Of a stretch of DNA of 64,000 bases, positions 1-64,000 are shown piece after piece. A program made the position numbers and the translations under genes. The notes beneath the pieces are model-generated. The model had not been told where the DNA came from, ran no database searches, and saw only the letters and a program-made list of their open reading frames with translations. The stretch is from Crocinitomicaceae bacterium. Its GTDB lineage: Bacteria > Bacteroidota > Bacteroidia > Flavobacteriales_D > Crocinitomicaceae. Positions within the stretch are counted from its first letter, which is position 1. Each line of letters opens with the position of its first letter. The stretch lies in assembly GCA_030730025.1 (NCBI GenBank), contig JANQWC010000026.1, forward strand, positions 11,861 to 75,860, read 5' to 3'.

Positions 1-1598
1 CCCATGTAGGTACCCGATTGCAGCGCGCCACTCGCCGCATTGATGCGCAGGGCATAACCATCGGCGCTACCTCCGTTAAAGGTGAGGTCGTGACCGCCGG
101 TAATGGCTAGTGAGCTCGAGGTGGTGCCGCCGGCTACATATACGCTGCCGTTAGTGCCAACTGTAATAGAGTTGCCAGATTCTGCGCCGCTGCCACCGAA
201 GTAGGTGCTCCACATCAATTGAGAGAGGCCGGGATTCATTTTGAAAACAACGGCATCTTGCGCCCCATTGAGTAAAGTTTGAAAACCGTTTTGGGTGGGG
301 AAATTAGTCGAGGTGGTGGTACTTGAAACGTAGACATTTTGGTTGGCGTCTAGCACAATCTCGCCTCGGAATTGGTCGCCGTAGTTGTAAAATAAGCTAG
401 CTGCATTGAGCCCATCGGTACTGGTGCCACCAACGTATGTAGAAGATAGCAGCGCTGTTCCGTTCGGGTTAAAGCGCGCGATGTAGATATCTGAGCCGTT
501 GAATTCGAGTGAGTTTTGAAGCTGATAAGGCCCGCCATTGAAGCTGTTGTCATAAGATTGGCCTGCCATCGGGAAATTGGTAGAGGAGGTCACGCCATAG
601 ACGTAGAGCTCGCCATTGGGAGCGCAGACAATACTGTGAGGGGTTTCGTTTCCGCTGCCACCAAGATAGGTAGAGTAAAGTAGGGCGGTTCCGTTTGCAT
701 TGAATTTGGTGATCCCGACATCCATTGGGAAAGAACCTGTGCCTGAGTTGTAGCTGGCATCAAAAGCGCCTGTAGTACTCGGGTAGCCCGATCCAAAGAC
801 GATGCCACCTCCGAAGAGATTGCCGTTGACATCTGGTGTGGCGGTAAAGCCCCAATTGTCTACGGGTGAACCTGTAAAGGTCGAGAACGTGAGACTTGGA
901 TCGATGTAAAGTGGGAGGTGAGGGTCATAGCTGGAGTCAACTTGAAAGGAGACGATATGATTGCTAATGACAAATTGAATAGGCACTTCTATTTTTTCGG
1001 TGGAGGAGAGCAGGTTCCAGGCTTTTGGAGCACTATAGGTAATTTCTCCGAACTGATGCGTGAGGTGTAGCATCCCCGCAGCATCTATAAAGAGGGAGTC
1101 GGCACCGATGAGTTCAAAATCGAATTGGTGGATATCTGTCTGAGCATCGAGTTGGAGATGAAAAGCAAATTGTTGTTTGTCAATTAGGTATTTGAGGTCT
1201 CCGCCTGCAAAAAAATCAGCTGCATTAATCTGGCCTACGCCATGTACTTTGGATTTCCATTTGCTTTGGTCGTTGCCGATGAAATAATTATGGTAGTGGG
1301 CGCTTGAATCTTGAGCTGTAAAAGCGGTGGTTTGGGCATGAATAAAACGGTGTTTGATGGCGTGATAAGCGGTGCCTTCGTGATGTTCATGTGCTTCTTT
1401 CGTTTCGTGGTTGTGAAAAGTGGCGTCGGACAGAAAAAAAGTAAGTCCTTGGTCTTCAATGTAGAGGCGTCCGGAAGACAGCGGCATGTTGTATAAAATA
1501 CGGTTGTCCCATTGCCCCTGATTTGGGTACATCCAGAGCTCTTGGGCAAAAAGCGTCTGACAAAAGCTGATTAGAAATAGGATCCGTAATAAATACAT
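1..1598 (-). CDS. Exported SBBP-repeat / DUF7948-like protein, C-terminus beyond window
   Basis: The reading frame is open from an ATG at 1598 to the window edge (532 codons), so the C-terminus is missing. The first 18 residues form a signal peptide ending in LFA before Q19. Residues about 20-230 resemble the N-terminal region of Bacteroidota exported proteins (DUF7948 type; starts LWMYPNQGQWDNRILYN). After it come repeated beta-propeller-like units of the SBBP type, recognisable by recurring YSTYLGG / SSTYVGG / WSTYFGG followed by a V-Y-V-x-G strand and T-x-S-x-x-F-P. Such proteins usually end in a T9SS sorting domain or PKD repeats, which cannot be seen here. Role is unknown; surface display or adhesion is the usual guess. 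TAAATTTA eight bases before the ATG is a weak promoter candidate. Confidence 0.8.
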   Translation of the reverse strand, partial: MYLLRILFLISFCQTLFAQELWMYPNQGQWDNRILYNMPLSSGRLYIEDQGLTFFLSDATFHNHETKEAHEHHEGTAYHAIKHRFIHAQTTAFTAQDSSAHYHNYFIGNDQSKWKSKVHGVGQINAADFFAGGDLKYLIDKQQFAFHLQLDAQTDIHQFDFELIGADSLFIDAAGMLHLTHQFGEITYSAPKAWNLLSSTEKIEVPIQFVISNHIVSFQVDSSYDPHLPLYIDPSLTFSTFTGSPVDNWGFTATPDVNGNLFGGGIVFGSGYPSTTGAFDASYNSGTGSFPMDVGITKFNANGTALLYSTYLGGSGNETPHSIVCAPNGELYVYGVTSSTNFPMAGQSYDNSFNGGPYQLQNSLEFNGSDIYIARFNPNGTALLSSTYVGGTSTDGLNAASLFYNYGDQFRGEIVLDANQNVYVSSTTTSTNFPTQNGFQTLLNGAQDAVVFKMNPGLSQLMWSTYFGGSGAESGNSITVGTNGSVYVAGGTTSSSLAITGGHDLTFNGGSADGYALRINAASGALQSGTYM

Positions 1599-1735
1599 GG
1601 GTCGAGTAAATTTAACACAATCATGTGCAATCTCAAAATATTAAACTTGCTAAAAGCGAGAAGGTTGCCAATAGCTGTAGAAAAAATTGCGTTTTGGCAG
1701 AAAATGCTGTTTATTTGTGTTCAAATTGCTAGCAT

Positions 1736-4585
1736 ATGAAACTCCTTACTACGCTCCTTTTCTTCTTCTTTGCGCTTTGTGTCAATTTAAGTTGGGCACA
1801 AGATTACAGCCGTTTAAAGGTTTTTGCCAATGAGTTAGAGCTCAATAAGCTCTCTAACTTGGGTGTGACAATTGACCACGGCATCCACAAAGAGGGGGTC
1901 TTTTTCATCTCTGATTTTTCCAAAGAAGAGCGTCAGATCATGGATGCTTATGATTACAATTATGAAGTTTTGATCGAAGATGTTCAGGCTTATTATGTTC
2001 AGATTTTAGCAGCACCTGCAACGAAAGAATCGGGCAGCTTGAAAAACGTCAGTTGTTCGGGTTCAGGCGCTTCAGGCGCGGGTATTAATCCTGGTGTGCC
2101 CACACATTTCAATTTGGGAACAATGGGCGGCTACCTAAAATACGAAGAAATGCTTGCCGAGCTCGACGAAATGGTGGCGACGTACCCTAATTTGATCACT
2201 GCCAAAGCGCCAATCTCCACTTTTTTAACGGCCCAAAACAGACCCTTGTACCACGTGCGCATCTCAGACAATCCGAACATAGACGAAAGTGGCGAGCCTA
2301 AAGTGTTGTACACGGCTATTCACCATGCGCGCGAACCGATGAGTTTGATGGAAACCATTTTCTTTATGTGGTATGTGCTCGAGAATTACGGTACCAATTC
2401 AGAAATTACTTATTTAGTCAATCACATGCAGCTTTATTTTGTGCCGTGTATCAATCCGGATGGCTACGTGTACAACCAAACCACCAACCCAAATGGAGGC
2501 GGCATGTGGCGCAAAAACCGCCGCTTGAATTCTGGCGGTTCTTATGGTGTTGACCTCAACCGCAACTACAGCTATGGTTGGGGCACTACAGGCACCTCCT
2601 TTACGCAGACTAATGAGACCTATTGCGGTACAGCTGCATTTTCTGAACCTGAAACACAAGCGATGCGTTGGTTGGTTCAAAACAACAAATTTGTGACGGC
2701 TTTCAATGCGCATACTTATGCTGAGGACATCCTCTTCCCGATCGGTACTACTACCGCTGAGTTTGCCGACCACCACGATTACTTTCAAGAATATACCAAT
2801 CTGATGGTGCAATTCAATGGTTATGGCGCGATCAAAAGTTCAGCGCTTTACCCTGCATCAGGAGATTCCGACGACTACATGTACAAAGTAGATATCGGTG
2901 TAGGCGTCAAAGACACCATGTTTGTCCATACACCAGAGGTCGGTACCGCTTTTTGGCAACCATCTTCCGAAATCATTGCGACATGTCAAGAGATGGTCTA
3001 CCCAAACTTGGTGCTGGCACATGTTGCAGGAATCTATATTGTCACTACAGATCAAGATCCAAGCAACATCGCTACTTTGAGTGGTAATTTCACGCACCAA
3101 GCCAGGAGATTGGGCAGAGAAAACGGTCCGGTCACGGTCAGTATAGTGCCCCTACAAAACATTGTTTCAGTCGGCAGCTCGGTTGTGCATGATTTGGCCT
3201 TGCAGCAAAACGGACTCGGATCCATTAGTTATACTTTAAATCCGGCCATTCAGTTTGGCGACCAAATCAAGTATATCCTCCAGACAGACAACGGCTATTG
3301 GATCAAAAAAGACACGATCATCAAAACTTATGGAGCCTACACGCTGCAGGTGACTGAAAACGGCACAGCAGCTACCAACTGGACGGGCAACTGGAATACA
3401 ACAACTTCAACTTTTGTTTCGGCTCCGCGTTCATTTACAGATACACCTACTGGCAATTACGTCAATAATGCCAATACCACCTACACCTACGTACCTACCG
3501 TAGACCTCACAAATGCGGTTGCCGCCAAGCTTACTTTCTGGGCTAAGTGGAATATCGAAGCAGATTACGACTTCGTGCAATTCCAAGTGTCTACAGACAA
3601 CGGCGCCACTTGGGTTGGCCAATGTGGTTTGTATACCGTTGCAGGTACGTCCGCAAATGGAAGCGTGCAACCCAATAATCAACCCGTTTGGGAAGGCGTG
3701 CAAAGCACTTGGGTTCAGGAAGAAATTCAGTTGAGCGATTATTTAGGTCAGGTAGTGAAACTGCGTTTTCAATTGAAATCTGACGGTGGAACCCGTAAAG
3801 ATGGTTTTTACTTCGATGATTTTTCGATTTATTACAATGATGCAGGCCCTACGGTTGCACCGGTTGCACAATTCCAAACGCCAACCGTACTTTGCAGTGG
3901 CACGCCAATTTCATTTACCGACCTTTCTCAAAACCTTCCTACCTCATGGGCTTGGGACTTCGGCGACGGTTTTACATCCATTGAACAAAATCCGACTAAT
4001 GTTTTTGCACCGGGAACTTATACAGTGAGCCTCACCGTTACAAACAGTGCTGGTACCAATACCACAACACAACAAGTTGTGATTCAAGCTTCACCTGTAG
4101 TCGGACTCTCCATTGCCGACACCGATTTAGTACTTTGCGCACAAGATGGCCCAGTTGCCTTGAGTGTGACACCGCAAGATGCTACAGTAAGCGGTTTGGG
4201 CGTAAACGGTCTTTCTTTTGATCCGACTGGATTGGCACTCGGCCCCTTGACACTCACTGCCACGGCTGTAGAGGCCACTTCTGGTTGTGTTGGGACGGCT
4301 CAGCTCACCGTGATCATCGAAGATTGCGCACAAATTGCAGAGACCACAGGCTTGCAATTGGCGGTTTATCCAAATCCAACTACTGGCGTTTTGTACATCA
4401 CAGATATACCTGCAGCTACCCAGTTGCAATTGTTTGATGCACAAGGGAAACGCATTGGTGAATGGCTCGCTACGGATCAAAACCTCATGCTTCAACTAGA
4501 GGCGAGTGCGGGTGTCTACTATCTAGAAGCGCGCAATGACGCACAACAGCAACGCATGAAAATCATTTTGCTTGGCCAACATTAA
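1736..4585 (+). CDS. Secreted M14 zinc carboxypeptidase with PKD and T9SS sorting domains
   Basis: This is a 949-residue exported metallocarboxypeptidase that should trim C-terminal residues from peptides outside the cell. A signal peptide ends at SWAQ. The M14 catalytic domain covers about residues 120-440: zinc ligands H197 and E200 in HHAREP, third ligand H326 in FNAHTYAED, substrate-binding region VDLNRNYSYGWG, and catalytic E401 in HTPEVGTAFW. A jelly-roll-like accessory region follows, then a PKD domain near 705-785 with WAWDFGDG. A type A T9SS sorting domain occupies about 875-949 (begins VYPNPTTGVLYI). The start is the ATG followed by a clean signal peptide. Its TAA stop shares the bases TTAA with the convergent neighbour, so no terminator fits between them. 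Confidence 0.93.
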   Translation: MKLLTTLLFFFFALCVNLSWAQDYSRLKVFANELELNKLSNLGVTIDHGIHKEGVFFISDFSKEERQIMDAYDYNYEVLIEDVQAYYVQILAAPATKESGSLKNVSCSGSGASGAGINPGVPTHFNLGTMGGYLKYEEMLAELDEMVATYPNLITAKAPISTFLTAQNRPLYHVRISDNPNIDESGEPKVLYTAIHHAREPMSLMETIFFMWYVLENYGTNSEITYLVNHMQLYFVPCINPDGYVYNQTTNPNGGGMWRKNRRLNSGGSYGVDLNRNYSYGWGTTGTSFTQTNETYCGTAAFSEPETQAMRWLVQNNKFVTAFNAHTYAEDILFPIGTTTAEFADHHDYFQEYTNLMVQFNGYGAIKSSALYPASGDSDDYMYKVDIGVGVKDTMFVHTPEVGTAFWQPSSEIIATCQEMVYPNLVLAHVAGIYIVTTDQDPSNIATLSGNFTHQARRLGRENGPVTVSIVPLQNIVSVGSSVVHDLALQQNGLGSISYTLNPAIQFGDQIKYILQTDNGYWIKKDTIIKTYGAYTLQVTENGTAATNWTGNWNTTTSTFVSAPRSFTDTPTGNYVNNANTTYTYVPTVDLTNAVAAKLTFWAKWNIEADYDFVQFQVSTDNGATWVGQCGLYTVAGTSANGSVQPNNQPVWEGVQSTWVQEEIQLSDYLGQVVKLRFQLKSDGGTRKDGFYFDDFSIYYNDAGPTVAPVAQFQTPTVLCSGTPISFTDLSQNLPTSWAWDFGDGFTSIEQNPTNVFAPGTYTVSLTVTNSAGTNTTTQQVVIQASPVVGLSIADTDLVLCAQDGPVALSVTPQDATVSGLGVNGLSFDPTGLALGPLTLTATAVEATSGCVGTAQLTVIIEDCAQIAETTGLQLAVYPNPTTGVLYITDIPAATQLQLFDAQGKRIGEWLATDQNLMLQLEASAGVYYLEARNDAQQQRMKIILLGQH

Positions 4586-5475
4586 AGTTGGATAAAAGTG
4601 GAAATGTGGTCGATGTAGTTTTGATACCCCGAAACAAAAGGTGTGGTTTCGTGCTCGCCTCCAGGCACTAAATAGGCTTCTTTATAACCTGTGGTTTTAT
4701 TGTCATAAACGGGCTGCCCGTGGCTTTTGACGGTTAGAAAACTGTCATCTTCTCCGTGTATCCATAGCAAAGGAATATTGATCTTTTTGATTTCTGTGGC
4801 GTTGTCAATTTGAAGATCGACTAAAAATGAGCCCGGCATCGATAAAAGCCCTGCATCTTGGATCATGACTTCTGCCGAGGCAAAAGGCGCTTCTAAGATG
4901 AGTTTGCTCGGAGACAGCGCGTAGTCAGCGGGGTGAGCAGCTACTTCACAGGCGGCTGCAGATCCAAGTGAAAATCCAAAAATCACAAAGCGTTCATTTT
5001 GCAAGCCTTGCGTTTGTAGCCAATCAATTGCGCGCGCTGTAGTGCGGTACATATTTGCTTCGCTGGACTTTCCTTCAGAGAGGCCAAAACTTGGGTAATC
5101 GAACATCAAGACGCCATAACGGCCAAGCCCGCCTGCATGGGCGTATAATTTTTGACGCGGCCAATAGAAATCCATGTGGTCTTTGTTGCCATGGCAATAT
5201 AAGATCACGGTATCGGAGGCAATTGTAGCCAAATCTCCCACATAAATAGCGCTCATTTTTGCCGTGCCTTCTTCGAGTTCTACGTTCCATTCCAAATGAT
5301 GGATCATGGAGTCAGGAACGCCAAATTCACCTGCTAAGTCTAAAGTCAATTCTCCTTGATAGGCATCGAGCTGATAACTCTCGATCTGACTCGGATTGAA
5401 TAAAAAGCCATCCAAACGCTTGCGACAAGCAAGGGCCGTCAGGCCAACTAACAAAATAATTACAATATTTTTCAT
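4582..5475 (-). CDS. Alpha/beta-hydrolase lipoprotein
   Basis: A 297-residue protein with a lipoprotein signal (LTALAC, lipidated C17), so anchored in a membrane facing the periplasm or surface. The alpha/beta-hydrolase fold is shown by the nucleophile elbow GFSLG (S169), the acid region HGEDDSF (D243 or D244), and H275 in PGGEHET. An HGN motif (residues 95-97) marks the oxyanion region. The overall layout matches serine hydrolases of the BEM46/dienelactone-hydrolase-like group (Peptidase S9/hydrolase_4). Substrate is unknown. It lies two bases downstream of the lipoprotein gene at 5478-6185 and is probably co-transcribed with it. Its stop codon overlaps that of the convergent carboxypeptidase gene. 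Confidence 0.85.
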   Translation of the reverse strand: MKNIVIILLVGLTALACRKRLDGFLFNPSQIESYQLDAYQGELTLDLAGEFGVPDSMIHHLEWNVELEEGTAKMSAIYVGDLATIASDTVILYCHGNKDHMDFYWPRQKLYAHAGGLGRYGVLMFDYPSFGLSEGKSSEANMYRTTARAIDWLQTQGLQNERFVIFGFSLGSAAACEVAAHPADYALSPSKLILEAPFASAEVMIQDAGLLSMPGSFLVDLQIDNATEIKKINIPLLWIHGEDDSFLTVKSHGQPVYDNKTTGYKEAYLVPGGEHETTPFVSGYQNYIDHISTFIQL

Positions 5476-5477
5476 CT

Positions 5478-6185
5478 TTATAAGCGATAAGTGATTCCAA
5501 AATAAAGCCCTGTGGCGCCGCGGTTCTGTAGTATGCTTGGGTAAGGCACTACGATGTTTTCATTGGATTCTAGCGGTGCCAAAATCTTCACTTCGGCCTG
5601 GTAACTGATTTTTGGCCTGATCCATTGGTGGCCGAATTGCAAACTCGGAATCCAGAGTTGTTCGTTGGGTCTGCCCTGTGATTCTGTGCCATAGAAATCA
5701 AACCAATTGGAAATACCAGCATATACAAAATTGTAATTTCGATGGTAAACTTTACTCAACTCGAGTTGCTCTGGTTTCCATTGACGCCCATATTTGAAAT
5801 AATAATTGGCATCGAGCTGTGGCCAAATGCGGTTGGCGCCAGTATAGAAATCGATCAACAAATTGGTGTTGAGCTGGCCCGAAACACCCATGCGGTCGGT
5901 TTGCCAAAGCTTTTGGGAGGCACCTAATTCAAATTGTCCAACGCCAAACGCAAGCGAGGTGAGGTGCAGGTTGCCAAAAACGGTTGTTTGGTCGGTGAGG
6001 CCGCGGCCGTAGCCTACAGAACTAAATGGAATAGGGATTACGCCAATACCCGGAATTTTAGCCATTGGCCCACCGAAGTGTCCGCTGAGCACTTGCTCAC
6101 CTTTTTTGAGTGGTTCGACAAAACGTGCAGGTGCACAGGACCATAAAAGGGTCAGGCTAGTCAATAAAAATAGTAGAATTCGCAT
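5478..6185 (-). CDS. Putative outer-membrane lipoprotein, beta-barrel-like
   Basis: A 235-residue protein of unknown function. A lipoprotein signal peptide ends at LLWSC. The rest shows alternating hydrophobic/polar strands with aromatic girdles and ends in YFGITYRL, a terminal aromatic-rich strand typical of outer-membrane barrels. I chose the ATG at 6185 over the in-frame TTG at 6191 because the promoter element TATATTTG (6189-6196) overlaps the TTG and lies three bases before the ATG. First gene of a two-gene operon with the alpha/beta-hydrolase lipoprotein. No enzymatic motif is visible. Confidence 0.7.
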
Positions 6186-6188
6186 GCT

Positions 6189-6196
6189 CAAATATA
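6189..6196 (-). promoter_or_regulatory. -7 promoter element TATATTTG of lipoprotein operon
   Basis: Exact match to the Bacteroidota -7 consensus TAnnTTTG, read on the minus strand, three bases before the ATG at 6185. A TTTG lies 15 bases further upstream, shorter than the usual spacing to the -33 box. The distance implies a leaderless or almost leaderless mRNA. Confidence 0.5.
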
Positions 6197-6220
6197 AAAA
6201 GATTAACCATCCAAATTCCT

Positions 6221-6228
6221 TACCTTTG
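6221..6228 (+). promoter_or_regulatory. -7 promoter element TACCTTTG of aroC
   Basis: Exact TAnnTTTG match four bases before the aroC ATG. It is divergent from the lipoprotein operon element 24 bases away. No convincing -33 TTG at 17-23 bases is seen. Confidence 0.5.
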
Positions 6229-6232
6229 CGAT

Positions 6233-7306
6233 ATGTCAGGTTCGAGCTATGGTCAAATTTACAAACTCACCACTTTTGGGGAGTCTCATGGCGTGGCTAT
6301 TGGCGGCATTATTGAAGGTTTTCCTTCCAATTTTCCAATCGATATCCAACAGATTCAATTGGCGCTTGACCAACGCAGGCCGGGTCAAAATCAGCTCGTT
6401 TCTCCAAGAAAAGAAGCGGATAAAGTCTCCTTTCTTTCTGGTATTTTTGAAGGCAAAAGCACCGGAAGCCCTATTGCTTTTCTCATCGAAAACACCGATC
6501 AACATTCCAAAGATTACCAAGCACTCAAGGACGTATTCAGGCCTTCACATGCCGATTTTACGTACCAGCAAAAATACGGTATCCGAGACCACCGAGGCGG
6601 TGGCCGCAGCAGCGCCCGAGAAACAGCTTGCCGCGTCGTGGCAGGTGCTTTAGCGGCACAGGTCTTGCAAAAACTTGGCGTAGAGAGCAGCTGCTACGTC
6701 GATCAAATTGGCCCGTATCAGCTTACAGAACAACAGTGGTACGAGCCGGCGCAAATTGAAAACTCGCTTTTGCGCTGCCCAGATACTTCTGTTTCACACC
6801 AAATGCAGGCTTACGTTACCGAACTTCAAGCCCTCGGAGACACCACCGGCGGTGCCATTCGCTGCATACTGAAAGGCGTTCCGGCAGGTTGGGGCGAACC
6901 CGTTTTTGACAAGCTTCATGCCGAACTCGGCAAGGCCATGCTTTCAATCAACGCCGTTAAAGGTTTTGAAATTGGCAGCGGTTTTGCAGCGGTTTCCATG
7001 AAGGGATCTGCTCACAACGATCAATTCAATGCCGACGGCAGCACCCAAACGAATTATTCAGGCGGCATCCAAGGCGGCATCTCCAACGGCATGCCCATTA
7101 GCTTTCGGGTGGCCTTTAAACCGGTGGCGAGCATCAAAATCCCACAAGAAACTTTGCAACAAAATGGCGAACTCAAGCCACACGCAATTGAAGGTCGTCA
7201 CGACGCCTGTGTGGTGCCAAGAGCCGTACCTATTGTAGCAGCCATGGCTCATATTGTACTCCTAGATTTTTATTTAAGACAACAACGCAATACCCTTTTC
7301 ATATGA
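6233..7306 (+). CDS. aroC: Chorismate synthase
   Basis: Converts 5-enolpyruvylshikimate-3-phosphate to chorismate, the last common step of aromatic amino acid synthesis, using reduced FMN in the cytoplasm. The family signatures are clear: N-terminal [14 protein letters not shown], the RPSHADFTY region, the [11 protein letters not shown] signature near residue 123, and the C-terminal [15 protein letters not shown] block. At 357 residues it has the normal bacterial length. The start directly follows a TACCTTTG promoter element. The last four bases (ATGA) overlap the start of the DUF4293 gene, so the genes are translationally linked. Confidence 0.97.
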
Positions 7307-7773
7307 TTCAACGCATTCAAACCGCCTATTTTATCATTGTCATGCTCCTTTTGTCAGCACTGCTTTCGGGAGTTGAAATCTTTGGATTTACAGCCAACAA
7401 AGGCTACTTTGCTTATTCCGTCTATGGCGTTCAATTTGCTAAAACAGCTCAGGGCAAGGTTGAAAACATACAAGGTTCGGTGCTCTTTTACTTCGTGATA
7501 TTATTTGTGCTCTTTATCTATTACGCCTTGATGTCCTATAAAAATCTGAAGAAACAATTCAGATTGGCCCGCCTCGTGTTTTGGATTTACGCCGCTGGCC
7601 TCATTGCTATTTTAGTAACGGCGAGTTTGGGCGTACTTGTTCCGTCTGCCGTTGGCATCCAGCTTGGCATCGGATATTATATGGCCGTTGTTGGCCTGCC
7701 ATTTACTTACTTTGCTTTAAAAGGGGTTCAAAAAGACAAAGAAATCCTCGAATCTCTAGACCGCCTGCGTTAA
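7303..7773 (+). CDS. DUF4293 family membrane protein
   Basis: A 156-residue protein whose start [17 protein letters not shown] and four hydrophobic segments (about residues 7-28, 60-78, 90-110 and 120-142) match the Bacteroidota-specific DUF4293 family of small inner-membrane proteins. Function is not known. Its ATG overlaps the aroC stop by four bases and the ABC-F gene follows after three bases, so it sits in an aroC-DUF4293-ABC-F operon. It ends in a charged cytoplasmic-type tail. Confidence 0.85.
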
Positions 7774-7776
7774 CTT

Positions 7777-9645
7777 ATGAACTTTCTTTCTGTCGAACAC
7801 CTCACCAAATCTTATGGTGAACGCCTCCTATTTTCTGACCTCACATTTGGCATTGAACACGGCCAAAAAGTAGCTATTGTTGCCAAAAACGGCGCGGGCA
7901 AATCTACGCTGTTGCGTTGCCTTCTTGGGCTAGAACCGCCCGATAGCGGCACGGTTACGTTTCGCAAAGAATTGCGCATTGCCTTTATGGAGCAAACCGA
8001 GGACCTCAACCCAGAGCTCAGCGTACTCGATGCCGTATTAGACCACGACCTCCCCGAAATCAAGCTCATCAAAGCCTACACAGACGCACTTTTAGCCAAT
8101 GACGAAGCCAAACTCGGCGACCTCTATCAAGAGCTTACCGAACACCAAGCATGGGATTTAGAAGTCAAAGTGCAGCAAGTGCTTTCTGTGCTCAAGCTCA
8201 GCGGCATCACCCAAAAAGTAGGGCAGCTCTCGGGCGGCCAAAAGAAACGCGTGGCACTGGCAAAAGTTTTGCTTTCAGAAGCAGAATTTTTAATCCTCGA
8301 TGAGCCCACCAACCACCTCGACCTCGACATGATCGAATGGCTCGAGCAATACCTCTCTGCTTCTCAACTCACCTTATTAATGGTGACCCACGACCGCTAT
8401 TTTTTAGAGGTCGTTTGCGATACCATTTTAGAACTTGCCGACCAAACGGTCTACCGCTACAAAGGGAACTTCTCTTACTATTTAGAAAAGAAGGCCGAGC
8501 GCGAAGACCAACTTCAATCAACCATTGAAAAGGCTAAAAACACTTTTCGCAAAGAACTCGACTGGATACGCCGTCAGCCCAAGGCGCGCGGCACCAAACA
8601 AAAAGCACGTGTCGACGCCTTCTCAGATTTGAAAAAGGTCGCTACGCAACGCCTAGACGAAGATGAACTCGAGCTCCCCATCAAAATGGAGCGCTTGGGC
8701 ACTAAAATCGTTGAATTCCACAAAGTGTCTAAGGCTTTTGGCGAGCGCGTGATGCTCGATGACTTCAGCTACCATTTTCAGCGTCAAGAACGCCTCGGTA
8801 TTGTGGGTAACAACGGAGCAGGCAAAACGACCTTCCTGAAAATGCTCACCGCTGAAGCGGAGCCAGATAGCGGTAAAATTGTCATTGGCGACACCATTGT
8901 TTTTGGTTATTATTCTCAGGATTTAATCGAGGTGGATCCGGACATGAAAGTCATTGATGTGGTGCGCGAAGTAGCAGAATTTATCCCGCTTGAAAAAGGA
9001 CGACAGTTGTCTGCAGCCCAACTCCTCGAGCGCTTTTTGTTCCCTCGCGACATGCATTATCATTTTGTACACAAACTAAGTGGAGGAGAAAGACGCCGCC
9101 TCAAGTTGCTTCGGGTACTGATGCTCAATCCGAACTTCCTCATTCTCGATGAGCCTACCAATGACCTCGACATCTTTGCGATGTCGGTGTTAGAGGAACA
9201 CTTGCGCTTGTTTCAGGGCAGCCTTATCGTGGTGTCCCACGACCGCTATTTCATGGATAAAATGGTCGATCACCTCTTTGTCTTTCAAGGAGAAGGTCGC
9301 ATCAAAGACATCACTGGCAATTACCATAGCTACAGAACCGCTCTTGCGCAAGCACAACGCGAAAACAAGAATGCAAGCAAGCAAGTTGTTGTTGAAGCAC
9401 CGGAGGTCATGGCAGCGCCCGCAGAAAAGCAGCGCAAAATGAGTTTCAAGGAAAAGCAAGAATTTGAGCAAATCGAAAAAATGCTCCCGCAGCTTGAGGC
9501 CGAAAAAGAACAGCTGAGTTTGGAGTTGTCTAGTGGTGATCTCAGCAATGAGCAACTTTTAGAAAAAGGAGCGCGCTTGGGTGTGGTTGTGGATCAAATC
9601 GATGAAGCCACACTGCGCTGGTTGGAGCTCTCTGAATTAGCTTAA
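7777..9645 (+). CDS. ABC-F family ATPase (Uup/EttA-like)
   Basis: A 622-residue soluble protein with two ABC ATPase domains and no membrane domain. Domain 1 has Walker A AKNGAGKST, signature LSGGQKKR and Walker B LILDEPTNHLD. Domain 2 has GNNGAGKTT, LSGGERRR and LILDEPTNDLD. A charged helical linker lies between them. The C-terminus (about 540-622) is a charged predicted coiled coil, which favours the Uup-like branch over EttA. ABC-F proteins bind the ribosome E site or act on nucleic acid structures; which applies here is inference. Third gene of the aroC operon. Its TAA shares TTAA with the convergent permease gene. Confidence 0.92.
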   Translation: MNFLSVEHLTKSYGERLLFSDLTFGIEHGQKVAIVAKNGAGKSTLLRCLLGLEPPDSGTVTFRKELRIAFMEQTEDLNPELSVLDAVLDHDLPEIKLIKAYTDALLANDEAKLGDLYQELTEHQAWDLEVKVQQVLSVLKLSGITQKVGQLSGGQKKRVALAKVLLSEAEFLILDEPTNHLDLDMIEWLEQYLSASQLTLLMVTHDRYFLEVVCDTILELADQTVYRYKGNFSYYLEKKAEREDQLQSTIEKAKNTFRKELDWIRRQPKARGTKQKARVDAFSDLKKVATQRLDEDELELPIKMERLGTKIVEFHKVSKAFGERVMLDDFSYHFQRQERLGIVGNNGAGKTTFLKMLTAEAEPDSGKIVIGDTIVFGYYSQDLIEVDPDMKVIDVVREVAEFIPLEKGRQLSAAQLLERFLFPRDMHYHFVHKLSGGERRRLKLLRVLMLNPNFLILDEPTNDLDIFAMSVLEEHLRLFQGSLIVVSHDRYFMDKMVDHLFVFQGEGRIKDITGNYHSYRTALAQAQRENKNASKQVVVEAPEVMAAPAEKQRKMSFKEKQEFEQIEKMLPQLEAEKEQLSLELSSGDLSNEQLLEKGARLGVVVDQIDEATLRWLELSELA

Positions 9646-10832
9646 TTCAAGATATTCGCTTCTTTTCCAAATTGTTTGTAAGAGACCGCGATGGCCACAA
9701 ATGCCAAACTGCACATGATGCCAAACACACTTAGAAAATAAGTCCAAGAAAGCGTTCCGGCAATGAGTTCTTTGGTCGCCAACACCACATTAATGACCGG
9801 GATAAATACCGTGTTCATATCGAGGGCAACACCCGGAAAAAAGCCCACCATTGAAGGCAAAACCACCACAATATTGAGAGGGGTAATGATGCTTTGCGCT
9901 TCTTTGAAACTCTTGGCGTAAATAGCAATTGGAATCATGAGGCCCGCAAAGAAAATGACCAACGGCAAGAGCAGTGCAAACATCGACAAGATGAAGTAGG
10001 GCGTCAGGATACTATGGATCACTTCGAGTAATTCTTTGTTGTCGGCTAAGTCTAGAAATTCTATGGAGACAAATAAGCCAAGTAAAGCACAGCTCGCCGC
10101 AAGCATGCCGGAGCTCACCACAACCAGCATTTTGCCGATCAATATTTTCCAACGCAAAACCGGTACGGTCAAGAGTGTTTCAATGGTGCCGCGTTCTTTC
10201 TCGCCGGTAAACAAATCGATGGCAGGGTACATGCAGCCGATAAATCCGAAGGCAATAAAAATGTAAGGCAGGAATCCGCCGGCGAGTTGGCCCACCATTT
10301 TTTTATCGCTCGCGCAGTTGACGGTATTGACCACAAGCGGCCTGATTTGCTCTGGTCTTAAACCTAGTTTTTGCAAGCGTTCAGTTTCTGCATTTGCTTT
10401 GAGGCTTGCTGCGTAGAGCTCAGCACGTTCTGCACGGCCTACTTCAGAGGCATCTAAGAGCCAAGTGAGTGTGATGGTTTGCTGTGCGGCGCTTAATTCT
10501 TTTTCGTTTTTTGGTGTCAGCAGACCCAATTGTATTTTATCCGAAGTAACGGCATTGGCAAGGGTCAAGCTGTCCTTGAAATAAATAATTTTTTTAGGGC
10601 CAACAGCAGCCGGAATTTGCTCAAGTTGTTTGATGTAGCGCTTATTGATATCTCCTAATACCCCTATTTTCATTGTTTTGGCTGAGGCGTTTTCTTGAAA
10701 AGAGGTTGAGATCTCCATGAAAACGTTGAGCGTGATGGGAAATACCAAAATGGGTATCACGAGCATGGTCATGAGGGTGCGGCGGTCGCGGAGGGTGTCT
10801 AGCAGTTCTTTGCGGAAAATTCGGAATATCAT
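9642..10832 (-). CDS. ABC-2 type exporter permease, NatB-like
   Basis: A 396-residue integral membrane subunit of an ABC exporter. It has one N-terminal membrane segment (RRTLMTMLVIPILVFPITL), a large extracytoplasmic domain (about 45-170), then five to six membrane segments from about residue 180 on, with the ABC-2 motif FTGEKERGTIETLLTVP. This architecture matches NatB-type Na+ efflux permeases, but the substrate cannot be proven from sequence. Its ATG overlaps the stop of the ATP-binding subunit by four bases, so the two form a transporter pair. Its stop codon overlaps that of the convergent ABC-F gene. Confidence 0.87.
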   Translation of the reverse strand: MIFRIFRKELLDTLRDRRTLMTMLVIPILVFPITLNVFMEISTSFQENASAKTMKIGVLGDINKRYIKQLEQIPAAVGPKKIIYFKDSLTLANAVTSDKIQLGLLTPKNEKELSAAQQTITLTWLLDASEVGRAERAELYAASLKANAETERLQKLGLRPEQIRPLVVNTVNCASDKKMVGQLAGGFLPYIFIAFGFIGCMYPAIDLFTGEKERGTIETLLTVPVLRWKILIGKMLVVVSSGMLAASCALLGLFVSIEFLDLADNKELLEVIHSILTPYFILSMFALLLPLVIFFAGLMIPIAIYAKSFKEAQSIITPLNIVVVLPSMVGFFPGVALDMNTVFIPVINVVLATKELIAGTLSWTYFLSVFGIMCSLAFVAIAVSYKQFGKEANILN

Positions 10833-11602
10833 GCTTGTGGAGTTGGCATTTGGACAATGCGGATGAATTCTTCTGTTAAATTATTGGCCACCATATTGGC
10901 GCGAAAGGCGGACATCGTGTCGTTGTATTTGAGCTGACCTTTATGGACAATGGCGAGGTCATCGCAAAGTAAATCGACTTCGCTCATGATATGGCTCGAA
11001 AAGATGACGGTTTTGCCTTGGTCTTTGCAAGAGCGAATGAGTTTGATGATATTTTCGGCGGTGATGACGTCTAGTCCGCTTGTGGGTTCATCAAAGATGA
11101 CTACACTCGGGTCGTGGATCATGGTGCGGCAAATGGATACTTTTTGTTTCATGCCGGTGCTGAGTTTGCCGATGCGCTTATGCAGAAAATCGTTCATGTT
11201 CAAGAGGTCGAACAAATACTTTTTGCGCGCTTCTTTGTCTTGGGTATTTACTTGGTATAGGTCGGCGAAGTAATCGATGATTTCCAGCGGAGTGAGGCGT
11301 GCGTACAAACCAGTTGAGCCTGTTAGAAAACCAATGTGCTTGCGCGCTTCTTGCGGGTATTTTACGGCGTCAATACCAGCGATTTCAATGCTGCCGGAAG
11401 TTGGTGTGAGGATGGTGGCGAGCATGCGCAGGGTGGTTGTTTTTCCTGCTCCGTTGGGGCCTAGGAGGGAGTAAACCCGACCTGGCTCACAAGTAAAGCT
11501 GATGTCGTTGACGGCAAGCGCTAAGGTGTCTTTTGTATTGAGTTCTTTTCTTTGTTGTTTACTCAATTCAAATTCCTTTCGGAGATGGGTGGCTTTTATC
11601 AT
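10829..11602 (-). CDS. ABC transporter ATP-binding protein, NatA-like
   Basis: The 257-residue ATPase subunit for the downstream ABC-2 permease. Walker A GPNGAGKTTT lies near residue 50, signature LSTGMKQKVS near 145, Walker B VVIFDEPTSGLD near 168, and the switch histidine SSHIMSEVD near 203. It follows rlmN by 57 bases on the same strand. No clear TAnnTTTG element is present in that gap, so it may be read through from dnaN-rlmN. Confidence 0.92.
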   Translation of the reverse strand: MIKATHLRKEFELSKQQRKELNTKDTLALAVNDISFTCEPGRVYSLLGPNGAGKTTTLRMLATILTPTSGSIEIAGIDAVKYPQEARKHIGFLTGSTGLYARLTPLEIIDYFADLYQVNTQDKEARKKYLFDLLNMNDFLHKRIGKLSTGMKQKVSICRTMIHDPSVVIFDEPTSGLDVITAENIIKLIRSCKDQGKTVIFSSHIMSEVDLLCDDLAIVHKGQLKYNDTMSAFRANMVANNLTEEFIRIVQMPTPQA

Positions 11603-11659
11603 GGAAACGAAATTGCGTTTTTTTGACGAACAGACAAGGGAAATGTTACAGTTTAGAAT

Positions 11660-12736
11660 TTAAAACTTCAGGGCACGCTCTTCAGCGGCGATTGCTTTGT
11701 TTTTGTTGGCGAGTTGTCCACAAGCGGCATCGATGTCTTTGCCACGGCTGCGGCGCACATTGACGATGAGGTTCAGGGATTCCAGGTACTCAGCAAAAGC
11801 TTCCACTTTGCGCGGGTCGGCTTGCTGATACTTACCGTCGTCTATGGGGTTATATTCGATGATGTTGATTTTGCAAGGGACGCATTTTGCAAAGTTGGCA
11901 AGTTCGCGCGCATCGGTGAGGTCATCGTTGAAATCTTTGAAGATGATGTATTCAAAGGTGACTCTTGAACCTGTTTTTTCATGGAAATATTGCAGCGCCT
12001 CGGAGAGTGTCTCGAGGTTGTTGCTTTCGTTGATTTCCATGATTTGATTGCGCTTGAGGTCGTTGGCAGCATGCAAAGAGAGCGCTAAATTGAACTTGAC
12101 GTTGTCGTCGCCGAGTTTAGTGATCATTTTGGCAATACCAGCCGTAGAAACCGTGATGCGGCGCGGAGAAATACCGAGGCCATCTGGGCTGCAGAGGCGA
12201 TCGATGGAGAGCAAGACGTTTTTGTAGTTGAGCAAGGGCTCTCCCATGCCCATGTAGACGATATTGCTGAGGTTTTGTTCGTAGTGTTGTTGGGCTTGTT
12301 GTTGTAAATAAACAACTTGGTCAACGATTTCGCCTGCACTGAGGTTTCTCAATAATTTGAGCCTTCCGGTTGCACAAAATTGGCAAGATAAACTACAGCC
12401 AATTTGTGAAGAGATGCAGGCGGTCATGCGCGAGCTCGTGGGGATCAGGACACCTTCAATGACCTTGCCGTCGTCTATGGTAAAGGCGCTCTTGATGGTG
12501 CGGTCTTTGCTGATTTGTTGGTCTTGAAGGGAGATGTAGTCGATGTAGTAGTGTTCACTTAGCCAAGCGCGAAAGCCCAAACTGAGGTTGCTCATGAGGT
12601 CAAAGGAGTGCGCATTTTTTTGCCACAGCCATTCCCAAACTTGCTTGGCTCTGAAGGGTTTCTCGCCAAATTCGGTAAAACTCGTTTTGAGTTCCTCTAG
12701 GGAGAGGTTGCGAATATTGGTCAGTGTGTTGCTCAT
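11660..12736 (-). CDS. rlmN: 23S rRNA (adenine2503-C2)-methyltransferase, radical SAM
   Basis: Methylates A2503 in 23S rRNA (and A37 in some tRNAs) by radical SAM chemistry. The 4Fe-4S ligands are C114, C118 and C121 in CSLSCQFC. Downstream are the SAM-binding MGMGEPLLNY motif and the C-terminal DIDAACGQL cysteine used for the methyl-transfer intermediate. At 358 residues it is typical in length. It starts five bases after dnaN and is most likely in the same transcript. Confidence 0.96.
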   Translation of the reverse strand: MSNTLTNIRNLSLEELKTSFTEFGEKPFRAKQVWEWLWQKNAHSFDLMSNLSLGFRAWLSEHYYIDYISLQDQQISKDRTIKSAFTIDDGKVIEGVLIPTSSRMTACISSQIGCSLSCQFCATGRLKLLRNLSAGEIVDQVVYLQQQAQQHYEQNLSNIVYMGMGEPLLNYKNVLLSIDRLCSPDGLGISPRRITVSTAGIAKMITKLGDDNVKFNLALSLHAANDLKRNQIMEINESNNLETLSEALQYFHEKTGSRVTFEYIIFKDFNDDLTDARELANFAKCVPCKINIIEYNPIDDGKYQQADPRKVEAFAEYLESLNLIVNVRRSRGKDIDAACGQLANKNKAIAAEERALKF

Positions 12737-12741
12737 GAAAA

Positions 12742-13860
12742 TTAGCGGTTCAGCATGACGGGCATCACGAGCATGAGGATGTCTTCGTGGGCGTTGTCTT
12801 GAATAGCAGGGGTGAGTAGGCCAGCGCGGCTTGGCTCACTCATTGAAAGCTTGATTTCGTCTGCATCTAGGTTGGCGAGCATTTCGAGCAAAAAGCGTGA
12901 GTTGAAGCCAATTTCTAGGTCGTCACCGTCGTAGTTGCAGGTGAGTCTTTCTGTGGCTTCGTTGGCGAAGTCGATGTCTTCGGCAAATAGCGAAAGCTCA
13001 GAACCTACTAATTTGAGGCGGATTTGGTGCGTGGTTTTGTTTGAGAAAATCGAAACGCGTTTGATAGAAGACAAGAACTGAGCGCGGTCTATGGTGAGCA
13101 CGTTCGGATTTTCTTTCGGGATAACCGCTTCGTAATTAGGATATTTTCCGTCGATCAAGCGACATACCAACACTAAATCAGAGAACGTAAAGACCGCATT
13201 GGATTCGTTGTATTCCATGAGGATGTCTTCGTCTCCGCGCAAGTTAGACTTGAGGAGGTTGAGTGGTTTTTTGGGCAAAATAAAAGCAGAACTTCCGCTG
13301 GCTTCGGCGTCGGTTCTTTTGTAGCGAACAAGTTTGTGTGCGTCGGTGGCTACAAAAGTGATTTCAGAACCTGCGAACTGACAAAAAACGCCGCTCATGA
13401 CAGGGCGGAGGTCATCGTTGCCGGTGGCAAAAAGTGTTTTGTTGATGGCTTTCGACAGGACCGCACCAGAAAGTTTGATGGCGCTTTTGTTGGCGAGTTC
13501 GGGTACTTTCGGGAATTCTTCTCCATTGAAACCAACCATGCGCGACTTACCGTTGTCATAGGCGATTTCTATTTGGAAATTAGTCGGGTTGACTTTAAAA
13601 GTACAAGGTTGGTCTGGTAAGTTTTTCAGAACGTCGAGCAATAACTTAGCTGGGATGGCAATTTTGCCATTTTGTTCGGACTGCACCTCGAGTTTGGTCA
13701 TCATAGTAGTTTCTAAATCAGAAATAGAAACGGTGAGCAAACCATCGGTAATTTCGAAAAGGAAGTTATCGAGAATTGGCAAGGTATTGCTGGTGTTTAA
13801 AACTCCTGAAATACTTTGAAGGTGACGCAGTAGGGTAGTGCTCGAGGCAATGAAATTCAT
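12742..13860 (-). CDS. dnaN: DNA polymerase III beta sliding clamp
   Basis: The 372-residue processivity clamp that dimerises around DNA and tethers polymerase III. Three repeated clamp folds are visible. The N-terminus is MNFIASSTTLLRHLQSISGVL, the middle has FVATDAHKLVRYKR, and the C-terminus ends in DILMLVMPVML, the normal clamp tail with the hydrophobic binding pocket. TAACTTTG lies 18 bases before the ATG. dnaA and recF are not adjacent in this window, so dnaN is separated from the classic origin cluster on this side; what lies on the other side of it is a small unknown gene. Confidence 0.97.
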   Translation of the reverse strand: MNFIASSTTLLRHLQSISGVLNTSNTLPILDNFLFEITDGLLTVSISDLETTMMTKLEVQSEQNGKIAIPAKLLLDVLKNLPDQPCTFKVNPTNFQIEIAYDNGKSRMVGFNGEEFPKVPELANKSAIKLSGAVLSKAINKTLFATGNDDLRPVMSGVFCQFAGSEITFVATDAHKLVRYKRTDAEASGSSAFILPKKPLNLLKSNLRGDEDILMEYNESNAVFTFSDLVLVCRLIDGKYPNYEAVIPKENPNVLTIDRAQFLSSIKRVSIFSNKTTHQIRLKLVGSELSLFAEDIDFANEATERLTCNYDGDDLEIGFNSRFLLEMLANLDADEIKLSMSEPSRAGLLTPAIQDNAHEDILMLVMPVMLNR

Positions 13861-13878
13861 GACAAAAAATTTGATTTA

Positions 13879-13886
13879 CAAAGTTA
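13879..13886 (-). promoter_or_regulatory. -7 promoter element TAACTTTG of dnaN
   Basis: Exact TAnnTTTG match on the minus strand, 18 bases before the dnaN ATG, in the 97-base gap after the small upstream gene. No clear -33 TTG at standard spacing. Confidence 0.45.
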
Positions 13887-13957
13887 ACATTTCGATTGAA
13901 ACGACTTCTTATTTTCAGCCCGAGATATGAACATTTTCAAAAGAGTTTCAACAGCTT

Positions 13958-14224
13958 TTACTGAGCTGAAAACTGAGAACGCCAAAAAACTTTGAGTGCT
14001 TCTCGGTGAATGATTTGCTCCGCTAGGTCTGAAAAGTAATCTTCGGAGGCTAAAATGTGCTTATTGTTTTCTGGTAGGTCGATTAAATAAAGCAGTTGTG
14101 CGCGTTTCTCAACGGAAAGATTTTCGAGTAATTTGGCTAAGTCGGTCAGAAAATTATCGGCGTGAAGGGTGAATTCACATTGAGCGCGTTCTAGGTCTTT
14201 TTGCAATTGCGCAAAAGTCTGCAT
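13958..14224 (-). CDS. Small hypothetical protein
   Basis: An 88-residue frame starting MQTFAQLQKDLERAQ. A longer form from a TTG at 14275 (105 residues) is possible. The protein looks helical and charged, with heptad-like leucines (LTDLAKLLENLSVEKRAQLL) and no membrane segment or recognised motif. It is not covered by another gene, lies upstream of dnaN on the same strand and is divergent from the sugar transferase gene. I do not recognise the family. It may be a lineage-specific cytoplasmic protein. Confidence 0.5.
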   Translation of the reverse strand: MQTFAQLQKDLERAQCEFTLHADNFLTDLAKLLENLSVEKRAQLLYLIDLPENNKHILASEDYFSDLAEQIIHREALKVFWRSQFSAQ

Positions 14225-14288
14225 TCGAAAATCGGCAGAGAGGAGGGCGTCTTTGTATTGGAATGGAGCGAGCAACTTAAGTTTTGTT

Positions 14289-14296
14289 TAGCTTTG
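14289..14296 (+). promoter_or_regulatory. -7 promoter element TAGCTTTG of sugar transferase gene
   Basis: Exact TAnnTTTG match 12 bases before the ATG at 14309. It supports that start over longer in-frame alternatives, because the longer frame would begin upstream of the promoter. Confidence 0.5.
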
Positions 14297-14308
14297 TACG
14301 AAGATACG

Positions 14309-14899
14309 ATGAAAAGAACTTTTGACATTTGCATTTCTTTTTTGATCCTTGCGGTTTTTTTGCCTTTTGGCTTGCTGCTCATGCTCGCCATTGCGTTGGA
14401 GTCTAGAGGTGGGGTTTTTTATATGCAAGATCGGGTCGGAATAAATGGGAAGGTATTTAAGCTACTCAAATTTAGATCGATGCGTCCAAATGCAGATAAG
14501 GGCAGCCAAATTACCATTGGCAACAAAGATCCGCGCATTACCAGAACGGGTTACTTCATTAGGCGTTTCAAGCTCGATGAATTTCCGCAGTTTGTGAATG
14601 TCATCAAAGGCGATATGAGTATTGTTGGCCCACGTCCAGAGGTGCCATTTTATGTGGAGATGTATACAGAAGAGCAGCGCAAAATATTAGCCGTAAAGCC
14701 CGGGATCACCGACTACGCGAGCCTTGCTTATTTCCATGAAAACGAAATATTGGCCAATGCTGCCGATCCGCAAAAAGCGTACATTGAAGAAATTATGCCT
14801 GCAAAAATTGAAATCAATCAGCGTTATTTATCGCAACCAGGCTTGCTCCAAGATTTGAAAATCATTGGCCTCACTGCTCAAAAAATACTAGGACTTTAA
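14309..14899 (+). CDS. Bacterial sugar transferase (undecaprenyl-phosphate glycosyl-1-P transferase)
   Basis: A 196-residue enzyme of the WcaJ/PglC family (PF02397), which moves a sugar-1-phosphate onto undecaprenyl phosphate to start surface polysaccharide or glycan assembly at the inner membrane. The start MKRTFDICISFLIL is a typical membrane-associated helix. Next come YMQDRVGINGKVFKLLKFRSMR, the catalytic-type stretch RFKLDEFPQFVNVIKGDMS, and IVGPRPE. It lacks the N-terminal multi-membrane domain of long homologues, so it is the short PglC-like type. No polysaccharide cluster surrounds it; two glycosyltransferases lie 7 kb away. Its TAA shares TTAA with the convergent pseudouridine synthase gene. 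Confidence 0.92.
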   Translation: MKRTFDICISFLILAVFLPFGLLLMLAIALESRGGVFYMQDRVGINGKVFKLLKFRSMRPNADKGSQITIGNKDPRITRTGYFIRRFKLDEFPQFVNVIKGDMSIVGPRPEVPFYVEMYTEEQRKILAVKPGITDYASLAYFHENEILANAADPQKAYIEEIMPAKIEINQRYLSQPGLLQDLKIIGLTAQKILGL

Positions 14900-15576
14900 T
14901 CTTGATTGAACGCCGCCCAAATGCCAAGTTTGGGAAGTGGCGCCACAACAGCAATGCGCTCTTTGGAGGTGGGGTGTTCAAAACTCAAGGTTCGTGCATG
15001 TAGGCAAATGGAGCCGTCCGGATTTGAGCGCTTATCGCCGTATTTAAGATCGCCTTTAATGATGCAGCCCATGCTGGCGAGCTGACACCTGATTTGGTGG
15101 TGGCGGCCGGTTTCTAGTTCAATTTCTAGCAAAAAATAGCGTTCAGAAGCCGCAATTTGACGGTAGTGCAAAATGGCTTTTTTGGCGCCAGGCGTGCTTT
15201 CGGCGACTACATAACTTTTGTTTTGCGACTCATTCTTTTTCAAGAAATGCACGAGTGTACCACTGTTTTTGGCAGGCTTTTGCCCAACGATGGCCCAGTA
15301 GATTTTGTTGGTTTCTTTGTCCCGAAACTGGGCATTGAGCCGCTCGAGGGCTTTGCTGGTGCGTGCAAAGACCAAGGCACCGCTGGTTGGGCGGTCTAGG
15401 CGATGCACCACACCCAAAAAAACATTGCCGGGTTTCTGGTACTTTTCTTTGAGGTAGGCTTTGATGGCATCCGGAAGAATGGCATCGCCAGTTTTGTCAC
15501 CTTGCGTGAGTTCGGAAGGTAATTTGTTGACGACAATGGAGTGGTTGTCTTCGTAAAGAATGCGGTCCGAAATCAT
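14896..15576 (-). CDS. RluA-family pseudouridine synthase
   Basis: A 226-residue RNA pseudouridine synthase. The catalytic aspartate is D61 in VHRLDRPTSG. Further family blocks are KIYWAIVG, ETGRHHQIRCQLA and GDLKYGD. There is no N-terminal S4 domain, so this is a single-domain enzyme of the RluA/TruC-like type; the modified RNA position cannot be told from sequence. It overlaps the stop of the upstream cytochrome c biogenesis gene by four bases and is probably translated from the same mRNA. Confidence 0.9.
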   Translation of the reverse strand: MISDRILYEDNHSIVVNKLPSELTQGDKTGDAILPDAIKAYLKEKYQKPGNVFLGVVHRLDRPTSGALVFARTSKALERLNAQFRDKETNKIYWAIVGQKPAKNSGTLVHFLKKNESQNKSYVVAESTPGAKKAILHYRQIAASERYFLLEIELETGRHHQIRCQLASMGCIIKGDLKYGDKRSNPDGSICLHARTLSFEHPTSKERIAVVAPLPKLGIWAAFNQD

Positions 15577-18500
15577 GAATTGAGCAGCGCGTCTTTTTGT
15601 TTCTTCTCAATGCTTTTGTTGCGCAAAAAGGCAAGTGTAGTCAGCAAAGCAAAAGCGATGATCAAGTAGATGAGCCACGTAGGGAATTGGCCTAAGCCTT
15701 CACCTTGTGCGTAGCTGTGCAAGCCTACGAGCATGAAGTTGACGCCAAAGAACGTGAAGAGGATAGCGGAGTAGCCCCAGAATGCGAGTGCATTGAATAA
15801 GAAACGCCCTTGTAAGCCAGGGATCATTCTGAAGTGCAGAATTACGGCGTAAACCAACACCGAAACGAGTGCCCAAGTTTCTTTCGGATCCCAACCCCAG
15901 TAGCGGCCCCAAGACTCATTGGCCCAAACGCCGCCCAAAAAGGTGCCGATGGTGAGCATGTAGAGCCCAACGGTCATGGTCATTTCGGAAATATAGGTGA
16001 TTTCTTGGATGTTGAGTTTGACGAGTGCGGCAGATTTTTCTGACTGCAAGAGATACAATTTGAGGTTGATCAGGCCGAGGATACAGGCCAAGCCCAAGAA
16101 ACCATAACTACCTGTAATAATGGCTACGTGGATCATGAGCCAATATGACTTGAGCACGGGCACAAGCGGCGTGATTTCAGGATCCATGAGGTTCATTTCG
16201 GTGACCCAAAGCATGAGGGCGGCTAATACGGCAGCGCCAGCCAAAACCACTTGATTTTTCTTGGCAAAAGCAAAACCGGCGATCATGGTAACCCATCCGA
16301 TAAATACGATGGCTTCATAACCGTTGCTCCAAGGTGCGTGCCCTGAGATGGCCCAACGCAGACCGAGTCCGACGCCGTGGTAAACAAATGTGACAACGGT
16401 AATTGCGATAAAGATGCGTTTTGGCCATTTGAGTCTTTGGAGTTCTTTTTCTGAGCGAAAGAAAATACCGATAAAAAAGACGATGAGCAATAATAGGCCG
16501 CTGAGTAAATACAGTTGGTAAGAGCGCTTAAAGATTTGCATTTTGTTGTAGCTGATCTCTAAATTGACCACGCGCTCTGTTGGCGCCACTGCCTTACCTG
16601 CTGTTCTTTGGAATTTTTTGAATTTTTTGAGCACATCGGTGGCTTCGCCAAAAGTATGGCGCTGCCCGCCATCGTGGACCGCCGCCAAGTAATTGACAAA
16701 CAATTTAGAAGAAAGGGTGTCCTTTTTGCCGAGTTCCATGCTGAGCGGCACAAACCAGGTGTTGTTGGCGTCGTTTTTGGCTGGAATGACGCGCATGAAT
16801 TGCCACATGAAAATGTTATTGGCGACTTCGTATTTCTCATTGAGCTTGATGAGCTTTTTGTCGAATTCGTTGCGCTTAGACTCGAGCTTTTGATGTGCTG
16901 CTTGGTATTGAGCCATCCATTTGAATTCGGAATCTTTGGAACTTAAAGACATGATGCTTTCAAATTCTTTGAGTTTGAGAGGCTCTCTTAGGTTTCTTGG
17001 CACCTGAATAAACGGCTGTGAGACCCAGTAAGAAGGATACATGTGTAAACTCAAAACGAATTGAATGGCGTTGAGTTCTTTGTATTTATTGCTATGCGTG
17101 AGCTTGCGCGTGAGTTGGTCTGCGAGTGTATGAAACGGCACAATTCGGCCTTCGTAATCTTGGACAAGCAGAGAGGCGAGCTCATCGGCATGTTCGGTAG
17201 TGATTTCGTGGTGAACAGGCTTTGCTTTGTGCTGATGCTGGTGCTGGTGCTGGGCAAAAAGATTGCTCGATAATAGCAACGCAATGATGCCAAGACTTGC
17301 TTTTTTGGCTTTGACCTTTTGGAGTTGTTCGGAAAGGAACGTAAAGCGCCCTACAGGAGCAAATAGCGATAAAATCATGGCGAGTGCCATTAAAAGATAA
17401 CCGATGTAGGTAATGTTGGTGCCCATGGAGTCGTGGTTGACGCTCAGTTTGGTGCCCTCTTCGTTTTGAGGTGTGTTGGGGTCGTCTAGTTCATAAGAAG
17501 ACTGAAAAAAGCGGTAGCCATCGTAATCAATCACGTTATTCATGAAGACTTTTCTGTTCAGTTTGACGTTATCGCGAGGGTCTTCGATGGTGAGTTCACT
17601 TTCAAAGGAAGATGGGGCGTTAGAACCCGGGTATTTGTCGAGTCTGAAGTCGCGGCAACGCACTGAAAAAGGAATGTTTTTTTGAATGGAGCCGTATTCT
17701 AGCTGATACACAACGCCGTTCATGGCAAAACGCTCTGGTTTGGGAAATTGGCCTATGCCCCCTTCTAAACGGATTTTTTTGGTGGCTTTGCCATCGCTGA
17801 GCTCAATAGTAAGGTAGTCTTTACCAGTTTTTTTGACAGGCGCCTTAACCAACATTTTTTTGGCGTGTGGAATAAGTCTTTTGAATACAACCTGCTGACC
17901 ACCCACTAAATAGAGGGTGAGCGGTGTGAATTCAGACCATTCGTTGAGTGGAAATACTGTGTAGAGGCTATCTGCAGGTGCCTGACCACTGGCGCGCACC
18001 TTCTGCATTTCGCTCATGGGCAATGATTTAAGTGCTACGCTAGGATAAACCCAAGTTTTACCATCTTTTTGGTGCAGGTAAACACCCGGGGCTTGCCCTG
18101 GCGCGTCTGGACGTGCACCGGAGAAGTAAAACGGTGTTTGGCCCACCATGAATACGTCGTTTTCTGCTAGATAGTTAGAGCGCATGCCGTCGGTCACGAG
18201 TTCGAGCGCGTTTTCTTTGAATTTTTGATTGACTTGCAAAGAGTCGACGCGGTCAGACATGAAATTGACATAGCGAATGCTGATTTCTTTTTTGCCAATA
18301 TTGGTTTGGTAGTCGAAATCATTATTATTGAATTCACTCAAATAAGTTTTCCAAGCCTGAAGCGCAGTTGCACCATTTTTTTGTGTGATATCCTGCGCGT
18401 TGATCAGGACATAAGGATCGGACGTGTAGATAAAGTTGCTGCTCGAACCTTCACGGATGACCATCAGGCCTTCAAAACTGACATAGCGCGTCACAGCAGC

Positions 18501-18773
18501 GCCCGCTAGGATCACAATAAAAGATAAGTGGAAGCTCAGCATTGCGATTTTTGCGCGGCTGAACATTTTGTAGCGAAAAATATTGGAGACCAAAGCCAAA
18601 ACGAGGTAAAGTAAGAGGCCTTCGAACCAAAAAGCATTGTAGATGCTGATTTTTGCGGCTTGAATTCCGTGAATAGATTCGATAAAGGTAGCGGCGCCAA
18701 TAGCCACCAAGAAGACGATCAGTCCGACGCTCGCCCAGCGCATGGAAAAAAGTGAAGAGAGGAGTTTGTCCAT
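15573..18773 (-). CDS. Fused ResB/CcsA cytochrome c biogenesis protein
   Basis: A 1066-residue inner-membrane protein for system II cytochrome c maturation (haem delivery and ligation). The N-terminal part is ResB-like: membrane segments near 12-110, a long periplasmic domain with the ResB stretch FFQSSYELD, and a further membrane segment near 480-505. The C-terminal third is CcsA-like with many membrane segments and the haem-handling WWD-type motif WGRYWGWDPKETW. The ATG at 18773 is preferred over an in-frame upstream ATG (18842) because it begins just before the first membrane helix and a TATTTTTG element lies 16 bases before it. A histidine-rich stretch (Q508-H515, alternating Q and H, then VHHE) follows the ResB part. 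Confidence 0.92.
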   Translation of the reverse strand: MDKLLSSLFSMRWASVGLIVFLVAIGAATFIESIHGIQAAKISIYNAFWFEGLLLYLVLALVSNIFRYKMFSRAKIAMLSFHLSFIVILAGAAVTRYVSFEGLMVIREGSSSNFIYTSDPYVLINAQDITQKNGATALQAWKTYLSEFNNNDFDYQTNIGKKEISIRYVNFMSDRVDSLQVNQKFKENALELVTDGMRSNYLAENDVFMVGQTPFYFSGARPDAPGQAPGVYLHQKDGKTWVYPSVALKSLPMSEMQKVRASGQAPADSLYTVFPLNEWSEFTPLTLYLVGGQQVVFKRLIPHAKKMLVKAPVKKTGKDYLTIELSDGKATKKIRLEGGIGQFPKPERFAMNGVVYQLEYGSIQKNIPFSVRCRDFRLDKYPGSNAPSSFESELTIEDPRDNVKLNRKVFMNNVIDYDGYRFFQSSYELDDPNTPQNEEGTKLSVNHDSMGTNITYIGYLLMALAMILSLFAPVGRFTFLSEQLQKVKAKKASLGIIALLLSSNLFAQHQHQHQHKAKPVHHEITTEHADELASLLVQDYEGRIVPFHTLADQLTRKLTHSNKYKELNAIQFVLSLHMYPSYWVSQPFIQVPRNLREPLKLKEFESIMSLSSKDSEFKWMAQYQAAHQKLESKRNEFDKKLIKLNEKYEVANNIFMWQFMRVIPAKNDANNTWFVPLSMELGKKDTLSSKLFVNYLAAVHDGGQRHTFGEATDVLKKFKKFQRTAGKAVAPTERVVNLEISYNKMQIFKRSYQLYLLSGLLLLIVFFIGIFFRSEKELQRLKWPKRIFIAITVVTFVYHGVGLGLRWAISGHAPWSNGYEAIVFIGWVTMIAGFAFAKKNQVVLAGAAVLAALMLWVTEMNLMDPEITPLVPVLKSYWLMIHVAIITGSYGFLGLACILGLINLKLYLLQSEKSAALVKLNIQEITYISEMTMTVGLYMLTIGTFLGGVWANESWGRYWGWDPKETWALVSVLVYAVILHFRMIPGLQGRFLFNALAFWGYSAILFTFFGVNFMLVGLHSYAQGEGLGQFPTWLIYLIIAFALLTTLAFLRNKSIEKKQKDALLNS

Positions 18774-18789
18774 CCGAGGAATTTTTCCA

Positions 18790-18797
18790 CAAAAATA
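18790..18797 (-). promoter_or_regulatory. -7 promoter element TATTTTTG of cytochrome c biogenesis gene
   Basis: Exact TAnnTTTG match on the minus strand, 16 bases before the ATG at 18773. Supports the shorter start. Confidence 0.45.
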
Positions 18798-18848
18798 GCC
18801 AATGTATGCGCAACATTCATCGAAAGCCCTTAATCTTGTCAAAAAAAG

Positions 18849-19820
18849 ATGTTGCGTAGTTTTTCAATTTTTTTCATTTGCAGCTTTTGCTTGCTGTTTT
18901 CAAAAATAACCGCTCAGGTTCAATTCGATAGCAATTCATTTTTAAAAGCCCAACAACTCCATGTTGTCGGTGGTGAGGTCTTTCGGTATGCGCTTCCTTT
19001 TGGACAGGGTGTACGCACTGTAGATATCTATGTGCCAACGGGTTTATTGGGTGTCAAAAAGGCCAAAACGCTTTATTTACACGACGGCCAAATGTTGTTT
19101 GACAGCACTCAAACCTGGAACAAAAAAGAATGGAAAATAGACGAGGTGGTTTCAACTACTTTGGCTAGATATGCGCACGAACCTTTTATTGTAGTGGGCA
19201 TTCACAACGACCCGCCCAACCGTTACGCCGAATTTTTTCCGCAAGCTGTGGCGCAATACATGCCCGAAACTTATCGCAATTTGTTGATGGAAAAGCTCTG
19301 GAACGGAGAGCTGAAAGCCGATGCATATTTGCGCTGGATAGAAGAAACGTTGGTGCCGTTTGTAGAATCGGAGTTCAAGGTTGGTAAGAAAATAAAAGAC
19401 CGCATGGTGATGGGCTCGAGTATGGGTGGCCTTATTTCGCTTTATGCACTTTGCGAAAAACCAAAATTGTTTGGTGGCGCTGCCTGCTTGTCTATCCATA
19501 CGCCAATGATCAATTACGGCATGTTTGAAGAAGGAATGGTCGAGGCATTGGTAGTCCCGTTTAATATTTATATCGAAAAAAATCTCAAAGCCAATCGCAA
19601 ACATTTTTTATACGTAGACCGCGGAACAGAAACACTGGATGCCTCTTATAAACCCTATCACGACCTTTTACTCAAGACATTAGCAAGTGTGGGTTACGAC
19701 ACCAGTAATCCACATTTCCTAGAAGCTGTAGTGCAAGGAACCGGACATGACGAAACGGCTTGGGCGGCAAGATGGCATGTGCCATTATTATTTATGATTG
19801 CGCGCAACAATTCCCGATAG
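18849..19820 (+). CDS. Exported esterase, alpha/beta-hydrolase fold (esterase D / Fes type)
   Basis: A 323-residue hydrolase with a signal peptide ending ITAQ, so periplasmic or secreted. The nucleophile elbow is GSSMGG, and GTGHDETAW near the C-terminus supplies the histidine. The block YLHDGQMLFD with TWNKKEWKIDE is typical of the PF00756 putative esterase family. Natural substrate is unknown; family members cleave acyl esters of sugars or siderophores. It is divergent from the cytochrome c biogenesis gene and 29 bases upstream of the saccharopine dehydrogenase-like gene, which has its own promoter element. Confidence 0.85.
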   Translation: MLRSFSIFFICSFCLLFSKITAQVQFDSNSFLKAQQLHVVGGEVFRYALPFGQGVRTVDIYVPTGLLGVKKAKTLYLHDGQMLFDSTQTWNKKEWKIDEVVSTTLARYAHEPFIVVGIHNDPPNRYAEFFPQAVAQYMPETYRNLLMEKLWNGELKADAYLRWIEETLVPFVESEFKVGKKIKDRMVMGSSMGGLISLYALCEKPKLFGGAACLSIHTPMINYGMFEEGMVEALVVPFNIYIEKNLKANRKHFLYVDRGTETLDASYKPYHDLLLKTLASVGYDTSNPHFLEAVVQGTGHDETAWAARWHVPLLFMIARNNSR

Positions 19821-19825
19821 TTTTC

Positions 19826-19833
19826 TACATTTG
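19826..19833 (+). promoter_or_regulatory. -7 promoter element TACATTTG of saccharopine dehydrogenase-like gene
   Basis: Exact TAnnTTTG match 16 bases before the ATG at 19850 and just after the esterase stop. It argues against an in-frame ATG at 19760 inside the esterase gene. Confidence 0.45.
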
Positions 19834-19849
19834 CTTTACTCAATCAAGC

Positions 19850-21184
19850 ATGAAAAAAATCTTATTATTCGGTGCGGGTTTATCGGCCTCCACCCTGATC
19901 AAATACTTACTCGACCACAGTAGCGCTGAATCTTGGCATCTAGATGTCGTGGACCAAAACCTCGCGCTCATTAAAGCCAAGTTGGCAAATCATCCAAATG
20001 CCACAGCCCATTCCTTTAATGCTCTTGACCCCGAGCAACGGCGCCCGTACATTGCGCAAGCAGATTTAGTCATTTCAATGCTGCCGGCAGATTATCACGT
20101 CGAGGTGGCCAAAGACTGCATCGCCCTTCAAAAACACCTGATTACGCCTTCGTACATTTCCACAGAAATGCGCGCACTAGATGCGCAGGCAAAAGAGGCC
20201 GGCATCGTCATCATGAATGAAATCGGTGTAGACCCTGGCATAGACCACATGAGTGCGATGCGCATTATAGATCACATCAAAGCCATTGGCGGCGAACTCG
20301 AGTCCTTTAAATCTTACTGCGGCGGGCTTATTGCCCCAGTGTCAGATACCAACCCTTGGCATTACAAGTTTACCTGGAATCCGAAAAATGTCGTGCTGGC
20401 GGGCCAAGGATCTGCGGCTTGTTACCGCGAAATGAACGAGCTCAAGTACTTGCCGTATCACCGCTTGTTTCAGCGCCTTGACCATATAGAAATTGAGGGC
20501 TACGGCGAATTTGAAGGTTACGTCAACAGAGACTCTTTGAATTATATGGAAACGTACCACATTCAAAACGTCCCGACTATTTTTCGGGGCACCCTGCGCA
20601 GGCCACCTTATTGCGAAGCCTGGGATGTCTTTGTTCAGCTCGGCATGACCGACGACGCCTATATCATGAAGGGCTCCCCTCATCTTACGCCGCGTCAGTT
20701 TCTCAACGCTTTTTTACCCTTTGAAACAGGTGTGAGCGTCGAGGAGAAGTTTATGAAAGTAGTTGCGCAACGCCAAGACCTTTTTGAATTATTTGACTTT
20801 TTGGGCCTCTTTAGCGATGAGGTGGCTTTCGGTGTGCACAATGCGAGCCCAGCTGTCTTATTGCAAAAAATATTAGTCGACAAATGGCAGCTGTCACCCG
20901 GCGATAAAGACATGATCGTGATGTATCACGAGATCATCTACACCAAAAATGAGCAGCGATTCATGGTGAGCAGCGCAATGGTGGTGGAAGGTCAAGATGA
21001 ACGCTTTACCGCGATGTCCAATACCGTTGGCTTGCCGGTGGCTATTGCCGCTAAACTGATTTTGAACAATACCATACTCGAACGGGGCGTTACTCTGCCT
21101 GTTAGCCAAGAAATTTACGGACCAATACTCACAGAACTCGAGCAATTTGGTATTACTTTTAACGAACAAGAAAAACAAATTTAA
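19850..21184 (+). CDS. Saccharopine dehydrogenase-like oxidoreductase
   Basis: A 444-residue protein with an N-terminal Rossmann fold (KKILLFGAGLSASTLIKYL) and a C-terminal saccharopine dehydrogenase domain (MNEIGVDPGIDHMSAMRIID, then KFTWNPKNVVLAGQGSA). The family interconverts saccharopine with glutamate and aminoadipate semialdehyde (Lys9-like), usually in lysine breakdown in Bacteroidota, though related members act on other opines or polyamine precursors. The start MKKILLFGAG puts the glycine-rich loop at the N-terminus as expected. The DUF3467 gene begins on the base after its stop codon. Confidence 0.88.
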   Translation: MKKILLFGAGLSASTLIKYLLDHSSAESWHLDVVDQNLALIKAKLANHPNATAHSFNALDPEQRRPYIAQADLVISMLPADYHVEVAKDCIALQKHLITPSYISTEMRALDAQAKEAGIVIMNEIGVDPGIDHMSAMRIIDHIKAIGGELESFKSYCGGLIAPVSDTNPWHYKFTWNPKNVVLAGQGSAACYREMNELKYLPYHRLFQRLDHIEIEGYGEFEGYVNRDSLNYMETYHIQNVPTIFRGTLRRPPYCEAWDVFVQLGMTDDAYIMKGSPHLTPRQFLNAFLPFETGVSVEEKFMKVVAQRQDLFELFDFLGLFSDEVAFGVHNASPAVLLQKILVDKWQLSPGDKDMIVMYHEIIYTKNEQRFMVSSAMVVEGQDERFTAMSNTVGLPVAIAAKLILNNTILERGVTLPVSQEIYGPILTELEQFGITFNEQEKQI

Positions 21185-21490
21185 ATGGACAACCAAGAGA
21201 ACCAAATGAATATCGAATTATCAGAAGACATCGCCTTAGGTGTTTATTCTAATTTAGCAATCATCACGCACTCTCCCGCTGAAGTAGTTTGTGATTTTGT
21301 ACAACTGATGCCCGGAATGCCTAAAGGAAAGGTGCGATCAAGAGTACTCATGACACCGCAAAACGCCAAGCGCTTTTTACAAGCTTTGGCAGAAAATATC
21401 GAGAAATACGAGCAAAACTTTGGTGCTATTGACGAGCCACAAGCGGGCTTTCCACCAATGAATTTCGGCACGCCAAATACAATGGCATAA
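21185..21490 (+). CDS. DUF3467 family protein
   Basis: A 101-residue acidic protein matching DUF3467: IELSEDIALGVYSNLAIITHSPAEVVCDFVQ, then RVLMTPQNAKRFLQALAENI. Function is unknown. It starts immediately after the saccharopine dehydrogenase stop with no gap, so they are translationally coupled. As I recall, Bacteroidota genomes usually carry this gene next to rpoC; here rpoC lies 11 kb away and is followed directly by a terminator. Confidence 0.88.
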   Translation: MDNQENQMNIELSEDIALGVYSNLAIITHSPAEVVCDFVQLMPGMPKGKVRSRVLMTPQNAKRFLQALAENIEKYEQNFGAIDEPQAGFPPMNFGTPNTMA

Positions 21491-21494
21491 CCTA

Positions 21495-22418
21495 ATGGTG
21501 TGGACGCTCAGCGTTTGCATTCCTATTTATAATTCCGACGTCTGTACGTTGGTCAATACCTTATGCGAACAAATCGCTACTATACCTGAAGCTGCAATAG
21601 ATATTGTACTCATCGACGACGCTTCTGACCCTGCTTATCAAACCATCAATCAGTTTGGGTCGGCTTGCGTAAAGTATATTCAGTTGCCGCAAAATATTGG
21701 TCGGGCTCAAATCCGCAATGCATTTTTAGACCATACTAAGGCCGACTACCTTTTATTTATCGATGGAGATAGCAGCATTCAAGATCCGTGTTTTTTAAAA
21801 AAATATGCCGACTATTTAACGCAGCAACCTATTGAAGTTCTTGTTGGCGCCAGCGTATATCAAAACCAAAAGCCAAATCGCTCCCAGCACTTGCGTTGGT
21901 CTTACTCTACTCAAAGAGAAAGTCTAGACTATCACAGGCGAACGCAATTAGCTCAAGCCGGCTTCAAGACCAATAATTTTCTCATTCGACGTTTCGTCTT
22001 GCAGCAAATTCCTTTTGACAAACGTTTAACGGGCTATGGCCATGAGGATACCTTATTGGGATTGCTGCTTATCGAACAACAAATTCCTATTGCGCATATC
22101 GATAATCCGGTTTGGAATTTAAAGTTAGACACGAACGCCGAATTTTTGCGAAAAACAGATAGCGCCTTAAAAAACCTGCTCTGGATTGCTGTCAATTATC
22201 CAGACCTAAAGTTGTTTGAACACAACCGCTTGCTCAGACTTCAAATGAAGTTAAAGCAACGTATCGTCTTGAAATATTTAGTTGTTTTACTTACTTCAAT
22301 TATTCCCTTTTTATCCTATTTATTGAAGTCGGGATACGCACCTTTATTTCTTTTCGATTTACATCGCATACTCAGACTAGCGCAATTAAACAAAAACTCG
22401 CTGCACGACAGCCATTAG
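21495..22418 (+). CDS. Glycosyltransferase family 2
   Basis: A 307-residue GT-A fold enzyme. The N-terminal nucleotide-sugar domain starts LSVCIPIYNSDV, with LIDDASD and the metal-binding DxD-like motif LLFIDGDSSI near residue 90. GYGHEDTLLGLLL near 185 is the catalytic-base ED block typical of GT2. Two hydrophobic stretches near the C-terminus (about 255-300) suggest membrane association. It starts four bases after DUF3467. Its 3' end overlaps the convergent glycosyltransferase gene by 33 bases. Codon use is more AT-rich than in the upstream genes. Sugar specificity cannot be inferred. Confidence 0.88.
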   Translation: MVWTLSVCIPIYNSDVCTLVNTLCEQIATIPEAAIDIVLIDDASDPAYQTINQFGSACVKYIQLPQNIGRAQIRNAFLDHTKADYLLFIDGDSSIQDPCFLKKYADYLTQQPIEVLVGASVYQNQKPNRSQHLRWSYSTQRESLDYHRRTQLAQAGFKTNNFLIRRFVLQQIPFDKRLTGYGHEDTLLGLLLIEQQIPIAHIDNPVWNLKLDTNAEFLRKTDSALKNLLWIAVNYPDLKLFEHNRLLRLQMKLKQRIVLKYLVVLLTSIIPFLSYLLKSGYAPLFLFDLHRILRLAQLNKNSLHDSH

Positions 22419-23510
22419 AACTTGCTTGTCGGTGTCCCAGTTTTCTAATTGCGCTGCTTGCTGACAATTTTTTTTGTATTCGGCTCTGCGTTCTGGTTGG
22501 TCAATCAACGCATTTATTTTTTCGGCAATCATTTGTGGCGTCACCTCTGGCAATACAACACCGCAGTTGTGTTTGTGGATCAGGGTTTCAATTTCGACTA
22601 GCGAACTTGCTACTATTGGTGTACCCGCTTGTATGTAATCAAAAACCTTATTTGGCAATGCAAGTGCATAATTGAGACTGAGTGGTTTGTCTAAAGCTAG
22701 TCCAAGATCGGCCGCTGCGGTATATCTTAATAATTCTTTGTAGGGAACCCTTCCGATAAAACGAACCTGGTCTTGGAGTTGTAATTGCGCAACTAATTTT
22801 TTAATATTCGGAATTACATCTCCGTCGCCAACTAAAAACAATACGGCTCTGGGGATTTGTGTCATGGCCAGCACAGCTTCTTCAATACCTCGTTCAACAT
22901 TCAGTCCGCTACCTTGAATAATGAGCATGGATTGCGTGTCACTGAGGCCAAGAAATGATTTTGAATGTGCGGCTATCTGATCAAGGCGCATCGGCACATT
23001 GCGCACCACACTACATTTAATACCGTACTTGTTTTCAAATATAGTTGCAATGGACTGATTCACCGTAATCATATGACCCATGCGTGGCAGCATCATTTTT
23101 TCTAAAGTCACCCAGATCTTTTGAATACTTGGTCGCGAGACGAGTTCGGGAACCTCTGTAAAGAGCTCATGGCTATCGTATAAGAGCGGTTTGCGCTTGA
23201 GTCGGCTCGCTAAATAAGCTGCAGGCAGGGTATCGAGGTCGTTGGCAAACAAAAAATCATATTTCTTAAAAAGTAAAATAAGAAACAAGCGGATATTTAA
23301 TTCGGCGTAAAAGAAAGCGCCTTTTTCATTGCGGAGTTGAAGACGGCGCACGGGATAGGCGCGAGGCGGCATCTCAGGACTATTTCGTTTCTGACGCCCA
23401 AGCAGATAGATTTGAAAACCCAGCTCCTCCAAAACCGTACAGGATCGGTGAACGCGGTTGTCTGTAGCGAGGTCGCTAGAGACGGTCATGTAAACTCTTT
23501 TTTGACGCAT
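22386..23510 (-). CDS. Glycosyltransferase, GT4-like (GT-B fold)
   Basis: A 374-residue retaining-type glycosyltransferase. The N-terminal acceptor domain begins RQKRVYMTVSSDLATDNRVHRSC and includes LYDSHELFTEVPE. The C-terminal donor domain shows RFIGRVPYKELLRYTAAADLGLA and the nucleotide-sugar-binding stretch ALPNKVFDYIQAGTPIVAS. The ATG at 23510 is chosen because TACATTTG lies five bases before it and the GT-B fold begins there; longer in-frame starts up to 23636 would sit upstream of the promoter. Likely builds cell-surface glycan together with the convergent GT2. Confidence 0.9.
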   Translation of the reverse strand: MRQKRVYMTVSSDLATDNRVHRSCTVLEELGFQIYLLGRQKRNSPEMPPRAYPVRRLQLRNEKGAFFYAELNIRLFLILLFKKYDFLFANDLDTLPAAYLASRLKRKPLLYDSHELFTEVPELVSRPSIQKIWVTLEKMMLPRMGHMITVNQSIATIFENKYGIKCSVVRNVPMRLDQIAAHSKSFLGLSDTQSMLIIQGSGLNVERGIEEAVLAMTQIPRAVLFLVGDGDVIPNIKKLVAQLQLQDQVRFIGRVPYKELLRYTAAADLGLALDKPLSLNYALALPNKVFDYIQAGTPIVASSLVEIETLIHKHNCGVVLPEVTPQMIAEKINALIDQPERRAEYKKNCQQAAQLENWDTDKQVLMAVVQRVFV

Positions 23511-23515
23511 TGAAA

Positions 23516-23523
23516 CAAATGTA
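23516..23523 (-). promoter_or_regulatory. -7 promoter element TACATTTG of GT4-like gene
   Basis: Exact TAnnTTTG match on the minus strand, five bases before the ATG at 23510, implying an almost leaderless mRNA. Divergent from the tRNA operon promoter about 80 bases away. Confidence 0.5.
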
Positions 23524-23597
23524 AGGATTTCCCGTAAGTGAAGCCTGTCATTGAAAAGAGTGCTTGGATTAGTTTGTGTAAATTTTTTCAAAAACTC

Positions 23598-23627
23598 TTT
23601 GTGATAAAAAAAAGTTTTGTACATTTG
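23598..23627 (+). promoter_or_regulatory. Promoter of tRNA-tuf operon (TTTG, N18, TACATTTG)
   Basis: A full Bacteroidota-type promoter: -33 box TTTG at 23598-23601, an 18-base spacer and -7 box TACATTTG at 23620-23627. It lies about 70 bases before the first tRNA and is one of the three best two-box promoters in the window. Confidence 0.75.
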
Positions 23628-23699
23628 CAATCCCAAAACGCAAGTTAAGGGTTACGTTCTTTCAACATTTTATGAATATCCAACATTCAAACAATACAA

Positions 23700-23776
23700 G
23701 CCGATGTAGCTCAGTTGGCCAGAGCAGCTGATTTGTAATCAGCTGGTCGGGGGTTCGAATCCCTCCATCGGCTCCA
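23700..23776 (+). tRNA. tRNA-Thr(TGT)
   Basis: Full cloverleaf: acceptor GCCGATG pairs with CATCGGC, anticodon stem GCTGA/TCAGC encloses loop TTTGTAA with anticodon TGT, and the T-arm contains GTTCGAATC. The 3' CCA is encoded after discriminator T. First of four clustered tRNAs. Confidence 0.96.
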
Positions 23777-23781
23777 ATGTT

Positions 23782-23864
23782 GGGGAGATACTCAAGCGGC
23801 CAACGAGGGCAGACTGTAAATCTGCTGGTGTACACCTTCGCAGGTTCGAATCCTGCTCTCCCCA
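23782..23864 (+). tRNA. tRNA-Tyr(GTA)
   Basis: Acceptor GGGGAGA pairs with TCTCCCC, discriminator A. Anticodon stem GCAGA/TCTGC encloses CTGTAAA with anticodon GTA. A long variable arm is present, as expected for bacterial tRNA-Tyr (83 bases). Confidence 0.95.
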
Positions 23865-23886
23865 CAGACACTAACAAAAGAATTAA

Positions 23887-23959
23887 GCGGGAGTAGCTCA
23901 GTTGGTAGAGCGTCAGCCTTCCAAGCTGAACGTCGCGAGTTCGAATCTCGTCTCCCGCT
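23887..23959 (+). tRNA. tRNA-Gly(TCC)
   Basis: Acceptor GCGGGAG pairs with CTCCCGC, discriminator T. Anticodon stem TCAGC/GCTGA encloses CTTCCAA with anticodon TCC. T-loop GTTCGAATC. CCA is not encoded. Confidence 0.95.
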
Positions 23960-23976
23960 CACTTTTTTGTTTGAGC

Positions 23977-24048
23977 GCCGGTGTAGCTCAGGGGTAGAGC
24001 GCTTCCTTGGTAAGGAAGAGGTCACGAGTTCAATTCTCGTCATTGGCT
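23977..24048 (+). tRNA. tRNA-Thr(GGT)
   Basis: Acceptor GCCGGTG pairs with CATTGGC through two G-U wobbles. Anticodon stem CTTCC/GGAAG encloses TTGGTAA with anticodon GGT. T-loop GTTCAATTC. The second threonine isoacceptor of the cluster. Confidence 0.94.
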
Positions 24049-24140
24049 CAATGTAAAATTGCATTTAAGTCCGTTTCGCGTTGCGTCTCGGACCTTTATG
24101 ATAGATAAGTATATTATTAACTAAGTAACAAATACACAAA

Positions 24141-25328
24141 ATGGCTAAGGAAAATTTTGACCGTTCCAAACCACACGTCAACATCGGTACCATCGGACAC
24201 GTTGACCACGGTAAGACTACGTTGACTGCTGCAATTTCTAGCGTTCTTTCAAGCAAAGGATTGGCTCAGGCTCGTGACTTCTCCTCAATTGATAACGCTC
24301 CTGAAGAAAAAGAGCGTGGTATCACAATCAACACCTCACACATTGAGTACGAAACTGCTAACCGTCACTACGCACACGTTGACTGTCCAGGTCACGCCGA
24401 CTACGTAAAGAACATGGTTACGGGTGCTGCCCAAATGGACGGTGCTATCCTCGTTGTAGCTGCAACAGACGGACCAATGCCACAAACTCGTGAGCACATC
24501 CTTCTTGGTCGTCAGGTAGGTGTTCCTCGCATGGTTGTCTTCATGAACAAAGTGGACATGGTAGATGACGTTGAATTATTAGAATTAGTTGAAATGGAAG
24601 TACGTGAATTGCTTTCTTTCTACAAATATGACGGTGACAACGCTCCTGTTATTCAAGGTTCTGCACTTGGTGCTTTGAACGCTGAGCCACAGTGGGTTGC
24701 GAAAATCGAAGAATTGATGGACGCAGTTGACACATACATCGAATTGCCTCCACGCGACGTTGACAAGCCTTTCTTGATGCCAGTTGAAGACGTATTTACG
24801 ATTACAGGTCGTGGTACAGTTGCAACAGGTCGTATCGAAACAGGTGTGATCAACTCTGGTGAGCCAGTTGAGATCCTTGGTATGGGTGAAGTTAAATTGA
24901 CTTCTACTGTAACAGGTGTTGAGATGTTCCGCAAAATCCTTGACCGTGGTGAAGCTGGTGACAACGTTGGTTTGTTACTACGCGGTATTGAAAAATCACA
25001 AATCAAGCGTGGAATGGTTATCTGTAAACCAGGTTCAACTACACCACACATCGAATTTAAAGCTGAGATCTACGTATTGAAGAAAGAAGAAGGTGGTCGC
25101 CACACTCCTTTCCACAACAAATACCGTCCTCAGTTCTATTTCCGTACAACTGACGTAACAGGTGAGATCTTCTTAACGGATGGTCGCGAGATGGTTATGC
25201 CAGGTGACAACGTATCTATTAATGTAAAGTTGATCGTACCAGTTGCGATGGACAAAGGTCTCCGTTTCGCTATCCGCGAAGGTGGTCGTACAGTAGGTGC
25301 AGGTCAGGTTACAGAAATCGTAGCTTAA
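24141..25328 (+). CDS. tuf: Translation elongation factor Tu
   Basis: The 395-residue GTPase that brings aminoacyl-tRNA to the ribosome. G1 is GHVDHGKT (residues 19-26), the switch region has [11 protein letters not shown]3 is DCPGHADY and G4 is NKVD. Domains 2 and 3 follow with [12 protein letters not shown] and the C-terminal [13 protein letters not shown]. Codon use is strongly biased, as expected for a very highly expressed gene. It lies 92 bases after tRNA-Thr(GGT), in the same order as the E. coli tufB operon, and is followed by a hairpin terminator. Confidence 0.99.
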
Positions 25329-25350
25329 GATTCTACCAAAAGTAAAAAAC

Positions 25351-25376
25351 AAGGGGAGTTAACAGCTCCCCTTTTT
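25351..25376 (+). terminator. Rho-independent terminator after tuf
   Basis: Stem GGGGAG/CTCCCC (extended by AA/TT) with a seven-base loop and a run of five T. It ends only two bases before the 5' end of tRNA-Trp, leaving no room for a separate promoter between them. Confidence 0.8.
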
Positions 25377-25378
25377 AA

Positions 25379-25451
25379 ACGGGTGTAGCTCAGCTGGTAG
25401 AGTGGTGGTTTCCAAAACCATTGGTCGTGGGTTCGAATCCTACCGCCCGTG
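25379..25451 (+). tRNA. tRNA-Trp(CCA)
   Basis: Acceptor ACGGGTG pairs with CGCCCGT, discriminator G. Anticodon loop TTCCAAA carries CCA. T-loop GTTCGAATC. It lies between the tuf terminator and secE, 20 bases before the secE start. Confidence 0.94.
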
Positions 25452-25471
25452 CACAATTAAAACAACTGTTC

Positions 25472-25693
25472 GTGTTAAAATTAAGATCATACATCATCGA
25501 CATCTACAACGAGATGGTTCATCAAGTAACCTGGCCTACATGGAAAGAGTTGCAAAATAACACTATCCTTGTAGTCGTAGCATCTTTGCTTATATCCCTT
25601 GTTATCTTTGCCATGGACTTCACTTTCGGTATCACCGGAGAAGAAGGTTCTTTATGGAAAGGTGTGCTTGGCTTTATCTACGGATCTTTCTAA
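25472..25693 (+). CDS. secE: Preprotein translocase subunit SecE
   Basis: A small (73-residue) single-membrane-span subunit of the SecYEG channel. The conserved amphipathic stretch is YNEMVHQVTWPTWKELQNN, then the membrane helix TILVVVASLLISLVIFAMDF. I chose the GTG at 25472 (VLKLRSYIID): the only upstream ATG lies inside tRNA-Trp and the next ATG would remove the conserved N-terminal helix. Directly upstream of nusG, the normal order. Confidence 0.88.
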   Translation: MLKLRSYIIDIYNEMVHQVTWPTWKELQNNTILVVVASLLISLVIFAMDFTFGITGEEGSLWKGVLGFIYGSF

Positions 25694-25706
25694 ACACCAA
25701 ACAAGA

Positions 25707-26258
25707 ATGGCAGAAATAGCAAAGAAGTGGTATGTCGTCCGTGCCGTTAGTGGCAAGGAGAAGAAAGTCAAGGAATACCTTGAACTCGAAATTGCACGCA
25801 TGAAGCTCACTGATTACGTTAATCAGGTGCTTATTCCGACAGAAAAAGTTTTCAAAATTCAGAATGGTAAAAAGGTCAACAAAGAAAAAGCTTTTTTACC
25901 AGGTTATGTACTCATTGAAGCCGCATTGGTAGGTGAGGTGACACACGTCATCAAAAGCATTCCCAATGTAATTGGTTTCTTAGGTACAGAAAAAGGTGGC
26001 GAGGCTGTTCCAATGCGAATGGCTGAAGTAAACCGTATTTTAGGAAAAGTAGACGAATTATCGATGACAGAAGAAGAACTCAAAATACCTTTCGTGGTTG
26101 GCGAGTCTGTGAAAGTTATAGATGGTCCGTTTAACAACTTTAGTGGTGTTGTTGATGAAATCAACGAAGAGAAAAAGAAACTAAAGGTAATGGTCAAAAT
26201 TTTTGGCCGCAAAAACTTGCTCGAGCTCAACTATATGCAGGTTGAGAAAGAGTCTTAA
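25707..26258 (+). CDS. nusG: Transcription termination/antitermination factor NusG
   Basis: A 183-residue RNA polymerase-associated factor. The N-terminal NGN domain starts KKWYVVRAVSGKEKKVKEYL and includes FLPGYVLIEA. The C-terminal KOW domain contains VGESVKVIDGPFNNFSGVVD. The ATG at 25707 gives the standard N-terminus and lies 13 bases after secE; longer in-frame starts run inside secE. Confidence 0.97.
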   Translation: MAEIAKKWYVVRAVSGKEKKVKEYLELEIARMKLTDYVNQVLIPTEKVFKIQNGKKVNKEKAFLPGYVLIEAALVGEVTHVIKSIPNVIGFLGTEKGGEAVPMRMAEVNRILGKVDELSMTEEELKIPFVVGESVKVIDGPFNNFSGVVDEINEEKKKLKVMVKIFGRKNLLELNYMQVEKES

Positions 26259-26341
26259 AGTTGTATTAACCGTAGGAGTGGGCCAGATGACTAAAGCTTC
26301 CCGTCGATAGGCACACGTTTAACTACATAATTTGTATATAT
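26259..26341 (+). promoter_or_regulatory. Possible ribosomal-protein leader before rplK
   Basis: An 83-base gap in an otherwise tight operon. It contains GTAGGAGTGGGCC followed by AGATGACTAAAGC and TTCCC. The GGAG and AGATGA pieces resemble the two strands of an L1-binding site, the usual feedback target of the L11-L1 operon. I could not draw a convincing fold by hand, so this is tentative. Confidence 0.3.
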
Positions 26342-26788
26342 ATGGCTAAAGAAGTAGCAGCATTGATCAAGTTACAGATCAAAGGAGGCGCAGCCAATCC
26401 ATCACCGCCAATTGGTCCGGCTCTCGGTGCCAAAGGTGTGAACATCATGGAGTTTTGTAAGCAGTTCAACGCGCGTACACAAGACAAAATGGGTAAGGTG
26501 GTTCCGGTTGTGATTACCGTTTACGGTGATAAATCTTTTGATTTCGTTCTCAAAACCCCGCCAGCAGCGGTACAAATCATTGAACATTCAAAAATTAAAA
26601 AGGGTTCGTCTGAGCCAAACCGCGTAAAAGTTGGTTCCGTTACTTGGGATCAAGTTCGTGCGATTGCCGAAGACAAACTTCCTGATTTGAATTGTTTTAC
26701 GGTTGACTCTGCGATGCGCATGGTTGCAGGAACAGCAAGAAGTATGGGGGTTACCGTTAAAGGTGGCGAAGCTCCAAAATCCAAATAA
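26342..26788 (+). CDS. rplK: 50S ribosomal protein L11
   Basis: 148 residues, full length. The N-terminal signature [20 protein letters not shown] and the C-terminal rRNA-binding end [12 protein letters not shown] are unmistakable. L11 forms the GTPase-associated centre with L10/L12. First ribosomal gene of the operon, nine bases before rplA. Confidence 0.98.
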
Positions 26789-26797
26789 TCATAGACT

Positions 26798-27493
26798 ATG
26801 AAAAGAGTTTCTAAAAAAAGAAAAGAGATTTTGGCAAAATACGATTTGTCAAAAACTTTCACTCTAACAGAAGCATGTGATTTGGTGAAGGGAATTTCTA
26901 CCACTAAATTCGATGCCTCTGTAGATATTTGTGTTCGTTTGGGTGTAGACCCGCGTAAAGCGAACCAAATGGTACGTGGAACCGTTGCCCTACCTCACGG
27001 TACTGGTAAAGATGTAAAAGTACTTGTACTTTGCACGCCAGACAAAGAGAAAGAAGCGCAAGATGCAGGTGCAGACTACGTTGGTCTTGACGATTATATC
27101 GCAAAGATCAAAGGTGGCTGGACTGACGTCGACGTGATCATCACGATGCCTTCAGTGATGGGTAAAGTAGGTGCGCTTGGTCGTATCCTCGGACCACGCG
27201 GCTTGATGCCAAACCCGAAGACAGGTACTGTTACCATGGAAATTGGTAAAGCAGTTGAAGAGGTGAAAGCCGGTAAAATCGACTTTAAAGTTGATAAATA
27301 CGGTATTATCCACGCTGGAATCGGTCGTGTAAGTTTTGACGGTGATAAAATTCGCGAGAATGCTTTCGAATTGGTTTCTACCCTTGTCAAACTCAAGCCT
27401 TCTGCAGCAAAAGGTACATACATTAAAAGTATCTACTTGAGCTCTACAATGAGTCCCGGAATACAAATTGACGCGAAGTCTGTTACTGCTTAA
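26798..27493 (+). CDS. rplA: 50S ribosomal protein L1
   Basis: 231 residues, standard length, forming the L1 stalk next to the E site. Typical blocks are [39 protein letters not shown] and the C-terminal [17 protein letters not shown]. In many bacteria L1 represses this operon by binding the leader before rplK. It lies 12 bases before rplJ. Confidence 0.98.
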
Positions 27494-27505
27494 TACTTAG
27501 AACAC

Positions 27506-28027
27506 ATGACAAGAGAAGAAAAAGCACAGTACATCAGCGAATTAGCAGCACAATTGTCTGCTAGCCAAGTTGTGTATTTGACAGACACTGCAGATTTGAC
27601 CGTTGAGGCCGTAAACACCCTCCGCAGAAGATGTTTTCAATCAAACATCTCCATGCGTGTAGTTAAGAATGCCTTGCTCGAAAAAGCAATGGATCAAGTA
27701 GAAGGTAAAGATTTTGGTGCGTTGAGAGACGTATTGAAAGGATCTACATCTATCATGATCTCTGAAGTTGCTAATGCGCCTGCAAAATTGATCGCTGACT
27801 TCCGTAAGAAGTCTCCAAAACCACTTTTGAAAGGAGCATACATCGACGAAGCAATCTTTATTGGTGATGACCAACTAAGTGCATTAGAATCACTCAAGAG
27901 CAAAGAAGAGCTCATCGGTGACCTCATTGCCTTGTTGCAAAGCCCAGCGAAAAATGTATTGTCTGGTCTTCAAGGTGCTGGTGGCAAAATTGCCGGTATC
28001 CTTAAAACGCTCGAAGAAAGAGCATAA
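27506..28027 (+). CDS. rplJ: 50S ribosomal protein L10
   Basis: 173 residues, the base of the L7/L12 stalk. N-terminal TREEKAQYISELAAQLSASQ, rRNA-binding NISMRVVKNALLEKAM, and a C-terminal helical tail that binds L7/L12 dimers. Only 12 bases separate it from rplA, so a long rplJ leader of the E. coli type is absent. Confidence 0.97.
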   Translation: MTREEKAQYISELAAQLSASQVVYLTDTADLTVEAVNTLRRRCFQSNISMRVVKNALLEKAMDQVEGKDFGALRDVLKGSTSIMISEVANAPAKLIADFRKKSPKPLLKGAYIDEAIFIGDDQLSALESLKSKEELIGDLIALLQSPAKNVLSGLQGAGGKIAGILKTLEERA

Positions 28028-28063
28028 TCAAATTATTTTTAAACCTTTTTAAATTTAAATAAA

Positions 28064-28441
28064 ATGGCTGATTTAAAGCAAATTGCAGAAACGTTAGTTA
28101 ACCTTACAGTAAAAGAAGTAAGTGAATTAGCAACAATTATGAAAGACGAGTATGGCATCGAGCCTGCTGCTGCTGCTCCAGTAATGGTAGCTGGCGCTGC
28201 TGCTGGTGCTGGTGAAGCTGCTGCAGAGCAGACTGAATTTGATGTGATCCTCAAAGCTGGTGGTCCTAACAAACTCGCAGTAGTTAAACTTGTAAAAGAA
28301 TTGACTGGTAACGGATTGAAAGAATCTAAAGACCTAGTTGATGCAGCACCTTCTACATTGAAAGAAGGCGTTTCTAAAGACGAGGCTGAAGGCCTCAAAA
28401 AGTCTCTTGAAGAGGCTGGTGCTGAAGTAGAAGTTAAGTAA
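28064..28441 (+). CDS. rplL: 50S ribosomal protein L7/L12
   Basis: 125 residues. The N-terminal dimerisation domain is followed by an alanine-rich flexible hinge ([19 protein letters not shown]) and the C-terminal factor-binding domain [20 protein letters not shown]. This stalk protein is needed in several copies per ribosome, which fits the strong hairpin placed after it and before rpoB. Confidence 0.98.
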
Positions 28442-28456
28442 TTCGATTCAGGATAT

Positions 28457-28501
28457 ACAGGAAAGGCACCGCCGAAAGGCGGGTGCCTTGTCCTGTTTTT
28501 T
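28457..28501 (+). terminator. Hairpin with T-run between rplL and rpoB (attenuator)
   Basis: A long two-part stem: ACAGGA/TCCTGT outside and AGGCACC/GGGTGCCTT inside, capped by GCCGAAAGGC, then six T. It looks like an intrinsic terminator but lies inside the operon 45 bases before rpoB, so partial termination (attenuation) is the likely role. Confidence 0.75.
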
Positions 28502-28546
28502 GCATGTTGATTTCAACAGAGTACAAAACATTAAAAAAAACAAGCC

Positions 28547-31500
28547 TTGGCAACAACAACTAATTCAACCAGAATTAATTTTGCTTCAAGCAAAAACCAA
28601 TTTGAATATCCAGATTTTCTGGAGATTCAATTAAAGTCTTTTCAAGAATTTTTCCAGTTGGAAACAACTCCGGAAAATCGCGAAAGTGAAGGGCTTTTCA
28701 AAGTGTTTGCTGAAAACTTTCCCATTACGGATACCCGCAACCAATTTGTTCTTGAATTCCTGGATTATTTCATTGATCCACCTCGTTACACCATCGAAGA
28801 GTGTATCGAAAGAGGACTCACTTACAGTGTTCCCCTCAAAGCAAAACTGAAACTGTATTGTACTGACCCTGAGCACGAGGATTTCGAAACCATCGTTCAG
28901 GACGTATACCTAGGTACAATTCCTTATATGACTCCGAAAGGTTCATTTGTGGTCAATGGCGCAGAACGCGTTATTGTATCTCAATTGCACCGTTCGCCAG
29001 GTGTTTTCTTTGGACAGTCTCGCCATGCAAATGGCACGAAGTTATATTCAGCCAGAATTATTCCTTTCAAAGGATCTTGGATTGAATTTGCTACGGATAT
29101 CAACAATATCATGTATGCTTACATCGACCGTAAAAAGAAATTACCTGTAACTACCCTTTTCCGCGCTATTGGCTACGAAACAGACCGCGATATCTTAGAT
29201 ATTTTCGGTTTGGCCGACGAAGTGAAGGTGAGTAAAACCAACCTTAAAAAACTCATTGGTCGCCGTTTGGCAGCAAGGGTTCTCAAAACTTGGATCGAAG
29301 ATTTCGTAGATGAAGACACCGGAGAGGTAGTTTCTATCGAGCGTAACGAAGTGATCTTAGACCGCGAATTACTGATCGGCGAGGAGCACCTCGACGCGAT
29401 CATGGATTCAGGTGCCAAATCATTGATCTTGCACAAAGAAGATGGCAACTCTACGGATTACACCATCATCTACAATACTTTACAAAAAGATACGTCCAAC
29501 TCAGAAAAAGAAGCGGTTGAACACATCTACCGTCAATTGCGTAACGCAGATCCACCAGACTACGAAACGGCAAAAGGTGTATTCGAGAAATTATTCTTCT
29601 CTGATGCACGTTATGATTTAGGTGAAGTAGGACGCTACCGCATCAACAAGAAACTCAATCTAGATGTTTCTGAGGAGTCGCGCGTTCTTACTAAAAACGA
29701 CATCATTTCAATCATTAAATACCTGATTGAACTCATCAACTCTAAGGCTGATATCGATGATATCGACCACTTGTCTAATCGCCGTGTTCGTACAGTTGGA
29801 GAGCAACTTTACTCACAATTTGGCGTAGGTTTGGCACGTATGGCCCGCACGATTCGCGAGCGCATGAATGTCCGCGACAACGAAGTCTTTACACCTATCG
29901 ACCTCATCAATGCCAAGACTTTGTCTTCGGTCATTAATTCTTTCTTCGGTACCAACCAACTTTCTCAGTTCATGGACCAAACCAACCCGCTTTCGGAAGT
30001 CACGCACAAGCGTCGTCTTTCTGCACTCGGGCCAGGCGGTTTATCGCGCGAACGCGCCGGATTCGAGGTTCGTGACGTTCACTACACGCACTACGGTCGT
30101 TTGTGTACCATTGAAACACCAGAGGGTCCAAACATCGGACTCATCTCTTCACTTTGTGTATTCGCCAAAGTCAACAAACTTGGTTTCATCGAAACACCAT
30201 ATCGTCGTGTAGACAACGGTCGTGTCGTATTCGAAGAGAGTCCAATTTATTTGGCAGCTGAAGAAGAAGATTCAAAAACAATTGCACAGGCCAACGCCAA
30301 GATTGACGACAAAGGAAATTTCCTTTCTGATTTAGTCAAAGCGCGTTACGAAGGTGATTTCCCTGTGGTAGCTCCTGGCGACCTCAGCTTGATGGACGTT
30401 GGTGCCAACCAAATTGCATCTATTGCGGCCTCTTCTATTCCTTTCCTAGAGCACGATGATGCCAACCGTGCACTCATGGGCTCCAACATGCAGCGCCAAG
30501 CCGTGCCGTTGTTGCGTCCAAATGCACCAATCGTCGGTACAGGAATTGAGCAACTTGTTGCTAGAGACTCTCGCGTTTTGATCAACGCAGAAGGTTCTGG
30601 TACAGTTGAATACGTAGACGCCAACGAAATCGTCATCCGTTACGACTGGAATGACCAAGATAAACTCGTGAGTTTTGAAAGCGAAGTAATGCGTTACTCG
30701 CTCACGAAATTCATGAAAACCAACCAAAGTACTTGTATTAACCTCAAGCCAATCGTCCAAAAAGGCGATCGCGTTGAAAGAGGCCAGGTCCTTTGTGAAG
30801 GTTACGCAACTCAATCCGGAGAACTCGCCCTAGGTCAAAACCTCAAAGTGGCATTCATGCCTTGGAAAGGTTACAACTTCGAGGATGCGATCGTGATTTC
30901 TGAGAAAGTGGTCCGCGACGACATCTTTACCTCTATTCACATCGATGAATATTCTTTGGAAGTACGCGACACCAAACGTGGTATGGAAGAACTCACTTCT
31001 GACATTCCTAACGTTTCTGAAGAAGCTACCAAAGACCTCGATGAAAACGGCCTCATCCGCATTGGTGCCGAGATCAAAGAAGGTGATATCCTTATCGGTA
31101 AAATCACACCGAAAGGTGAAACAGATCCTTCACCAGAAGAGAAACTCTTACGCGCCATCTTTGGAGACAAAGCAGGTGACGTCAAAGATGCTTCACTGAA
31201 GGCTGGCCCATCGCTTCGTGGTGTTGTGATCCAGAAAAAATTGTTCTCAAGAGCAGTGAAAGATCGCAAATCGAAATCTCAAGATAAGCCGGTACTCGAG
31301 GCACTCGATGCAGACTACCAAAGAGATCTTTCTGTCTTGCGCGACAAACTTGTCGATAAATTATTGGTTATTCTCGGAGAGCAAAAATCTTCAGGTGTAT
31401 TCAATAACTTTAAAGAAGAGTTGATCAAAAAAGGTTCTAAATTCAGCAACAAATCATTGAGCGCACTTGACTACTCTATTGTCAATCCACTCAATTGGAC

Positions 31501-32356
31501 CGCCGATACAGATACCAATCAATTGATCTCTCGTGTCATTCACAACTTCAATATCAAAGCAAACGATTTACTTGGTATCTACAAGCGCAAAAAATTCCAC
31601 ATTTCTGTCGGTGATGAACTCCCTGCCGGAATCGTGAAATTAGCGAAGGTATATGTAGCCAAAAAACGCAAGCTTAAAGTTGGTGATAAAATGGCGGGTC
31701 GTCACGGTAACAAAGGAATTGTGGCCAATATCGTTCGTCAAGAAGATATGCCATTCCTAGAAGACGGCACACCAGTAGACATCGTTCTCAATCCACTAGG
31801 GGTACCATCTCGTATGAACCTTGGTCAGATTTACGAAACCGTTCTTGCTTGGGCCGGTGAAAAGTTAGGTGTCAAGTTTGCTACACCAATTTTTGACGGT
31901 GCGAAACCAGAAGAAATCAACGACTGGACCGACAAAGCAGGTGTACCACGTTCAGGTAAAACTTACCTCTATGATGGTGGCACTGGCGAGCGCTTCCACC
32001 AACCGGCAACGGTAGGGATCATCTACATGTTGAAACTTTCTCACATGGTCGATGACAAAATGCACGCACGTTCAATCGGACCATACTCGCTCATTACCCA
32101 ACAACCTTTGGGTGGTAAAGCACAGTTTGGTGGTCAGCGTTTTGGTGAGATGGAAGTTTGGGCATTGGAAGCATTTGGTGCGGCCAATATCCTACAAGAA
32201 ATCCTTACCGTGAAATCTGACGACGTCATGGGTCGTGCCAAGGCATATGAATCTATTGTGAAAGGCGACAACATTCCAGAACCAGGTATTCCTGAGTCCT
32301 TCAATGTATTGTTACACGAATTACGTGGCTTGTGCCTTAACGTATCAATGGATTAA
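28547..32356 (+). CDS. rpoB: RNA polymerase beta subunit
   Basis: 1269 residues, normal for Bacteroidota. Recognisable blocks: [22 protein letters not shown] at the start, the rifampicin region with [20 protein letters not shown] and [14 protein letters not shown], and the C-terminal [19 protein letters not shown]. The start appears to be TTG at 28547: an in-frame TAA lies at 28532, no ATG or GTG follows before the conserved N-terminus, and the resulting protein aligns with the usual beginning of the family. rpoC follows after 32 bases. Confidence 0.98.
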
Positions 32357-32388
32357 TTCAAAATACTAACGTTAATAGTCGAGATCAA

Positions 32389-35300
32389 ATGGCTTTCAAT
32401 AAAGAAACCCCAAAAAAGCAAAGCAGCTTCAATAAAATCACTATCTCCTTGGCTTCACCAGAAGTGATCTTGGAGCATTCTAGTGGAGAAGTTTTGAAAC
32501 CAGAAACCATCAACTACCGCACCTATAAACCGGAGCGTGATGGCTTGTTCTGTGAGCGCATTTTTGGACCTGTTAAAGATTACGAGTGCCACTGTGGTAA
32601 GTACAAGCGCATCCGATACAAAGGAATCGTCTGTGACCGCTGTGGTGTAGAAGTAACTGAAAAGAAAGTACGTCGTGAGCGCATGGGACACATCTCTTTG
32701 GTGGTTCCAGTCGCACACATCTGGTACTTCCGTTCACTACCGAACAAAATCGGTTATTTGTTAGGTCTGCCTACCAAAAAACTCGATCAAATTATCTATT
32801 ACGAGCGTTATGTTGTCATTCAGGCTGGTGCTGTTACCGGAACTGACAAATGGGCGAATGTCAAGAAAATGGACTTCATCACTGAAGAAGAATACCTCGA
32901 CATGCTCGATTTGCCAGAATTGGCTAACAACCACTACCTAGACGACAACGATCCCAACAAATTCATCGCTAAGATGGGTGCAGAGGCACTTTACGATTTG
33001 TTGGCAGGCCTCAACCTAGACCAAATGTCTTACGACTTGCGTTACCAAGCTGAAACAGAAACATCTGTTCAGCGTAAGAACGAAGCCCTTAAGCGTTTGC
33101 AAGTTGTAGAAGCCATGCGCGACTCTCAAAAACGCATTGACAACCGTCCAGAATGGATGATTGTGAAGGTGGTTCCAGTTATTCCGCCAGAATTGCGTCC
33201 GTTGGTTCCACTAGATGGTGGCCGCTTTGCAACTTCTGACCTCAATGACCTCTACCGTCGCGTGATTATCCGCAACAACCGCTTGAAGCGTTTGATCGAG
33301 ATCAAAGCGCCAGAAGTGATCTTACGCAATGAAAAACGTATGTTGCAAGAGGCTGTCGATTCCCTATTTGACAACTCAAGAAAATCTTCTGCTGTCAAAA
33401 CAGAATCGAACCGTGCCCTTAAATCGCTTTCAGATTCATTGAAAGGTAAGCAAGGTCGTTTCCGTCAAAACTTACTTGGTAAACGTGTTGATTATTCAGC
33501 TCGTTCGGTCATTGTTGTAGGTCCAGACCTCAAATTGCACGAATGTGGTTTGCCTAAAGACATGGCTGCTGAACTCTACAAACCGTTTATCATTCGCAAA
33601 ATGATTGAGCGCGGTATTGTTAAAACGGTTAAATCTGCAAAGAAAATCGTCGACCGCAAAGAGCCAGTTGTTTGGGATATCCTCGAAAATGTATTGAAAG
33701 GTCACCCAGTTCTATTGAACCGTGCCCCTACACTTCACCGTTTGGGTATCCAAGCATTCCAACCAAAATTGATCGAAGGAAAAGCGATCCGTTTGCACCC
33801 ACTCGTTACAACGGCCTTCAACGCCGACTTCGATGGTGACCAAATGGCGGTGCATTTACCACTTGGTAATGCCGCAATTTTAGAGGCACAAATGCTCATG
33901 TTGGCTTCGCACAACATCCTCAACCCTGCAAATGGCGCCCCGATTGCGGTACCATCTCAGGACATGGTCTTGGGTCTTTATTACATCACCAAAGGAAAAC
34001 GCACAACTGAAACGGAAATCGTTAAAGGTGAAGGCGGTATTTTCTACTCTCCTGAAGAAGTAATCATTGCCTACAACGAGAACAAACTTGATTTGCATGC
34101 GCACATCAAAGTCAAAACTTACGATTTAGGTGAAAATGGTCAGCCGACCCTCATGATGGTTGAAACTACATGTGGTCGCGTGATGTTCAACAATAAAGTG
34201 CCACTTCAAGTAGGATTTATCAATGACGTCATGACCAAAAAAGCTTTGCGCGACATCATCGGTGAAGTCTTGAAAGTTTGTGGTACGTCAAGAACGGCTC
34301 AATTCCTCGATGATATCAAGCAACTTGGTTACGAGATGGCCTTCAGAGGCGGTCTATCGTTCAACCTAGACGACATCATCATTCCAAAAGAAAAAGAAAT
34401 ACTCGTTGCGAAGGCAGAAACCGACGTGAAAGAAGTCATGGTGAATTACAACATGGGTCTGATCACCAACAACGAGCGTTACAACCAAATTATTGATATC
34501 TGGACGCACACCAACTCGCGCCTGACACATACACTCATGGAACAACTCAAGACAGACCGTCAAGGGTTCAACTCCATCTACATGATGTACGATTCAGGAG
34601 CTCGTGGTTCGAAAGAGCAAATTCGCCAGTTATCAGGTATGCGTGGTCTAATGGCCAAGCCGCAAAAATCTGGTGCATCTGTACAAGAAATTATCGAGAA
34701 CCCGATCTTGTCCAACTTTAAAGAAGGACTTTCGATTCTTGAGTACTTTATTTCTACCCACGGTGCTCGTAAAGGTTTGGCGGATACCGCCCTCAAAACT
34801 GCCGATGCAGGTTACCTCACCCGTCGTTTGGTCGATGTGGCACAAGATGTGGTCATCAACTCCAATGACTGTGGTACCCTCCGCGGTATTGTAGCTACAT
34901 CATTGAAGAAAAACGACGAAGTTGTAGAACCATTGTACGATCGTATCCTCGGCCGCACATCTGTTCACGACGTCTACATGCCGGAATCAGACCAAATCAT
35001 TGTTTATGCAGGAGATATCATCACAGAAGATGTCGCTAGAGCAATCGAAAAAGCTGGTATCGAAGAAGTAGAAATTCGTTCTGTATTGACTTGCGAAATG
35101 CGCAGAGGTGTTTGTTCAAAATGTTACGGACGCAACCTATCTAATCACCGCTTGGCACAAATCGGGGACGCCGTTGGTGTTGTTGCAGCGCAGTCAATTG
35201 GTGAGCCAGGTACACAGCTGACGCTTCGTACGTTCCACGTTGGTGGTACGGCATCGAACATCGCAGATATCTCTGACCTCAAAGCAAAAGCAAACGGTAA

Positions 35301-36687
35301 ATTAGAAATCGACGAAATCCGCACCATTGAGCGCAAAAACGCAGATGGTACTGAGCGCGTGATCGTTGTAGGTCGCTCTGCTGAATTGCGCATTACCGAT
35401 GAGAAAACCGGTATTGTCGTCATGACTGCAAACGTTCCTTATGGTTCTGACTTAATGGTTCAAAACAACACCAAAATCAAAAAAGGTGATGTCATCTGTA
35501 AGTGGGATCCATACAATGCCTTGATTATTGGCGAAGTCGCTGGTAAAGTTGTCTTCGATGGCATCATCGAAAACATTACCTACCGCGAAGAAGTCGATGA
35601 GCAAACAGGCTTTACCGAAAAAGTAATTATCGAATCACGCGACAAGAAAAAGTCACCTGCGATCCACATCATCGATGCAAAAACCAAAGAAGTGCTCCGC
35701 GAATACTCTATTCCGGTCAATGCGCACATCTCTGTTGCAGAAGGTGACAAAATTGTAGCGGGCGACATCCTCGTTAAAATCCCGCGTTCAGCAGGTAAAA
35801 CAGGGGATATCACCGGTGGTCTTCCACGTGTAACTGAATTATTCGAAGCGAGAAACCCATCGAATCCAGCAGTAGTTTCAGAAATTGATGGTACAGCTAC
35901 TTACGGAACCGTTAAACGCGGTAACCGTGAAATCATCATCACTTCTAAACTCGGTGAAGTTCGCAAGTATTTAGTGCCACTTTCTAAGCACATCTTGGTG
36001 CAGCAAAACGACTACGTTCGTGCAGGCCAACCGCTTTCTGATGGTGCTATTACGCCAAACGACATCCTCAACATTGAAGGTCCGACAAAAGTACAAGAGT
36101 ACATCGTCAACGAAATTCAAGAGGTATATCGCTTACAGGGTGTAAAAATCAACGACAAGCACTTCGAAGTCATTGTACGTCAAATGATGTTGAAAGCTGA
36201 AATCATCGAGTCTGGCGACACCCGCTTCCTCGAAGGACAAAGCGTTCACAAAGCAGACATCATGGAGGCCAACGACGAATTGTACGGTCAAATGTTTGTA
36301 ATTGACGCTGGAGATTCTACAGAACTTCACAAAGGTCAATTGGTAAGCGTTCGCCGCTTGCGCGATGAAAACTCACGCTTGAAGCGCGAAGACAAACAAC
36401 TGATTGAAGCACGCGAAGCCATGCCGGCAACATCAACTCCGTTGTTGCAAGGTATTACCCGCGCTTCCCTACAAACGCAGTCTTTCATCTCTGCAGCATC
36501 CTTCCAAGAGACGACGAAAGTCCTCAACGAAGCGGCTATCTCAGGAAAAGAAGACCACTTGTTGGGCTTAAAAGAAAACGTTATTGTTGGTCACCTCATT
36601 CCTGCAGGAACAGGTGTACGTCATTTCCAAAACCTCATCGTCGGTTCGAAAGAAGCCTACGAAGACTTGATGGAACAGGCACAATAA
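32389..36687 (+). CDS. rpoC: RNA polymerase beta' subunit
   Basis: 1432 residues. The N-terminal zinc-binding motif has [20 protein letters not shown], the catalytic magnesium site is NADFDGDQM, and the second zinc site contains [16 protein letters not shown]. The trigger-loop region and the C-terminal end [20 protein letters not shown] (written here with family variation: [10 protein letters not shown] in this protein) are in place. Last gene of the operon, followed 17 bases later by a strong terminator rather than by another gene. Confidence 0.99.
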
Positions 36688-36704
36688 GCCAATTCAACAA
36701 ACTG

Positions 36705-36734
36705 AAAAGGGCGGCCATTTGGCCGCCCTTTTTT
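36705..36734. terminator. Bidirectional terminator between rpoC and recG
   Basis: Stem GGGCGGCC/GGCCGCCC with loop ATTT, flanked by AAAA on the left and TTTTTT on the right. It works for rpoC on the plus strand and, with a shorter T-run, for the convergent accA-recG operon. Confidence 0.88.
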
Positions 36735-36760
36735 GTGATTGTTTTTTAGTTTTTTCAGTT

Positions 36761-38857
36761 TCAAGAAATCCTTCCCCAGTTGGGTTTGTTTTTAAGCACT
36801 TCCCGCAGGGCTTGATTGAGCAAAGCATGATTTGGATCGATGAGTTGTGGGTCGGTGTCGAGTATGTCTCGGGCTTTTTCTCGGGCCAACTGCACAAGCT
36901 GCCCATCTTTGGCCAGATCTGCGATTTTAAGTGCAAGCGCTCCGCTCTGTTGGGTGCCCATGAGGTCGCCGGGGCCGCGCAATTGCAAGTCAACTTCTGC
37001 CAAGACGAAACCGTCGTTGCTGCCCACCATGGTATCCATGCGCTTTTGCGCTTCTTTGGAAATACCATCTCCGGTCATTAAAATACAATAAGATTTTTCT
37101 GCACCGCGGCCAACGCGTCCGCGCAATTGATGCAGCTGTGAGAGCCCAAAGCGCTCGGCGCTCTCAATAACCATTACTGAGGCATTGGGAACATTGACGC
37201 CTACCTCAATCACCGTAGTGGCCACCATGAGATGCGTTTGACCTTGCACAAAAGCTTGCATAGCCGCTTCTTTGTCGGCAGGCTTCATTTTGCCGTGTAC
37301 CATACTGATCTGAAAACCTTGAGGCTTGAAAAAATCTTCGATTTGCGCGTAGCCGTCTTCTAAATTTTTAAAATCTAGTTTTTCAGATTCCTGAATAAGT
37401 GGGTAAACAACATAGGCCTGCCTACCGAGTTGCAATTGTTCGAGGATGAACGCAAAGAGTTTGTCACGGTGGTTTTCGCGGCGATGGATGGTGTGTATCG
37501 GTTTTCTGCCAGGAGGTAGTTCATCGATGACCGATACATCGAGGTCTCCGTAAAAGGTCATGGCGAGGGTACGTGGAATAGGTGTGGCCGTCATGATCAG
37601 CACGTGCGGCGGAATGCTGTTTTTGCGCCACATTTTTGCGCGTTGTGCCACCCCAAAACGGTGCTGCTCGTCAATGACCACCAAGCCAAGGTTTTTGAAT
37701 TGAACGGTGTCTTCGAGTAAAGCGTGCGTGCCAATCAGTAACTGAATATCACCATTGAGTAAGCCTTCGTGGATTTTGGCCCGCTCCGCTTTTTTGGTAG
37801 AACCTGTGAGCAGTGCCACGCAGATATCCATTTTCTCCAACAATTCGCTGATGCCAATGAAATGTTGGGTGGCTAATATTTCGGTAGGGGCCATGAGGGC
37901 ACCTTGCAAGTTGTTACCAATAACCAAAAGCAAACTGAGCAACGCAACTAATGTTTTGCCGCTGCCTACGTCGCCTTGCAACAAGCGATTCATGTGGCTG
38001 CCTGCCCCAAGATCTTTGCGAATTTCTTTCAAGACCCTTTTTTGCGCGTTTGTCAGTTCAAAAGGCAGGTGATTTTGATAAAAATCGTTGAATGCAGCAC
38101 CCACCTCATTTAAAGCATATCCTTTGAGTTTTTTACTTTGAATGCCCTTGCGCAGCAGTAATTCTAGCTGTAAAAAGAACAATTCTTCCCATTTGAGTCG
38201 ATACCTGGCTGCCTTGATCAATATTTCAGAACTCGGCTGATGGATCTCTCGCAGTGCTTTGATGCGCGGCAATAAGTTGAGTTCTGTGCAAATTGCTGCA
38301 GGTAAGGTTTCGGGAATTTGATTGGCTAACTGCTCAAAAAGATTGCCGATGAGTTTACTCAAGCCTTTGCTGTGCAGTCCTTTGTGTTGGCATTTTTCTG
38401 TGCTTGGATAGAAAGCCTCGAAGCCTTTTCGCTCCAAACCTGGCACTACCTTTAGTAATTCGGGGTGAGGAATATTCCAACTATTTTGGAAGAACTTTGG
38501 TTTGCCGAAAACGATAAATTCATCTTGCACATTGAGGTTGCCTTTGATCCATTGAAAGCCCTGAAACCAGACTAGGTCAATAGAACCCGAACCATCGGTG
38601 AAGCGCGCTTGCAGTTTTTTGTGTCGGCCTGTGCCTATTTCTGATATGTGTGTAAGCCGCCCTTTGAGCTGAACGTATTGGTCTTCGGCCCGAATGAGCG
38701 CGATGTCGTGAAAACTACTGCGGTCTTGGTAGCGGTAAGGGTAATGGAAGAGCAGGTCTTGGAATGTATAAATTCCGAGTTCTTCTTGTAATGTTTGCGC
38801 TTTTTGCGGTCCAACTCCTTTCAGGTAGGCAATGGGCGTAGCGAGGAGCGCGTTCAT
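36761..38857 (-). CDS. recG: ATP-dependent DNA helicase RecG
   Basis: A 698-residue branch-migration helicase that remodels stalled forks and Holliday junctions. The N-terminal wedge/OB domain starts PIAYLKGVGPQKAQTL. Helicase motifs: Walker A LQGDVGSGKT, motif II VIDEQHRFGVAQR, motif III TATPIPRTLA, motif VI QLRGRVGRG. It lies eight bases after accA on the same strand and ends just before the shared terminator. Confidence 0.97.
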   Translation of the reverse strand: MNALLATPIAYLKGVGPQKAQTLQEELGIYTFQDLLFHYPYRYQDRSSFHDIALIRAEDQYVQLKGRLTHISEIGTGRHKKLQARFTDGSGSIDLVWFQGFQWIKGNLNVQDEFIVFGKPKFFQNSWNIPHPELLKVVPGLERKGFEAFYPSTEKCQHKGLHSKGLSKLIGNLFEQLANQIPETLPAAICTELNLLPRIKALREIHQPSSEILIKAARYRLKWEELFFLQLELLLRKGIQSKKLKGYALNEVGAAFNDFYQNHLPFELTNAQKRVLKEIRKDLGAGSHMNRLLQGDVGSGKTLVALLSLLLVIGNNLQGALMAPTEILATQHFIGISELLEKMDICVALLTGSTKKAERAKIHEGLLNGDIQLLIGTHALLEDTVQFKNLGLVVIDEQHRFGVAQRAKMWRKNSIPPHVLIMTATPIPRTLAMTFYGDLDVSVIDELPPGRKPIHTIHRRENHRDKLFAFILEQLQLGRQAYVVYPLIQESEKLDFKNLEDGYAQIEDFFKPQGFQISMVHGKMKPADKEAAMQAFVQGQTHLMVATTVIEVGVNVPNASVMVIESAERFGLSQLHQLRGRVGRGAEKSYCILMTGDGISKEAQKRMDTMVGSNDGFVLAEVDLQLRGPGDLMGTQQSGALALKIADLAKDGQLVQLAREKARDILDTDPQLIDPNHALLNQALREVLKNKPNWGRIS

Positions 38858-38865
38858 TGGTGCGT

Positions 38866-39822
38866 TTATTTCCAGAAGCCCATTTGATTGAACTTCTCGA
38901 TGCGTTCGTCGATGCGCTGTTCTGGTTGTTTTTGATCAAGATCTTGAAGGTAACCTAGAATTTTGTCGCGCAAAATGCTGAACATTTGTTCTTGATCGCG
39001 ATGCGCACCGTTGCTTGGCTCGCTAATGACGTCGTCAACCAAGCCGTTTTGCTTCATGTCGGTAGAGGTCAGTTTGAGGGCAGACGCTGCAATTTCTTTG
39101 TAATTCCAAGAACGCCATAAAATAGAAGAGCAGCTTTCAGGAGAAATAACGGAGTACCAGGTGTTTTCGAGCATCACGACTTTATCGCCAACACCGATGC
39201 CGAGTGCACCGCCCGATGCACCTTCACCGATGATGATACAGATGACTGGTACTTTGAGGCGCATCATTTCGTAGATGTTGCGCGCAATTGCTTCGCCTTG
39301 GCCGCGTTCTTCAGCTTCTAAACCAGGAAATGCACCTGGCGTATCGATAAAAGTAACGATAGGCTTGTTGAATTTTTCGGCTAATTTCATGAGGCGCAAA
39401 GCCTTGCGATAGCCTTCTGGGTTGGGCATACCAAAATTACGATACTGTCGCATTTTGGTATTGATGCCTTTTTGCTGACCAATGAACATGACAGATCTGC
39501 CCTCGAGGAGTCCAAAACCACCGACCATTGCTTTGTCGTCTTTGACGTTGCGGTCTCCGTGCAATTCTTGGAATTGTCCGTTGGTGAGCGCGTTGATATA
39601 AGCCAACGTGTAGGGTCTGTCTGGGTGACGAGAAAGTTGGACGCGTTGCCAAGGGGTGAGGTTGGCAAATACTTCTTTGGTTTTGTCGGCAAGTACAGCC
39701 TCAAGTTCAGAGATTTGCGCTTGCATATCTACTTGCGTTTGCTCGCCTAATGCTCTGGTTTGCTGAATTTGTTCTTCAAGTTCGCGCAGGGGTTCTTCAA
39801 AATCCAAATAGGTTGTGCTCAT
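38866..39822 (-). CDS. accA: Acetyl-CoA carboxylase carboxyltransferase subunit alpha
   Basis: 318 residues, normal length. Transfers the carboxyl group from biotin to acetyl-CoA in fatty acid synthesis, together with AccD. Clear blocks: [56 protein letters not shown] and [26 protein letters not shown] element lies 19 bases before the ATG. First gene of an accA-recG operon, divergent from ispE. Confidence 0.97.
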
Positions 39823-39841
39823 AGTTTCTTGTTTCGTGCAA

Positions 39842-39849
39842 CAAAAATA
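39842..39849 (-). promoter_or_regulatory. -7 promoter element TATTTTTG of accA-recG
   Basis: Exact TAnnTTTG match on the minus strand, 19 bases before the accA ATG, in the 58-base divergent gap with ispE. Confidence 0.45.
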
Positions 39850-39868
39850 AGGATTTTCGGCAATTGCT

Positions 39869-39876
39869 TATCTTTA
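39869..39876 (+). promoter_or_regulatory. -7-like element TATCTTTA of ispE
   Basis: Seven of eight positions match TAnnTTTG; it lies four bases before the ispE ATG, again implying a nearly leaderless mRNA. Confidence 0.35.
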
Positions 39877-39880
39877 CATC

Positions 39881-40684
39881 ATGATCTTGTATCCTCCGGC
39901 TAAAATCAATTTAGGTTTGCACATCCTTGCCAAGCGCCCAGATGGCTATCACGAGATAGAAACCATCATGGCAGAGACACCACTTTGCGATATCCTCGAA
40001 ATTACCGAAGCAGCCAGCGATAGCTTTGTACAGTCGGGTATTCAAGTGCCCTCAGACGGAAAGCCCAACTTGTGTCAGCGCGCCGTCCACTTGCTGCGCA
40101 AAAACAAAGTATTTCCAAACTTGCAGATTCACTTGCGCAAGCAAATTCCAGTTGGTGCAGGATTAGGTGGCGGTTCTGCCGATGCCAGTTATACGCTTTC
40201 GGGCGTCAATGCCCTTTTTGATTTAGGCTACTCTAGCGCAGAGTTAGCAGATTTTGCTGCACAACTCGGCAGCGATTGCCCTTTCTTTATTGAGGGTGGT
40301 TTGCAGCTCGCCCAGGGCAGGGGAGAAATCCTAAGCAAAATCGAACCACTCGGAAAATCTGTTCATTTAGTGCTGTGCAATCCACAGATTCACGTGTCTA
40401 CCGCAACGGCTTATGCCGGTGTTGAGCCCGTCCCCAACAGGTCATCGATCAAAGAAATGTTTGCTTCAAATGGCCTCGCAAACCTCCAAAATGACTTTGA
40501 ATTATCAGTTTTTCAAGCATTTCCATTGATTCAAGACTTAAAAACTGCTTTGTACAACGCCGGTGCCACTTATGCAGCGATGTCTGGGAGTGGGTCGAGC
40601 GTTTTCGGGATTTTTGCACAGAAACCTATTCTTTCTACTGAATTGAACAAACAAGTCATCTACAATGGCCCTTGGAGCTATTAA
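39881..40684 (+). CDS. ispE: 4-diphosphocytidyl-2-C-methyl-D-erythritol kinase
   Basis: A 267-residue GHMP kinase of the MEP isoprenoid pathway, phosphorylating the 2-hydroxyl of CDP-methylerythritol. N-terminal PPAKINLGLHILAKRPDGYHEI, the ATP-binding glycine-rich loop PVGAGLGGGSADA, a DCPFFIEGG block and the C-terminal AAMSGSGSSVFGIF motif are all present. The start matches the family N-terminus. Confidence 0.96.
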   Translation: MILYPPAKINLGLHILAKRPDGYHEIETIMAETPLCDILEITEAASDSFVQSGIQVPSDGKPNLCQRAVHLLRKNKVFPNLQIHLRKQIPVGAGLGGGSADASYTLSGVNALFDLGYSSAELADFAAQLGSDCPFFIEGGLQLAQGRGEILSKIEPLGKSVHLVLCNPQIHVSTATAYAGVEPVPNRSSIKEMFASNGLANLQNDFELSVFQAFPLIQDLKTALYNAGATYAAMSGSGSSVFGIFAQKPILSTELNKQVIYNGPWSY

Positions 40685-40755
40685 AGTGTTTGTATTTTTT
40701 CACATAAAACGCTGCGAATTTAACCTTGAATTTATGGGATTAAGAAATATTTTTC

Positions 40756-40763
40756 TATTTTTG
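40756..40763 (+). promoter_or_regulatory. -7 promoter element TATTTTTG of SusE/F-like gene
   Basis: Exact TAnnTTTG match 49 bases before the ATG, giving a leader of about 40 bases that is AT-rich. No -33 TTG at standard spacing. A palindromic motif (40769-40784) lies right at the expected transcription start. Confidence 0.45.
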
Positions 40764-40768
40764 AACTT

Positions 40769-40784
40769 GTCAATCTGACACTAA
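40769..40784 (+). promoter_or_regulatory. Candidate operator GTCAATCTGACACTAA (copy 1)
   Basis: Contains the inverted repeat GTCA/TGAC and agrees at 13 of 16 positions with the motif in front of susC (50464-50479). It overlaps the expected transcription start of the SusE/F-like gene. Regulator unknown. Confidence 0.35.
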
Positions 40785-40812
40785 GTATTATTAACCTATT
40801 AATTAATTAAGT

Positions 40813-41820
40813 ATGAAGAAAATTTTTACACTTCTAACGGCTCTTGTTTTAGGAGCTTCTGCCTTCGCACAATTTCCTGCGGTAGGTATCATCGGTTCTG
40901 CGGTTCCACCGTTTGACTGGTCTGTTGATGTCGACATGATCACTTTAGATGGTGAGATGTACGGCGCTATCGTTACTTGCGTTGCAGGTGAGGCTAAATT
41001 CCGTCAAGACGACGATTGGGCGATCAACTGGGGTGCTGCTGACTTCCCTGCAGGTGTTGGTGTACAAGATGGTGCAAACATTCCAGTTACTGATGGTACG
41101 TACATGGTCATCTTCAACCGCACAACAGGTATGTATAGCTTCCAAACAAGCTTTGACGTTACATACAAAGTAGACGTAACAAACTACCTTGCTGCAAACA
41201 CATTGGATGCAAACGGTTTGCGCGTTGGTGGTAACTTTACAGACAACGGTGCTACTGTAGCTGCTGGTGCTGTTGCAAACTGGTCTCCTGCAGATGCAAA
41301 CTCTGCAATGACTGACGAAGGCAACAACATCTGGGCAATTACTGTATCTTATCCAGTTGCTTCTATGGGTGCTACTCAATTCTACAAGTTCGTAAACGGT
41401 GACTGGGGTGCTAACGAAGGTACTGACGCTGCTAACACAATCGCAGTTGACTCATGTGGTGTTGACGATGGTGGTGGTAACATCAACCGTACTTACACTT
41501 TGATGCCTGGTACTGTATGTTACGTTTGGGATGCTTGTACAGCATGTGGTGTTTCAGTTGCTGAAAACGCAATTGCTAACCTTACTGTTGCTCCAAACCC
41601 TGCAACTGATGTAGTTAACTTCACTTTCGAAGCAAACAACGCTGCTGTTGCAACTGTAACAATCTTTGATCTTGCTGGTAAAGCTGTAGCTACTCAAACT
41701 GTTGCTACTTCTGCTACTACAACAGTAGAAATGAACACAACTGCATTGCAGGCTGGTTCTTACATCTACAATGTTGTTGCTGGTGACAAAGTTGCTACTG
41801 GTAAATTAATCAAGCAATAA
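40813..41820 (+). CDS. SusE/SusF-like starch-binding protein with T9SS sorting domain
   Basis: A 335-residue exported protein, signal peptide ending ASAFAQ. Residues about 22-115 resemble a SusE/SusF-type glycan-binding unit (GDDWAINWGAADFPAG-like: here DDWAINWGAADFPAGVG, after AGEAKFRQ). Residues about 117-240 form a second beta-sandwich with FYKFVNGDWGANEGTD. A T9SS type A domain (VAPNPATDVVNFTFEANN, ending GKLIKQ) closes the protein. Classical SusE/F are lipoproteins; this one is routed through T9SS. Codon use is extremely biased to GCT, GTT, ACT and AAC like tuf, so expression is probably very high. It has its own promoter element and a strong terminator. Binding specificity is inferred from the neighbours. 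Confidence 0.75.
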   Translation: MKKIFTLLTALVLGASAFAQFPAVGIIGSAVPPFDWSVDVDMITLDGEMYGAIVTCVAGEAKFRQDDDWAINWGAADFPAGVGVQDGANIPVTDGTYMVIFNRTTGMYSFQTSFDVTYKVDVTNYLAANTLDANGLRVGGNFTDNGATVAAGAVANWSPADANSAMTDEGNNIWAITVSYPVASMGATQFYKFVNGDWGANEGTDAANTIAVDSCGVDDGGGNINRTYTLMPGTVCYVWDACTACGVSVAENAIANLTVAPNPATDVVNFTFEANNAAVATVTIFDLAGKAVATQTVATSATTTVEMNTTALQAGSYIYNVVAGDKVATGKLIKQ

Positions 41821-41841
41821 GCTTCAATTAAATGATTTCAT

Positions 41842-41873
41842 AAAGCCTGGGTGAGTTTCACCCGGGCTTTTTT
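41842..41873 (+). terminator. Terminator after SusE/F-like gene
   Basis: A 12-bp stem AAGCCTGGGTGA/TCACCCGGGCTT with a three-base loop and six T. It should uncouple the very highly expressed first gene from the amylase gene downstream. Confidence 0.85.
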
Positions 41874-41908
41874 GGTCTTGAATTAATCTAATTATAAATT
41901 TCTTTGTG

Positions 41909-44692
41909 ATGAAAAAGCAGTTTCTTTTATCTATTGTTTTGATGATGCTCGACGGGTTTGTGAATGCACAAATCTTAGAAGTAAATCCTGTATTTCCAAC
42001 TGTAAATGATGTGGTAACCATCACGTATGATGCAACACAAGGAAATGCAGCGTTAGTAGGCCAAAATCAAATCTATGCCCACGCTGGGCTCATTACCTCT
42101 GCAAGTACATCGCCAACCAATTGGCAATTTGTACAAGGAAACTGGGGCACCGTAGACCCAGAAGTAACCATGACCAACATCGGTAACAACAAACACACCA
42201 TCACGATTGATATCGACCAATATTATGGTTTCCCGGTTGGCACAAACGTGTTGAAATTTGCTTTTGTTTTTAGAAATGCAGCCGGAACAATTGTAGGTCG
42301 CTCAGCAGATGGCAGTGATATCTATTACGACATCTACCCTGTGAATGCGGGTTTGTTGGCGCAGTTTTTTCATCCGAGCGCGGGCGCCATCCTAGATGTA
42401 AACGAGCAATTACAAGTAGAAGCCGCAGCCAATCAAAATGCTACCCTAACGCTCAAACAAGACGGCAACGTGCTGCAAACCTTAGCCAATGCCACCCAAC
42501 TCAATTACAACCTCACGGCTACCTCAGCTGGCACATACTTACTTGAATTCATTGCCGACAACGGCACAACACAAGTCATCGACTCGACTTATTTTACAGT
42601 GAACCCAGTGGTGGTTCCACAAAACCCCACTTATGCCAATTTGCAAAATGGCATCAACTACATCAACGACACCACTGTTGTGTTGCAATTATTTGCCCCT
42701 CAAAAAGAACACATTTACGTCATCGGCGACTTCAACAACTGGACGCCCACGGCCAACTATCATATGAACTTAGCTACCAATAACCAAACTTGGTGGTTAG
42801 AAATTACGGGGCTCAATCCCGGTCAAAAATATGGCTATCAATATTTCATAGATGGTAACATGCGTTTAGCAGACCCAATGAGCCCACTTATTTTGGATCC
42901 AAACAACGACAACAGCATCAATGCCCAAACGTATCCAAACCCACATCCTTATCCAACGGGCCAAACAACAGGTTTTGTAACGGTTTTGCAAACAGCGGCC
43001 ACGCCTTACGTTTGGTCTAGTACCGGCTTTACAGCACCCCAAAAGAAAGATTTAGTGATCTACGAATTGTTGGTAAGAGATTTCGTAGCGAAGCGCAATT
43101 ACCAAACACTTATCGATACGCTTGATTATTTGGACAAATTAGGAATCAATGCCATTGAACTCATGCCTCCTGGCGAGTTTGAAAACAACGAAAGTTGGGG
43201 TTACAACCCTTCTTTTCACATGGCGCTCGATAAATATTACGGTACGCCAGAAAAATTCAAGGAGTTTGTCGATTCTTGCCATGGCCGCGGCATTGCCGTG
43301 ATTGTCGATATGGTCCTCAACCACGCATTTGGGCAAAATCCCATGGTTAACATGTACTGGGATGCCGCAAATGCGCGCCCTGCAGCAAACAGTCCTTGGT
43401 TCAATGCCATTTGCCCGCACGAGCCCTACTGTTGGGGCTATGATTTTGACCATACCCGCCTGGCTACGCAAAACTATATTGACCAAGTGAACCGCTATTG
43501 GGTCGAGACCTACAATGTGGATGGCTTCCGCTTTGATTACACAAAAGGTTTTGTCAATAATGGCAATGGGTACAGCATGGAGCGCATCAATTTGCTCAAG
43601 CGAATGGCAGACGAAATCTGGAGCTACAAACCAGATGCGTATATCATTTTAGAACACTGGTGCGACAACGCCGAGGAAGAACAATTGGCAGACCACGGCA
43701 TGATGCTTTGGGGCAATGTTACCCACGGTTATCAGCAAGCCTTAATGGGCTTTACCAACTCCAGTAACATCAGTTCTGGTATTCACACCAACCGCGGTTG
43801 GTCGCTGCCGCATTTGGTTTCTTATGCCGAAAGCCACGACGAAGAGCGCACGATGTTTGAGGCACTTACTTACGGAAATAACACCAATGCCACGCACAAC
43901 GCCCGCAACTTGTATACCGCTCTTGGCCGTGCCCAAGGTTTGGCGGTCATTTTATTGACGCAACCAGGCCCCAAAATGCTTTGGCAGTTCCAAGAATTGG
44001 GCTACGACATCTCGATAGACAACCCTTGCCGGGTTTGCAATAAACCCATTTTATGGAACTATTACACTCAAGCGCGCCGCCGTCAACTCTACGATGTATA
44101 TGCCGCCACACTTTCCTTGCGCAACAACTACGAAACCTTCAGGTCATTGAACTTCCAGTACAACCTGACTGGCGCTGCCAAAAGAATGACCATGAGCCAT
44201 TCGAGCATGAATGGGGTGTCTATGGCGAACTTTGCGGTCAGCACGCAAAGTGTCATACCTGCTTTTCAGCATGCAGGGTGGTGGTATGAGTATTTCACCG
44301 GAGACAGCATCAATGTAACCAACGCACTGGCGCCGATCAGCCTAGTTGCTGGCGAATACCGCATCTATACAGACGTCAAGCTCGCACTTCCAGAAATTAC
44401 AGAAGCCCCAGCCTCCATAGAGGAAGTGTTGAATTCAACTTTTGAGTTGAAAGTGTTTCCTAATCCTTCGTCGCAACTCGCAACCATCAGTTTTCAGTCA
44501 AACGCCATTGCGCCTTATACCATTTTACTCTTAAACGAAGCAGGGCAGGTTGCGCTCCAAAGAAAGGGCAGCACCTCCATTGGTAAAAACGAAATCCAGT
44601 TGAGCGTGAACGAAATTGCTGCAGGTAACTATCATTTCTTGGTGAAAGTTGGCACGGCCATGGCCAATGAAGGCTTTGTCAAAGTTGATTAA
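41909..44692 (+). CDS. Secreted GH13 alpha-amylase with T9SS sorting domain
   Basis: A 927-residue extracellular alpha-glucan hydrolase. A signal peptide ends FVNAQ. N-terminal beta-sandwich modules include a CBM48/E-set region (residues about 240-330, with VIGDFNNWTP). The GH13 barrel follows: region I DMVLNH, region II GFRFDYTKG with nucleophile D543, region III IILEHW with acid/base E582, and region IV ESHDEER with D644. A T9SS domain ends the protein (VFPNPSSQLATISF ... GFVKVD). Classical sus loci use a lipoprotein amylase (SusG); here T9SS does that job. The ATG at 41909 follows an in-frame GTG. The CotH gene starts ten bases after its stop. Confidence 0.93.
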   Translation: MKKQFLLSIVLMMLDGFVNAQILEVNPVFPTVNDVVTITYDATQGNAALVGQNQIYAHAGLITSASTSPTNWQFVQGNWGTVDPEVTMTNIGNNKHTITIDIDQYYGFPVGTNVLKFAFVFRNAAGTIVGRSADGSDIYYDIYPVNAGLLAQFFHPSAGAILDVNEQLQVEAAANQNATLTLKQDGNVLQTLANATQLNYNLTATSAGTYLLEFIADNGTTQVIDSTYFTVNPVVVPQNPTYANLQNGINYINDTTVVLQLFAPQKEHIYVIGDFNNWTPTANYHMNLATNNQTWWLEITGLNPGQKYGYQYFIDGNMRLADPMSPLILDPNNDNSINAQTYPNPHPYPTGQTTGFVTVLQTAATPYVWSSTGFTAPQKKDLVIYELLVRDFVAKRNYQTLIDTLDYLDKLGINAIELMPPGEFENNESWGYNPSFHMALDKYYGTPEKFKEFVDSCHGRGIAVIVDMVLNHAFGQNPMVNMYWDAANARPAANSPWFNAICPHEPYCWGYDFDHTRLATQNYIDQVNRYWVETYNVDGFRFDYTKGFVNNGNGYSMERINLLKRMADEIWSYKPDAYIILEHWCDNAEEEQLADHGMMLWGNVTHGYQQALMGFTNSSNISSGIHTNRGWSLPHLVSYAESHDEERTMFEALTYGNNTNATHNARNLYTALGRAQGLAVILLTQPGPKMLWQFQELGYDISIDNPCRVCNKPILWNYYTQARRRQLYDVYAATLSLRNNYETFRSLNFQYNLTGAAKRMTMSHSSMNGVSMANFAVSTQSVIPAFQHAGWWYEYFTGDSINVTNALAPISLVAGEYRIYTDVKLALPEITEAPASIEEVLNSTFELKVFPNPSSQLATISFQSNAIAPYTILLLNEAGQVALQRKGSTSIGKNEIQLSVNEIAAGNYHFLVKVGTAMANEGFVKVD

Positions 44693-44702
44693 GCACTTTT
44701 TG

Positions 44703-46130
44703 ATGCGAAACGTCCTTTGTGCGCTTGTTGTCTTTTGGTTTGGAATTTCAGTTTTTCACGCTCAAATTCCACAGCCTGCTTACAACGCAGCTTTCCTTCA
44801 AAATGAAGTGGCTAGTGTTTATGTAGTGATAGAACCCGATTCTTTGAATTTATTATTGGGCGATAGTTTATACAGTGGTCATGAATTTATGGCGACCGTC
44901 ACCTATCAAAGTTCGGTTCTGAACCTCACCCTTGACAGCATTGGTTTTAGAGCCAGAGGAAATACATCTTTGGCTTCGCAAAAAAAGTCTTTCAAAGTAG
45001 ATTTCAACCGCTTTGTTGCTGGTCAAAAGTTTCAAGGTCTAGAAGAATTGAACTTGAATGGCGAACACAACGATGTGTCCATCATGCGTTCTTATCTTGC
45101 GCAGCAGCTTTTGCGTTCCGGGAATTTACCTTCTGCGCGCACAAGTTATGTTCAACTTTATATCAATAATGCATACAAGGGTTTGTATATCAATGTCGAA
45201 CACCTCGACGACGAATTCCTCGATTTGCGTTTTCCAAGCCAAGCCAACGGCAACCTTTGGAAATGTGCTTACGGCGCAGACCTAACTTGGTTGGGCACTA
45301 ATCCGGTCAACTACCAGAATACCTATGAGCTCAAAACCAATAAGGACAGCAATGATTATACAGCCCTTGTTCATTTTGTAGATGTACTCAACAATACGCC
45401 GTCGGGTAGTTTTGCTTGCGCGATACAAGAAGTGCTTGATGTGGATTTGTTCTTGCGCAATATTGCCATGGAAATCTTGATGGGGCAGTGGGATGGCTAC
45501 GCCTACAACAAAAACAATTACTATTTGTATCAGCGCGAAAGCGACGGCAAAATGGTTTATCTCTCTTATGATTTAGACAATACCTTTGGCATCGACTGGT
45601 TCAATATCAATTGGGCACTGCGCAATATTTATACGTGGTCTCCGGGTAACCAGAGTAGGCCTTTGTACAGCAAGCTTTTGGCGGTGCCGTATTTCAGAGA
45701 CCGCTTCACCTTTCACCTCAATGACATCCTTTCAAACGTTTGGAATGTCAGCACCCTGCAAACCGAACTCGAAGCGAAACAACAACTCATTTCTCCAGCA
45801 GCTTTACTTGACGACTACAAAGGATTGGATTACGGATTTAGCGATCAAGATTTTTCCATCGCGCTTCAACAAGCATGGGGTGCGCATGTCAAGTCTGGTA
45901 TTGTACCCTATTTGCAAAACCGCAAAACGAGCGCGCTTTCGCAGTTAAGTGCATATCAAGCCCTGCCCAATCCTTGTCAGTCAGGTCTCCAAGAAATTGC
46001 GGTTCCGTCCGGAAAATTACTTTACGTGACCGATATTTTGGGCAGAGAAATTGACCCAGCGGCCAAAAATTGCATTAAAATATTGAACTTTGAAAACGGA
46101 ACTCAACAGCGTATTTATGAAATGGATTAA
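44703..46130 (+). CDS. CotH kinase family protein, exported
   Basis: A 475-residue protein of the CotH family, atypical protein kinases first known from spore coats and common in T9SS-bearing bacteria. A signal peptide ends FHAQ. Family blocks: IGFRARGNTSLASQKKSFKV, NGEHNDVSIMRSYLAQQLL, INNAYKGLYINVEHLDDEFL, and the active-site-like region YLSYDLDNTFGIDW preceded by DGYAYNKNNYYLY. The C-terminus (ALPNPCQSG ... LYVTDILGREI) looks like a shortened T9SS sorting domain. It lies between two GH13 genes and overlaps the next one, so it belongs to the starch operon. Target and role are unknown. Confidence 0.87.
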   Translation: MRNVLCALVVFWFGISVFHAQIPQPAYNAAFLQNEVASVYVVIEPDSLNLLLGDSLYSGHEFMATVTYQSSVLNLTLDSIGFRARGNTSLASQKKSFKVDFNRFVAGQKFQGLEELNLNGEHNDVSIMRSYLAQQLLRSGNLPSARTSYVQLYINNAYKGLYINVEHLDDEFLDLRFPSQANGNLWKCAYGADLTWLGTNPVNYQNTYELKTNKDSNDYTALVHFVDVLNNTPSGSFACAIQEVLDVDLFLRNIAMEILMGQWDGYAYNKNNYYLYQRESDGKMVYLSYDLDNTFGIDWFNINWALRNIYTWSPGNQSRPLYSKLLAVPYFRDRFTFHLNDILSNVWNVSTLQTELEAKQQLISPAALLDDYKGLDYGFSDQDFSIALQQAWGAHVKSGIVPYLQNRKTSALSQLSAYQALPNPCQSGLQEIAVPSGKLLYVTDILGREIDPAAKNCIKILNFENGTQQRIYEMD

Positions 46131-48012
46131 CCTTGCTTTCAGCGTACTTATTTTTTCTTTTGTCCAAGCCCAAGTTTTACAACATGTAGAACCAGCTAAT
46201 TGGTGGGTTGGCATGGAGCACCACCAGGTACAAGTGCTTTTACACGGCCCTCAAATTGCCAAGTATAAAGTGGAAGTCGGGGGCTTGCAGATTTTAGAAG
46301 AAATCCGCACAGAAAACCCCAATTATATTTTTGTCACGCTCGAAACCAAAGACAAAGTTGCGGGGGCTTATCAAATCCGCTTGTTGGACAAAAAGAAAAT
46401 CCTAGCTACCCATGAGTTCAAACTTGAAGAGCGCATTGAGAATAGCAAATACCGCCAGAGTTTCAATAGCTCGGATGTCATGTATTTATTGATGCCAGAT
46501 CGTTTTGCAAATGCCAATGAGGCTCAAGATACGCACCCTGATACAAAGGAAGCTGCCAACCGTTCAAATCCTGGTGGGCGGCACGGTGGCGACATCATGG
46601 GACTCATTCAACACTTGAATTACATCAAAGAGTTGGGCGCCACTACCATCTGGACAACACCTGTACTCGAGGACAACGAACCAACCTATTCTTATCATGG
46701 CTATGCGCAATCCGATTTATATAAAATTGACCCGCGTTATGGCACCAATTCTTGGTACAAAGAAATGGTCTTGGAGGCGCATCGTCAGGGCTTGAAAGTC
46801 ATTAAAGACGAAGTAACCAACCATTGGTCTAGCAAGCACTGGATGATCCAAGATCTGCCTACCGCGACCTGGATCCATCAATTTGATGAATTCACGCGTT
46901 CCAATTACCGCTTGTCTACGCAATTTGACCCACATGCTGCTCAAAGTGATCATGCTGGTTCTGCAAATGGTTGGTTTGACGTTACCATGCCTGACATGAA
47001 CCAACAAAATCCGCTGTTGCTCACTTACCTTATTCAAAATACCATTTGGTGGCTCGAATACGCACAGTTGGATGGCTTGCGTGTCGATACTTATCCTTAC
47101 AACGACAAAGAGGCCATTGCACGCTGGACAAAAGCAATATTGAATGAATATCCCAACCTGAATATCGTAGGAGAAGTCTGGATGCACGATCAAGCACAAA
47201 TGTCATATTGGCAAAAAGACAGCCCTATCGGCGCACTTCAAAATTACAACAGTTATTTGCCTTCGGTGATGGATTTCACCTTACATGATGCCATGTTGCA
47301 AGCTTGGAAAGAGCAAGACCAAGGTTGGGACAAAGGCATGATTCGTTTTTATGAGAATTTTACGCAAGATTATTTATATGCCAATCCACAAAATTTATTG
47401 GTTTTCATGGAAAACCACGACACCCAGCGCTTTAATGAGCTCTACCCCGACATCGCCGACTACAAGTTAGCACTCACCTTGCTGGCCACCACCCGCGGCA
47501 TTCCGCAGCTTTATTATGGTACAGAAATTGGGATGAAAGGCAATAAGGATTTAGGTGATGCAGCTATCCGCCAAGACTTTCCTGGTGGCTGGGCTGCAGA
47601 TCGGCATACGGCATTTTGCAGCAACGACGACGCAAAATGTCATGCATACCAAACAGGAAGAACGCCAGAGGAGGAAGCTTATTTCCAGTTTTCGAAAGCA
47701 CTACTCAATTGGAGAAAAGGTCAAAAGGTGATCCACGATGGCAAACTCCTGCAGTTTGTACCTCAAAATAACGTGTATGTTTATTTCCGCTACCTGGAGC
47801 CCGTTAAAGAATTGGGTCAAGCAGCGGAGGTGATCATGGTGGTCATCAATAATTCAACTAAAGAGCAAACGCTTTCATGGTCTCGCTTTGCAGAGGGTTT
47901 CATGGGCTATGACAAAGGAAAAGACGTGCTCAATAACCAAACCTTTGATTTCGAACAAGCAACGGGTCAGATCCCCGCGAAAACTGCTTATATCATCAAA
48001 CTGACGCATTAA
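46117..48012 (+). CDS. Periplasmic GH13 neopullulanase/cyclomaltodextrinase (SusA-like)
   Basis: A 631-residue enzyme cutting imported malto-oligosaccharides or cyclodextrins. A signal peptide ends FVQAQ. The N-terminal domain starts HVEPANWWVGMEHHQVQVL, typical of the cyclomaltodextrinase N-terminal domain. Catalytic regions: DEVTNH, LRVDTYPY with nucleophile D324, GEVWMH with acid/base E353, and ENHDTQR with D435. There is no T9SS tail, so a periplasmic location like SusA is expected. It begins inside the 3' end of the CotH gene (14-base overlap) and GH31 follows after two bases. Confidence 0.94.
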   Translation: MKWINLAFSVLIFSFVQAQVLQHVEPANWWVGMEHHQVQVLLHGPQIAKYKVEVGGLQILEEIRTENPNYIFVTLETKDKVAGAYQIRLLDKKKILATHEFKLEERIENSKYRQSFNSSDVMYLLMPDRFANANEAQDTHPDTKEAANRSNPGGRHGGDIMGLIQHLNYIKELGATTIWTTPVLEDNEPTYSYHGYAQSDLYKIDPRYGTNSWYKEMVLEAHRQGLKVIKDEVTNHWSSKHWMIQDLPTATWIHQFDEFTRSNYRLSTQFDPHAAQSDHAGSANGWFDVTMPDMNQQNPLLLTYLIQNTIWWLEYAQLDGLRVDTYPYNDKEAIARWTKAILNEYPNLNIVGEVWMHDQAQMSYWQKDSPIGALQNYNSYLPSVMDFTLHDAMLQAWKEQDQGWDKGMIRFYENFTQDYLYANPQNLLVFMENHDTQRFNELYPDIADYKLALTLLATTRGIPQLYYGTEIGMKGNKDLGDAAIRQDFPGGWAADRHTAFCSNDDAKCHAYQTGRTPEEEAYFQFSKALLNWRKGQKVIHDGKLLQFVPQNNVYVYFRYLEPVKELGQAAEVIMVVINNSTKEQTLSWSRFAEGFMGYDKGKDVLNNQTFDFEQATGQIPAKTAYIIKLTH

Positions 48013-48014
48013 TC

Positions 48015-50447
48015 ATGAAGGCATACTTATTTCTCTTTTCGGGTTTTTTCCTGCTTTTTTCGCTGCACGCGCAAGATGCCACAAGACAATTCCAATCCAT
48101 ACAGGCCACAGAAGAAGGCTGTGCAATCAGTGTAAGCGACGGCACCTACCAACTGGCAAGTTACTCTGAGCACATTATTGAGGTGAAGTTCATTCCGAGC
48201 AACGGAATGGGTACGTACAAAACTTCTCACGCGATTCAAATTCAACCGCAAAAGAACGTTTTTAAACTGCAACAAATCGATGCAACACATTATGTTGTAC
48301 AACGCGCACAACTAGAGGTCCGCATTCAGACTGCTCCGTTCGAATTAGCTTATTATCATGCGGGGAAATTACTCTGCAAAGAAGGGAAGGGGTATCAACC
48401 GGGTCAATTGCATAGCATTGATTTGGCCATTCAGTCCGATGAAAAACTGATGGGTGCAGGTGCGCGTGCGTTGGGTATGAACCGTCGCGGCTATCGTTTG
48501 CAACTGTATAACCGTGCACATTACGGTTATGAAACGCATTCAGAACTGATGAATTTTACGATGCCCATTTTTATGTCAGACCGCCTCTATATGGTGCATT
48601 TTGACAATCCAGAAACAGGTTACCTAGATTTAGATGCTGCAAAAAACAACCACGTGCGCTTTGAAGCCATTGGCGGCCGCATGTGCTATCAAATTATTGC
48701 AGGTCAAGATTGGAAAGAAATCACCACCGAATGGACCTACCTAAGCGGCAGACAGCCGATGCCTCCGCGTTGGGCCTTTGGTAATTTCGCAAGCCGTTTT
48801 GGCTACCATTCAGAGGCCGAAGCCCGCGAGGTAGTCCAGACTTTTCGCACTGAGCAAATCCCGCTAGACGCCATTATTTTTGACCTCTATTGGTTTGGTA
48901 AAACCATCCAAGGCACACTCGGTAATTTATCTTTCTACCGCGATTCCTTTCCAGACCCGAAACAAATGATGTCCGATTTCAAGCAAAATGGCGTCAAAAC
49001 AGTTCTGATTACCGAGCCGTTTATTTTAAATACTTCCAAAAATTGGCAAATAACCGACTCTTTGGGTCTTTTAGGAACCAATGCTGCAGGTAAGTCACTG
49101 ACGTATGATTTTTATTTTGGACATACCGGCTTGCTCGATATCTATAAACCAGAGACCAAAAAATGGTTCTGGCAGGTTTATAAAGACCTACATGACATGG
49201 GTGCAAGTGGCATCTGGGGCGATCTCGGAGAGCCTGAAGTACACCCGGCCGACATGAAACACAAAGATGCTTGGGCCAATCAGGTGCACAATATTTACGG
49301 CCATGATTGGGCTAGACTCATTAGTGAAGGCTATCAAAAAGACTTCGCAAGAGAGCGTCCATTTATCTTGATGCGCGCTGGTTATTCTGGTTCTCAGCGC
49401 TACGGCATGATTCCTTGGTCTGGCGATGTGAACCGCACTTGGGGTGGGCTCAAGCCACAAATGGAAATCTCTTTGCAAATGGGGCTTCAAGGGATGGCTT
49501 ACATGCATTCTGATTTAGGTGGTTTTGCAGGTGCCAACGACGAGCCAGAGTTATATGTGCGTTGGTTGCAATACGGCGTTTTTCAGCCTATTTTCAGGCC
49601 GCATGCGCAAGAAGATGTGCCAAGCGAAGCGATATACAAAGATGCCCAAACCAAAGCGCTCGCTAAAAAAGCAATTGAAAGCCGCTACCGCATGCTGCCG
49701 TATAATTACACATTAGCTTATCAAAATGCCACTAAAGGTTGGCCGCTCATGAGACCAATTTACATGGAGTTTCCGAAGGCTGATTGGTCCTTTGAGCAAT
49801 CCGAAACATATATGTGGGGTGCTGCATTTTTGGTACATGCCATCACCGACCCGATCAGTGGTTTCAAAGAAAACACCGTGCGCACCAAATTGCCTGCTGG
49901 CACACCATGGTTTGATTTCTCGAGTGGTCAATTAATTGAAAAAACAGTTAATAGCGGTACAGATTCACAATTTATAGAAGTTGAAACACCACTATCATTG
50001 GATCAAATTCCGGTATTTGTTCGCGCGGGCTCTTTTGTGCCAATGGCTACCGTTTGTCAGGCTACAGATGCCTACAAAGACACAACCGTAACCGTTCATT
50101 ATTACCATCACCCTACGGTCACTCAAGCTACCGGAGAATGGTACGAAGACGATGGCCTGAGCGCAGGTGCTTGGCTGATGTTTCGCTACAAACGCTTGCA
50201 ATTCACGGCCAAAGCTGATGCAAAGACTTTAGAGATCAATGCTGTTTCGACATTTGGTCAAAGACTTTCCGCCAAACAATTCACGTATCAGGTGCAAATT
50301 CATTGTGCTACAGCGCCTAAAAAAGTGAAACTCAATGGCAAATCTTGCGCTACGCAATACGATGCAAGTCAGCAAGTACTGATTTTGACTGCACCTATAA
50401 AGCACAGCGAAACGCAATTTTCACATACAATTTTGGTCACTTGGTGA
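48015..50447 (+). CDS. GH31 alpha-glucosidase (SusB-like role)
   Basis: An 810-residue exo-acting alpha-glucosidase releasing glucose from malto-oligosaccharides. A signal peptide ends LHAQ. An N-terminal beta-sandwich precedes the barrel. The nucleophile is D403 in GIWGDLGEPE and the acid/base is D471 in PWSGDVNRTW. MHSDLGGFAG follows, then C-terminal beta domains. It fills the role of SusB, although SusB itself is GH97. No sorting domain, so periplasmic. Fifth gene of the locus; an 88-base gap with a new promoter separates it from susC. Confidence 0.94.
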   Translation: MKAYLFLFSGFFLLFSLHAQDATRQFQSIQATEEGCAISVSDGTYQLASYSEHIIEVKFIPSNGMGTYKTSHAIQIQPQKNVFKLQQIDATHYVVQRAQLEVRIQTAPFELAYYHAGKLLCKEGKGYQPGQLHSIDLAIQSDEKLMGAGARALGMNRRGYRLQLYNRAHYGYETHSELMNFTMPIFMSDRLYMVHFDNPETGYLDLDAAKNNHVRFEAIGGRMCYQIIAGQDWKEITTEWTYLSGRQPMPPRWAFGNFASRFGYHSEAEAREVVQTFRTEQIPLDAIIFDLYWFGKTIQGTLGNLSFYRDSFPDPKQMMSDFKQNGVKTVLITEPFILNTSKNWQITDSLGLLGTNAAGKSLTYDFYFGHTGLLDIYKPETKKWFWQVYKDLHDMGASGIWGDLGEPEVHPADMKHKDAWANQVHNIYGHDWARLISEGYQKDFARERPFILMRAGYSGSQRYGMIPWSGDVNRTWGGLKPQMEISLQMGLQGMAYMHSDLGGFAGANDEPELYVRWLQYGVFQPIFRPHAQEDVPSEAIYKDAQTKALAKKAIESRYRMLPYNYTLAYQNATKGWPLMRPIYMEFPKADWSFEQSETYMWGAAFLVHAITDPISGFKENTVRTKLPAGTPWFDFSSGQLIEKTVNSGTDSQFIEVETPLSLDQIPVFVRAGSFVPMATVCQATDAYKDTTVTVHYYHHPTVTQATGEWYEDDGLSAGAWLMFRYKRLQFTAKADAKTLEINAVSTFGQRLSAKQFTYQVQIHCATAPKKVKLNGKSCATQYDASQQVLILTAPIKHSETQFSHTILVTW

Positions 50448-50463
50448 AAAACTTTTTCTTTGT

Positions 50464-50479
50464 GTCAACTTGACATTAA
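50464..50479 (+). promoter_or_regulatory. Candidate operator GTCAACTTGACATTAA (copy 2)
   Basis: Contains the perfect inverted repeat GTCAA-C-TTGAC, overlapping the -33 box of the susC promoter. 13 of 16 positions match the motif at 40769-40784. Regulator unknown. Confidence 0.4.
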
Positions 50480-50499
50480 CAAAAAATCAAATATATTTG
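50470..50499 (+). promoter_or_regulatory. Promoter of susCD (TTG, N19, TATATTTG)
   Basis: A full two-box promoter: TTG at 50470-50472, a 19-base spacer and TATATTTG at 50492-50499. About 30 bases of leader precede the susC ATG. Confidence 0.75.
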
Positions 50500-50535
50500 A
50501 CTGATTAATCTGTTATTAACGCTAAAACAAGAACT

Positions 50536-53500
50536 ATGCAAAAACAAACTACTACAAGTTTTTTTGCCTTCTTGATGTTTTTTGGAATGTCGGTAGTGGC
50601 TATAGCCCAGACCGGAATTCGAGGAACCATCACAGACGCAGCTGGTGTTCCACTTTATAATGCTTCGGTATTGGTGGAAGGTCAGGGCAAGGGCGCTGTA
50701 TCCAATGAAAAAGGCTTTTACGAAATCACAGGCCTCAAAGCCGGAACTTACAATGTCATTTATAAGTTCATGGGTTTCAATCCACAATCTGATCAAGTAA
50801 CTGTTGTTGCCAACCAAATGGCGACCAACGACTTCCAATTTGCGTCTAGAACACAAGATGTAGGAGATGTCGTCGTGATTGGTTATGGTACCCAGCGCAC
50901 CAAAGACCTCACCGGTTCTGCCACGATCATCAACGAGAAAAACTTTGTGCAAGGTTCACTTGCTTCTCCAGAGCAACTCGTTATGGGTAAGGTTGCTGGT
51001 TTGAAAGTCACCTCCAACGATGGCGCCCCTGGTTCGGGAAGCACCCTTCGCTTGCGCGGTGGAACTTCCATCAATGCGTCCAACGACCCACTTATTGTTG
51101 TAGACGGTGTGCCGCTAGACAACGGCGGTATTGCTGGAGCAGCCAACCCATTATCATTGATCAACCCAAATGACATCGCTTCATTTGTCGTCTTGAAAGA
51201 TGCGTCAGCCACGGCTATTTATGGTTCGAGAGCAGCCAACGGCGTCATCCTCATCACCACTAAGCGCGGTTCTGCTTCAAACGATGTGAAAGTTGTATTG
51301 GATTCTAAAACTTCTGTTTCTACCATCGCAAAATATTTCGATGTACTCAGCGCCGACTCCCTTCGCAATCTTGTCAATGCCAGTGGCACAACTGCACAAA
51401 AAGCATTACTTGGCGATTCCAGTACAGATTGGCAAAAACAAGTATTCCGCTCTGCAGTCGTAACCGACAACAACGTTTCTATCACCGGTGGTATTAAAAA
51501 CTTCCCTTACCGTTTATCAATAGGTAACCGCATGGACAACGGTATCCTCAAAAGAGATCAATTTGCCCGTACAACTGTAAGCTTGAACATGAACCCAAGT
51601 TTATTAGACAAAACATTGCAAATCGAAGCCAACATGAAATACGTTCAAACAGCTTCTTTCTTTGCCAACCGCGGTGCACTTGGCGCAGCATTTTTTGATC
51701 CAACCCAACCGATTTATTCTGGCAACGAAGCCTACGGCGGTTATTTCGAATGGATCGACAACAACAAGCCAAATGTGCTTTCAGGACGCAATCCACTTGG
51801 CTTGATTGAACAGTCTACGGACCAAAGTAAAGTCAATCGTGCAATTGCCAATGCCAAACTTTCTTATCATCTTCCTTCTTTACCTGCTTTGAAAGCGACT
51901 GTAAACGTAGGTGGTGACTTCTCAGAAGGGACAGGCTACACCATTACACCAGCTTCTTCTGCATCTGGTTATTACACACAAGGGCGTTATTCAAATTACC
52001 GCACGACCAAAACCAATAAACTTTTTGAATCTTACTTGAGCTACAACTCTGGTGCTAAGTGGGAAAAACAAACATTGGAGATGGTTGCAGGTTACTCCTA
52101 CCAAGATTGGGATACCTATAGCCCTAACAACCCTACTTACAACGAAGCGCAAGATAGCGTCATTGCACCAGAAGCTGCATTTCCATTCTACACGCGCAAC
52201 GTACTCATGTCTTACTACGGACGTGCCATCTACAACTATGCAGGCAAATATGTAGTGAACGTTTCTGTTCGCCGAGATGGTTCTTCGCGCTTTAGCCCAG
52301 AAACACGTTGGGGTGTATTCCCTGCCGCATCTGCTGCTTGGCTTATTTCTGAAGAAGATTTCTTGAAAAAGAGCAAAGTAATCAACATGTTGAAACTTCG
52401 CGCAGGCTGGGGTATCACAGGTCAGCAAGACGGTATTGGTGACTACGCATATATTGGTAACTACTTCCAAGGTGCAACAACTGCTCAGTATGCTTTTGGT
52501 GGTCAGTACTACCAAGTATTGCGTCCGGCAGGTTTTGATGCAGGCCTTAAGTGGGAAACCACAACTTCTTATAACCTTGGTCTAGATTTTGGCTTCAAAA
52601 ACGACCGTTTCTCTGGAAGCCTTGATGTGTATCAAAAAGATACCCGCGATCTCCTTGCTACTGTCCCTGTTCCGGCCGGAACCAACTTTACCAACGAAAT
52701 TCTTACGAATGTTGGCGCCATGCAAAACCGCGGTGTTGAGGTTTCTATCAACACAGGCTTGATCGCTAAAAAAGACATGCGCCTAGATTGGTCCATCAAC
52801 GGTACTTATAACGTGAACACCGTTATCAAACTATCTCAAGTTGTTGACACAACATCTCCAGGTGTGTTGGTTGGTGGTATTGGTGGCGGTATTGGAAATA
52901 CCATCCAAGCGCATCAAGTAGGTTACCCAACTTACACTTTCTTTGTTCTTGAGCAACAATACGACTCACAAGGCCGTGTCATTGAAGTTGGCTCTTTGTC
53001 GGAAATCGACATGAACGGCGACGGTCAAGTGACAGCAGCAGATAAGTGGAAAGACACCAATGCGTTTGTCGATCAAAATGGCGACGGCATCATCAACGTC
53101 AAAGACCGCTATTACGCTGGTCAGGCCGCTCCAAAAATGTTCTTTGGTACAGCCTTGAACTTCCAGTACAAAAAATGGTATGCAGGTTTCTCTGCTCGTG
53201 CAGAAATGGGTGCTACCATCTATAACAACATCCACTCCAACAGCGCCGTTTTCCAAACCATCGACGGAACCAAAAAATACCTCAATAACATCAGTTCTTT
53301 GTACTACCAAGACGAAGTACAGCGCGTAACTGCAAGCCAGTTAATGAGTGATCACTACCTCGAGAAAGCAAATTTCTTGCGCGTGGACTTCATCAATGTA
53401 GGTTACAACTTTGGCAAGCTCGGCTTTGCAAAAGAAAAAGTGGGCCTCAATGCAAGTTTCGTTGTGCAAAATGCATTTGTTGTTACCAAATATTCTGGTC

Positions 53501-53586
53501 AAGATCCAGAGATTGGTGGTGGTATCGACAACAATTTCTACCCACGTCCACGCGTGTATTCAGTTAACTTAACATTTGATTTCTAA
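50536..53586 (+). CDS. SusC/RagA-type TonB-dependent transporter
   Basis: A 1016-residue outer-membrane importer for oligosaccharides powered by TonB. A signal peptide ends AIAQT. A carboxypeptidase-regulatory-like domain (residues about 25-105: IRGTITDAAGVPLYNASVLV) precedes the TonB-box-like DVVVIGYGTQ, the plug domain (DGVPLDNGG, ASATAIYGSRAANGVI) and a 22-strand barrel ending in NLTFDF with a terminal phenylalanine. Two EF-hand-like loops (DMNGDGQVTAAD and DQNGDGIINVKD) lie in a long extracellular loop. SusD follows after ten bases. Starch specificity is inferred from the neighbours. Confidence 0.95.
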   Translation: MQKQTTTSFFAFLMFFGMSVVAIAQTGIRGTITDAAGVPLYNASVLVEGQGKGAVSNEKGFYEITGLKAGTYNVIYKFMGFNPQSDQVTVVANQMATNDFQFASRTQDVGDVVVIGYGTQRTKDLTGSATIINEKNFVQGSLASPEQLVMGKVAGLKVTSNDGAPGSGSTLRLRGGTSINASNDPLIVVDGVPLDNGGIAGAANPLSLINPNDIASFVVLKDASATAIYGSRAANGVILITTKRGSASNDVKVVLDSKTSVSTIAKYFDVLSADSLRNLVNASGTTAQKALLGDSSTDWQKQVFRSAVVTDNNVSITGGIKNFPYRLSIGNRMDNGILKRDQFARTTVSLNMNPSLLDKTLQIEANMKYVQTASFFANRGALGAAFFDPTQPIYSGNEAYGGYFEWIDNNKPNVLSGRNPLGLIEQSTDQSKVNRAIANAKLSYHLPSLPALKATVNVGGDFSEGTGYTITPASSASGYYTQGRYSNYRTTKTNKLFESYLSYNSGAKWEKQTLEMVAGYSYQDWDTYSPNNPTYNEAQDSVIAPEAAFPFYTRNVLMSYYGRAIYNYAGKYVVNVSVRRDGSSRFSPETRWGVFPAASAAWLISEEDFLKKSKVINMLKLRAGWGITGQQDGIGDYAYIGNYFQGATTAQYAFGGQYYQVLRPAGFDAGLKWETTTSYNLGLDFGFKNDRFSGSLDVYQKDTRDLLATVPVPAGTNFTNEILTNVGAMQNRGVEVSINTGLIAKKDMRLDWSINGTYNVNTVIKLSQVVDTTSPGVLVGGIGGGIGNTIQAHQVGYPTYTFFVLEQQYDSQGRVIEVGSLSEIDMNGDGQVTAADKWKDTNAFVDQNGDGIINVKDRYYAGQAAPKMFFGTALNFQYKKWYAGFSARAEMGATIYNNIHSNSAVFQTIDGTKKYLNNISSLYYQDEVQRVTASQLMSDHYLEKANFLRVDFINVGYNFGKLGFAKEKVGLNASFVVQNAFVVTKYSGQDPEIGGGIDNNFYPRPRVYSVNLTFDF

Positions 53587-53596
53587 TTTTTGAACC

Positions 53597-55165
53597 ATGA
53601 AAAGATTAGTAGCTTATACCTTTATTGCCAGCGCTCTTTTATTAGGAGCCTGTGGCAAAAACTTGAATCAATCGCCTAAATACGGTCTCAATGCTGAGGC
53701 GGTCTACAGCGATTCCGATAACTACATCAAAGTACTAGCAAAATTGTACGCTGGCATGTCCATGACAGGTAACCAAGGCCCAGCCGGGCAAGCGGATATC
53801 GCTGGTATCGATGAGGGTTTTTCTGCGTATGTTCGCGTATTGTGGAACATGCAAGAGCTGCCTACCGACGAAGCAATTTGCGGTTGGAATGACCCAGGTA
53901 TTCCAGATCTCAACAAAACAGAATGGAACGCCGACAACGTGTGGGTAAAAGGAATGTATTACCGCATTTTTTACCAAATTACGCTTTGCAACGAATTCAT
54001 TTGGCAGTCGCGCGATGAAAAACTCAACGAACGTGGCTTTACACCTGCTCAGGTTTCAAGCATCGTCACCATGCGCAACGAAGCACGCTTTTTACGTGCC
54101 TTGGCTTACTACCACGCCATGGATTTATTTGGGAATGTACCATTTGTAACGGAAGAAGACCGCGTTGGTGCGTTCAATCCAGAGCAAATCATGCGCGCCG
54201 ATTTATTTGCCTACATCGAGTCTGAAATCAAAGCAATTGAAGATGAACTCACGCCTGCTGCAACTGTAGCTTATGGCCGTGCATCTCGCAGTGCTGCACA
54301 CGCACTCATGGCCAAAATGTATCTCAACGCCAAAGTTTACACTGGCACTGAGCGCAACAACGATTGTGCAACATATTGTGAGAAAATCATCAACACCAAT
54401 AGCTTTCAGCTAGACGACGTCTATCAAGATGTCTTTTTAGCAGACAACAACACTTCACCTGAAATCATCTTCCCAATTGTTTACGACGGCTTGTATTCGC
54501 AAACTTGGGGTGGAACAACCTTCATGATTTGCTCTGCTTTAGGAGGTTCTATGGTGGCCGCAGATTACGGTGTGAACGGCAAGTGGGCAGGTAACCGTGC
54601 TACCCGACCATTCATCGAGAAGTTCACTGACACTACCGAAGATTCACGTTGGATGTTCTACACTGCCGGACAACAAATCGATATCACCTCGATGAGTACG
54701 TTTACGCAAGGATACGGTAATCCAAAATACAAGAACAAAACCAAAGACGGTCTTAATGGTTCGAACAATGCAACCTCTGCGCACGTCGATGTAGATTTCC
54801 CGATGTTCCGTTTGGGCGATGTTTTCCTCATGTACGCTGAAGCGAAGTTCCGCTCCGGAGATGAAGCAACTGCACTCGTTTACATGAACAAAATTCGCGA
54901 ACGCGCCTACGGAGATGCCAACCACAACTATTCTGCTTTAGTACTCAATGATTTCATTGACGAACGCGCACGTGAATTGAACTGGGAGTGTACACGCCGT
55001 ACCGACCTCATTCGCTTTGATCTCTTCACGAGCAGTACTTATGTGTGGCCATTCAAAGGAGGCGACGCAGCTGGTCTTGGGGTAGATGATAAATACATTC
55101 TCTATCCAATTCCAACTTCAGATATCGTACTCAACCCGAATTTGCAACAGAATCCTGGTTTCTAA
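53597..55165 (+). CDS. SusD/RagB-type surface glycan-binding lipoprotein
   Basis: A 522-residue lid lipoprotein for the SusC transporter. The lipobox is LLLGAC. The TPR-rich SusD core is shown by RNEARFLRALAYYHAMDLFGNVPF and ASRSAAHALMAKMYL, and the C-terminal SusD domain by FRLGDVFLMYAEA and NWECTRRTDLIRF. It captures oligosaccharides and closes over SusC. Last gene of the locus on this strand; a terminator follows. A regulator (SusR-like or HTCS) and lipoprotein SusE/F genes are absent downstream. Confidence 0.95.
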   Translation: MKRLVAYTFIASALLLGACGKNLNQSPKYGLNAEAVYSDSDNYIKVLAKLYAGMSMTGNQGPAGQADIAGIDEGFSAYVRVLWNMQELPTDEAICGWNDPGIPDLNKTEWNADNVWVKGMYYRIFYQITLCNEFIWQSRDEKLNERGFTPAQVSSIVTMRNEARFLRALAYYHAMDLFGNVPFVTEEDRVGAFNPEQIMRADLFAYIESEIKAIEDELTPAATVAYGRASRSAAHALMAKMYLNAKVYTGTERNNDCATYCEKIINTNSFQLDDVYQDVFLADNNTSPEIIFPIVYDGLYSQTWGGTTFMICSALGGSMVAADYGVNGKWAGNRATRPFIEKFTDTTEDSRWMFYTAGQQIDITSMSTFTQGYGNPKYKNKTKDGLNGSNNATSAHVDVDFPMFRLGDVFLMYAEAKFRSGDEATALVYMNKIRERAYGDANHNYSALVLNDFIDERARELNWECTRRTDLIRFDLFTSSTYVWPFKGGDAAGLGVDDKYILYPIPTSDIVLNPNLQQNPGF

Positions 55166-55187
55166 TATTCAAAATGTTGATTGATGG

Positions 55188-55220
55188 AAAGGGGGGAGTT
55201 TTCGGACTCTCCCTTTTTTT
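55188..55220 (+). terminator. Terminator after susD
   Basis: Stem GGGGGAGT/ACTCTCCC with one G-T wobble, a six-base loop and seven T. Ends the starch locus before the convergent CotH gene. Confidence 0.82.
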
Positions 55221-55264
55221 ATGTAGTTAAATTTTTGATCCTATAGATCGGCAAGAATACTTCG

Positions 55265-56857
55265 CTACTCATTTTTAATCACTTTTTCATAGATGCCTTT
55301 GTTTGGCTCAGCAAGAAAGTATATGCCTGATTTGAGTTCTGTCAGATTGATTTGAATGGTATTTGATGCGTAAGGAATTGTCAAAATATTTTTTCCAAAT
55401 AAGTCAATTAAATATAATTCTCCGGGGTTTGTTAAACCGGAAATGGTCAGCACAGCTGCAGTTGGATTAGGAAACAATTTTAAAGACTTATTATTTAACT
55501 CGGAAATGCCCGCGGTACACGTACCAAACATATTGGCGTCCATCCAAGCAGTTCTGTTTTGAATCCAGGTTTTAAGGTAATTGATTTCCTCTTGATAAGT
55601 TTGTCCGATGAAATTGTTAGGCCACACGTAATTACCTAAAATTGGCCATTTTTGATAATGTCGCATGGCAGGAGTTTCTAGAAAATCTGCTGTAGTATCA
55701 ATGTAAGAAACAAGCGCTGAATCACTCAAAATAGTTTGTCTGAGCGTTGTCCAACGGCATTTTACGTCGTTGGCATATAGTGGATCTTCAAGTAAGCGTT
55801 TCCAATAAAATGGGTTTTGCCATTCCCCTCCACAATAGTCATTGAAATTGATTTCCCATCCAGATGTGAGTGATCCTTGGCAGTAATCGGCATTACCCCA
55901 AGCTATGTTGTAATCCCAAAGTGGACCAGCTACTAATTTTCCACCTTCGCTCATTCTTTGCTTGTGAAAGAACGCTGAGATACGGTAACCATCTACATTC
56001 TTTGAAAGCTCTGTTAGAAGAAAGTAGTCAATAAAAGAAGAAACGTCGATGTACGCCTTGTAACCATTAATAGGACTTGTAAAACTGCTGATTTTCAGTG
56101 CAACTTCCCAATCGGTGATGTAATCTTGAATGTAGGCCTTTTGTAAGGGGTGGAGCTCATTTAGCTTTGGGTCGTGAACTTGAAATTTGATTTGGGTATT
56201 TCCTGGAGCTTGACTTAAGTAAGGTGATGTCCAAGCGATTTCTCCTCCACCTGACGTTTTGTCAATCTTGACAATATAACCTCCTGTTAATTCATTTCCT
56301 AAGGTATCTTCGAAATTTAATTTGTCAATATGAACCCGACCTGGATTTTCTTTAATGCGTTCCATCATGACATAAACCCCGATATATGTGCCGTTAAGAA
56401 CTACTTCACAAAACTGTGTGCGAGGTGCCCAGCGACCAAGTTCATTACCGAGTTTGTAGGTTAAAACATTTCGCATCAAGGATTTGTCTGTGTACGGCGC
56501 ATGTAATATAAAGTCATTGTCGGAAGGCCAGTCAAAGAGTGATACATTGAGGTTGCTTGAATCCGGGTTTCTGGTTTCTAAACCGTATGATTGTTGCGGA
56601 AACATACTTGAAGAGGAGCCTCGTGTTTCAATGCCAATGTGTCCATTATATAGATTAAATGAATCACTGATGTGATTGACTTGCCCGGGCCCATTGTAGA
56701 TGATGCCCATGAGGGCATCAATTTTGGGTTCGTCTTGAATGGCTAAACCATCGGTATCAATGACAACAATAGGTAGCGTAGAGCTCGTGAAGTTAACTTG
56801 CGCAAATGTGTTGAAAGAACTACTCAAAAAAGCTAAAAAGACAAGCCAAATTTTCAT
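55265..56857 (-). CDS. CotH kinase family protein with T9SS sorting domain
   Basis: A 530-residue exported CotH-like protein. A signal peptide ends TFAQ. Family blocks: IGIETRGSSSSMFPQQSYGL, HAPYTDKSLMRNVLTYKL, NGTYIGVYVMMERIKEN, and the active-site-like GPLWDYNIAWGNADY. A T9SS type A domain ends it (LFPNPTAAVLTISG ... YEKVIKNE). It differs strongly from the CotH in the starch locus (classic PLWDYN form here, YDLDNTFG there). It overlaps lnt by four bases. Base composition looks more AT-rich than its neighbours, which may point to transfer. Substrate is unknown. Confidence 0.9.
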   Translation of the reverse strand: MKIWLVFLAFLSSSFNTFAQVNFTSSTLPIVVIDTDGLAIQDEPKIDALMGIIYNGPGQVNHISDSFNLYNGHIGIETRGSSSSMFPQQSYGLETRNPDSSNLNVSLFDWPSDNDFILHAPYTDKSLMRNVLTYKLGNELGRWAPRTQFCEVVLNGTYIGVYVMMERIKENPGRVHIDKLNFEDTLGNELTGGYIVKIDKTSGGGEIAWTSPYLSQAPGNTQIKFQVHDPKLNELHPLQKAYIQDYITDWEVALKISSFTSPINGYKAYIDVSSFIDYFLLTELSKNVDGYRISAFFHKQRMSEGGKLVAGPLWDYNIAWGNADYCQGSLTSGWEINFNDYCGGEWQNPFYWKRLLEDPLYANDVKCRWTTLRQTILSDSALVSYIDTTADFLETPAMRHYQKWPILGNYVWPNNFIGQTYQEEINYLKTWIQNRTAWMDANMFGTCTAGISELNNKSLKLFPNPTAAVLTISGLTNPGELYLIDLFGKNILTIPYASNTIQINLTELKSGIYFLAEPNKGIYEKVIKNE

Positions 56858-58491
56858 GCCTGCAATTTACGGGAATTCTTGCCAATATGCTTGAGAAATA
56901 TACTGAAGCTAAGTAAAATCCAGGAAATAGAAAGGCCTGCTAACCAATCGCCGTAGGTGGTGTAGAAGGTTTGGTCGCTGCGCAGCTGGAGGGTTTGTGA
57001 AAATGCCGTTTTCACCCAATACGGTGTTTTTTTGATGATCTTTCCGCTCGGATCTATGCTGCCACTGGTGCCTGTATTGGCGCTGCGCAAAACCCAGCGG
57101 CGGTTTTCGATGGCGCGCAAGCGTGCAAAAGAGAAATGTTGTTTGTAGCCGGGTGTATTGCCCCACCAGCCGTCGTTGGTCAGTATGCAAAGCGCTTGCG
57201 CTCCTTTTTGTACTTGACGGCGCACAAAATCTCCGTAAATAGACTCATAGCAGATAATAGGTGCCAAAGTAACGGTTTGTGCTTTATTGGTTGGGTCTTT
57301 TTGAATGTTGTCAAGTTTGACTTTCATGGCCATGACTTTTGGCTCCTTTTCTATACCCAAAGTTCCGGAAGAGCCGCCGTTTTCAATGGCGATGGCAGAA
57401 AGAAAGGGGAGGTAAGCAGAAAATGGCACTAATTCTACGCCGGGCACCAATTTGGATTTGTGCGCATATTGTGGCGGAGCTGTTTTGGTGAGTAACATAG
57501 AAGTATTATAGCTTTCATACCATTCACTTGCATTCGGAATGGGCGTGCTTGCCACTGATTGTTTGTCATCAAAAATACGAACGGTGCTCGCGCCAATGAG
57601 CAGGTTGGCTTGCGGCCATTTTTGAACCTGACTGGCAAGGCTTTGACCAAAAGCGAAGGTGTGGAGCCTTTCTTCTTGAAAGGATAACGGTAGGGCCGTT
57701 TCTGGTGCCAAAACAAGGTCGGTCTGGGCAGTGACGTGCCGATTGGCCAAAACGACAATGGAGTCTGCAAAGGCTTCGTTCGAGGCAGAAAGCGTGAATT
57801 TTTCTTTGTACGGGTCTATATTGGGTTGCACAACCACGGCATGGAGTTGCTTTGGTTGAAGGGAAGGGATGGCAAATATTTGCAGTACTTTGCTCGTGAC
57901 AATCGGCAAAAGCAAAACGCCTAGAATAGTAAAAATATACTGGTTTCTTTTGGCAACATGGCGATATACGTGATACAGTCGGAATACTAAAAGATTGACC
58001 AATAAGATCCAGGCGCTACCGCCAAGTGTGCCGGTCCATTCATACCACTGCACCCAGCCAGTGCGAACAGAGAAGTAGTTGCCCAAGCTGAGCCAAGGCC
58101 AAGAGAGGTCCCAGCGGTGGTGGCCGAATTCAAATAAAATCCAGATGGGAATGAGCATGAAAAAGGAATAGCGCGTATTGATTTTTCGGTCGATGAAGCT
58201 CCAGGTTCCGAACGCAAGCGTCATGAGCAGCGCGTTCACGGTAAAGGCAAAAACACCACCGCTGACAGAGGCGTTTGCGACCCACCAAGTGGTGCCGAGA
58301 TTCCATAGTAAAAAAGCGAGGTAGACCCAGAGACCGAGTTGCCAGGGTTTTTTACCGCTCGCCAAAAATTGTTGTCGCAATAATAAAAGCGGCACAAAGC
58401 CAATAAATACGAAGGGCGTGAAACTGCCGGTAAAAGGAAAGCTTAAAATGAGCAGTGTGCTGGTGAGCAGTGCGAGCAGGTAATTTTTCAT
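56854..58491 (-). CDS. lnt: Apolipoprotein N-acyltransferase
   Basis: A 545-residue inner-membrane enzyme that adds the third acyl chain to lipoproteins. The N-terminal half has six or more membrane segments (first MKNYLLALLTSTLLILSF), the C-terminal half is a nitrilase-like domain with the triad E in LAPETALPL, K in YAHKSKLVPG and C in APIICYESIYGD. The ATG at 58491 is preferred because it begins the first membrane helix and TAATTTTG lies 17 bases before it. Many Bacteroidota lipoproteins, including SusD here, would be substrates. Confidence 0.95.
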   Translation of the reverse strand: MKNYLLALLTSTLLILSFPFTGSFTPFVFIGFVPLLLLRQQFLASGKKPWQLGLWVYLAFLLWNLGTTWWVANASVSGGVFAFTVNALLMTLAFGTWSFIDRKINTRYSFFMLIPIWILFEFGHHRWDLSWPWLSLGNYFSVRTGWVQWYEWTGTLGGSAWILLVNLLVFRLYHVYRHVAKRNQYIFTILGVLLLPIVTSKVLQIFAIPSLQPKQLHAVVVQPNIDPYKEKFTLSASNEAFADSIVVLANRHVTAQTDLVLAPETALPLSFQEERLHTFAFGQSLASQVQKWPQANLLIGASTVRIFDDKQSVASTPIPNASEWYESYNTSMLLTKTAPPQYAHKSKLVPGVELVPFSAYLPFLSAIAIENGGSSGTLGIEKEPKVMAMKVKLDNIQKDPTNKAQTVTLAPIICYESIYGDFVRRQVQKGAQALCILTNDGWWGNTPGYKQHFSFARLRAIENRRWVLRSANTGTSGSIDPSGKIIKKTPYWVKTAFSQTLQLRSDQTFYTTYGDWLAGLSISWILLSFSIFLKHIGKNSRKLQA

Positions 58492-58508
58492 TCGAGGATT
58501 CGTCAGAT

Positions 58509-58516
58509 CAAAATTA
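58509..58516 (-). promoter_or_regulatory. -7 promoter element TAATTTTG of lnt
   Basis: Exact TAnnTTTG match on the minus strand, 17 bases before the lnt ATG at 58491. It rules against an in-frame ATG at 58536. Confidence 0.45.
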
Positions 58517-58611
58517 AGGAATATACTGAGAAACACACTTGCTTTTCAAAGGATAATCACTCTCTTCGGGCAAGGTGATTTCAATAGCTTGATTTGGAAA
58601 AGTTGCGGCAT

Positions 58612-58639
58612 AAAAAAAGCTCCCGATGGGGGAGCTTTT
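58612..58639 (-). terminator. Terminator after rpmA
   Basis: On the minus strand: stem GCTCCC/GGGAGC with a short loop and seven T. It lies 17 bases after the rpmA stop. Confidence 0.85.
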
Positions 58640-58656
58640 CAATGGGGTTCTTTGTA

Positions 58657-58926
58657 TTATGCTTGTGTTGCCTCAAAAGGAACAACTGATACAAATGAAC
58701 GATTGTCTTTCTTTTTGCGGAATTCGACGAGACCATCTGTAAGCGCAAACAAGGTGTGGTCTTTGCCAATACCTACGTTGTTGCCTGGATGATGCTGGGT
58801 GCCGCGTTGGCGTACGATGATGTTACCTGAGATGGCAGCTTGACCACCAAAGATTTTAACACCTAAGCGTTTGCTATGCGATTCACGACCGTTTTTCGAA
58901 CTACCGACTCCTTTCTTGTGTGCCAT
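58657..58926 (-). CDS. rpmA: 50S ribosomal protein L27
   Basis: 89 residues. N-terminal [20 protein letters not shown] and [15 protein letters not shown] are diagnostic. The N-terminal tail reaches the peptidyl transferase centre. There is no Firmicutes-type N-terminal extension needing cleavage. It lies 31 bases after rplU. Confidence 0.98.
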
Positions 58927-58957
58927 GGTTTCTTTTATTTAGTTCCTGTAAAGGAAA

Positions 58958-59269
58958 TTATGCTGTGATACTTTTGATAGTAATTGAAGTAAACTGCTGA
59001 CGGTGACCGTTTTTAACACGGTAACCTTTACGGCGTTTTTTCTTGAAAATGATGACTTTGTCACCTTTTACGTGGTCAAGAACTTCTGCGGTGACTTTAG
59101 CACCTTCTATAGCTGGGGCGCCAAGGGTTACTTTGCCAGCGTCTTCGATCAACAAAACACGGTCGAATTCTAATTTCTGACCTGCTTCGGCATCTAGACG
59201 GTGAACAAAAACCTTTTGGTCTTTTTGCACTTTAAACTGCTGCCCTGCTATCTCTACAATTGCGTACAT
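58958..59269 (-). CDS. rplU: 50S ribosomal protein L21
   Basis: 103 residues. [20 protein letters not shown], followed by [20 protein letters not shown] at the C-terminus, defines L21. First gene of the rplU-rpmA operon with a full two-box promoter upstream. Confidence 0.98.
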
Positions 59270-59309
59270 ATAGCTTTATTTAATTGTTAAATAATCCAAA
59301 ATTGGAGTG

Positions 59310-59340
59310 CAAATATAGTGTTTTCTGCGTGTCCTCCAAA
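59310..59340 (-). promoter_or_regulatory. Promoter of rplU-rpmA (TTTG, N19, TATATTTG)
   Basis: On the minus strand: TTTG at 59337-59340, a 19-base spacer and TATATTTG at 59310-59317. About 40 bases of leader precede rplU. A textbook match to the Bacteroidota primary sigma consensus. Confidence 0.78.
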
Positions 59341-59372
59341 GATTTACCGGGCTTTTCTTACGCTTTTTACTA

Positions 59373-60281
59373 TTATTTGTTGCTTTTTCTGCCTTTTAAA
59401 TTGACCAAAAGCACGCCAGTAATGATCACAAGCATGGCGAGCAGCTGCTGCCAAATGAAACGTTCGCCATTGTAAACACCGATAGCCACGGCAATAATCG
59501 GAATAAAATACGTCACGGTGCTGGCCGCGAGCGCTGTAGTTTGCGCAATAATCCGATTGAAGAGGATCACGGCAAATGCGGTGCCGATGAGGCCAAGAAT
59601 GAGCACATAAGAAAAGCTCTCGATCGCATGGCTGTTTTGGTTGAAAACGCGCGGTGTGTCAAAATAGAAAAAACAAAACACTGCTGGTAAAAAGGCCATG
59701 CTGAAACCGCCCGTTGCAATTTGAATTGGTTCGTATTTGTCTAGTTTGTGTTTGATGGTGTTTAAGCTGAATCCGTATAATAACGTAGCAAGCAAGATGG
59801 CCATTGCAGGAGCTAGTTGAAAATTGCCATTAACTGGACTGTTCAGCATGATCAGCCAAGAAATCCCGCTGAAACCAATCAAGGTGCCAATGATTTGTTG
59901 TGAAGTGATTTTTGTTTGAAAAAAGAGTACGCCAACAATAATGGTGAAAATCGGCGTAAAGCTATTCATGATGCCTGCGATGCCGGAATCTAGGGTTTGC
60001 TCGGCGTAGGTGAAAAGAAATGCAGGGATGAGGTTGCCGCCCAAGCCCACCACAGCAAAAAACAACAGGTCTTTTTTGTGCTCGAGCCGAGCGAGTAGTT
60101 TGGGAAGAAGTGGCAAGAACACCACACTTGCCACAAAAATGCGAATGCTCGCGACTTGCGCTGCGCTAAAAACAACTTCGCCATCGGCTGTAAACATACC
60201 GCGCTTCATCAGGATAAACGAGCTGCCCCAAATGCAAGCGAGTAAAGGAATGAGCAGGTAGCCGAGTTGTTTGTTTTGCAT
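59373..60281 (-). CDS. EamA/DMT-family transporter
   Basis: A 302-residue membrane protein with ten hydrophobic segments in two EamA repeats. Typical motifs are IPLLACIWGSSFILMKRG in the first helix and GIAGIMNSFTPIFTIIVGVLF in the fourth to fifth. Family members export amino acids or other small metabolites; the substrate is not predictable. The ATG at 60281 is chosen because TAAATTTG lies three bases before it; a longer frame would begin upstream of the promoter. Confidence 0.88.
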   Translation of the reverse strand: MQNKQLGYLLIPLLACIWGSSFILMKRGMFTADGEVVFSAAQVASIRIFVASVVFLPLLPKLLARLEHKKDLLFFAVVGLGGNLIPAFLFTYAEQTLDSGIAGIMNSFTPIFTIIVGVLFFQTKITSQQIIGTLIGFSGISWLIMLNSPVNGNFQLAPAMAILLATLLYGFSLNTIKHKLDKYEPIQIATGGFSMAFLPAVFCFFYFDTPRVFNQNSHAIESFSYVLILGLIGTAFAVILFNRIIAQTTALAASTVTYFIPIIAVAIGVYNGERFIWQQLLAMLVIITGVLLVNLKGRKSNK

Positions 60282-60284
60282 ATG

Positions 60285-60292
60285 CAAATTTA
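60285..60292 (-). promoter_or_regulatory. -7 promoter element TAAATTTG of EamA gene
   Basis: Exact TAnnTTTG match on the minus strand, three bases before the ATG at 60281, implying a leaderless mRNA. Confidence 0.5.
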
Positions 60293-60350
60293 GTTGAAAA
60301 GTAGCCGTGTTGAACCTGCTCAAAATCGGATATTAACAAATTGTTGAAAA

Positions 60351-60370
60351 AGTTCCCACTTCTTCCCACT
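60351..60370 (-). promoter_or_regulatory. MraZ-type box pair, GTGGGAA repeated with 10-base period
   Basis: Read on the minus strand: GTGGGAAGAA followed directly by GTGGGAACT. TGGGA repeated every 10 bases fits the TGGGN-N5 pattern bound by E. coli MraZ. It lies 158 bases before mraZ and about 60 bases before the EamA promoter element. Confidence 0.55.
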
Positions 60371-60479
60371 ATAAGGCATTAAACACTTGTAAAACAAGGA
60401 TATTAGCCTTTTAATAATTGTTAATATGTAACCTTTATTGGCTCTGTACGTTAGAAGTTATCAACAATACAAAACAGCT

Positions 60480-60499
60480 GTGGTAAAAAGTGGTAAGAA
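60480..60499 (+). promoter_or_regulatory. MraZ-type box pair, GTGGTAARAA twice
   Basis: GTGGTAAAAA followed directly by GTGGTAAGAA, a 10-base tandem repeat 28 bases before the mraZ ATG. It resembles MraZ boxes with AAAGTGG repeats. It would overlap the -33 region of the TAATTTTA element at 60505-60512, which suits autorepression. Confidence 0.6.
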
Positions 60500-60527
60500 T
60501 CTACTAATTTTACCCATTATTAACGCT

Positions 60528-60986
60528 ATGTCAGGACTAGTAGGTGAATTTGAGGTCAAAATGGATGAAAAGGGGCGCTTCCTCTTTCCATCTGGTTTGC
60601 GCAAGCAATTGCCTGCTGTTTCCCAGCGCGATTTCATGCTCAACAAGGGTTTTGAAGATTGCTTGACACTCTTCCCACTACCAGAGTGGGAACGCATCAG
60701 TCAGAAGCTTTCTAAAATGAACTTGTTCAAGCCAAAAAACCGAATGTTTTACAGGTTGTTTCATCAGGGAGCCAAGCAGGTTGCCCTAGACAACGCTGGA
60801 CGCATTTTGGTGCCTTCCGCCCTAATGGAGCGCGTAGGTTTGGTTGCCGAGCTGATGCTGATTGCCTACAACGATCGCATTGAAATCTGGGATAAGTCTA
60901 AGTACTTCGAAATGATCGAAGGCAACATGGCAGATTTCGCTGATTTAGCGGATGAAGTAATGGGTGATTTAGACAATGAAGATTAA
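60528..60986 (+). CDS. mraZ: Transcriptional regulator MraZ
   Basis: A 152-residue AbrB-like DNA-binding protein that controls the division/cell-wall cluster. It has two SpoVT/AbrB-type repeats: VGEFEVKMDEKGRFLFPSGL near the N-terminus and KQVALDNAGRILVPSALM in the middle. The ATG at 60528 gives the conserved N-terminus; an upstream in-frame ATG at 60438 would run through the operator region. It overlaps rsmH by 11 bases. Confidence 0.95.
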   Translation: MSGLVGEFEVKMDEKGRFLFPSGLRKQLPAVSQRDFMLNKGFEDCLTLFPLPEWERISQKLSKMNLFKPKNRMFYRLFHQGAKQVALDNAGRILVPSALMERVGLVAELMLIAYNDRIEIWDKSKYFEMIEGNMADFADLADEVMGDLDNED

Positions 60987-61890
60987 TACTGACTACCACA
61001 TTCCCGTCATGTTACAACCTTGCTTGGATGGTCTAGACCTCCAGGCAAACGGCATTTATGTCGATGTTACCTTCGGTGGCGGTGGTCATGCGCGTGCTAT
61101 TTTTGAGCAGCTTTCGCCAAGTGGACAGCTCGTTGTTTTTGATCAAGACCCCGATGCGCGCAATAACGCTTGGGAGGCCCCAAACTTTCATTTTGTCCCA
61201 GCCAACTTTGCTTTTTTACGAAACTATTTGCGTGCCCTGGGCCTGTCTCAGGTAGATGGCATTATTGCCGACTTAGGCGTGTCTTCACATCAATTTGATA
61301 CCGCGCAACGCGGGTTTTCTATTCGCGAAGATGCGCCATTAGACATGCGCATGAACCGCAACGGTGGGCAATCTGCCGCAGCGCTTATTGCCAGTGCTGA
61401 CGAACAAAAATTAGCATCCATCTTATACGAATACGGCGAATTGCGCAATTCTAGAGCTTTGGCTGCTGCTTTAGTACGCCAACGCGACAACGCCGCCATT
61501 CTCACCACTTTTGATTTGATCAAGGCGCTCGAGCGTTTTGCACCCAAATTCAAAGACCACAAATTTTACGCACAAGTCTTTCAGGCCTTTCGCATAGAAG
61601 TCAATCAAGAAATGCAAGTGCTCAAAGATTTTCTAGAACAAGCCGCCCAGGTCTTAAAGCCCGGTGGCCGTTTGGTGGTGATGTCTTATCATTCCTTAGA
61701 AGACCGCTTGGTTAAAAACTTCATGAAAAGAGGGAGTTTCTCAGGTGAAATCGAAAAAGACTTTTTTGGCAACGTACAGAAGCCAATGACCGAAGTCAAT
61801 CGCCATCCTATTGTTGCCGATGCACAAGAATGCGAGCGCAATTCAAGAGCGCGCAGTGCCAAACTCAGAATTGCAAAGAAAAATGGCTAA
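60976..61890 (+). CDS. rsmH: 16S rRNA (cytosine1402-N4)-methyltransferase
   Basis: 304 residues. SAM-dependent methyltransferase (MraW). HIPVMLQPCLDGL, the SAM-binding VDVTFGGGGHARAIF, GIIADLGVSSHQFD and the C-terminal RLVVMSYHSLEDRLVKNF are diagnostic. It overlaps both mraZ and the ftsL-like gene, forming a tightly coupled operon. Confidence 0.97.
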   Translation: MKINTDYHIPVMLQPCLDGLDLQANGIYVDVTFGGGGHARAIFEQLSPSGQLVVFDQDPDARNNAWEAPNFHFVPANFAFLRNYLRALGLSQVDGIIADLGVSSHQFDTAQRGFSIREDAPLDMRMNRNGGQSAAALIASADEQKLASILYEYGELRNSRALAAALVRQRDNAAILTTFDLIKALERFAPKFKDHKFYAQVFQAFRIEVNQEMQVLKDFLEQAAQVLKPGGRLVVMSYHSLEDRLVKNFMKRGSFSGEIEKDFFGNVQKPMTEVNRHPIVADAQECERNSRARSAKLRIAKKNG

Positions 61891-62251
61891 GTCGCAGGCA
61901 ACTCCACCCAAGAACCGAAAGGGAAGCAAAGTCAACGCTTTTGCACAAATTCTCAATGGAGAGTTTTTGACGAAGTCTTTTGTGTTGGACAACCTCAATT
62001 ATATCTTTTTCATAATGTTATTGCTGTTGTTGCTCATATCAAAGGGTTACTACGGTAAGCAACTCACCAAAGACACCGACGCAGCCCAGCGCAACCTCGA
62101 CCAACACTCCGCAGAATTCATCGAAGCGAAGGCGCGCTTAGAGCTTGTGACGCGTCGTTTCAAAATGGCAGAACGCTTGGAGAGCCGTGAGCTCAAAGAA
62201 ACCAAGAACGCCACCAAAGTAATCCGCATTAAAGAAAAAATCAATGAGTAA
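61883..62251 (+). CDS. ftsL: FtsL-like cell division protein
   Basis: A 122-residue protein with a short basic N-terminus, one membrane helix (YIFFIMLLLLLLISKGYYG) and a charged coiled-coil tail (AQRNLDQHSAEFIEAKARLEL). Topology and position between rsmH and ftsI identify it as the divisome subunit FtsL, which is poorly conserved in sequence. The ATG at 61883 lies within the last codons of rsmH; the ftsI ATG overlaps its stop. Confidence 0.82.
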   Translation: MAKSQATPPKNRKGSKVNAFAQILNGEFLTKSFVLDNLNYIFFIMLLLLLLISKGYYGKQLTKDTDAAQRNLDQHSAEFIEAKARLELVTRRFKMAERLESRELKETKNATKVIRIKEKINE

Positions 62252-64000
62252 GGATAGAAAACACCTCTATTACCGTGCTTACCTGGTTTATTTCGGGTTT
62301 GTGGCCATTATGATAATGGTTTTGTACTCCACACTTGATTTACAATTCAATGGCCCTGGTGTAGCTTACGCTACCCAAAAAGGCGAATTGCCAACCCGCG
62401 TTGCCGACCGCATTCCGCGCATGGGTCAAATCCTCGATCACAACGAAGTTCCGCTGGTCACGAGTGTTACTTTTTACGATATCTACATGGACCCAACTGT
62501 TGTTGACCAAGATGTTTTCGATGCGCAAATCAGCGAGCTGTGTGCAGGTCTACATCGCTTGTTTCCAGAGAAATCAGCATACGATTACGAAGCGCAAATC
62601 AGAAAGGCTCGTGCCAATGGGGTACGTTATTTATTGATCCGCAGAAAGGTGACCAACGCTGCGCGTAAAAAACTCCGCGAGTTGCCCATTTTTGAACTGG
62701 GCCAAATGAAGGGCGGTATCATTGACAACATCGAGGTGATCATGCGCAAAAAGCCATTTGGCAACTTACTCAATCGCACGCTTGGTTACTACAAAATTCA
62801 AAACGCTCACGATACGCTGCGCGTCGGCATTGAAGGTGCTTACTACGACTACCTAAAGGGCGAAGAAGGAAAAGAAATCGAACAGCGCATCTCTTCGGGC
62901 TGGAAACGCACCGGTAAAATCATCAAAGACGCCGTAGAGGGTGCCGATGTCGTCACGACCATCGATAAAGAAATTCAAGAAGTAGCGCACTCAGAGCTCG
63001 AAAAACAAATGATTTACATGGATGCCGAACACGGCAGCGTCATTCTCATGGAGGTGAAGACTGGATATGTAAGAGCTATTGCCAATCTCACGAAGGTCAG
63101 CAAAGGAAAATACACGGAGAGCTTCAATTATGCCATTGGGCATTTAGAAGTGCCTGGCTCGACCTTCAAACTCGCCTCCATTATGGCAGGTTTGGAAGAC
63201 GAACGTTTTAAAATTACCGACAAAGTCAATGCAACTGGGCGCTATACTGTAGGGGGCGATGGCATGTCTGATTCCAACTACGGTATGGGCTACGGTGTCA
63301 TTACCATCCAGCAGGCTTTTGAAAAATCCTCGAACGTCATTTTGCAGCTCATGAACCGCAGCTACCGCAAGGACCCAGAAGTTTTTATCGAAAGGCTCAA
63401 GCAATTTGGCCTCACCGAAAAATTAGGGATCGATCTAGAAGGCGAACCGCGCCCGAAAGTTTCTCAGCCTGGCGATGCCAATTGGTCAGCGCTTTCTTTG
63501 CCTTGGACATCAGTAGGCTACGAGGTCATGCAAACACCTTTACAAACTTTGGCGTTCTACAATGCGGTGGCCAATAATGGTCAGTTGGTGCGTCCGTTGT
63601 TTGTAGAGAAAATCAAAAGACACGGTCAGGTCATCAAAAGTTTCAAGCCTGTGGTACTCAACCCCGAGATTTGTTCTACCCATACGCTCCAAATTTTGCA
63701 AAAATGTTTGGAGGGCGTCATGATCCGCGGTACGGGTAAGCAGCTCAAGAGTTCTTTGTTTAGCATTGCTGGAAAAACCGGTACAGCTCAATTGAGGGGT
63801 GAAAGTGGATATAGGGAGCAAAAAATCAAGGCATACCAGGCTTCATTTGTCGGTTACTTTCCGGCTAAAAAGCCCATTTATTCTTGTATTGTCGTGATCT
63901 CTCGTCCGGTGGTGGCCTATTATGGAGCAGCTGTTTCGGGAACGGTATTTGCCGAGATCGCCAATAAAATTTATGCATCTGCATTGCAGTACCACCGCGC
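62244..64000 (+). CDS. ftsI: Division-specific transpeptidase FtsI (PBP), 3' end beyond window
   Basis: An open frame of about 585 codons runs off the window, so the C-terminus is missing. One N-terminal membrane helix (near residues 12-30) precedes the dimerisation domain with ADRIPRMGQILDHNEVPL. The transpeptidase domain shows S306-x-x-K309 in VPGSTFKLA, the SxN motif S362-S-N364, and K511-T-G in SIAGKTGTAQ. These identify a class B PBP, and the cluster position identifies FtsI, which makes septal peptidoglycan. A C-terminal PASTA domain, common in Bacteroidota FtsI, would lie outside the window. Confidence 0.93.
   Translation, partial: MSKDRKHLYYRAYLVYFGFVAIMIMVLYSTLDLQFNGPGVAYATQKGELPTRVADRIPRMGQILDHNEVPLVTSVTFYDIYMDPTVVDQDVFDAQISELCAGLHRLFPEKSAYDYEAQIRKARANGVRYLLIRRKVTNAARKKLRELPIFELGQMKGGIIDNIEVIMRKKPFGNLLNRTLGYYKIQNAHDTLRVGIEGAYYDYLKGEEGKEIEQRISSGWKRTGKIIKDAVEGADVVTTIDKEIQEVAHSELEKQMIYMDAEHGSVILMEVKTGYVRAIANLTKVSKGKYTESFNYAIGHLEVPGSTFKLASIMAGLEDERFKITDKVNATGRYTVGGDGMSDSNYGMGYGVITIQQAFEKSSNVILQLMNRSYRKDPEVFIERLKQFGLTEKLGIDLEGEPRPKVSQPGDANWSALSLPWTSVGYEVMQTPLQTLAFYNAVANNGQLVRPLFVEKIKRHGQVIKSFKPVVLNPEICSTHTLQILQKCLEGVMIRGTGKQLKSSLFSIAGKTGTAQLRGESGYREQKIKAYQASFVGYFPAKKPIYSCIVVISRPVVAYYGAAVSGTVFAEIANKIYASALQYHR

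Follow-up and report, generated by a model that had tools for sequence, protein, structure and literature searches.

A predicted alpha-glucan-capture protein with a T9SS tail and ribosomal-protein-like codon bias in a starch locus of a Crocinitomicaceae bacterium

A 64,000-nucleotide stretch of DNA from a Crocinitomicaceae bacterium (the window; contig JANQWC010000026.1 of assembly GCA_030730025.1) carries a starch locus that opens with a gene for a protein of 335 amino acids, the target of this analysis. Does this gene encode a SusE/F-like binder that is exported by the T9SS and expressed far above the remainder of the locus, as an earlier note had proposed from the DNA letters? The gene order is rpoC, recG, accA, ispE, target, GH13 amylase, cotH, a cyclomaltodextrinase-like GH13 gene (SusA-like), GH31, susC, and susD, and relatives keep the target in synteny with the amylase, SusA-like, GH31, and SusCD genes. 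The amylase, which carries a CBM48 domain, and SusC/SusD are likely partners of the target (Table 1). Two CotH-kinase-like genes (44700-46130 and 55265-56857) flank portions of the locus, the first of which adjoins the amylase in most relatives with a locus long enough. The assembly comprises 1.78 Mb in 28 contigs and is 81% complete; the contig of the window has 137 kb. The nearest named relatives, with 90 to 95% identity in the target protein, are metagenome-assembled genomes labelled Crocinitomicaceae, Flavobacteriales, or Cryomorphaceae bacterium (two labels among the relatives, e.g., Chryseobacterium gleum, look like misnamed bins), and isolate names such as "pond" suggest that the closest ones are from freshwater.

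Table 1. Positions of the target, its parts, and associated features in the window
Feature	Position	Strand	Basis or remark
Putative -7 promoter element TATTTTTG	40756..40763	+	Invariant in 13/13 aligned orthologs
Palindromic operator-like site TTGTCA-ATC-TGACACTAAG, just 3' of the -7 element	40767..40785	+	Core GTCAnnnTGACACTAAG kept in relatives
Target ORF, 335 aa	40813-41820	+	Coordinates and frame verified
Signal peptide, residues 1-20 (...ASAFAQ, then FPAVG)	40813..40872	+	Sequence; no lipobox Cys
Module A, SusF_SusE/X25 starch-binding module, residues 21-114 (W36, K62, W69)	40873..41154	+	Fold and profiles
Module B, CBM20/X25-like starch-binding module, residues 114-246 (W157, K192, W198)	41152..41550	+	Fold and weak X25 matches
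Type A T9SS C-terminal domain, residues 259-335	41587..41817	+	TIGR04183, PF18962, fold
Intrinsic terminator stem, 13 pairs, then T tract	41842..41870	+	Stem prediction and ortholog alignment
T9SS GH13 amylase with CBM48	41909..44692	+	Pfam; ordinary codon use, CAI rank 187/388
Second operator copy TGTCAACTTGACATTAAC, upstream of susC	50463..50480	+	Motif match
susC and susD	50536..55165	+	Raised codon bias, CAI ranks 46 and 56/388

Codon usage of the target gene and its relatives

The ribosomal-protein-like codon bias that had been claimed for the target was indeed found. With a CAI of 0.819, the target was first among 42 genes of the window (tuf, 0.785), and since a CAI of 0.508 (standard deviation, 0.019) is expected from its own amino acids and background codon usage, the observed value has a z of 16. 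The flanking hydrolase genes, from which the target had been said to differ, were far lower (amylase, 0.506; GH31, 0.508), and ispE had a CAI of 0.491. We also took a genome sample of 464 kb (26% of the assembly) and scored its 388 open reading frames no shorter than 300 bases against 29 ribosomal-protein genes, each of which was left out in turn when scored. Here, the target had a CAI of 0.853 and rank 1, with tuf at 0.815 and rank 2 and a median of 0.578; in codon adaptation it exceeded tuf and every ribosomal protein in the sample. An amino-acid-conditional log-likelihood measure again gave rank 1 of 388, with a z of 12. The further claim that GCT, GTT, ACT, AAC, and GGT are used almost exclusively was right for AAC (96%) and GGT (91%) but went too far for Ala, Val, and Thr, where the bias is toward T- or A-ending codons (GCT, 58%; GTT, 62%; ACT, 57%; the remainder mostly A ending). 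Raised codon bias within the locus is not confined to the target and extends to susC and susD (ranks in Table 1).

Two trivial sources of the bias were rejected. An artefact of amino acid composition does not account for it, because the z values of 16 and 12 come from amino-acid-fixed controls. A general effect of T9SS tails was excluded as well: other open reading frames with a PNP motif near the C terminus, a filter that also picked up a few non-T9SS proteins such as rplA, ranked 14 to 236 of 388, and the tail is therefore not the cause of the target's bias. One gene with a T9SS tail, a paralog of 603 amino acids (L106:10706-12517, on G000:C12), has CAI rank 6 of 388; no operator match was found upstream of it and no convincing domain in it besides the tail, and its product is possibly a highly expressed T9SS cargo.

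All 31 full-length relatives had a codon bias of z 8.1 to 17.0 over their own loci, where 4-kb loci supply just one background gene, the codon weights are those of the window's genome and less apt for distant groups, and several entries are apparently duplicate records across two collections (identical CAI, e.g., in L009/L041 and L010/L040). Among relatives that have the B module only, z was at least 4 in 29 of 40; the other 11 (L021, L073, L074, L075, L079, L080, L081, L083, L084, L086, and L088) are mostly marine or divergent. Five marine relatives sharing the B module (L073, L074, L080, L086, and L088) show little or no codon bias and lack the operator described below, so strong expression does not characterise the family as a whole. 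The nine lipoprotein-type SusE proteins (L091:4000, L094, L095, and L097 to L102) had z values below 2. Taken as a proxy for abundance, the codon bias points to a target protein that would be made in very large amounts.

Modules, fold, and export tail

A search of the PDB with the single target sequence returned the tail and otherwise chance matches. An AlphaFold2 model built with 41 relatives had a mean pLDDT of 85.7 (mostly 80 to 96 in module B) and matched SusF with a Z of 11.6 and an rmsd of 12.4 over 165 residues, which indicates that the two modules stand in a different relative pose. In this model, residues 22 to 112 matched the Sca5 X25-2 domain (Z 10.0, rmsd 2.0), residues 112 to 241 the CBM20 region of glucoamylase (Z 9.3, rmsd 2.4 over 92 residues) and those of CGTases (Z about 9), and residues 249 to 335 T9SS C-terminal domains. 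Since Foldseek confounded the domains of the whole model, module A was modelled separately (pLDDT 96.8). The resemblance to starch-binding modules that had been suspected from sequence patterns was borne out by its best matches, which were SusF (Z 11.9, rmsd 2.1 over 91), Sca5 X25-2 (Z 10.3), and SusE (Z 9.5, rmsd 2.5 over 85). Next in the PDB came a pullulanase X25 and amylases active on starch; AMPK glycogen-binding modules scored much lower, followed by unrelated folds. Foldseek alone gave SusF at an E value of 0.011 and no better.

At the profile level, PF16411 (SusF_SusE) matches A modules in 22 of 27 members, and the window copy by itself falls under the cut-off (E = 0.0043). The family profile of module A matched BT3088 SGBPdex (4.6e-6) and Sca5 (0.003) in the PDB. 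The alignment places W36 opposite W620 and W69 opposite W661 of Sca5 X25-2a, where the Sca5 numbering was set from the Trp spacing of 41. These Trp positions are preserved across A modules. According to the Sca5/Sas20 study (PMC9112005), W620/W661 lie in the starch-binding site conserved with SusF, Sas20 mutants in the equivalent residues lose maltotriose binding, and isolated single X25 modules of Sca5 do not bind on their own. The conserved Trp positions hint indirectly that the target may bind starch or maltooligosaccharides.

Module B was harder to place. X25_BaPul_like matched it in 22 of 24 members, all weakly (window copy, E = 0.0017 and 18.8 bits, below the cut-off of 27), the CBM_20 profile gave weak matches in just 3 of 24 members (best E, 0.073), and a profile search of the PDB with module B returned no starch binder. 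The assignment of module B is therefore based on its fold and the weak X25 matches. The module repeats the spacing pattern of module A (W157, K192-F, W198), and these residues would correspond to CBM20 site 1. Of the SusE/F resemblance proposed for the whole binder, the part that covers residues 21 to 114 stands, and the second half is CBM20/X25-like and not SusE/F.

The T9SS tail was confirmed. It matched TIGR04183 (E = 1.3e-13, over the cut-off) and PF18962 (7.3e-12) at the very C-terminal end and resembled the C-terminal domain of mirolase with a Z of 11.4. The genome also encodes SprA (SprA_N, 519 bits) and PorU (NF033707, 1,241 bits; cut-off, 420). These features predict export of the target by the T9SS, probably to the cell surface.

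Is the target then a SusE/SusF protein? SusE/SusF are lipoproteins whose lipid anchor is an N-terminal Cys after the signal peptide, as given in PMC8211771. The target has no such Cys, and a lipobox-like match is absent from 31 of 31 full-length relatives. Among the Bacteroidales relatives, a Cys near residue 20 was seen by eye in 8 of 9 (L099 lacks its start), of which a simple lipobox pattern caught 4. The N-terminal Ig/FN3-like spacer (Ea) of SusE/SusF is missing as well: module A begins at residue 21, and PF14292, taken here as the spacer domain, is absent from the target protein according to Pfam and was found in lipoprotein relatives (L091:4000, L094, L095, L097, and L102). Moreover, the target gene does not follow susC-susD but lies upstream of amylase, cotH, susA, gh31, susC, and susD, whereas lipoprotein relatives L094 to L102 sit after susD; Bacteroidales relatives have both PF14292 and the position after susC-susD. 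What the target does share with SusE/SusF is the SusF_SusE/X25 beta-sandwich module (aligned family over the cut-off, window copy alone under it). Because lipid anchor, N-terminal spacer, and post-susD position are all missing, the target is not SusE/SusF proper; it is SusE/F-like in its presumed action, and we class it as a T9SS-tailed protein that combines a SusF_SusE/X25 module with a CBM20-like one.

In a survey of 21 genomes of the genus, A modules were present in 12. The window's genome and G022, G084, and G092 (these three 99 to 100% complete) had exactly one A module, in the orthologous reading frame, so that the T9SS form is the sole SusF_SusE module found in this lineage; with an assembly that is 81% complete, a lipoprotein SusE/F could be missing from the window's own genome. 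Three other genomes have reading frames of about 870 to 880 amino acids with one A module each (G139:C13:44662, G155:C23:22719, and G159:C54:10921). Saprospiraceae encode T9SS proteins with five or six tandem SusF_SusE modules (L089:5453, L090:1343, L091:7998, and L093:7992), and in locus L091 a lipoprotein SusE (L091:4000) lies near the six-module T9SS protein. In SusD-like proteins at L091:1550-3796 and L094:4601-6802, a SusF_SusE module is internal or terminal. A literature search over titles and abstract openings, with few subscription papers covered, returned no description of a T9SS-tailed protein that carries a SusE/F module, nor of the operator, and a search for expression or polysaccharide data in the family returned nothing on the target protein.

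Promoter region and a palindrome shared with carbon genes

The target had been credited with its own promoter element and a 12-bp terminator stem. A sigma-70 promoter scan upstream of the gene gave nothing above chance. All 13 aligned orthologs share a 5' block consisting of TATTTTTG and then TTGTCAnnnTGACACTAAG, and the sequence farther upstream is divergent. TATTTTTG fits TAnnTTTG, a Bacteroidota -7 consensus, and is read as a putative -7 element on that basis. The terminator stem proved to be one pair longer than claimed, and each of the 12 aligned orthologs can form 11 of the 13 pairs, with two positions altered on both sides.

The core GTCAnnnTGACACTAAG of the operator-like site was found, with at most one mismatch, upstream of every one of the 31 full-length relatives. 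It also precedes 27 of 41 relatives with the B module only, all 5 of the AAA type, and 4 of 12 with a single A module; the four single-A cases are short T9SS proteins. Among the relatives compared, it was absent upstream of all lipoproteins and of all proteins with five or six modules.

If the site is an operator, it may serve other genes as well. In the window's genome, the target, susC, and gdhA each have an exact match upstream, and sites with one mismatch occur near zwf-pgl-edd, eda, pdhA, and other genes (gene names were read from translations). With two mismatches, there were 22 matches compared to 13 in a reversed control, and such sites, e.g., that of a GH13/MFS locus on C4, are therefore weak. 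In 20 relatives of the genus plus the window's own genome, which had helped to define the motif, sites with a score of at least 15 of 20 preceded zwf in 15 of 18 loci (14 of 17 without the own genome), pdhA in 14 of 18 (13 of 17; one more locus scored 14), and eda in only half, 7 of 14 (6 of 13); 0 to 2 of 200 shuffled controls attained the score. The three zwf loci without a site are shorter, and at least some are cut near the start. The palindrome consensus CTTAGTGTCAnnnTGACACTAAG occurs at both operator sites of the window (Table 1) and also at L144:6486, L145:2831, L147:4141, and L149:4746. The genes that it precedes serve starch use and the Entner-Doudoroff pathway or encode pyruvate dehydrogenase and glutamate dehydrogenase. 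This points to a single carbon regulon in which a shared regulator would govern starch capture and central carbon metabolism. The CTTAGTGTCAnnnTGACACTAAG sites likely mark an uncharacterised carbon regulon.

Proposed function and comparison with known systems

With a probability of about 0.78, we take the target to be a very abundant, T9SS-exported alpha-glucan-capture protein that acts with the amylase and SusCD and takes the place of lipoprotein SusE/F. The Sec signal peptide would bring it into the periplasm, the type A C-terminal domain would route it through the SprA translocon, and PorU would be expected to cut off the tail, followed by fixation at the surface or release. The X25/SusF_SusE and CBM20/X25-like modules would grip alpha-1,4-glucan helices (starch or glycogen) and keep the bound substrate near the T9SS amylase encoded by the next gene and the SusC/SusD importer; the target would thereby substitute for the lipoproteins SusE/SusF of Bacteroidales. 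A regulator that recognises the palindrome probably acts on transcription at the +1 region, and the palindrome is common to the target, susC, and the Entner-Doudoroff (zwf-pgl-edd, eda) and pyruvate dehydrogenase genes.

Among the alternatives, release of the target as a diffusible scavenger that loads starch away from the cell is unlikely, although the protein is small, carries a tail and a Sec signal with no lipid anchor, and some T9SS cargo is known to be released: a released binder benefits competitors, and the genome encodes PorU, the sortase that anchors type A cargo. Still less probable is a main role in a coat or matrix, as a surface layer or adhesin whose starch-binding folds serve just as building blocks or attach the cells to algal or cyanobacterial particles. 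Surface-layer proteins do show extreme codon bias, T9SS export would fit, and relatives range from one to six modules, as adhesins often do, but the A modules preserve the binding-site Trp positions, the gene sits among amylase, SusA-like, GH31, and SusCD genes, and the operator is common to sugar catabolism genes. Very improbable is the view of the target as a common accessory SusE/F protein with a codon bias that stems from amino acid makeup, recent transfer, or mutational bias and not from expression: Ala, Gly, Val, Thr, and Asn, for which preferred codons differ most, are abundant in it, but the bias withstood both amino-acid-fixed controls, was retained in every full-length relative, and set the target apart from the other tail-like PNP-motif proteins.

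A wider form of the alpha-glucan-capture reading is tentative, with odds against it: in a freshwater lineage, a free T9SS starch-capture protein at ribosomal-protein-like levels would have replaced lipoprotein SusE/F and would form an alpha-glucan-absorbing coat or halo, and one operator would tie capture to the Entner-Doudoroff pathway, pyruvate dehydrogenase, and SusC as a single regulon. Few traits of uncultured freshwater Crocinitomicaceae are known. If protein abundance follows the codon usage, capture of starch or glycogen is a main task of these cells, and the data suggest heavy investment in extracellular capture of these polymers. The target would clearly exemplify a SusE/F-type binder that exchanged lipoprotein export for the T9SS, and with its two modules it would be a compact starch binder to study. 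Through the shared operator, carbon regulation in the group would become open to testing.

SusE and SusF of Bacteroides thetaiotaomicron (4FE9, 4FEM, and 4FCH) are the closest known systems. Module A has the same fold, and in both cases tandem starch-binding modules are encoded in a glycan-uptake locus with susC/susD. The target differs in that a T9SS tail replaces the lipid anchor, the N-terminal spacer is missing, the second module is of another kind, the gene is not immediately 3' of susD, and its codon bias is far above that of its own neighbours. FjDusE of Flavobacterium johnsoniae is, like the target, a flavobacterial SusE/F homolog with SusF-like modules; its description (PMC10316084) reports tight binding of dextran and weak binding of soluble starch and, unlike in the target, a predicted type II signal peptide and hence a lipoprotein, three binding modules plus an Ig domain, and a dextran locus. 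Sas20 and the Sca5 X25-2 module of Ruminococcus bromii (7RPY; PMC9112005) share the X25 module and its two Trp positions with the target but are Gram-positive amylosome parts held by cohesin/dockerin and not by a T9SS tail. The CBM20 domains of glucoamylase and CGTase (2VN4, 1CYG, and others) match module B with a Z of about 9 and 24 to 28% identity over about 92 to 94 residues; in contrast to these enzymes, module B has no catalytic domain and is fused to a T9SS tail.

Follow-up and report, generated by a model that had tools for sequence, protein, structure and literature searches.

Kinases of the CotH family are found repeatedly in systems that degrade glycans outside the cell, cellulosomes among them, with no agreed role. 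What would such a kinase do in a starch operon? The question is raised by a 64,000-nucleotide stretch of DNA (the window), in which a gene here called CotH1 lies at 44703..46130 on the forward strand, starts with ATG and encodes 475 residues by ORF call and Pfam. Its assignment to the CotH family in a preliminary description of the window was confirmed by a match to PF08757 with an E-value of 1.4e-61, scoring 209 bits where the family cut-off is 23.8. The protein consists of a signal peptide (about residues 1–20), a kinase domain (about 35–419) and a C-terminal tail (about 424–475). CotH was the only Pfam domain found, and the search gave neither a carbohydrate-binding domain nor a dockerin. 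An AlphaFold (AF2) model with a pLDDT of 88.5 was used in a fold search, which returned 5jd9 and 5jda, the latter being the B. cereus CotH kinase with Mg2+/AMP, with Z scores of 38.3 and 38.1, respectively, over 348–349 residues at an rmsd of 2.6 Å. The next structures, with Z scores of 13 and below, were lipid kinases, HipA and Fam20C.

CotH1 is part of a series of genes on one strand, GH13a-CotH1-GH13b-GH31-SusC-SusD, identified in the window by ORF and profile calls. According to the profile search, GH13a (41912..44692, +) encodes a secreted α-amylase-family enzyme with CBM48, an N-terminal DUF4961 and a T9SS tail, GH13b (46120..48012, +) a cyclomaltodextrinase/neopullulanase-type GH13 enzyme with a signal peptide and without a T9SS tail, and GH31 (48015..50447, +) an α-glucosidase-type enzyme with a signal peptide, followed by a SusC-like TonB-dependent receptor (50536..53586, +) and a SusD-like lipoprotein (53597..55165, +). 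The tight linkage of CotH1 between two GH13 genes was as first described: the GH13a stop at 44692 is separated from CotH1 by 10 bp, and the ATG of GH13b at 46120 overlaps CotH1 by 11 bp. Since the gaps from GH13a to GH31 are 10, −11 and 2 bp, co-transcription of these four genes is very likely on the basis of gene spacing. SusC and SusD are adjacent and accompanied by glycoside hydrolases, as in a Sus-type polysaccharide utilization locus, and SusC, SusD, GH13 and an α-glucosidase are components shared with Sus-type starch loci. To our knowledge, the classical Sus operon of Bacteroides has no CotH component.

Upstream of GH13a is a conserved gene for a small, T9SS-secreted X25-like protein (40813..41820, +; profile search) with a weak match to pullulanase X25, and a terminator-like hairpin of 13 pairs followed by a T-rich stretch (41842..41870, +; from a consensus scan only) lies between the two genes. 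Rfam gave no structured RNA in the locus at gathering scores, and the promoter scan of the locus showed no excess over shuffled sequences. The DUF4961 match of GH13a (2e-09) has a weak counterpart in the protein at the SusE position in L046, and this domain may be a starch-binding module. The GH31 protein of the window is 97% identical to that of L006 and about 56% identical to those of L007, L008 and L010–L017, where the flanking genes are mostly 70–96% identical. Because its identity falls so far below that of the flanking genes, GH31 has probably been replaced in the window lineage.

The preliminary description had doubted the activity of CotH1 because of the motif SYDLDNTFG. However, this motif is the canonical DxD form, which in the alignment is equivalent to WDYDATWG of the solved Bacillus CotH, and there is thus no reason to doubt activity on this account. 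The departure from the canonical form is in the second CotH protein of the window, CotH2 (PLWDYN/WDYN), and concerns the second acidic position. The B. cereus CotH structure carries the motif FDGFVHNYALY...IPWDYDATWG, whose two Asp are spaced by 23, as are D228 and D251 in B. subtilis CotH, where the D228Q and D251A changes render the kinase inactive (PMC7821199). The CotH1 residues that align with this pair are D264 (in WDG) and D290 (in YDLD), located in the catalytic segment WDGYAYNKNNYYLY...SYDLDNTFG (residues 263–297; 45489..45593, +; D264, N272, D290 and D292 by alignment). The invariant pair K94/K95, in the segment RARGNTSLASQKK (residues 83–95; 44949..44987, +), provides the candidate ATP-binding lysine; the segment aligns with RGAHIREFEKK of 5jd9, and R85, G86, N87, T88, S89, K94, K95, S96 and F97 are invariant among the relatives of CotH1. 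The catalytic-region residues are invariant in all of the 42–54 relatives aligned, with K94, K95, E166, D264, N271, N272, D290 and D292 invariant in 54 of them, down to about 38% identity. The catalytic residues, whose absence was to count against the proposal, are present in both sequence and fold, and CotH1 is probably catalytically competent.

In close pairs, the dN/dS of CotH1 is 0.05–0.16, indicative of purifying selection; CotH1 is therefore an intact, constrained gene, and it is changing somewhat faster than its operon partners. These observations bear on whether CotH1 could be a non-catalytic kinase fold, serving as a structural or glycan-binding partner that assembles or positions the starch enzymes or binds starch. 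Such a function would not need ATP, for which there is no obvious supply outside the cytoplasm, and would suit the LTD and T9SS domains of the long relatives, which are typical of surface proteins; cellulosomal CotH proteins have likewise been proposed as assembly factors or to act in plant cell wall binding (PMC12484212, PMC8665504). However, the catalytic Lys, Glu, Asp and Asn residues are strictly invariant even though the amino acid sequence of CotH1 diverges faster than those of its operon partners, which favors catalysis over a scaffold, and Pfam finds no carbohydrate-binding domain in the protein. We consider a non-catalytic partner unlikely, though worth keeping in view.

The predicted signal peptide, MRNVLCALVVFWFGISVFHA/Q (that is, ...SVFHA/Q), suggests that CotH1 is exported, and similar sequences begin GH13b (...FVQA/Q) and GH31 (...SLHA/Q); all three were read by eye. 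CotH1 was rejected as a T9SS type A cargo, as it lacked a Pfam match to Por_Secre_tail and was not among the T9SS tails listed across the genome, which include those of GH13a, the X25-like protein and CotH2. The long relatives do carry a T9SS tail, and because this tail has been lost, the simplest inference is that CotH1 is periplasmic, beside GH13b and GH31. The C-terminal tail of CotH1 (NPC...DILGREI...ENGTQQRIYEMD; 45972..46130, +) is possibly a shortened relic of the T9SS sorting domain. Tails of the short form comprise about 55 residues, of which P424, C425, D444, G447 and G466 are invariant in the operon group alignment. Compared with T9SS tails, the CotH1 tail gave a weak profile match (E 0.0018, but a probability of 15%) and no Pfam match. 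A role as a general sorting tag was rejected, since there is no second good copy in the genome.

A search of genome contigs returned 57 loci. In nearly all of L006–L045, CotH1 lies between GH13a and GH13b, at 46–85% identity. Within the genus of the window, CotH1 was present in 32 of 32 GH13a-positive genomes and adjoined GH13a in 31 of them, the remaining one being split between contigs, while no strong match was seen in any of the 13 GH13a-negative genomes (Fisher p 1.4e-11, without correction for relatedness). A sample of 299 genomes of the order included 133 with a strong CotH1 match; GH13a was also present in 118 of these, and in 62 of the 133 the two genes lay within 2 kb on the same strand. 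The GH13/CotH neighborhood in the window is far beyond chance and, rather than being peculiar to this genome, which would have counted against the proposal, recurs in dozens of others.

The arrangement has also changed without separating CotH1 from the starch genes. In other genera of the family (L116–L119), GH13a is located elsewhere and CotH1 is the first gene of an intact CotH1-GH13b-GH31-SusC-SusD series; L125 has the same order up to the contig end within GH31. In other families of the order, a long form of the protein, with CotH, LTD and T9SS domains, directly precedes GH13 and SusC, with SusD next where annotated. These results argue against CotH1 being a passenger, that is, a general cell-envelope CotH that shares the operon and has a function unrelated to starch use: the co-occurrence with GH13a is perfect in 45 genomes of the genus, several rearrangements have left CotH1 adjacent to GH13 or SusCD, and the starch neighborhood is common to two architectures of the CotH protein. 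On the other side, starch loci of the same type occur without an adjacent CotH (L123, L124, L127–L130), four short forms that make up a subclade (L112, L120–L122) are not in starch loci, and across the phylum the long relatives each give a single hit and have differing neighbors. Overall, a passenger appears quite improbable.

Recurrence beside GH13 or SusCD in other Bacteroidota, which the preliminary description had put forward as something to be looked for, was thus found in several families of one order (Flavobacteriales by record titles), but it did not extend to the 20 loci fetched outside that order, 19 of which belong to another class of the same phylum (L150 gave no labelled CotH ORF). 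In these loci, neither GH13 nor SusCD genes adjoined the long CotH and no neighbors were conserved, so that a general link of CotH to starch genes in Bacteroidota was not found in this sample. The closest approaches were in L137, where a GH13b-like gene is about 7 kb distant, and in L132, where CotH adjoins a weak match to a TonB receptor. The absence of starch linkage in the 20 loci indicates that the association is a lineage-specific recruitment and that the ancestral role of CotH was not specific to starch. In the tree, the 49 short forms group together (support 100/99), and this group is nested among long forms that are linked to GH13; the GH13 linkage therefore seems to be older than the loss of the LTD and the T9SS tail; the root was placed at the midpoint, several branches are long, and deep placements are unsure. 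The long proteins, known from Bacteroidota and Ignavibacteriota, share with CotH1 an orthologous kinase domain, roughly 38–50% identical and with the same invariant residues, but differ from it in their LTD and T9SS sorting tail, their length of about 740–910 residues and, outside the order, their lack of linkage to starch genes.

The explanation that we tentatively favor, at somewhat less than an even chance, is that CotH1 is an exported, active CotH kinase that acts on co-exported proteins of the locus. Within this order, CotH1 would have been drawn into the α-glucan (starch/maltodextrin) utilization locus as an accessory, and it would be exported by its signal peptide to act outside the cytoplasm, probably in the periplasm. 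There, it would transfer phosphate (or a nucleotide) to one or more co-exported locus proteins, and the transfer might adjust how these assemble, how stable they are or how active they are, in the manner of Bacillus CotH and its coat proteins. This reading is supported by the long-term co-inheritance and adjacency of CotH1 with GH13, GH31 and SusCD, and protein substrates are favored because of the Bacillus precedent. Several observations count against it. Outside the cytoplasm, ATP is not normally present. A Ser-rich repeat substrate was looked for among the proteins of the locus and not found, the Ser content never exceeding 8 in 30 residues. CotH is not adjacent in some starch loci of this type, and in the 20 loci sampled outside the order the long relative is unlinked to starch. 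More broadly, we consider it rather doubtful that, in a Gram-negative bacterium, an ATP-type kinase acts on starch enzymes or on the glucan outside the cytoplasm, so that phosphorylation would control a polysaccharide utilization locus or be a step in its assembly.

Comparison with Bacillus CotH (5jd9/5jda, PF08757) shows the same family, the same fold (Z 38), and a common catalytic Asp pair and Lys and Asn regions. CotH1 differs in having an export signal and a catalytic loop that is 3 residues longer, and in being encoded in a starch locus, where no partner with Ser-rich repeats was seen, whereas Bacillus CotH acts on Ser-rich coat proteins during sporulation (PMC7821199). A nearby CotB/CotG-type Ser-rich repeat substrate, which was not found, is a Bacillus trait and is not needed for family membership.

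The substrate might also be the sugar itself. Fam20 kinases, to which the CotH1 fold is distantly related (Z about 11), include the xylose kinase Fam20B, and the tight linkage of CotH1 to α-glucan enzymes would fit a glycan kinase that phosphorylates maltodextrins or starch instead of proteins, as Fam20B does a sugar. However, the profile search revealed no gene for a phospho-glucan-specific hydrolase or phosphatase in the locus, the ancestral long form is unlinked to starch genes, and the substrates described for Bacillus CotH are proteins (PMC7821199). We regard a glycan kinase as very unlikely.

According to the preliminary description, a kinase acting on exported starch-locus proteins or on the glycan would be a new role. 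A kinase beside glycan-degrading machinery is not wholly without precedent: dockerin-bearing CotH proteins have been described in the cellulosomes of bacteria and anaerobic fungi, including CseP/Cthe_0044 of C. thermocellum, where their role is unclear (PMC12484212, PMC6083626, PMC8665504). Like CotH1, these are exported CotH proteins tied to polysaccharide-degrading machinery, but they belong to cellulolytic systems and are scaffold-bound through their dockerins, whereas CotH1 lacks a dockerin and is encoded in a Gram-negative starch locus of the SusCD type. A full-text search, which covered few subscription papers, gave no relevant literature joining CotH with SusD, polysaccharide utilization loci, the type IX secretion system or amylase. 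The combined evidence suggests that a kinase may modify starch-degrading machinery that lies beyond the cytoplasm. If CotH1 does modify the enzymes, polysaccharide utilization loci would have a new layer, that of phosphorylation. Across many genomes, CotH holds a fixed place in a starch operon that is compact and ordered, its catalytic residues are intact, and loci with and without CotH, as well as long and short forms, provide natural comparisons; the substrate and donor of an exported CotH kinase have therefore become a directly testable question.

Other CotH genes were also seen at starch loci. CotH2 (55265..56857, −; ORF call and Pfam), which has a T9SS tail, is convergent with SusD; it also follows SusD in L012 and L015, and was not found in the approximately 1 kb after SusD in L007, L010, L011, L014 and L017. 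In another genus, a different CotH-LTD-T9SS gene directly adjoins CotH1 in divergent orientation (L118, 12337–14598; L119, 10663–12930), and a second CotH at a starch locus has thus arisen with another subtype as well. Three loci titled Sphingomonadales, Chryseobacterium gleum and Chitinophaga pinensis (L013, L017 and L027, respectively) group by sequence inside the Crocinitomicaceae/Flavobacteriales set and are probably mislabelled MAGs or stray contigs.

The long forms were observed in several further contexts. In the annotated f9 loci (L046, L097), the gene directly upstream of the long CotH encodes a Nudix/NrtR-type winged-helix sugar regulator, and in L100 it encodes PrmA; an identification of this upstream gene as a polyphosphate polymerase (VTC) or DUF4956 was wrong. 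The long CotH follows an ORF of 232–251 residues (the Nudix/NrtR regulator where annotated, in L046) in L093–L095, L098, L099, L106 and L110. This ORF faces a divergent cluster, which in L094 encodes PFK, GAPDH, a β-PGM-like HAD protein and GH65, and by its predicted gene content the whole region is a compact maltose-to-glycolysis unit. In a sample of the phylum, 36 of 198 genomes (the short form of the window included in the count) had a strong match, exactly one per positive genome, and in L131–L149 the long CotH-LTD-T9SS-like protein appears as a widespread orthologous family without conserved neighbors. The long CotH adjoins an M64 (IgA-type) peptidase gene in L056 and L057 (Ignavibacteriota) and in L138 (from the phylum of the window), and in L053 and L054 it lies directly downstream of a GH92 gene, another glycan-linked context.
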